Source: a virus. From it: a stretch of DNA of 22,890 nucleotides. The position numbers were made by a program, and so were the translations under genes. The stretch is from IMG/VR virus record IMGVR_UViG_3300009620_000067, positions 1 through 22,890 of that record. One strand, 5' to 3'. The notes beneath the pieces were generated by a model, which was not told the DNA's origin, searched no databases, and saw only the letters and a list, made by a program, of their open reading frames with translations. This document shows, in pieces, positions 1 through 22,890 of this stretch. How positions within the stretch are numbered: position 1 is the stretch's first letter; each line of letters begins with the position of its first letter.

Positions 1-2
1 CC

Positions 3-80
3 GAGAACCTGTATTTGTATCTGTACGAGGCATTTGTGGTGGCCGAGCAGCACAAAGACGAGATTTTTACGTATGCCTAG
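3..80 (+). CDS. C-terminal end of an unknown protein (5' truncated)
   Basis: An open frame enters from the left edge of the window and ends at TAG 78-80, leaving 25 residues that end in EQHKDEIFTYA. Too little remains to identify a family. It overlaps the start of the next gene by 8 bases, the tight spacing seen across this operon, which supports it being a real gene end rather than chance. By position just upstream of the terminase large subunit it could belong to a packaging or replication gene, but nothing in the residues shows that. Confidence 0.45.
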   Translation, partial: ENLYLYLYEAFVVAEQHKDEIFTYA

Positions 81-213
81 TGCGTCGGAGAAGCAAAGAA
101 AGTTCATGGGTGCCGAGTTAGCCCACAAAAGGGCCGGGAAACCTACTCGGACCAAGATGACCGCAAAACAACTCAAGGATTTTGCTAAAAAGCCGGTAAA
201 GAGGGGGCACTGA
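73..213 (+). CDS. Small basic DUF3008-like protein
   Basis: This is a 46-residue protein beginning MPSASEKQRKFMGAEL and ending KPVKRGH. It opens with the pattern MPxxSxKQRxFMG, continues with a Gly-Lys-Thr-rich basic middle, and has a late QLKDFAKKP motif. That layout matches the small DUF3008-type proteins often found beside phage terminase genes; their function is unknown. The protein is strongly basic (many Lys and Arg) and probably soluble. The ATG at 73 overlaps the previous stop by 8 bases and the stop at 211-213 lies one base before the terminase start, so it is probably co-transcribed with terminase. The family match is from memory of the motif, not a search. Confidence 0.75.
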   Translation: MPSASEKQRKFMGAELAHKRAGKPTRTKMTAKQLKDFAKKPVKRGH

Positions 214-214
214 G

Positions 215-1657
215 TTGCTGGGACTGGACCAAACACTCCAGCAGGATCAGGAAATCCCCGAAGCGTCAGCGACCCTGTACGGGCGGCTGGGCTTTGAGGT
301 CACCGGGCCAGAGCAAAAAGCAATCCTGGTCTGCCGGAAGCGATTTATCGGCATTAGCGGCGGCGAGGGTTCGGGCAAGTCTAAAATTGCCAGCGAAATC
401 TGGCTAGGCCGCTGGCCGGACGATATGGCTGGCAACCCAGGCGTGGGAGATGGCCTTGGCCCCCCTCTGATTTACTGGCTGGTCGGGGAAGATTACTCTC
501 AGGTTACCGAGGAATTCCGTTACATCAAGATGGACCTTATAGAGTTGGGCTTCCCAATAGAGAAAACTTCCACCGAACGGGTCGATCCTGGCCATATTGA
601 ACTGAAACTCCCAGATGAACGTCAGTCCCGGTTCCGGATAGAGACGAAAAGCGCCGGGGACCCATCGAAACTCACCCGCCAACGGCCCCACGGGATAATA
701 TTCTGTGAGCCTGGGCAGTCGGATGTGGTCGTATATGAACGCCTGAACGGGCGCGTGGCGGGCACACGGGGCTGGATGGCCCTGGTCGGGACTTTGGAAG
801 GTTCAGTTGGCTGGTATCCGCAACTATTACAGGCTTGGTCGGCGGGAAGTGGCGATGCCCAGAGTTTCAAGCTCCCCGCGTGGACGAATACTCATTATTA
901 TCCGGGCGGCAGACAAGACCCGGAGATTCTGAGGCTCGAACGGGAGAGCACCGACACCTACTTCATGGAACGGATTGCTGGCGAGGTCGTGCCTCCCAAG
1001 GGGCTCGTAATTACCGAGTTTCGGGCCGATTTACACGTCAGGGATGTCCAATACGACCCCGAGTACCCTGTTTATCTGTGGGAAGACCCCGGATATGGTG
1101 CCCATAGCGCCCATGCGCTGGTCGTAGTGCAGAATATCGACCGGCAACTCCGTGTGGTAGACGAAATCTATGAAAGGGGCTTGACAACTCAGGAAATCAT
1201 CCGAATGGCACAGATGCGCCCCTGGTGGAACTCAGAAAAGCACCTGGTTTCCGACCCTCATTATAAGGACCAGCACCACGCCAACCATTCGGTCTCGGAT
1301 GTCTGGCGAATAGAGGCGGGATTGGAGGCTCAGGGTGAACGGGTCAGGATTTTACCAGGTATCGACCGGCTGAGGACCTATTTTATTCCCGATCCAATCA
1401 CAGGGGTGCCGGGAATAGTCATCGCACCTCATTGTAAGGGCGTCCTAAGCGAACTTGGGGCGGCTTTGGACCCGTTTGACGGACGATCCTTCCATCCGTG
1501 GAAGTGGAAAGAGACCAAAACCGGCGAGATTGTTGGGGCGGAACCCTTGGAGGAGTATAATCACTCTTTGAAGGCCCTCATATATGGGATAGTCCACAAC
1601 TTTGGATATGCTCATAGTGACGAAAGGCGGGTGGCAACAGTGATTCGGAGACGCTGA
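215..1657 (+). CDS. terL: Terminase large subunit (packaging ATPase and nuclease)
   Basis: A 480-residue protein, the usual length for phage large terminases, which pump DNA into the prohead and cut the concatemer. A Walker A motif GGEGSGKS lies at residues 49-56. A Walker B-like strand IIFCEP ends in the presumed catalytic Glu165. The C-terminal RNase-H-like nuclease half has the acidic residues expected for metal binding: YLWEDPGY (Asp291), VVDEIYE (Asp316) and VSDPHY (Asp347). The start is TTG at 215, preceded by a strong GAGGGGG ribosome site at about 201-207. The next gene begins inside the stop codon (ATGA, 1-base overlap). The usual acidic residue of the last nuclease motif is not obvious in EYNHSLKALIYG. 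Identification is firm from the paired motifs and the portal downstream. Confidence 0.93.
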   Translation: MLGLDQTLQQDQEIPEASATLYGRLGFEVTGPEQKAILVCRKRFIGISGGEGSGKSKIASEIWLGRWPDDMAGNPGVGDGLGPPLIYWLVGEDYSQVTEEFRYIKMDLIELGFPIEKTSTERVDPGHIELKLPDERQSRFRIETKSAGDPSKLTRQRPHGIIFCEPGQSDVVVYERLNGRVAGTRGWMALVGTLEGSVGWYPQLLQAWSAGSGDAQSFKLPAWTNTHYYPGGRQDPEILRLERESTDTYFMERIAGEVVPPKGLVITEFRADLHVRDVQYDPEYPVYLWEDPGYGAHSAHALVVVQNIDRQLRVVDEIYERGLTTQEIIRMAQMRPWWNSEKHLVSDPHYKDQHHANHSVSDVWRIEAGLEAQGERVRILPGIDRLRTYFIPDPITGVPGIVIAPHCKGVLSELGAALDPFDGRSFHPWKWKETKTGEIVGAEPLEEYNHSLKALIYGIVHNFGYAHSDERRVATVIRRR

Positions 1658-1842
1658 TGATAAAATCTCCTCGGACACCTGAGCAATTCGAATATGCGAT
1701 AAATGTAATCTACAATCGAGCAAATGCCATGCGTCGAGATAATTATTATCCAGGAGCCTATGAGGACTATCAACGTTTGCAATCCTTAAAGCAAAAATAT
1801 GCCGCACGGTTCCCCGAGGAATACTCTGAGTTTGATTCTTAG
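1657..1842 (+). CDS. Small hypothetical protein between terminase and the HNH gene
   Basis: A 61-residue protein beginning MIKSPRTPEQFEYAI. It is rich in Tyr, Arg, Asn and Glu and probably mostly helical, with no membrane segment, no cysteine cluster and no motif I recognise. Its ATG overlaps the terminase stop (ATGA) and has a CGGAGA ribosome site a few bases upstream, so it is likely translated by coupling to terminase. Fifty bases downstream the antisense HNH gene begins, making this the last sense gene before that insertion. Function unknown; a packaging accessory role is only a guess from position. Confidence 0.65.
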   Translation: MIKSPRTPEQFEYAINVIYNRANAMRRDNYYPGAYEDYQRLQSLKQKYAARFPEEYSEFDS

Positions 1843-1891
1843 ATTTCTACGGTTATTGAAGTGCAGTGAGTAATGCCGACAACTGACGAAA

Positions 1892-2344
1892 TCATAAAAA
1901 GGGGTGGTCGAGTCTCCATTGTTTTGTGCGTTGAACACGACAGGTGCGGCAATGCCTACGCTCTTTATATATGTAGGTGTTGAAAAGGTCATAAATATGT
2001 CCGTGCGGACAGTGTGTTTTAGCCCGATTCTTGTGAGCTAGTGCCTCACCCGATATCCCACGTTGCATATTTAGTTGATGAGAGACAGCCTCAAGATGGT
2101 CCCAATTTACACAAGGTGGATTACGGCAAAGATGGTCAAGTTCAAGCCCTTCGGGAATCGGCCCACTTTTGAGAACATAGCTAAATCGGTGAGCTAATAC
2201 GAGTTTGCCGTTAGGACGAAATTGTCCATATCCATTCGGATTTCGGTAGGCAGTCCATATCCAGCAGGATGTTCCATGAAAGAGAGGACCAGTTTTATCA
2301 ACCTTGGCCCAGAAAAGCTGGATGGTGGTATCATTAAAGAGCAT
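1892..2344 (-). CDS. HNH homing-type endonuclease (antisense)
   Basis: A 150-residue minus-strand protein. The start at 2344 is chosen because a GGAGGT ribosome site lies about 8 bases upstream, and because longer forms would run into the portal gene. Residues 50-95 carry an HNH_3-type core: AHRFSY, then LDHLCRNPPCVNWDHLE (Asp70, His71, Cys73, Cys78, His83) and a late Asn92. A C-terminal zinc-binding segment follows, with CPHGH at 112-116 and CRTC at 132-135. HNH proteins of this kind are free-standing or intron-encoded homing nucleases that cut DNA lacking the insertion. Here it sits alone, opposite in strand to all neighbours, splitting terminase from portal. It appears richer in A and T than its surroundings, consistent with independent acquisition. 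No intron core was recognised. Confidence 0.88.
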   Translation of the reverse strand: MLFNDTTIQLFWAKVDKTGPLFHGTSCWIWTAYRNPNGYGQFRPNGKLVLAHRFSYVLKSGPIPEGLELDHLCRNPPCVNWDHLEAVSHQLNMQRGISGEALAHKNRAKTHCPHGHIYDLFNTYIYKERRHCRTCRVQRTKQWRLDHPFL

Positions 2345-2370
2345 CGGGAGACCTCCTCTCTCGGTGTCGT

Positions 2371-2399
2371 GCGGTGGACTGTTGACCCAGTTCCACCGC
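2371..2399. repeat. Strong inverted repeat between the HNH and portal genes
   Basis: The arms GCGGTGGACTG (2371-2381) and CAGTTCCACCGC (2388-2399) are reverse complements except for one extra A, giving an 11-bp stem with a single bulge and a six-base loop TTGACC. There is no T-run on either side, so it is not a standard intrinsic terminator. It could be an operator, a 5' mRNA hairpin for the HNH transcript, or a scar of the HNH insertion. Confidence 0.7.
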
Positions 2400-2409
2400 C
2401 TCATATTAT
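2382..2409 (+). promoter_or_regulatory. Candidate sigma70-type promoter for the portal gene
   Basis: A -35-like TTGACC (2382-2387) and a -10-like TATTAT (2404-2409) each match the consensus at 5 of 6 bases and are separated by 16 bases. Transcription would begin near 2416, about 20 bases before the portal ATG and just ahead of AAGGAG and GGAGAAGG ribosome sites. It would restore sense transcription downstream of the antisense HNH gene. The consensus match is seen in the sequence; use by the host polymerase is inferred. Confidence 0.5.
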
Positions 2410-2413
2410 AGCA
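2405..2413 (-). promoter_or_regulatory. Candidate extended -10 promoter for the HNH gene
   Basis: On the minus strand this reads TGCTATAAT, a perfect extended -10 element; no good -35 is evident, as is allowed for this class. Transcription would start near 2398 and run through the inverted repeat and the GGAGGT site into the HNH gene. It overlaps the plus-strand -10, so the two promoters would compete for the same DNA. Confidence 0.5.
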
Positions 2414-2435
2414 TAAGGAGTAACTGGAGAAGGTT

Positions 2436-4346
2436 ATGGCTACACCAGAGGATATAATCCGTATGGTGGATAAGATGGAGTCGGACCGTGCCTCCTTGCA
2501 TGAGCGCATGGATAAAGACTTCGACCGCTACAATCTGGTGGCCTACGCCGGTGAGACGGACGAGAATGGCAACCCATTACTCAACGGGTACAAGAAATTC
2601 ACCTCTAATGACCCCCGTACCTCGATGAATCTTGCCGTCCATCTTCTGTCCACTGCCCCGGCACTGATTAGGGTCCGAAAGCCCAAGGCTCAGAAGGCCC
2701 AACGAGAAACGGACAATCTGAAGGAACTTTTCGCCTTGGGTATCCTTCAGGCAGCAGATACCCGTCGTGCTGACCTCATGATGCCATCCCTTCAGGACTC
2801 TCTAGCGGCCCAATGCCTCATGCGAGGCCGAACGGCGCAGAGAGTCTTGCTTATTAAGGAAGACATCGACCCGTCAGAGATAGAAGCGACTGTTGAAGAG
2901 ATTCCGCTTGAGACTGTGGGCGAAGAGGGGAAACCAGTAGAGGGGATAGCTACTTCAACTACCCGCACCTACGTGGATATTCAAGATTGGGACCCCCGTA
3001 ATACGTACTGGGGCATGGGAAAACATGGGTTGGCCTGGGCTTGCCATAAGGTGTCGAAGACCGCCGAGGCCATCAAGACCGAGTTCGATATCACTATAGA
3101 AGAAGGAAACCTGGATTCCTCTATGGAGTTCGCCGTCTACGACTATTTTGACGAAACCGACAATCAAATCATAGTTTCCGGGGGTAGAGAGGCCAAATCG
3201 AAAACCCCCCACGGGATGGGCAAAGTCCCGGTGGATATCCACATGGTTGGCGGGTTACCCTTCTTCCAAGCGGCTGGCAAAGATTACGAGGTCAACTACG
3301 GGGAGAGCTTCTACCAGTCCGACCGGGAAATGTACGACCAGCAGAACTTTATCCTGTCCGTGTTGGCCGAACTGAGCAAACGGTCCATCAGCCAGGGCCT
3401 CCTGGTCTTCTCTCAGGATGGGAAACTCAGCCTGGAGAGTGACCCGAGAGTAAGTGGCGCTGAAACACAACTGAGGACCACCCAAGAAGACGTTAAAACG
3501 ATGCCACCGATGGAGATGGTCAAAGAAAGTGGGGCGCTGATGGGCGTGATCGCCCAGATGGTGCAGCGCGGCACCTTCCCGGCATCGGTTTTTGGTGAGT
3601 TGGCCTTCCAACTATCGGGATTTGCCATCACCCAGCTAAGGCAGGGGATGGAAGCCCCGATCAGTCCGTCGGTGAAAACTACCAAGACCGCCCTCAGGGG
3701 CATCCTCAACATTCTGGCCGACGCCTACGTTTCCGCGAACTTTGATGTTATGACCCTTAGTGGCCGGATGCAAGACGTGGAGCGGACTGACTTTGAAGAG
3801 GAGATGTCTCTGGACGCGATCAAGGAAGGCGGGTTGATCGAGGTCGAAATCGTCCCACAACTACCTCAAGACGACGCGGCCAAGGCAGCTCTTGCGCAAA
3901 TCCTTACCTCTGGTGATGTCCCCCTTGTCGATCACCGGTTTGCGCGTGAGAACATTATCCAGTTGCAGGACGTGGAGCAGGTCGAACGGGCGGTACAGGA
4001 ACAATTGGCAAAGACAGGCAGCCCGACCGCTTTGGCCTTCAGTAATATGTTGGCAGCGGCAGAGCAAGGGGACATGGAACTCGCCCAGGTCTGGCACATG
4101 GAGTTCCAAATTCAAATGATGCAGCGAATGCACGAAATATCCCAGCTAAAAGCAATCGGTTCTACCCCTAATGGGGAAACGAACGGTACAAATGGAAGAA
4201 CACCTCGTCCATCACCAGAGGTGGCGCCCGCCCAAGTTCAGGGTATCCCATTGCCACCTCCAACACCCCAGGCCGGGCCGATCGCGGCCCCAGGGACACC
4301 ACGGCCTAACAGGAACGGAGCAGCTGGGGGCTTGCCCCCTCTATAA
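2436..4346 (+). CDS. Portal protein
   Basis: A 636-residue protein directly after the packaging genes and before the head module, the usual place for the portal that forms the 12-subunit DNA gate at one capsid vertex. The N-terminal part (KFTSNDPRTSMNLAVHLLSTA, about residues 53-73) resembles the region after the first helices of portals. The middle is mixed helix and strand, and helical segments follow around 400-560, as in a portal stem and crown. The last 60 residues are Pro, Gly and Asn rich and probably disordered. The ATG follows GGAGAAGG closely. No single diagnostic motif defines this family, so the call rests on size, composition, partial resemblance and gene order. A candidate promoter lies immediately upstream. 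Confidence 0.8.
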   Translation: MATPEDIIRMVDKMESDRASLHERMDKDFDRYNLVAYAGETDENGNPLLNGYKKFTSNDPRTSMNLAVHLLSTAPALIRVRKPKAQKAQRETDNLKELFALGILQAADTRRADLMMPSLQDSLAAQCLMRGRTAQRVLLIKEDIDPSEIEATVEEIPLETVGEEGKPVEGIATSTTRTYVDIQDWDPRNTYWGMGKHGLAWACHKVSKTAEAIKTEFDITIEEGNLDSSMEFAVYDYFDETDNQIIVSGGREAKSKTPHGMGKVPVDIHMVGGLPFFQAAGKDYEVNYGESFYQSDREMYDQQNFILSVLAELSKRSISQGLLVFSQDGKLSLESDPRVSGAETQLRTTQEDVKTMPPMEMVKESGALMGVIAQMVQRGTFPASVFGELAFQLSGFAITQLRQGMEAPISPSVKTTKTALRGILNILADAYVSANFDVMTLSGRMQDVERTDFEEEMSLDAIKEGGLIEVEIVPQLPQDDAAKAALAQILTSGDVPLVDHRFARENIIQLQDVEQVERAVQEQLAKTGSPTALAFSNMLAAAEQGDMELAQVWHMEFQIQMMQRMHEISQLKAIGSTPNGETNGTNGRTPRPSPEVAPAQVQGIPLPPPTPQAGPIAAPGTPRPNRNGAAGGLPPL

Positions 4347-4358
4347 GGAGACCTACCG

Positions 4359-5699
4359 ATGCCTACCACACAGGTTTACGACTACGACAATGGCACAGCC
4401 TATAGCGTCACGGGTACGACCGAGCAAATAGCGGATAAGCTAGAACAATTGGGGTTCGACCGTGAAGATGCGGAGCGAGACCGCATTGTAGTGGATAAAA
4501 GGGCCGTGTCTGGCCCGGATGCTATTGCCAATGCTGACCCTAGCCTTGTCAGAGGTATCCGTGAGCAATTTAAGAACCATACCATCGACCAACTTATGCA
4601 GTACGTGGGGGTTGGCGATATTGTCAAGCGTGAAATTGCACGGGAGATGTTGGAAAGCAAATATAACGTTGACTGGACGAAAGGGCGCGTTACCCCGACT
4701 AGTGCCTTGGCCCCAGGAAGCACCCCCGCTGGCAGGGTTACTCCCCGTGGTGGTGGTGGCGCATCGGGAGTTCCACAAGATACTGGCGGCGGTGCGGTCC
4801 CAGTTCCAGTTCCAGATTTCCTTCCTCCTATCAGACCAGAAGTGCAGCGAAGGATCGACCTTTCTCAAAGTAGAGAAGGTCGAGCGCAGCTTTACAGGGA
4901 GTACCTGTCTGGACTGGGGGAAGCTCCAGGGATTGTGCAGAGGCAACGGCAAGCGCAGTTTAACCCCTACTCCAGACTATTTGATATTGGACAGGGCCTT
5001 GGAGATTTCGGCCCAGAGACAACCTTCCGTCAGACCTTGCCGGAGGGGCTTGGACGCCCTGATCCCGGATTTGTTCAGACCCAACTTGAAAGGGTTCGCG
5101 ATTTACTGGCTGGGGATAGGCCGGAAGGTGAACGGGGTGATTACTATGCTGGATTACAGTCTGACCCAACTAGACAGTTTGGTATGCTTTTTGACACTGG
5201 GTTGGGTCAGACTATGGCTCCTCGTTTTCGTCCAGGAGTGCGGCGTAGAGCCGCAGAGAATTTTGGCCGGGCAGGGGACGTTGCTATAATCCAGGCTGGG
5301 TTAGGACAAACTGCACAGGACCCATTCGGTGGATTTTTGGAGCAGGGCACCGACTTTGCGGGACCGAGTAGCGATACTTACCGCCAAGCGATTGGGAACG
5401 CTGCGTTCATGCTTGGGTCGCCTTTTGAAGGTCTCAGTGCCCCATCTCAACAATTCCAAAGTACATTCAGTATGGATCGTAATTTGCCACAAGAAAAACT
5501 TCAGGAGCGGGCAGAGCGCCAATTCCAAATGGCGGTGCAGTCGCGCATAAGAGATATTCCCTGGCAGTTCCGTGAGGGTTGGTTGCGGGATGTCCGGCGC
5601 TCCTTTGACGCATGGCTGGGAGGGAATACCGCCGGGGGGGACTTCCTGCCCGCTTTCCAGGCACAGGGCTATCGATTCAATCCAGTAGGATTTGGGTAG
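4359..5699 (+). CDS. Hypothetical virion-module protein with Gly/Pro-rich linker
   Basis: A 446-residue protein I do not recognise. Residues 1-115 look like a small folded region (acidic and mixed alpha/beta, with ADKLEQLGFDREDAERD). Residues about 120-160 form a Gly, Pro, Thr and Val linker that includes RGGGG and VPVPVP. The rest is rich in Gln, Arg, Phe and Gly with recurring GLG and RQ patterns and probably partly extended. There is no membrane segment or enzyme motif. The start has an AAGGAG ribosome site 9 bases upstream and the gene lies 12 bases after the portal. Position between portal and capsid genes suggests a minor head or internal protein; this is inference only. Confidence 0.7.
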   Translation: MPTTQVYDYDNGTAYSVTGTTEQIADKLEQLGFDREDAERDRIVVDKRAVSGPDAIANADPSLVRGIREQFKNHTIDQLMQYVGVGDIVKREIAREMLESKYNVDWTKGRVTPTSALAPGSTPAGRVTPRGGGGASGVPQDTGGGAVPVPVPDFLPPIRPEVQRRIDLSQSREGRAQLYREYLSGLGEAPGIVQRQRQAQFNPYSRLFDIGQGLGDFGPETTFRQTLPEGLGRPDPGFVQTQLERVRDLLAGDRPEGERGDYYAGLQSDPTRQFGMLFDTGLGQTMAPRFRPGVRRRAAENFGRAGDVAIIQAGLGQTAQDPFGGFLEQGTDFAGPSSDTYRQAIGNAAFMLGSPFEGLSAPSQQFQSTFSMDRNLPQEKLQERAERQFQMAVQSRIRDIPWQFREGWLRDVRRSFDAWLGGNTAGGDFLPAFQAQGYRFNPVGFG

Positions 5700-5705
5700 A
5701 TACTG

Positions 5706-6029
5706 ATGGTTACTCCTAATCCATTTGACATCGACTTTCGGCGGAGCATCTTCGCGGAAGACCCGAACCTTGCCTTCCAGACCAGCATCACGCAGGCTGG
5801 GCTCCCCCGCCAGATGTCGGACTTCTTCAGGCGGCGCACTTCGACCTTTCTGAACCAGTTCCAGGGAGCGTTGGGTCAGCAGTTGGACGAGTTGGGCAAG
5901 GCCGACCTGAACCCGCTGGACTTCTTCCAGGGAAGGGACTTCCGTACCGAGTTCTCACGGTTCTCTCCCAGTGAACGTGGAGAAAATACCCGTCTATTCA
6001 ATCCCAGGACCCGTAGGATTTATTTTTGA
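5706..6029 (+). CDS. Small hypothetical protein, Phe/Arg-rich
   Basis: A 107-residue protein beginning MVTPNPFDIDFRRS and ending NPRTRRIYF. It is rich in Phe, Gln, Arg and Asp. The segment SDFFRRRTSTFLNQFQGALGQQL (about residues 38-60) is likely an amphipathic helix. It resembles the C-terminal half of the preceding gene in its FxPxxRxF style, hinting at a related function, but I recognise no family. The gene is 6 bases after its neighbour, and its stop (TGA 6027-6029) shares one base with the next start, indicating translational coupling in the portal-capsid operon. Confidence 0.65.
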   Translation: MVTPNPFDIDFRRSIFAEDPNLAFQTSITQAGLPRQMSDFFRRRTSTFLNQFQGALGQQLDELGKADLNPLDFFQGRDFRTEFSRFSPSERGENTRLFNPRTRRIYF

Positions 6030-9000
6030 TGCCTAGTCACTATTCTAGGAAGGAACGCGAAGCTAGGCGTCGCAGAGCGAACGAGGCCGTTGTCAGGGCT
6101 ATCCCGCTTCCTGTACGACCGCGTGACGAACCTGAACGAGTACCGGGCCCGGTTCCAACTCCTCAGCCCCCAGGACAGCCGTTTGATCCTGCGCCTATAG
6201 ACCCAAACCCCGGCGGTTCTGGCGTTCCTCTTGGACCATTGGGTCCGGTCTTGGACTTCTTGGAGGCTACCGCAGAAGCGAACGCTCAAATTCAAGCGAA
6301 TGTTGTGCCCATCCGTGATCCCGGCATGGCAGCACTTAAAGGTCCAACGGGGTTTGTCCCACTTGGCCCTTCCCTAGAGGCCCTACGGGCAGGGGAACAG
6401 GGGGTCGTCCAAACTGGGAAGGGACTTTTGAGGGAATCTGCTGCCCGTCCGGGGTTTGAACGGGCTATGGTTCAAGCGATTTTCGACCCATTGCATGCAG
6501 CGCCGTTCATCGGTTTTGCCCCTCGCCCATCAACAGTAATTCGTGGTCTTCGTGGTCTTCGTGGCGCTGGCAAGGCGCCCCAGGCAGTGGTCAAGGAAAT
6601 CCCCTTGGAGGCGGCACAGGCACCCAAAGCCTTGGGCCCAGCAGTGGTAGAGGAGATTCCGCTGGAACAACGCGGGGCCATTCAGTCCGGAATGGGCATT
6701 GGCGAGGCCCCCCCACAGGGCCAACTCTTCCCAGAATCACCAACTGAGGCTGTCCGTGAGCCATTGGTAGATGTGACAGGAATTGAGGCAAGGCAGGCGC
6801 GAGAGGCGGAGGTAGCACGGGGGCAGCAGTCCTTACCCGAGGGGTCGCCGCCCGGTCCTGCTGTTTCCGAAGAGGTTTTGCCAGAACCACAGGTCGTTGA
6901 GACCGCGTTCGATGAAGCTGCCGAAAGAGCCGTCTTCTCGCCGTTGGAAGAAGCTCAACTCAAGGTAGATGAGGCCCAGGCGTCTCTGGAAGCCGCGCTG
7001 GAACGTGGATTACCTGTGCCTAAGTTTGGCACACCTGAACGGGCCGAGTTTGATGCGGCAAGACGTGCTGCATCTGCTGAAGGTCGTCCCATCAAGCCGA
7101 AGACCGTACAACGCCAAGAGGCGAGACAGGCCCTCAAAGATGCTCGGGTTGCACTTCGGTTGATTGAACAAGATGCACAGGATTTTCGTCAGACCATATC
7201 TTTTGGACCTGAACACCCGGACTTTCATAGGGTTGTTCTTCAATGGTTCAGAGATTTCCTAAAAGACCCTTGGCGGATTGACAACTGGGGACTGCAACAA
7301 CAATATAGGACAGCGGTACGCTCTGAACGTATCAACGACTATAAGGCCACCGTAGAAAAACTCATCTCGGAAGGCGTCGCTAGTGAGAACGCGATGCGGT
7401 TTGCCAGGGCATCCATGAGTGGTGAGTTGCCCAGCGTTTCAACAGGTATTAAGGAAATCGTAACCCCACAGATTAGGCAAGTGCTTTTCGACGAGGTTCA
7501 CCTGGTTCTTGCCAACGATGGTTTTGCGATGTTGAGTACCGAAGAAGCTCTTAACAATGCGCTGGCAGGAAGAGAAGTCCCTCGCATTCCTGGGTCGCAA
7601 GGTGGCTCGGCCTTTAGCCGGTTGGCCCGCGTGTTTGGCGACGAGATGGCTGAGGCTATATCGCAGCGACAAACCTTGGGTGAAGTTATCAGTCTACGGG
7701 CGGGTAGGCGTGGGACCCAGACCAATATGGGGCCGGGAGGTGTGGTCCCTCCGGGGTCACAGCGGCCTCCTATCCCGTTCCAAGAACAGCCAGGCACTCA
7801 AGGCTTTGGTACCGCCACGATTCATGGCGCAGGTCGTGGCCGTCAGGTGTTTGGCGAATTACCAACAGACCGTTTGCTACCCGATGAAGCTGCACTGGAT
7901 GCTCCGACCCAACCGCTTCGTCTGCAACCGCTGCCGGGACCGTTTCCCGAATCCGGTCCCCGTTTATCCGCTGCCGAGAGGAGTATTCAAGCGCAAGAAC
8001 TTGACCTCCGGATACGCCGACAAAACCAAGGCCAACTGCCCCTTGAAGGCATAGAGTATGTTGAGCAGCCTCCATTGGGTGCTCCCCAAGCCCACTTAAT
8101 ACCAGAACCGGCCCCAGGGCCGTTTCGGACTTCTGTGCCTGAGCCTTGGCTGGCGGATATGCCCCAAGGCCTCACTCCAGGTGCCCAAGAGCGTTGGCGA
8201 CGGGAGCAGCGCAGGTATCACGCGATTCTGGAGAATGAACACCTACGTCACTTGACCGAAACTACCAAGGAGCGAATGATTCGCTGGGCCAAGATTGCTG
8301 CGTTGACCCCGGTAGATTTTGGCAACCTAATTCGGGCCAACATGGCCAGCGTAGACATGAGCTATCTAAGGCAGCAGGCCCCGTTGATTGCTGGTCACCC
8401 ACTGAAATTTATTCAGACCTTTCCCGATGCTTTTCGTGCCCTTTGGTCGGACACTTATGTCCGCAACCTGGACGACGCCATTCAGTCTGATCCCTTCTTT
8501 ATGATTACGGGTGAGGTGCCTCAGTGGTACCGGGCTGTGGGTAGTCTCGGGCGAGAGGCGGGGGAAGTGGCCGAGGAAGTGATAGTTCAGGCGGGTAGAC
8601 GCCCAATACAGCGCCTTGCCGCCAATATGCCCCACATCAACATATCCAACCGGGCCTTTGTCAGCGGTCTCAACTCACACAACGCCTCTATTCGTAAGGG
8701 ATACATACGCAGTCTGATGGAAGGCGATGAGGCTGTGCTGGCAGCAAAGCAGTCCGGTCTCAAGAGACGCCGTACCATAAGTGACCCATTCCCTCGGCAA
8801 GACGTGCTGGGTGCCTCGGGCATTAAGAAGAGGGTGGAGAACTTTGACCGTGTTCTGGCTAACCTATCGGGGCGTGGACCGCTGGGGCCGTTGAAGGGAG
8901 GAGATAGGCAGGCCATTGCAAACAACCTATTTTTCTCCATTCGCCTCAATACAGGACGGTTTTTGTTACCCAAAGACCTTATATGGGGAGACTCCGGCTC

Positions 9001-9814
9001 CCGTAAGTTGGCCTGGAAGAGCATGATGTCCTTTGTTGGCTTGATGTCAGGTATACTCCTGACGGGGCGTGCGGCCGGATGGTGGGACCTGGAAACCGAC
9101 CCACGTAGTAGCGACTTCATGCAGGCCAAGATAGGCCGGTTGCGGCTAGACCCCTGGGGTGGGTATCGGCAGTTTGCAGTCCTGTATGCTCGGATGCTCC
9201 CGGTGGTCGGGGGGATTAAGTCACTGGATGACGGCAAAATCTCCGACTACGATCCCGTGAATGGAGTTACCCGTTTTTTGAGAAATAAGGCTGCTCCGAT
9301 GGTTCATAACGTCTTGCGGGGCTGGACAGGCAAGGATTTCATTGGGCGGGAGATCGACCGGACGGATTGGAAGGCATGGCTGAGCGAAAACATCCAACTC
9401 AGCGTTCAGGAAGTGATGGACGCCTACGAGGGTGAGGGACTGCTTGGGGCGTTTATCGCCGCTCCTGCCGCCACATTTGGTGTGGGAGTCACGGTAATTC
9501 CATTGACACTAAATGATGTCTCCAAAGACCTAGGCTATGGCAACTATTACGACCTGCCGCTGCTTAGTCCTAAGCGTAAGACCGTAAGGGACGCGTTGAA
9601 AGAGCGTCGAAGCCAGCGAGAGACGCAGATGGAGGAAGAGAGGAAGCAAAGAATTAAAGACAGAGCCACCGAACGAGAGGCGGAGCGGAAACGCAAGTAT
9701 TCGGAGCGGTTTGGGTCAGGATCATCTAGGCCACGGCCATCCCAAAGGGGCGTTCCACGCCGAGGCAGTCGTGAGAGACCAATACCTGCCTTCGATCCGG
9801 TTGGGACTCAATAA
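6029..9814 (+). CDS. Very large polyvalent-type virion protein, possible internal/ejection protein
   Basis: At 1261 residues this is the largest gene here. ATG 6029 overlaps the previous stop and is preferred over the TTG just before it. Residues 1 to about 290 are Pro and Gly rich with a duplicated EIPLE motif near 188-215. Helical, charged stretches follow to about 500, then a Pro/Gln-rich linker to about 700. The folded C-terminal third has RLRLDPWGGYRQFAVLYARM and RFLRNKAAPMVHNVLRGW, a pattern I associate with large polyvalent protein-associated (LPD) domains of phages. A hydrophobic stretch lies near 998-1015 and an Ala/Gly-rich one near 1138-1160. The last 80 residues form a highly charged helix and a basic tail. 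In a short-tailed phage such a protein would plausibly be an internal protein released with the DNA. The domain name is from memory; function is inferred. Confidence 0.7.
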   Translation: MPSHYSRKEREARRRRANEAVVRAIPLPVRPRDEPERVPGPVPTPQPPGQPFDPAPIDPNPGGSGVPLGPLGPVLDFLEATAEANAQIQANVVPIRDPGMAALKGPTGFVPLGPSLEALRAGEQGVVQTGKGLLRESAARPGFERAMVQAIFDPLHAAPFIGFAPRPSTVIRGLRGLRGAGKAPQAVVKEIPLEAAQAPKALGPAVVEEIPLEQRGAIQSGMGIGEAPPQGQLFPESPTEAVREPLVDVTGIEARQAREAEVARGQQSLPEGSPPGPAVSEEVLPEPQVVETAFDEAAERAVFSPLEEAQLKVDEAQASLEAALERGLPVPKFGTPERAEFDAARRAASAEGRPIKPKTVQRQEARQALKDARVALRLIEQDAQDFRQTISFGPEHPDFHRVVLQWFRDFLKDPWRIDNWGLQQQYRTAVRSERINDYKATVEKLISEGVASENAMRFARASMSGELPSVSTGIKEIVTPQIRQVLFDEVHLVLANDGFAMLSTEEALNNALAGREVPRIPGSQGGSAFSRLARVFGDEMAEAISQRQTLGEVISLRAGRRGTQTNMGPGGVVPPGSQRPPIPFQEQPGTQGFGTATIHGAGRGRQVFGELPTDRLLPDEAALDAPTQPLRLQPLPGPFPESGPRLSAAERSIQAQELDLRIRRQNQGQLPLEGIEYVEQPPLGAPQAHLIPEPAPGPFRTSVPEPWLADMPQGLTPGAQERWRREQRRYHAILENEHLRHLTETTKERMIRWAKIAALTPVDFGNLIRANMASVDMSYLRQQAPLIAGHPLKFIQTFPDAFRALWSDTYVRNLDDAIQSDPFFMITGEVPQWYRAVGSLGREAGEVAEEVIVQAGRRPIQRLAANMPHINISNRAFVSGLNSHNASIRKGYIRSLMEGDEAVLAAKQSGLKRRRTISDPFPRQDVLGASGIKKRVENFDRVLANLSGRGPLGPLKGGDRQAIANNLFFSIRLNTGRFLLPKDLIWGDSGSRKLAWKSMMSFVGLMSGILLTGRAAGWWDLETDPRSSDFMQAKIGRLRLDPWGGYRQFAVLYARMLPVVGGIKSLDDGKISDYDPVNGVTRFLRNKAAPMVHNVLRGWTGKDFIGREIDRTDWKAWLSENIQLSVQEVMDAYEGEGLLGAFIAAPAATFGVGVTVIPLTLNDVSKDLGYGNYYDLPLLSPKRKTVRDALKERRSQRETQMEEERKQRIKDRATEREAERKRKYSERFGSGSSRPRPSQRGVPRRGSRERPIPAFDPVGTQ

Positions 9815-9816
9815 CC

Positions 9817-9972
9817 ATGCGTGAAGTCTGGTGCCCAGATTGTGGCTCTAAAACGGTCATCAGGGTGTCGGAGAAATCCGAATATCCCCCGTTTTTATAC
9901 TGGTGTCGTCGTGGCTGTCGCGGTAAATGGGTTACAATTCTTGACATCAGGAGTCCGGCGCTGATACAGTAA
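9817..9972 (+). CDS. Small zinc-ribbon protein
   Basis: A 51-residue protein beginning MREVWCPDCGSK. Two cysteine pairs, CPDC (Cys6, Cys9) and CRRGC (Cys30, Cys34), are spaced as in a zinc ribbon, with aromatic residues and Lys/Arg between them. The ATG lies two bases after the preceding stop. Small ribbons of this kind bind nucleic acid or proteins, but no specific role can be read. It is the last gene before a strong terminator, closing the portal-to-1261-residue operon. There is no strong ribosome site, so translation may depend on coupling to the large gene. Confidence 0.7.
   Translation: MREVWCPDCGSKTVIRVSEKSEYPPFLYWCRRGCRGKWVTILDIRSPALIQ
9941..9970 (+). promoter_or_regulatory. Candidate promoter ahead of the scaffold-capsid operon
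   Basis: A perfect -35 TTGACA (9941-9946) is followed after 18 bases by a weaker -10 TACAGT (9965-9970), inside the end of the zinc-ribbon gene. Transcription would start near 9977, giving a short leader that runs straight into the terminator hairpin at 10001-10037. The -35 match is clear; the -10 is only 4 of 6. Confidence 0.35.
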
Positions 9973-10000
9973 TGGCGATTACATAAGGGCGTCGCGCTAG

Positions 10001-10037
10001 GCCGCTACTAACTCTTCGGAGTTGGGGCGGCTTTTTT
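10001..10037 (+). terminator. Intrinsic (rho-independent) terminator
   Basis: The inner stem AACTC/GAGTT (10010-10014 and 10019-10023) closes a TTCG tetraloop. An outer stem GCCGC/GCGGC (10001-10005 and 10027-10031) extends it, and six T residues follow at 10032-10037. This is a textbook intrinsic terminator placed between the zinc-ribbon gene and the scaffold gene. It would reduce or gate read-through into the capsid genes. Confidence 0.88.
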
Positions 10038-10061
10038 AATGTCCGGCAATTAGGGGAGTTT

Positions 10062-10796
10062 ATGACCACACCAGCCGACAATCTAACACTCGATGAAGAA
10101 ATCGCGCAGATGGCACTCGATGCCGAGGAACCTATCGAGGGGTTGGATGAGGGGAGTCCCGAGGCTTCAGTAGAGGTGGAGACTCTACCTGGTCCTGAAG
10201 GCGGAGCCGCTTTTGAGCCTCCCGCCGACAGTGAGCCAGTAACTCCATCGGATGAATCGCCAGTTGATGAGGCCACCAGGCTCAAGGAAGAGAATGCCCA
10301 ACTGCGGCGAGACGCAGACCAGCGTAAGTTGGAACTTGAGACCCAGCAATTCGATGCTGAGGTTCGGCAATATGCCGAGGGGTATGCTCAGAACCTCGTT
10401 GAGACCTATGGCTGGTCCGAAGACCAGGCAAAAGCCTACGCTGAGTCCCAGCGCAAGGCGTATGTGGCTGAATACCGATTGGGGATGGAGCGCAAAGACA
10501 ATCTGGCTCGGGGTTTATCTCAGGAATACGGTGTTCCCGCAGCATCTCTGATGGTCTACAACACAGCGGAAGAGATGACCCAGGCCGCAATTCAGCAGGG
10601 GCCACGGGATCGGGAAGTCCAACAGATGAAAAAGGAAATCGCTGATCTAAAAAGAGCTCGCGTACCATCCCAAGACTACAACCAACCAGCGGGGCGCACC
10701 GCCGCGACGAGCGAAGAGCGTCTGCTGGATCAATACAATGCAGGGGTAAGAACCCCAGAAACCGAAGCCGCTGGTAGGCGAGCAGCCGGACTGTAA
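10062..10796 (+). CDS. Probable capsid scaffolding protein
   Basis: A 244-residue acidic protein immediately before the major capsid gene, the standard place for a phage scaffold that directs capsid assembly and then leaves. Residues 1-68 are strongly acidic and probably disordered. Residues about 68-105 (ATRLKEENAQLRRDADQRKL onward) and 183-200 are predicted coiled coil. The region between is helical. The C-terminal tail has several Arg residues (GRRAAGL at the end), consistent with a charged capsid-binding end. A GGGGAG ribosome site precedes the ATG, and the gene sits 9 bases before the capsid start. No protease motif is seen. The call rests on composition and position. Confidence 0.75.
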   Translation: MTTPADNLTLDEEIAQMALDAEEPIEGLDEGSPEASVEVETLPGPEGGAAFEPPADSEPVTPSDESPVDEATRLKEENAQLRRDADQRKLELETQQFDAEVRQYAEGYAQNLVETYGWSEDQAKAYAESQRKAYVAEYRLGMERKDNLARGLSQEYGVPAASLMVYNTAEEMTQAAIQQGPRDREVQQMKKEIADLKRARVPSQDYNQPAGRTAATSEERLLDQYNAGVRTPETEAAGRRAAGL

Positions 10797-10805
10797 GGAG
10801 AAGAC

Positions 10806-11678
10806 ATGCCACAAGCAGCAACCACCGGGAATTTGGAAAATGCCCAACGGATTGTGATCGGTGCCGTCAGATATACTGAGGAGCACAACGCTCCGGCGAT
10901 GGAACTGATCGAACACATGACCCTGGGCCAAGGAGAGAAGCAGGTCACGGTGCCCAAGGTCGGGCAGATGACCATCTTGGACTTGGTGGATGGCCAGGAC
11001 ATCGTGGACGAAGAGGAAATCGGGATGACCACAGTGGACCTGACCGCTGCGGAGGTCGGAGCTAAGATCATTCTGACCGACCAGTTGGTGGCTCAGAGCC
11101 AGCCAGCCGTTTTTTCCATGGTTGGGAGGCAACTGGGCGACGGTATGGCCCGGAAGAAGGATACCGATGTGATTGCGCTATACACCGCCCTGAACGGCGG
11201 GACTTCCTTGGGCGCGGCTGACAAGGCTATGTCAGTAGCGAACTTCGCCGCTTCCATCGCCAACGCACGGGGTAAGACTACTAACCCCTTCAATCCGACC
11301 TACGCTGTTCATCACCCTCACTCAGTCTACGACTACGTGAGCACTGCAACGGCCATCGGCTCAAGCAATGTTTGGCCCGAAGGGTTCCAGCAGGATAGAT
11401 TGGACAAGTTCTGGTCTCGCCGTTCCTTCAATGGCGTGATGCTCTTCGAGGACGGCAATATCGCCCCCGACTCCGGCGATGACGCCATTGGTGTATTGGC
11501 GCAGAAGGACGCGATGGTTGTGCTGACCTCCGTGAACCAGAAGACGGAACGGCAGCGGGACGCCTCCCTTCGGGGGACCGAGGTCGTGATGACTGCCCGT
11601 TATGGAGTCTTTGAACTGGACGACGAGAAGGGCTATCCTCTGACCTTTGACGCGTCTGCACCCACAACTTCGGCCTAA
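10806..11678 (+). CDS. Major capsid protein (HK97-type fold expected)
   Basis: A 290-residue protein after the scaffold with a strong AAGGAG ribosome site 6 bases before its ATG, fitting a highly expressed gene. The N-terminal helix is followed by a strand-rich segment (KQVTVPKVGQMTILDL, about residues 45-60) suited to an E-loop. A long spine-helix region follows (QPAVFSMVGRQLGDGMARKKDTDVIALYTAL, about 99-130), then an A-domain-like part with the PTYAVHHPHSVYDYV strand-helix and a C-terminal beta segment (RGTEVVMTARYGVFEL). This order is typical of HK97-fold capsid proteins of about 300 residues. There is no sequence signature that alone proves the fold; gene order makes it firm. Confidence 0.85.
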   Translation: MPQAATTGNLENAQRIVIGAVRYTEEHNAPAMELIEHMTLGQGEKQVTVPKVGQMTILDLVDGQDIVDEEEIGMTTVDLTAAEVGAKIILTDQLVAQSQPAVFSMVGRQLGDGMARKKDTDVIALYTALNGGTSLGAADKAMSVANFAASIANARGKTTNPFNPTYAVHHPHSVYDYVSTATAIGSSNVWPEGFQQDRLDKFWSRRSFNGVMLFEDGNIAPDSGDDAIGVLAQKDAMVVLTSVNQKTERQRDASLRGTEVVMTARYGVFELDDEKGYPLTFDASAPTTSA

Positions 11679-11687
11679 AGGTAAAAC

Positions 11688-12143
11688 ATGACTACAGCCC
11701 AAGACAAGGTGCGACAGAAGGCCGACCTTGCTGCCAAGGGGTATTCGATCCAGTACATCAACTCTTGGCAGCCTAAGGTAGACATGTGGTGGCACCGTGA
11801 CTGGCTCAACCTAGAGGGGGAAGTGGTTAAGTCAGCGGGGACGCTAGTACCCAACCAGCCTGGCAACCCCGACACACAGATGCGCCTATCGACCCGTGGG
11901 CTGCTCCCCTGGAAACCTGGTGAGGACTGCCTCTCTAGGACGGCCACTAATGGGGAGAAAGGTTGTAAGGGTTGTCGTGATCGGCGTGATGCTCAGGTCT
12001 TTGCGCCCGTGACCCATCCCCACAAATACCGAGGACGGGACATAGGCGCACCCTGTAGGGTGACCGATTGCACGGCAACTCGAAAACAAGTTCCGGTGAA
12101 ACGCAAGAGGGCGGCTGTAACGATGGCCGAGGCCGCAGTTTAA
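11688..12143 (+). CDS. Hypothetical Cys-containing head-module protein
   Basis: A 151-residue protein following the capsid gene by 9 bases, with an AAAGGT ribosome site. The N-terminal third is helical and aromatic (YINSWQPKVDMWWHRDWL, about residues 23-40). The C-terminal half has Cys81, Cys93, Cys96, Cys123 and Cys128; the CKGC pair could bind zinc with one or both later cysteines. The last 20 residues are basic (PVKRKRAAVTM). I do not recognise the family. Position suggests a head-associated protein, but metal binding and any structural role are inferred only. Confidence 0.65.
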   Translation: MTTAQDKVRQKADLAAKGYSIQYINSWQPKVDMWWHRDWLNLEGEVVKSAGTLVPNQPGNPDTQMRLSTRGLLPWKPGEDCLSRTATNGEKGCKGCRDRRDAQVFAPVTHPHKYRGRDIGAPCRVTDCTATRKQVPVKRKRAAVTMAEAAV

Positions 12144-12191
12144 TATCGGCCAATCGCGGGGCGTAAGAACCCGTAAAAGGAGATAGGGACA

Positions 12192-12962
12192 ATGGCATTT
12201 CCACTAAGCGTAGCAGGCAAGTACGGATGGGAAAAGCTCACCACCACCGGTAAGAAGCACCAACTCGGGACCATCATGGAATTTCGGGATGGTAGGAAGT
12301 TCCGGTACTGCTTCTCGAACGGAGCGGTTGCTTCAGGGAGACTGGTAAGTGGCCGACCGATCAGCCATGCAGGGCACGACAGCGACCAGGTGTTGGCGGC
12401 TGCCGTTGCGTTGGGCGGAACAACCATCACCATCACCAATTCGGATGCTGCCGTGGTGGTCGATCAGTTCAATGACGGCCTCCTCTACATCAACGATGAC
12501 GGCTCGGGCCCCGGTGGTGAAGGAATGCTCTACCGGGTCAAGACCTCCTCGGTCGCGACTACGACCGGCACGATCACATTCGTCATTGACGAAGAAGATG
12601 GTGTCGCTGGTGAAGCCTTGGTCGTGGCGGACTCCCAGTTTGGTATGATCGAGAACGAGTACGGCGAGGCCAATATCTGGGATGCCAGCGCGATCGATGG
12701 GATTCCGGTTGGTTGGACGCAAGCGCCGGTGGCTGATAACGAGTATTTCTGGGCTTGCACCCACGGCCCCACGATGGCCCTGTACGACGCTGACGACAAC
12801 TCGGTACGGGGACGGTCGGTTATTCCCTCCGTTTCTGTTGACGGTGCGGTACGGGGGTACGACTTGGCCAGCGCCTCCACTACGGACAACCAGATCATCG
12901 GCTTTGCCATGGTCGTGTCTGTGGACAACGAACTGTTCCCAATCTTTGCCACGATAGATTAG
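12192..12962 (+). CDS. Probable capsid-associated (decoration or head-fibre) protein
   Basis: A 256-residue protein, acidic and rich in Val, Thr, Ala and Gly, with alternating strand patterns throughout (TTITITNSDAAVVVDQFNDG and TGTITFVIDEEDG). It looks almost entirely beta. An AAAAGGAG ribosome site lies about 9 bases before the ATG, suggesting high expression. It follows the capsid gene by two places, as do many capsid decoration or cement proteins. There is no enzyme motif, membrane segment or signal peptide. A tail-tube role is possible but less likely since no other long-tail genes are present. Confidence 0.55.
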   Translation: MAFPLSVAGKYGWEKLTTTGKKHQLGTIMEFRDGRKFRYCFSNGAVASGRLVSGRPISHAGHDSDQVLAAAVALGGTTITITNSDAAVVVDQFNDGLLYINDDGSGPGGEGMLYRVKTSSVATTTGTITFVIDEEDGVAGEALVVADSQFGMIENEYGEANIWDASAIDGIPVGWTQAPVADNEYFWACTHGPTMALYDADDNSVRGRSVIPSVSVDGAVRGYDLASASTTDNQIIGFAMVVSVDNELFPIFATID

Positions 12963-12971
12963 GGCACCCGT

Positions 12972-13892
12972 ATGGAACGGGTACTCTTTGCGGTCATGGG
13001 GGATCATCCTTTCCCTTTGATTGGGGGTGGGACAACCCATGACCGCTTTTCGCAGATAGCCGAGTTCACCAACACGGTGGACGTTACACTGTTTATCATT
13101 CCCGATCTGCGGGATGTGATGGGGGACACCCAGTTTGGTAACCCCAAATGGGGACCCAAACACCGCACGATTCACTCCATGAGACTCCTGGCGTCCCGCT
13201 TGGCCAAGGACGGGGATTACGACTGGCTGTTCATCGTGGAGAACGATGTTGATTTAGCGGCCAATACCTTAGAAACCCTACTCGCCCACCGGAAAGATAT
13301 CATCGTGCCGAAACAGGAGTTCCCCACCTGCCCTGATTTCCCCTTTATGAAGGGAATGTTCTATCAACCTCAGGAGGAAGCCGACCAGACAGGACTACAC
13401 CATATTGAATGGTGTGGTTACTCCGCTACCCTTTACCGGATGGAGGCCTTCAAGGAAGTCGATCCCATGTTTGTCGGCGGTGGCGAAGGTATCGATTATG
13501 CTAGGTGGCAAGACCACGGTATTCGGGGCTGGATGGACCTGGACATCGAAGCGGTCAATCTCCGACCGGCGTCATCCCAGCAGATACTCATAGACTTGCC
13601 CTTAAAGTACCGGATGCACCAGAAAACAGCGTTGGATGGCGTTGTGGAACAATGTGGGGGGAAGCTGCACAGCTTGCCAGCAACGAAGATCAAAGGGGCA
13701 CAGGCTGCCCAGTGTGAGGATTGTGGTTATTACATCGAATACCGACCACCAAAGGGCTTTCGAGGCGAAACCCTCAAGGAACTCGGATTACTGGAATCGG
13801 GAGTGGGAGACGGGCGGACGGCAGATGGCTCACCGGGTGGAGTCAACCGGCCTGCTCTTGGAGTTAGCGGTAATGCCAGTGGCCCCTCCTAA
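12972..13892 (+). CDS. Glycosyltransferase, GT-A (family 2-like)
   Basis: A 306-residue reading frame. Residues 1-45 form an N-terminal alpha/beta start. YDWLFIVENDVDL (83-95) supplies the acidic metal-binding motif of GT-A enzymes, with Glu90, Asn91 and Asp92 in place of DxD. IEWCGYSATLYRMEAF (145-160) and FVGGGEGIDYARW (167-179) match the acceptor-side segment, and a late His lies in KYRMHQ. It would transfer a sugar from a nucleotide donor. CEDC at 248-251 could be a metal site. Beyond about residue 262 the sequence becomes Gly/Ser-rich and unlike a folded domain, while another frame begins to look coding, so the true C-terminus may be affected by a frameshift. It sits at the head of a sugar-modification cassette. 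Confidence 0.75.
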   Translation: MERVLFAVMGDHPFPLIGGGTTHDRFSQIAEFTNTVDVTLFIIPDLRDVMGDTQFGNPKWGPKHRTIHSMRLLASRLAKDGDYDWLFIVENDVDLAANTLETLLAHRKDIIVPKQEFPTCPDFPFMKGMFYQPQEEADQTGLHHIEWCGYSATLYRMEAFKEVDPMFVGGGEGIDYARWQDHGIRGWMDLDIEAVNLRPASSQQILIDLPLKYRMHQKTALDGVVEQCGGKLHSLPATKIKGAQAAQCEDCGYYIEYRPPKGFRGETLKELGLLESGVGDGRTADGSPGGVNRPALGVSGNASGPS

Positions 13893-15027
13893 AGTCGTCA
13901 TAGATATTGGATGTGGCAAGTCCAGTTCCCTAGAGACCATTCGAGGGGTAACGAAGGCCGAACGTTGTAATGGGGTAGATTGGTCGGATGTCTCCCTTGA
14001 TGCCAACAGCAAGCATTACGCCGAGTGGGGTGAGTGGATTCACTGCGACATTGAGCGCGATCAGGTGCCCCTACCTGATGAGACCGCTGATTTCGTCTAT
14101 TCCAGTCATCTGATTGAGCATATTGAAAACCCCTATATCCTGTTGGACGAACAACTGAGGCTCTGCAAGCAGGGTGGGATTATCGCAGTTGTCGCCCCGT
14201 TGAATATGTACGACCGAGAACATCGTCATGTGTTCACTTCAGGAGACGACGCAATCGGAAATAGTGGCTGGTATAATCAAACCATGAAGTACGGGATTGC
14301 AGGGTATGGGCGGTTGGGTAAGGCGACGGAAAGGATGCTGCCCGTCGAACTCGAGGCGTTCTGGGACCCTCCCCAAATGCGATTGGATAGCCTATCCGAC
14401 TGCGACGTGATTTTCGTTTGCACTCCCACGCCCTGTGGGTTTGATGGTCATATACTGGAAGGCATTGACGAGATTGCTTCTCAGGCCAAAGATGGGTGCT
14501 GGGTTTGTGTCAGAAGCACGGTATCGCCCGGCGACACAGATATTCTAGCGGCACGGTATCCCCAGCTAAACTGGTGCGTGGCCCCAGAGTTTCGCACCGA
14601 CCTTCAATTGGCAGAGATGGCTGCTTGCCGCTTCCCTATCTTCGGATATGAGGATGTGCCTTCGGATGAACTGAGGAGCATATTTTACGCGGCGCGTTTC
14701 ATGTCTAGGTCAGAGGCCGAGTTGGTGAAAATAGTCGTCAATTGCGCCCTGGCTACACAGGTTGCGCTGGCTAACGAGTTCCACGAACTGGCCGAAACCC
14801 TGGGGGCCTCGTGGGGACCGATTCGGGTTGCACTACTGGACGATAACCGGGTTGGCAGCCAATGGAAGGTCACAGAAGAGAGAGGCTTTGGTGGGCAATG
14901 CCTTCCGAAAGACTTAGATGCGGCAATCCAGTGCTTACAACAGATGGGGGTTGAGCCCTACATCCTGAGCGCGGTCCAGAAGGCCAACAAGACGCGCTTT
15001 AGGCCCAAGGTCATGGTAAATGTCTAA
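13873..15027 (+). CDS. SAM methyltransferase joined to a short UDP-glucose dehydrogenase-like domain
   Basis: The frame is open from 13636. The start at 13873 (384 residues) is chosen for its GGAG ribosome site 10 bases upstream, but residues typical of a methyltransferase N-terminus (YWNREWETGG) lie upstream in the same frame, from about 13775. Residues 9-19 (VIDIGCGKSSS) are the SAM-binding loop, Asp36 follows strand 2, and DFVYSSHLIEHIENP (73-87) and GGIIAVVAP (101-109) complete a class I fold. From Met138 the protein becomes a nucleotide-sugar dehydrogenase: GYGRLG (144-149) for NAD, STVSPG (215-220), PEF (238-240), Lys286/Asn290, and GFGGQCLPKD (338-347) with catalytic Cys343. It stops about 40 residues later, so the usual C-terminal UDP-binding domain is missing. 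Products such as uronic acid sugars are inferred. Confidence 0.8.
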   Translation: MPVAPPKVVIDIGCGKSSSLETIRGVTKAERCNGVDWSDVSLDANSKHYAEWGEWIHCDIERDQVPLPDETADFVYSSHLIEHIENPYILLDEQLRLCKQGGIIAVVAPLNMYDREHRHVFTSGDDAIGNSGWYNQTMKYGIAGYGRLGKATERMLPVELEAFWDPPQMRLDSLSDCDVIFVCTPTPCGFDGHILEGIDEIASQAKDGCWVCVRSTVSPGDTDILAARYPQLNWCVAPEFRTDLQLAEMAACRFPIFGYEDVPSDELRSIFYAARFMSRSEAELVKIVVNCALATQVALANEFHELAETLGASWGPIRVALLDDNRVGSQWKVTEERGFGGQCLPKDLDAAIQCLQQMGVEPYILSAVQKANKTRFRPKVMVNV

Positions 15028-15403
15028 CGAACTATGGGTGCCCCCTGGCGTTGATACGTTGGCGCCGTCCATTGGTGGGCGTAACGTTGTGACTGGTGGG
15101 ACCATAGTGATTCACACGTTCAAGTTCCACTCGGAAAAGTATGGGAAGAGCCGCGAGGTGAAGATTCCAGCGGACGATTCCATGAGTCAGGCCCAGATTG
15201 AAGACATGGCAGCTAGCGCCCTGGAGACCTGGATCATCGAGCTAGAGGAAGATGCACAGAGAACAGCGGGGAAACACGCTCCTTCCTTAAGCGAGCGCAA
15301 GGACGTGGGTAAGGCCATCCGCGAGTTTCGAGAGTACGCAGCAAAGCGCAGAGAGAGCTCCACCGGCCAGCTTTACTATCCGGTTGCGAAGGTAGGGGAA
15401 TAA
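15020..15403 (+). CDS. Hypothetical protein after the sugar cassette
   Basis: A 127-residue protein beginning MSNELWVPPGVDTLAPS. The first 50 residues look strand-rich (GGTIVIHTFKFHSE). The rest is helical and charged (AQIEDMAASALETWIIELEEDAQ, about 58-80, then a basic helix with KAIREFREYAAKRRESS). No motif is recognised. The ATG overlaps the previous stop region by 8 bases and the stop is followed one base later by the next gene, so it belongs to the same transcript. It may be a minor structural or assembly protein; there is no direct evidence. Confidence 0.65.
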   Translation: MSNELWVPPGVDTLAPSIGGRNVVTGGTIVIHTFKFHSEKYGKSREVKIPADDSMSQAQIEDMAASALETWIIELEEDAQRTAGKHAPSLSERKDVGKAIREFREYAAKRRESSTGQLYYPVAKVGE

Positions 15404-15404
15404 T

Positions 15405-15872
15405 TTGGCGACCACAATTACGGCTGCGACCCTAACCATCACCCATACCGAGGCCATCTCCCTTAATGGTCAGGATAAGGGCTCGACCAATATCCAGACT
15501 ATTACCTCTGTCACTGAGGTAATGCAGCGGATTGTCAACGTAGATACGACTGAGCGCATCATCATAGCGATGGGTACGGTCATTGCAGCAGGACAATTCG
15601 TTGAGTCCACGGTCAAGTACATTCGTATCACAAATAAGGATGACACGAACTTCGTCCAACTGATATTTAGAAGTGAGGGAAGTGCCGAGTTCGCGGTCAA
15701 GTTGGATGCTGGACAGACATTTATCTACAACGGCGACAACTCCGGGGGCGTTGTAGACACGATGGATGCCTCCGCTTCCGCTCTAACCGTGTCCTTTGAA
15801 GACCTCGTGGACGTGACCGCACTAGCAGATACCGCAGCGGTAGACCTCGAACTTTTTGTAGCTGGAACTTAG
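15405..15872 (+). CDS. Probable beta-rich virion structural protein
   Basis: A 155-residue protein starting at TTG 15405, supported by GGTAGGGGA just upstream; there is no alternative ATG near the start. It is Thr, Ala, Val and Asp rich and strand-forming throughout (TITAATLTITHTEAI). The segment YIRITNKDDTNFVQLIFRS (72-90) followed by FAVKLDAGQTFIYNG is of a type common in phage tail or head-surface proteins. There is no enzyme motif. It stands directly ahead of the adaptor-like gene, with no spacer bases between the stop and the next ATG, which favours a connector or tail role. The exact role is not determinable. Confidence 0.6.
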   Translation: MATTITAATLTITHTEAISLNGQDKGSTNIQTITSVTEVMQRIVNVDTTERIIIAMGTVIAAGQFVESTVKYIRITNKDDTNFVQLIFRSEGSAEFAVKLDAGQTFIYNGDNSGGVVDTMDASASALTVSFEDLVDVTALADTAAVDLELFVAGT

Positions 15873-17138
15873 ATGGTAGTCTCACAGGCAGCCACCAGAG
15901 AAACTATCCGGGTCGCCGTGGGACGTAACCTACGGGCTGTCGAACTCATTACGTCGGCCATTGATGGCTCGGCCACCGAGTTCCTGACGGATGACCTGCC
16001 TGGTGTGACCGCGAACGACCACAAGGGCGGTCAATGGCTTGGGACCGATACCCCCAACGATGGGACTCAGGCGCGAGTCAGCGCCTCCACTGAGGCCAAT
16101 AACCGGACCACGTTAACTCTTTTACCTGCAGTATCGGCTACGAAAAAAGACGACACTGCTGAGTTGTGGAAGGAATACAACCCGAAAGACATCCACGACT
16201 ATATGGACCAGGCGATGCGAGAGATCACGGGCTTGGCCTATGACCCCGAGGAGAGTCTAGCCCTCCATGCTGATGGTCGAACCCTGCGGTTGGATATTCC
16301 AAGCCAGTTTGCCATGCTGAACCGGGTTGACTACCGGAGCTCGGTCGAATCGGTAGTTGTTCATAATGCCACGGACGTGTGGGACGAACTGGGGGCCGTT
16401 GCCGAAGTTACCAACCTAAAAGACACCAAGGATTATAAACGTGGCCCTGCGTCCTTCAGGATGGTTGTGACGGCCAGTGCTGCTGCCGGTCTCTTACTTG
16501 CTTCAAAGAAAATAGACTCCAAGAATATTGCGGGAATGGACTACGTTGAGTTCTGGATCAAAAGTACGGTGGCAACCACCGCTGCTGGTGACCTACAACT
16601 CCTTCTAGACGATACCGCCAGTTGTGCCTCTCCGCTGGAAACTCTGGATGTGCCTATTTTGGTGGCGGATACCTGGACTTATGTTCGGGTAGCCTTGGCA
16701 ACCCCTGAGTTAGACACCGCCATTATCAGCGTGGGGCTGAAGTACACGGTGGACATCGGAGCCTGCACGGTTTGGGTAAACGACGTAAAGACCGTTCTGG
16801 ATAGTACGGCGCAGTGGCCAACTCTGCACAAGGACCTATGGGACGTGGACAAGCAGGCCCGAGACCTGGTGCTGAAACCGTCTGCCAACGTGGGATACGC
16901 CCTACTAAAACTGGTTGGGGGCGACAAGCCTGCATTACTGGCTACGGACGCAACCGTGTGCGAGGTCAACGATTGGTATGTGATCTGTCGAGCTACCGCT
17001 CTCGCGCTTAGGAGCGGTGCTGGCGGCCCTGCTACCGACCCGGACCAGAAACGGTTGGCAGCCCGTGATTGGGAGCTACTGGCCCAGCAAGCCAAGAACG
17101 GACACTATCTGCCACAGAACATAAGGACGATCAGTTGA
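15873..17138 (+). CDS. Adaptor-like virion protein with inserted carbohydrate-binding-type beta-sandwich
   Basis: A 421-residue protein in three parts. The N-terminal part (to about 160) includes the helix DIHDYMDQAMREITGLAY (106-123) and LRLDIPSQFAMLNRVDY. Residues about 168-312 form a beta-sandwich segment with MDYVEFWIKSTV, DLQLLLDDTASCASP, LVADTWTYVRVALATP and TAIISVGLKYTVDI, a style typical of carbohydrate-binding jelly rolls. The C-terminal part returns to RDLVLKPSANVGYALLKL and a helix ending DQKRLAARDWELLAQQAKN. The outer parts resemble the strand-plus-helix layout of short-tail adaptor proteins (T7 gp11 or P22 gp4 type) by eye. If right, the sugar-binding-type domain is inserted into a connector. 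The gene overlaps the next start by four bases (TTGA). Confidence 0.55.
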   Translation: MVVSQAATRETIRVAVGRNLRAVELITSAIDGSATEFLTDDLPGVTANDHKGGQWLGTDTPNDGTQARVSASTEANNRTTLTLLPAVSATKKDDTAELWKEYNPKDIHDYMDQAMREITGLAYDPEESLALHADGRTLRLDIPSQFAMLNRVDYRSSVESVVVHNATDVWDELGAVAEVTNLKDTKDYKRGPASFRMVVTASAAAGLLLASKKIDSKNIAGMDYVEFWIKSTVATTAAGDLQLLLDDTASCASPLETLDVPILVADTWTYVRVALATPELDTAIISVGLKYTVDIGACTVWVNDVKTVLDSTAQWPTLHKDLWDVDKQARDLVLKPSANVGYALLKLVGGDKPALLATDATVCEVNDWYVICRATALALRSGAGGPATDPDQKRLAARDWELLAQQAKNGHYLPQNIRTIS

Positions 17139-19015
17139 CGAGCCAGGCTGTCCTAGACCGAAACACCATTAGCCTCAATGGGACGTTATACCCGCTGAAA
17201 CGTCCCGTACAAAGGCACTTGGCGTCTATCTATCCAGGGAAGGTAGTGGTGGGGGACACTGGCCGGGATAGCAACCCCAACGCTTCTCCCTTGGCGCGTT
17301 CCGATTGGAGCGGGGGGATCGGTCTCTTCAAGGATGAGGGTGTCAGTCCTCAGCCACGGTCTTTCTTTTCCACATGCTCCCTACGATATAAGTCCCTTAC
17401 TTTACCTGGATTGGAGGTGGAGACCGCTGCATCCGGGGCGACAGGGACCTTTACTGTGGGAGTCATCGGAGAACTGGACGACGAAATCTACGCTGCGTTT
17501 GGTTCATCGGTCAGAAAGTACGACTTTGGGGCAGATTCCTGGGGTAGCAGCCTTCATACCTTGCCAGAGGTGGCCACGGACGTACTGAGCAACGTCAGAA
17601 TGGGCGGCACGGTCTATCTCATTTTTGCCCACACCGGGGGGTATACCTACTTCGACGGGACTACTTGGACCAACGACTCCAAGGATGCAAAGTACCTAGC
17701 CTTCTGGGCCGATAAGCTCTATGGGATCGACAAGACTGGCCTACTATGGAATGCCAGCACGATTGGCACGGAAACAAATGATGCCCAACTACCCTTACCG
17801 GACGACACGGTAACCGCTCTCTTCCAGGCCCGTGACGCGGCTGGGACCGTGATTCTATACGCTGCGACCAAGGTAGGTTTGTTTGCCCATGACAACACCA
17901 ATACGAAGTGGGTTGCAACCGAGGTAGATTTCCCAGTGCATCCAGATGGTGGGCGAGGGACCGTAAAATGGCGTGATAGCGTCCACACTCCAGCGGGGTT
18001 GGGCATCTACAAGTTCATCAATGGGGCTAACTCGGCTGTCCTAACCATCGAGGGGCCTGACCGTGATGATGGGATGCCTTCAGGCAAGGGCGGCACCATC
18101 GTCCAGTTGGTAAACAGTCATAACGACTTACTTGCGGTCAACGACGCCACCGTGGGATACGACCATCGAACCAAGCTGACCACGTTTGTTTCTAGAGGAA
18201 TGCGTAAACACCGAGGTGTGACGATGAATCCCAATGAGGGCTTCTCGTCTATCCTGGGGTTGAACGATATGGGTTGGGAGGTCAAGTTCCTCAGCGCATC
18301 CACCGACAAGGCCATCAGCTACGCCATGGTCAGCAGCGCCTATGGGAAGTACCTATTATGGTTCGGAATGGGCGAACGGGTTTCGTACATAGAGGTTCCC
18401 TCTGAGATCGTCAATCCCAACGAGATAAGCACACTTCCCTACGCTGCCAGTGCTCAGGACATCAGCCCGTGGTACAACATCGGCCAGATGGAAGTCAACA
18501 AGTTGGGTCTTCAGTTACGGGTTGAGACTTTGGACCTTTCTTCGACTGAGACTGTGAAGGTTTCTATCGCCTACGACTTGGTGGATACTGATACCGTACT
18601 GGGGACCATTACCACCAACGGCGTTACGACCTACGTGCTGCCCGATACCACCACACCGGCAGGGAAAACGTTCCTGTGGTTCCGAATCACAATTGATTTG
18701 GCTCGGGGGACTACGACTACGAAGACCCCCCAGATGGTCAACTGGACCATGGAGTACCGAAAGAAACTACCAGAGAAGTGGGGCTTTGGCGTTGCGTTGG
18801 ACTTGACCAAGGACGATTATCATGGGAAGACTCCTGCGGACTTGAGGGCTGATATTGTTACCGCCGTGGGGAGCGAAGTCTTACTTCCATTCCTCTGGCG
18901 GGACGATGCGAGTGGGGTGTCTACGTTCTATGTGGACGTAGCCCAGGCTGACGGGCTGGAGTATACTGGGCATGACCAGCGAGGGGACGTTAATCTCGTG
19001 CTGGTGGAACGATGA
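17135..19015 (+). CDS. Tail nozzle- or beta-propeller-like virion protein
   Basis: The frame is open further upstream, but TTG 17135 is chosen: it overlaps the previous stop by four bases and has AAGGA 9 bases before it, giving 626 residues. The N-terminus has NTISLNGTLYPL and SDWSGGIGLF, a pattern I associate with beta-propeller phage tail proteins. Residues about 100-300 show repeated strand units ending in short aromatic turns (IYAAFGSSVRKYDF, GGYTYFDGTTWTND, VILYAATKVGLFAHD), as in propeller blades. The C-terminal half is a beta-rich platform (LGLQLRVETLDLSS, TMEYRKKLPEKWGFG). Short-tail nozzle proteins such as T7 gp12 contain a propeller, which fits the position after an adaptor-like gene. 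The family assignment is by pattern only. Confidence 0.6.
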   Translation: MTSQAVLDRNTISLNGTLYPLKRPVQRHLASIYPGKVVVGDTGRDSNPNASPLARSDWSGGIGLFKDEGVSPQPRSFFSTCSLRYKSLTLPGLEVETAASGATGTFTVGVIGELDDEIYAAFGSSVRKYDFGADSWGSSLHTLPEVATDVLSNVRMGGTVYLIFAHTGGYTYFDGTTWTNDSKDAKYLAFWADKLYGIDKTGLLWNASTIGTETNDAQLPLPDDTVTALFQARDAAGTVILYAATKVGLFAHDNTNTKWVATEVDFPVHPDGGRGTVKWRDSVHTPAGLGIYKFINGANSAVLTIEGPDRDDGMPSGKGGTIVQLVNSHNDLLAVNDATVGYDHRTKLTTFVSRGMRKHRGVTMNPNEGFSSILGLNDMGWEVKFLSASTDKAISYAMVSSAYGKYLLWFGMGERVSYIEVPSEIVNPNEISTLPYAASAQDISPWYNIGQMEVNKLGLQLRVETLDLSSTETVKVSIAYDLVDTDTVLGTITTNGVTTYVLPDTTTPAGKTFLWFRITIDLARGTTTTKTPQMVNWTMEYRKKLPEKWGFGVALDLTKDDYHGKTPADLRADIVTAVGSEVLLPFLWRDDASGVSTFYVDVAQADGLEYTGHDQRGDVNLVLVER

Positions 19016-19416
19016 CGACCCAGCAGGCTCAGGACCGCGCTCTCCGCCAGACTTTACCGGATAATTGGCCTGGTAGTTTACCAGAATACCTTGTGTTCCA
19101 AGAGTTGGTGAGGCGGGGATTAAGGCCGGACATAGATTTCACTTACCAATCGCCGTTTCAGGGAGGCCGTCTACAAAAGGGCGGGGTTGTTTTGGACTTT
19201 CTGTTTGACGACCCACCAGACTTGGCCATCAACGTACAGGGCACATTCTTCCACGGGGGGACCCAGAGACAAGACGCTATTGTACGGGCGCAGATGGCAG
19301 GTGAGGGGATAACCGTCATATTTATAGATGAGGCGGACATTCTGAACGACGTAAGACGGGTCGTTGGAGCGGCCCTTCGGTATCAAGACTTGAGCCGTTT
19401 GGGGCCAGGAAGGTAA
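19012..19416 (+). CDS. VSR/PD-(D/E)XK nuclease-like small protein
   Basis: A 134-residue protein whose ATG overlaps the previous stop (ATGA). It carries the elements of a restriction-endonuclease-like fold: an N-terminal helix with Glu25 (PEYLVFQELVRRG), GGRLQKGGVVLDFLF with Asp62 on a strand, then INVQGTFFHGG, where Gln76 takes the E/QxK catalytic position and His81 follows, as in very-short-patch repair (VSR) and DUF559-type nucleases. A final strand ITVIFIDEADIL and helix complete the fold. Expected activity is DNA nicking or cutting, but this is unproven. The location inside the tail gene cluster, rather than among replication genes, is notable. A role in DNA processing at ejection is speculation. 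Confidence 0.7.
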   Translation: MTTQQAQDRALRQTLPDNWPGSLPEYLVFQELVRRGLRPDIDFTYQSPFQGGRLQKGGVVLDFLFDDPPDLAINVQGTFFHGGTQRQDAIVRAQMAGEGITVIFIDEADILNDVRRVVGAALRYQDLSRLGPGR

Positions 19417-19420
19417 CGCA

Positions 19421-20356
19421 ATGGCTATATCCTTTATCGTTTTTGTTCATGATAATGCAGGTGCCGCCGTTGAAGGCGCTACGATGAATCTCTACGATCG
19501 GAACACCACAACGCCGGTCAGGGCCACTACCACAACGGATTCCACCGGCAAGGGTAGTATCAGCCATGCGACTGAGGGCCGATTCGATGTCGAGATCGTC
19601 AATGGGAGTTCCAAGGAGCGTCTGAAGTACGACGACTCGATTCAGATGGAAGCGGCTGAATTTGCTCTTCTCAATATGCGGGGGGCGGACGAAGCTTTCA
19701 AGTACGTCATCACGCCAGGCACCATCTCCGCAGAGCGCATCCTGAATATCCCCGTCCTTACCAAAACCGCCGCCTTCTTTGTCACGCCTGCCATCGAGGA
19801 CCTAGACCTTGACGGGTTCAACATTGACAACGGCGGTGTGATATTCCTAAAGGAGCAAGCAGAGGCGGACGCGGACGTAGCTGGCAGCGGTCAGATTTGG
19901 GTGAACACGGCCACTCCGAACGAACTCTGGTTTACTGACGATGCTGGAACGGATACCCAGCTTAACGTCGCAGCCGTGACCCAGGCGACCAAGGGTGCGC
20001 TGGAAGCTGAGACCAACGAGAACACCTACGCTCCACCCGACCTGATAAAGAACTCTCCTGGCATAGCCAAGGTTCACGGAAAAATTGATAGCGGTCAAGC
20101 GCTAATGACCGGAAGCTACAATATTGCCACCGTCACTGACAACGGCACAGGAGACTACACCGTAAACTTTGATGTAGACTTTTCTGCTGCTACATTTACC
20201 AGTGTAGGGATAGCAGTCAATGCTGGTCGGGCTGCTGAGGATAGAGTGGTGCAGGTGGGCGGCTCCCCGGCGGTAGGAAGCCAACGATATATTACGACAG
20301 TCAATGCTTCGCTCTCTAATATCCAAAGCGAAATCGCCTGTTATGGTGCCCAATAA
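19421..20356 (+). CDS. Tail fibre / receptor-binding protein
   Basis: A 311-residue protein. Residues 1-70 form an Ig-like or carboxypeptidase-regulatory-type beta domain (FIVFVHDNAGAAVEGATMNLYD, then GRFDVEIVNG) that may anchor to the tail. Residues about 130-190 contain VIFLKEQAEADADVAGSGQIW and NELWFTDDAGTDTQL, motifs frequent in phage tail fibres. A linker (QATKGALEAETNENTYAPPD) leads to a beta C-terminal tip of about 90 residues (SGSYN-like strands and TVNFDVDFSAATFTSVGIAV) likely to contact the host. The next gene begins at the stop (shared A), as fibre and fibre-assembly genes often do. Receptor unknown. Confidence 0.72.
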   Translation: MAISFIVFVHDNAGAAVEGATMNLYDRNTTTPVRATTTTDSTGKGSISHATEGRFDVEIVNGSSKERLKYDDSIQMEAAEFALLNMRGADEAFKYVITPGTISAERILNIPVLTKTAAFFVTPAIEDLDLDGFNIDNGGVIFLKEQAEADADVAGSGQIWVNTATPNELWFTDDAGTDTQLNVAAVTQATKGALEAETNENTYAPPDLIKNSPGIAKVHGKIDSGQALMTGSYNIATVTDNGTGDYTVNFDVDFSAATFTSVGIAVNAGRAAEDRVVQVGGSPAVGSQRYITTVNASLSNIQSEIACYGAQ

Positions 20357-20871
20357 TGAGTAAATGTATCGTTTGGGAAAGACTTGATGGTGGGGTTAGT
20401 GTATCAACCATCGACTATACCGACCCTAAGTGGGCGGGAATGACTGAGGCCGCGATTATAGCCAAGTGCTTGATTACGGGCCAAGCAGGTATGGACCACG
20501 ATTTCGGACCAGGGGCCATCTCGCACGTTTTTGAGCATGACGACCTACCGCCAGAGCGGCTTGATAATTCAGATTCGTTAGAAGGGCTGTACAGAAACGC
20601 CTGGGAGTGGGTAGGTGGTACGGTAGTTACCAATATGCCCAAGGCCCGAGGCATCCACATGAATCGTATCCGAAAGGACCGCGACGCAGAGTTGGAAAAG
20701 GAGTCGGGTTCAAAGTTCCGGCAACCGCCAGAGATCGAAGCCCTGTTTACAGCAGCACGGCTAGCCAAGCTCCAAGCATTACGGGACATTCCTCAGACGC
20801 TAGACCTCAATACAGCCAACGACACGCCTGCGGAACTCAAAGCTGTCTGGCCAGTGGAGTTACCTAAATAA
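20356..20871 (+). CDS. Probable tail fibre assembly protein
   Basis: A 171-residue protein overlapping the fibre stop by one base. The N-terminal 90 residues are mixed (DYTDPKWAGMTEAAIIAKC, then FEHDDLPPERL). The C-terminal half has an Arg/Lys-rich helix (RIRKDRDAELEKESG, about 105-119), LARLAKLQALRDIPQTL-type residues and a tail ending AVWPVELPK, resembling the C-terminal pattern of phage tail-fibre assembly chaperones (a helix starting RxxRD, then IPxT and WP near the end). Such proteins help trimerise the fibre. Directly following the fibre gene supports this. No enzyme motif is seen. Confidence 0.55.
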   Translation: MSKCIVWERLDGGVSVSTIDYTDPKWAGMTEAAIIAKCLITGQAGMDHDFGPGAISHVFEHDDLPPERLDNSDSLEGLYRNAWEWVGGTVVTNMPKARGIHMNRIRKDRDAELEKESGSKFRQPPEIEALFTAARLAKLQALRDIPQTLDLNTANDTPAELKAVWPVELPK

Positions 20872-20877
20872 CCTCTG

Positions 20878-20908
20878 CGTGGCAACGTAAGCCACGTACA
20901 GGGTTTTT
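20878..20908 (+). terminator. Possible weak terminator after the fibre-assembly gene
   Basis: A 6-bp stem CGTGGC/GCCACG (20878-20883 and 20891-20896) with a seven-base loop starts 7 bases after the stop at 20869-20871. A run of five T (20904-20908) follows, but only after seven further bases, so it is not a canonical intrinsic terminator. It may reduce read-through into the small genes downstream. Confidence 0.35.
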
Positions 20909-20940
20909 AGGCATACGGCTGGTCTCTAGGACGAACGCAC

Positions 20941-21045
20941 ATGGAATTTGGTATAAATTGGCGAATAAAAAACCTACGGTTTGATATCCGGGTGGAGCTG
21001 AACCGGAAGATTGCCAACCTGTACATGGGGATTGCCAGGTTATGA
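20941..21045 (+). CDS. Tiny hypothetical protein
   Basis: A 34-residue frame beginning MEFGINWRIKNLRF and ending YMGIARL. AGGA lies 9 bases before the ATG, and the stop overlaps the next ATG (ATGA), the same coupling seen across the operon. The composition (alternating Arg/Lys with Ile, Leu, Phe and Trp) suggests a basic amphipathic helix or strand that may associate with a membrane or another protein. No family recognised. Its reality rests on the ribosome site and coupling alone. Confidence 0.5.
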   Translation: MEFGINWRIKNLRFDIRVELNRKIANLYMGIARL

Positions 21046-21284
21046 CCACCCACCGTGACCTGGCCCACACGGAGATTGAGAAAGCCTATGCTGCCTACAC
21101 CAGCCCTGAGGGTGCTAGTGGTGCAGACCGCATCATCATTGTGCTGGACCTGCTCATACACAGGGTAGCCGACCTGAACGGTGGTAATGGTAGGTGGGGT
21201 AAGGTCAAGAGGCAGGGGCCGTCTTTGTTTGGTGGGGCTGGGCTCGGTGCTGTCCTACTAAAGGCCCTAGAAACGCTGCTGTGA
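21042..21284 (+). CDS. Small hypothetical protein with hydrophobic C-terminus
   Basis: An 80-residue protein. Residues 1-45 are helical and soluble-looking (EIEKAYAAYTSPEG, then RIIIVLDLLIHRVADL). After a Gly/Asn/Lys linker, the last 20 residues (SLFGGAGLGAVLLKALETLL) form a short hydrophobic helix that could insert weakly into a membrane. The start overlaps the previous stop. Two bases later a membrane-segment peptide begins. A lysis role (holin or antiholin type) is possible from this pairing, but no lysis enzyme is visible in the window, so it stays hypothetical. Confidence 0.6.
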   Translation: MTTHRDLAHTEIEKAYAAYTSPEGASGADRIIIVLDLLIHRVADLNGGNGRWGKVKRQGPSLFGGAGLGAVLLKALETLL

Positions 21285-21285
21285 C

Positions 21286-21390
21286 GTGTTTTTCTTCTGG
21301 CTACTCGGTTTCCTCTGCGCCCTCGTTGCTTTCACCGTAGTCCTTGGGATGCTCATTGTGGCCCTGGAGATTTGGGCGGTATTTCGTTAG
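21286..21390 (+). CDS. Single-membrane-segment mini-protein
   Basis: A 34-residue frame from GTG 21286 to TAG 21388-21390. The segment FFFWLLGFLCALVAFTVVLG and its continuation to about residue 27 is one long hydrophobic helix, ending in EIWAVFR with a positive residue, so it should span a membrane. The only available start in frame is GTG, 1 base after the previous stop; the ribosome site is weak, so translation may depend on coupling. The strongly hydrophobic composition in one frame is unlikely by chance in such DNA. Its stop overlaps the stop of the minus-strand gene by 3 bases. A holin-like role is a guess. Confidence 0.5.
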   Translation: MFFFWLLGFLCALVAFTVVLGMLIVALEIWAVFR

Positions 21391-21617
21391 TTCCTACGTA
21401 CCCATTCATCGGCAGAACCCTGATGTTCCACTTCTTCATCGGCTGGTATGGTCCACCAGTCTAGCTTGTTTCCTGGCAAGACAGCCACAAAAGGAACGTG
21501 ATTATGTGGGAGTTTTGCATGGGGCCAATGCCGACGCCACATTTTGCGGCTGACCCGTTCGGCAGTTTTTCCATCCCAGTGTATGAGACCGCCTAGTTCT
21601 ATCTCACCCACCGTCAT
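21387..21617 (-). CDS. Small hypothetical protein, last gene of the minus-strand cluster
   Basis: A 76-residue protein beginning MTVGEIELGGLIHWDG and ending ADEWVRRN. The frame is open further upstream, but ATG 21617 overlaps the stop of the preceding minus-strand gene (ATGA), and upstream residues in this frame have the composition of an out-of-frame reading. It contains a basic helix (TAERVSRKMWRRHWPHAK) and an acidic C-terminus, with many Trp and His. No family recognised. It converges with the plus-strand membrane-segment peptide, overlapping by four bases with no terminator seen between. Confidence 0.6.
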   Translation of the reverse strand: MTVGEIELGGLIHWDGKTAERVSRKMWRRHWPHAKLPHNHVPFVAVLPGNKLDWWTIPADEEVEHQGSADEWVRRN

Positions 21618-21829
21618 CTCGTCCACCCCGCATCTCCACCGGGGTAGAAATCGCCACCGTCGGCTCGGTTGTCCTTCCCGTGGGCTATCTTGCTCCCGTC
21701 CTTGAAGTTGTCCAGCGTGGTGCTGTTGCTGAAAAAGCGTGTTTCCCCACAGTGCTTGCAGGTCCCTTCGCTGGTAGGTCCGTTGGCTTCGCTTATGATG
21801 AACCAGTGGACACACTCAGTTGCTTGCAT
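21614..21829 (-). CDS. Small putative zinc-binding protein
   Basis: A 71-residue protein. Cys6, His8, Cys24 and Cys27 (CVH, then CKHC) frame the segment NGPTSEGTCKHCGETRFFSN, a pattern I recall from small zinc-ribbon-like proteins in phages and some environmental bacteria. The C-terminal half is polar and probably loose (ADGGDFYPGGDAGWTR). Its ATG lies inside the end of the upstream gene (overlap 14 bases) with GGAGG just before, and its stop overlaps the next ATG, so three minus-strand genes are coupled. A DNA- or protein-binding regulatory role is possible but unproven. Confidence 0.68.
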   Translation of the reverse strand: MQATECVHWFIISEANGPTSEGTCKHCGETRFFSNSTTLDNFKDGSKIAHGKDNRADGGDFYPGGDAGWTR

Positions 21830-22166
21830 GGGCTACCTCCATCAACTCCGCGCCCTCCATGGCTTCCACGGCCCTGGTCAACGCTGCGTGTAGCGACTCC
21901 TTGAAGGTACCTTCATGGCCTCGTTGCATCGCGTCAGAGGACTGGCCATTCGGATGCACTGATACAACCCATAACCCTGATTTCGTGTCTATATGGGCGT
22001 TGCAACTGAATGTTGGACTGATGTGGTCTTCCCACCCTTCCGTGGCGGCGGTCCAACCCCGGCAGTCTAGCGACATACAAAGGGGGCCACACGGCACCCG
22101 GACCTCGTCACCAAAAATATAGTTTCCCTCGACGTCCTTAGCCCCGGCTAGTGGTGTCCAGTCCAT
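21816..22166 (-). CDS. Hypothetical protein, small phage accessory type
   Basis: A 116-residue protein from ATG 22166, selected because GGAGG (22171-22175) lies four bases upstream. A longer form from 22292 is open, adding a Cys-rich segment (LTCFCTETTAGHPLG) of uncertain reality. The protein has FGDEVRVPCGPLC, then strands around GLWVVSVHPNG and a C-terminal helix SLHAALTRAVEAMEG. The strand-then-helix ending resembles small proteins of the phage ABA-sandwich kind, by eye only. Its end overlaps the zinc-binding gene and supplies that gene's ribosome site. Function unknown. Confidence 0.6.
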   Translation of the reverse strand: MDWTPLAGAKDVEGNYIFGDEVRVPCGPLCMSLDCRGWTAATEGWEDHISPTFSCNAHIDTKSGLWVVSVHPNGQSSDAMQRGHEGTFKESLHAALTRAVEAMEGAELMEVAHASN

Positions 22167-22284
22167 CATTCCTCCGGCCACAGGTTTAATTGCCTGTTGA
22201 TAACGGCATCCTAGTGACCCCAGAGGATGTCCCGCCGTTGTCTCAGTGCAGAAGCAGGTCAGGTGATGAACTCGGTTAAGTGGA

Positions 22285-22479
22285 CTAAGCATCAATCACC
22301 TCCAGCGCCCGGTCCAGGGCCGTCAACAGGGCCTCTTTGTTGCGGAGACCGTCCTTCTTGGTCGTCTTACCGATAGGGTCACCGTTGCGGTTCTGGATTA
22401 CCCACTCATCCCACTCAAAGTATTGGAATACACACACAAACCACCCCTTGGCCCTCACCGCGTCCAGAATTGCTGCCAT
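22285..22479 (-). CDS. Small hypothetical protein with similar C-terminal helix
   Basis: A 64-residue protein beginning MAAILDAVRAKGWFV and ending ALDRALEVIDA. GGGGA lies about 8 bases before the ATG at 22479. It has an N-terminal helix, aromatic strands (FVCVFQYFEWDEWVIQNRNG) and a C-terminal helix LLTALDRALEVID that parallels LHAALTRAVEAME in the next minus-strand gene, suggesting the two belong to one small-protein type. In-frame residues upstream (SPQTWRRLGITD) look coding-like but lack a start codon. Function unknown. Confidence 0.6.
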   Translation of the reverse strand: MAAILDAVRAKGWFVCVFQYFEWDEWVIQNRNGDPIGKTTKKDGLRNKEALLTALDRALEVIDA

Positions 22480-22530
22480 GTCGGTAATCCCCAGCCGCCG
22501 CCAGGTCTGCGGGCTTACTCGTCGTTGGCA

Positions 22531-22851
22531 TCATTCTTCCTCTGAGAGAGAAGATTGAAAGGGTGGTCCATGCAGTTCAAACCAAATAGGCTTGATTCGT
22601 GAAGATGCCAGACTACGACAAGTATCTACGTGGAACTGGAACCCGCCGATCACCATGCTCGGATAACGGTCACGATTCTTTCTCTGACAGTAGAACAGTG
22701 TTCCTCGTATCACATACCACCAGCGATAAGGGCGTTCTCCTAAGGTACTAAGGACACGTTTCCACCAAGGCCAATCCCAATAATCTCCACCGCACACTGT
22801 CCATGTACCGCCTATAGCGTTTGAGACCTGCCCTTTATATAGCCGTGTCAT
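22531..22851 (-). CDS. Hypothetical Trp/Tyr/Cys-rich protein
   Basis: A 106-residue minus-strand protein beginning MTRLYKGQVSNAIGG and ending SSLSEEE. It is rich in Trp, Tyr, Arg and Cys (DYWDWPWWKRVL, PYRWWYVIRGTLFYCQR). The middle VIGGFQFHVDTC suggests strands. No domain recognised. There is only a weak purine-rich ribosome site before the ATG at 22851. It is in line with the other minus-strand genes and does not conflict with a plus-strand gene, which supports it modestly. Confidence 0.5.
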   Translation of the reverse strand: MTRLYKGQVSNAIGGTWTVCGGDYWDWPWWKRVLSTLGERPYRWWYVIRGTLFYCQRKNRDRYPSMVIGGFQFHVDTCRSLASSRIKPIWFELHGPPFQSSLSEEE

Positions 22852-22856
22852 GTCTT

Positions 22857-22890
22857 CTACGAGGAAGATTGTCGTAACTTACGCTTCGCC
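22857..22890 (-). CDS. Possible C-terminal end of a minus-strand gene (truncated by window)
   Basis: One minus-strand frame is open from the right edge to TAG 22857-22859, giving a basic end AKRKLRQSSS. Only 11 codons are visible, so this could be chance. Its spacing (5 bases before the next minus-strand ATG) would fit the cluster. Confidence 0.2.
   Translation of the reverse strand, partial: AKRKLRQSSS

Follow-up and report, generated by a model that had tools for sequence, protein, structure and literature searches.

The window, which is the whole stretch of DNA analyzed here, comprises 22,890 nt of the virus record IMGVR_UViG_3300009620_000067 and contains one run of late genes, from the terminase through an ORF for a tail-assembly-chaperone-like protein. 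Within this run a small ORF, encoding a protein with a predicted nuclease fold (NUC), lies between the gene of a predicted nozzle protein (NOZ) and a gene for a tail fibre-like protein. The genes and features of the window that are important for the analysis are the following:

215-1657: terminase large subunit (PHROG match, E 5.9e-12)
2436-4346: 636-aa ORF at the usual place of the portal, named by place only, no family match
15873..17138, plus strand: conserved ORF upstream of NOZ, a possible adaptor judged by its place only
17069..19015, plus strand: NOZ, predicted beta-propeller nozzle protein of 648 aa (AlphaFold2 pLDDT 80.9; Foldseek)
19012..19416, plus strand: NUC, nuclease-fold protein, ORF of 134 aa with ATG start, the focus of this study
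19084..19086, plus strand: codon of E25, helix acid (from the sequence; E in 85 of 100 distinct proteins)
19195..19197, plus strand: codon of D62, aligned to Vsr D51 by hhalign against E. coli Vsr (D in 90 of 100)
19231..19242, plus strand: codons of N74-V75-Q76-G77, site of the (D/E)xK half-motif (Q76 corresponding to Vsr H64, G77 to G65)
19252..19254, plus strand: codon of H81, aligned to Vsr H69 by hhalign (H in 78 of 100)
19273..19275, plus strand: codon of D88, aligned to Vsr D97 by hhalign (D in 92 of 100)
19372..19395, plus strand: C-terminal motif A121-S128 (family consensus A-L-x-Y-R-D-H-S; ALRYQDLS in the window)
19421..20356, plus strand: tail fibre-like protein with a prealbumin-like N-terminal stretch and a fibre C-terminal part (phrog_11355 tail fiber, E 4.7e-8)
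20356..20871, plus strand: tail-assembly-chaperone-like protein (PF16778, E 0.002, below cut-off; 54% identity over 114 aa in locus L002)
20876..20898, plus strand: terminator-like hairpin after the run NOZ-NUC-fibre-chaperone (consensus scan only)

A major capsid protein (PF25209) is also encoded in the late run, and several further ORFs are located between the capsid gene and NOZ. The fibre-like ORF gave additional matches to PF17210 and PF13620, both below their cut-offs. The consensus scan revealed five terminator-like hairpins in the region, where 3.3 were expected, and in a promoter scan of the region sites were no more frequent than in shuffles. The start of NUC overlaps the stop of NOZ by 4 nt (ATGA, 19012-19015), while a gap of 4 nt separates its end from the ATG of the fibre-like ORF at position 19421. 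The antisense frame of NUC is interrupted by stops. Because many homologues begin with the same M-T-T-Q as the window protein, the start codon has probably been assigned correctly. The ORF was confirmed as real. Among 45 relatives recovered from viral contigs, 43 have a length of 126-135 aa; one is truncated and one (L046) comprises 180 aa.

The structural model of NOZ was compared to known structures. Foldseek yielded phage tail chains for all of the first 11 matches (E values of 1.3e-12 to 1.5e-8, TM-scores of 0.25-0.58), which stemmed from Pa223, VP1, P22, Sf6, Kp9, E1004 and Pan3, with T7 following at rank 13. On account of these matches NOZ was regarded as a nozzle protein. In VIA-align generic beta-propellers ranked first, so that the assignment rests on Foldseek. 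The gene upstream of NUC is predicted to encode a protein that folds like a podovirus nozzle.

An AlphaFold2 model of NUC was built with 36 sequences and reached a pLDDT of 77.9 and a pTM of 0.75. It was weakest at residues 51-56 and 78-82 (pLDDT <50), the latter surrounding H81. The first Foldseek match was the homing-endonuclease domain of I-Bth0305I (3r3p), with a probability of 1.00 and an E value of only 0.014; the endonuclease-like structure 3hrl followed with an E value of 0.04, and no match at 0.001 or better was obtained with this model. VIA-align aligned 102 residues to Vsr (1cw0) with a Z-score of 9.7 and an rmsd of 2.5 A and gave Z-scores of 9.7 for 3hrl, 9.5 for 3r3p and 8.8 for a second Vsr entry. 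Two mitoribosomal chains (9.5 and 8.9) also ranked high, all remaining rows being at 6.8 or lower. The predicted alpha-beta core superposes on solved PD-(D/E)XK or VSR-like members over most of the domain, which bears out the VSR/PD-(D/E)XK fold that the first-pass annotation had proposed. An hhalign comparison between E. coli Vsr and 14 members of the family, weak when taken alone (E 0.0048, reported probability 7%), placed D62 opposite D51, Q76 opposite H64, G77 opposite G65, H81 opposite H69 and D88 opposite D97, with E25 outside the aligned range. The aligned residues of Vsr presumably have catalytic roles. The E, D, QxG and H pattern read earlier from the same ORF was correct with respect to E25, D62, Q76, G77 and H81, but the motif is N-V-Q-G, in which Q is directly followed by G. 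D88 is a further conserved acid belonging to this pattern.

In spite of the similar fold (Z 9.7) and of D62, G77, H81 and D88 being in register with their counterparts in E. coli Vsr (1cw0, 1vsr), NUC is shaped like Vsr but is not Vsr, because the window protein lacks the F-x-H half-motif and has N-V-Q at this place. In PMC1189080, F-x-H is described as Vsr's replacement of the (D/E)XK half-motif. Moreover, identity in the structural alignment is 17%, and no repair context was seen for NUC. A second similarity concerns the EDxHD homing endonucleases, which include I-Bth0305I and phage enzymes such as F-LimVIII. E25, D62, H81 and D88 of NUC occur in the order E-D-x-H-D, the motif being taken from the name of the group and not from the positions in I-Bth0305I. 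In contrast to these enzymes, NUC is fixed beside the nozzle gene, its site is changed in 22 of 100 proteins, and it is devoid of a DNA-binding extension. Phage enzymes of the EDxHD type carry long tethered DNA-binding regions according to PMC3943268, and no multi-domain extension of this kind was found in NUC, which has 134 aa and no family match.

In searches with the window NUC alone, no family match was obtained in PHROGs or Pfam. Other members of the family were more informative. For the NUC of locus L129, the best PHROG matches were 559 at E 3.5e-7, a family labelled HNH endonuclease, and the homing endonuclease family 3339 at E 1.8e-6. The latter was matched by 17 of 36 members, and 16 of 36 members gave a weak Pfam match to REase_MTES_1575 (PF18741; best E 0.0034), from which the window protein differs in having no Pfam match itself. 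By tblastn against annotated phages, no match was found for the NUCs of the window and of L008 or for the nozzles of the window and of L046. The L046 NUC matched 113 records weakly, at E values up to 0.1, many of them annotated as homing endonucleases. Designed pentatricopeptide-repeat proteins, which appeared when NUC was compared to PDB sequences by phmmer, were rejected, as their scores were weak sums of one stretch matched to many repeats, no single domain having an i-Evalue below about 60. In the open-access literature we found no relevant report of a Vsr nuclease linked to the tail or nozzle or of a nuclease in the virion, and the words nozzle, nuclease and endonuclease are absent from the paper on phage PhiGT1 (PMC10386132).

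The 45 relatives had come from scans of viral contigs in which the window protein and a profile of two rows served as queries. Since these first homologues were chosen by the patterns INVQGTF and IFIDE[AD]D, the conservation of those words is partly a result of the selection. A scan with the L046 NUC added two relatives (L048, L049). NOZ was located upstream in 44 of the 45 loci, the remaining one being truncated; a relative of the ORF at 15873..17138 preceded the nozzle in 41, and a relative of the window fibre ORF was recognizable downstream in 29. To obtain loci that were not chosen by NUC, three scans with NOZ profiles were carried out, of which the best 80 of 348, 258 and 267 relatives, respectively, were kept, and nozzle loci identical in their last 300 residues were counted as one. 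Of the 124 distinct loci in these sets, 107 contained a NUC homologue downstream of NOZ by HMM search. In fifteen of the 17 loci without a match the contig ends within 700 nt, and only two (L282 and L290) lack the gene, so that among these best relatives 107 of the 109 distinct loci open to testing have NUC after the nozzle. The conserved placement after a nozzle gene, which the first-pass annotation had proposed to check, is supported by these counts.

No NUC match was present anywhere in the 28-kb record of L282 or the 6.8-kb record of L290. In L290 the nozzle gene is followed by a 95-aa ORF and a fibre-like ORF. Both loci sit on long branches among NUC-bearing lineages of a quickly built NOZ tree, and as two phages lack NUC at this place, the protein is not indispensable. 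An ORF of 95-102 aa that looks beta-rich occurs between NOZ and NUC in 10 of 16 loci examined, without a family match where this was checked (L066). A few loci contain further small genes at this position.

NUC was also encoded by 5 of 400 bacterial genomes from the phylum of bacterium HR28, whose own genome (G001, locus L129) is one of the five. In all five loci it lies directly downstream of NOZ, the nozzles sharing 27-32% identity with that of the window, and two loci (L136, L139) contain a relative of the ORF preceding the nozzle. By visual inspection, L138 and L139 are flanked by tyrosine-recombinase-like genes, for which reason the bacterial loci look like prophages. Across 83 loci, identities of NUC and of NOZ were correlated (Spearman 0.50; none of 999 permutations as high). 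Single exchanges were nevertheless recognizable: L156 combines a NUC of an altered type (type Y, see below) with a nozzle of another clade, and the NUC of L002 shares an identity of 0.61-0.63 with those of L006, L012 and L014, while their nozzles reach 0.34. Thus, the NOZ-NUC pair is an old unit that has mostly been inherited together, with some exchange between lineages. A recent mobile insertion was rejected in view of the fixed linkage to the nozzle. Free-standing phage homing endonucleases are patchy in their distribution; the mobile, irregular distribution expected of an EDxHD enzyme was not seen in the 109 testable loci or in the five bacterial ones.

We then compared the active sites of 100 distinct NUC proteins, 95 of viral origin (including the window) and five from bacterial genomes, identical rows being counted once. 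Left out were L045 (truncated; early counts), L101 (54-row and 100-row counts), L265 and L275 (truncated; 100-row count) and L030 (short nozzle; one tree). In the first nozzle-selected set (54 distinct rows including the window, from the best 80 of 348 relatives), E25 was present in 45, D62 in 50, Q76 in 47, G77 in 45, H81 in 42 and D88 in 51 rows. As the residues are conserved in loci picked by the nozzle, a chance motif was rejected. E25, D62 and H81 were kept together in 78 of the 100 proteins, the window protein included, and changed in 22, a share that overstates the altered forms because one nozzle scan was centred on the altered-site member L057; the earlier set of 54 rows, window included, contained 12. 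At position 74, N is present in 75 of 100 proteins, E in the group of L046 and L129 (IEVSG) and D in the bacterial-genome copy L138; an acidic residue at this place is as in ordinary PD-(D/E)XK enzymes. Position 76 is Q in 82 proteins and H in a single one (L273). For the 78 proteins with an intact site, the window protein among them, a DNA-cutting role is possible judging from these residues.

The altered sites are clustered in a few lineages and are not scattered at random. Free variation of the active site, which the first-pass annotation had named as evidence against a nuclease, was therefore seen in part only. Sixteen altered rows (type X) carry A, S or T at position 25 (15 of 16), D or E at position 62 (all), E77 (all) and H82 (15 of 16), suggesting that their site may be lost or rearranged. 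The other six (type Y/other; L079, L091, L092, L156, L182 and L273) have A, K or T at position 62 and A, N, T or D at position 81, lack 6-8 residues relative to the window protein in the stretch 20-64 and have no D62 and H81. By their residues only these six of the 22 represent a clear loss of the site. In 14 scanned matching records with altered copies, which are fragmentary and in which the record of L214 was taken as a near copy of that of L213 and L147 as one of L065, no second NUC copy was found. Three residues (F43, F63, A121) are invariant in all 100 rows. At the C-terminus, L122 (95), D126 (92) and S128 (91) compare with 85 for E25, 90 for D62, 78 for H81 and 92 for D88. Within the 22 altered copies, A121 and L122 were present in all and D126 and S128 in 21 each. 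The entropy of the C-terminal motif was 0.61 bits in altered and 1.13 bits in intact copies, a difference partly due to the fact that the altered ones are fewer and more closely related.

Selection was assessed by dN/dS (NG86). Values of 0.09-0.43 (16 pairs, median 0.18) were obtained for type X and of 0.17-0.24 (5 pairs among four proteins, median 0.19) for type Y, as against a median of 0.24 (260 pairs) for intact proteins; the pairs overlap, many dS values approach saturation, and the intact median was 0.13 or 0.24 according to the filter. With the earlier filter, altered copies (median 0.20, 4 pairs) were slightly less constrained than intact ones (0.13, 175 pairs). The altered copies are still under purifying selection with a dN/dS of about 0.2, determined from few pairs, and their reading as pseudogenes or relics was rejected for this reason. 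Four changes are required to explain the altered state on the nozzle tree, but two suffice on a NUC tree built without the catalytic columns; both trees are quick ones with long branches, and the NUC tree comprises few columns. Some of the four changes may reflect transfer of NUC between lineages (L156). The nozzles of four type-Y/other loci form one supported clade.

The NOZ-NUC pair occurs in a large assemblage of uncultured phages and in what seem to be prophages. The placement of NUC is fixed and old; its catalysis is not. The retention of the gene in a few lineages after decay of the site suggests that the protein helps in building or running the tail and does not only cut DNA. We tentatively favor, at close to an even chance, the explanation that NUC is a resident protein of the nozzle module whose shared role is non-catalytic, and that most lineages, including the window phage, probably keep a working nuclease. 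A PD-(D/E)XK fold of the VSR/EDxHD type would have been captured long ago beside the nozzle gene, and NUC would now be a tail or neck protein, probably produced in the same run as the nozzle and possibly present in the virion. Its selected function common to all members may be to assemble with or contact, by way of its fold and its C-terminal AL-x-Y-R-D-H-S helix, the nozzle-fibre region, where it would perhaps hold the DNA end. In most lineages, the window included, the site formed by E25, D62, H81 and D88 may additionally permit metal-dependent cutting or nicking of DNA. A fixed partner, a deep age, selection after changes of the site and a conserved C-terminal motif are what would be expected if a component of the module carried an optional enzymatic activity. 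The fact that 78 of 100 proteins keep the catalytic residues argues that catalysis matters to most members and counts against a purely structural view. The best explanation is also weakened by type X, whose site is possibly rearranged, so that only six altered rows are clear losses. The two loci devoid of NUC, the slightly lower constraint on altered copies under the earlier filter and the low pLDDT around H81 speak against it as well.

The further-reaching claim of a domesticated VSR/EDxHD nuclease fold that serves the podovirus nozzle as a structural or DNA-end-handling part, with cutting being optional and lost more than once, is possible though doubtful. A domesticated relic with a structural role had been among the functions suggested at the outset. 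Among the suggested functions, a role in structure or assembly agrees best with what all members share, but the term relic does not agree with the purifying selection on altered copies.

Alternatively, NUC might be foremost an active nuclease, carried by the tail or made late, which nicks or cuts DNA at ejection, in host takeover or in competition between phages, type X being a rearranged enzyme and type Y a degenerating one. The fold of Vsr and I-Bth0305I, the joint presence of E25, D62 and H81 in most proteins, D88 and the retention of D/E62, E77 and H82 in type X agree with this alternative. We nevertheless consider it rather unlikely, as the type-Y/other proteins lost the residues at 62 and 81 and yet four of them show dN/dS values of 0.17-0.24 (5 pairs), four of their nozzles form one supported clade, and A121, L122, D126 and S128 (91-100 of 100) match or exceed E25, D62 and H81 (78-90) in conservation.

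It is improbable that NUC acts within the infected cell in packaging or maturation of DNA, by trimming or checking of ends, its place in the tail operon only setting a late timing. The idea has a precedent in T4 gp4, for which PMC1189080 describes a predicted PD-(D/E)XK protein of 150 aa in a structural gene cluster, needed for head completion and proposed to check DNA packaging; on the other hand, NUC is linked to the nozzle and not to the terminase, which in the window lies far upstream. By analogy in fold class and gene context only, as a small protein of this fold within a structural gene cluster, gp4 may be considered the nearest precedent for the role of NUC. The two proteins differ, since PMC1189080 matches gp4 to TnsA and T7 endonuclease I and assigns it to head completion, whereas NUC is VSR-like and has the tail nozzle as partner.

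Most improbable is a role of NUC as a resident endonuclease of the EDxHD type, active in homing or marker exclusion, which would spread the flanking tail genes by cutting the nozzle-fibre junction of rival genomes, a notion in line with the PHROG matches of L129, the weak matches of L046 to phage homing endonucleases, the I-Bth0305I fold, the adjoining receptor-binding gene, the exchanges seen in L156 and L002 and the two loci without NUC, but opposed by the correlated identities of nozzle and NUC, by the presence of NUC in 107 of 109 testable loci (best 80 of 348, 258 and 267 nozzle relatives) and its retention after loss of the site, and by its single domain of 134 aa without the long DNA-binding regions described in PMC3943268.

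The locus ties the tail nozzle, which is the gate of DNA ejection in podoviruses, to a fold known for cutting DNA. It does so in a group of phages for which tblastn against annotated phages, with the NUCs of the window and L008 and with two nozzles, yielded no relative. If domestication is the correct reading, a nuclease has been turned into a part of the tail. Whether such a protein is an enzyme or a part was already asked on the prediction of a PD-(D/E)XK fold for T4 gp4. The natural variants with and without the catalytic site make this question directly testable for nucleases of tail modules, and a temperate relative whose host can be cultivated would offer an entry point.

The nuclease-fold protein NUC of the window differs from many of its relatives by four residues in length directly beside the putative catalytic histidine H81, the distance from H81 to D88 amounting to 7 positions (19252-19275) versus 11 in many relatives. 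In two of the related viral loci, the nozzle, a beta-propeller tail protein, is followed by one of the sequences listed here and then by a type-X NUC, whose active site is changed and possibly rearranged.

L065, 6310-6477: stretch with a match to PF02943 (E 5.4e-8), the beta chain of ferredoxin-thioredoxin reductase
L099, 3079-3594: 172-aa ORF with an I-E-V-K-T-K motif

Judged by eye from its sequence, the L099 ORF may encode a canonical PD-(D/E)XK nuclease; Pfam and PHROG searches of this ORF gave no match. The loci L102 and L103 possess a gap similar in size to that of L099. In L156, a nozzle from another clade adjoins a type-Y NUC, which has lost D62 and H81, a pairing that possibly reflects a swap of NUC between lineages.

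Three other ORFs of the window were also noticed:

1892-2509, minus strand: HNH endonuclease gene (PF13392, E 5.7e-12; PHROG 826, E 3e-50)
6026-9814: structural-region ORF of 1262 aa for which the Pfam search gave no match
13636-15027: single ORF with matches to a methyltransferase domain and then UDP-glucose/GDP-mannose dehydrogenase

The HNH gene lies between the terminase and the next structural ORF on the strand opposite to both, and an ORF of the viral locus L002 (11082-11666, minus strand) is 49% identical to it. It represents a more typical gene of the free-standing homing type. Within the dehydrogenase part of ORF 13636-15027, the match to the central domain is nearly full and that to the NAD-binding part only partial; the start of this ORF overlaps ORF 12972-13892.

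Besides bacterium HR28, four more bacterial genomes (L136-L139) contain nozzle-NUC pairs, two of them with a tyrosine-recombinase-like ORF nearby, as noticed by eye. These four loci are apparently temperate relatives of the uncultured phage group to which the window belongs.
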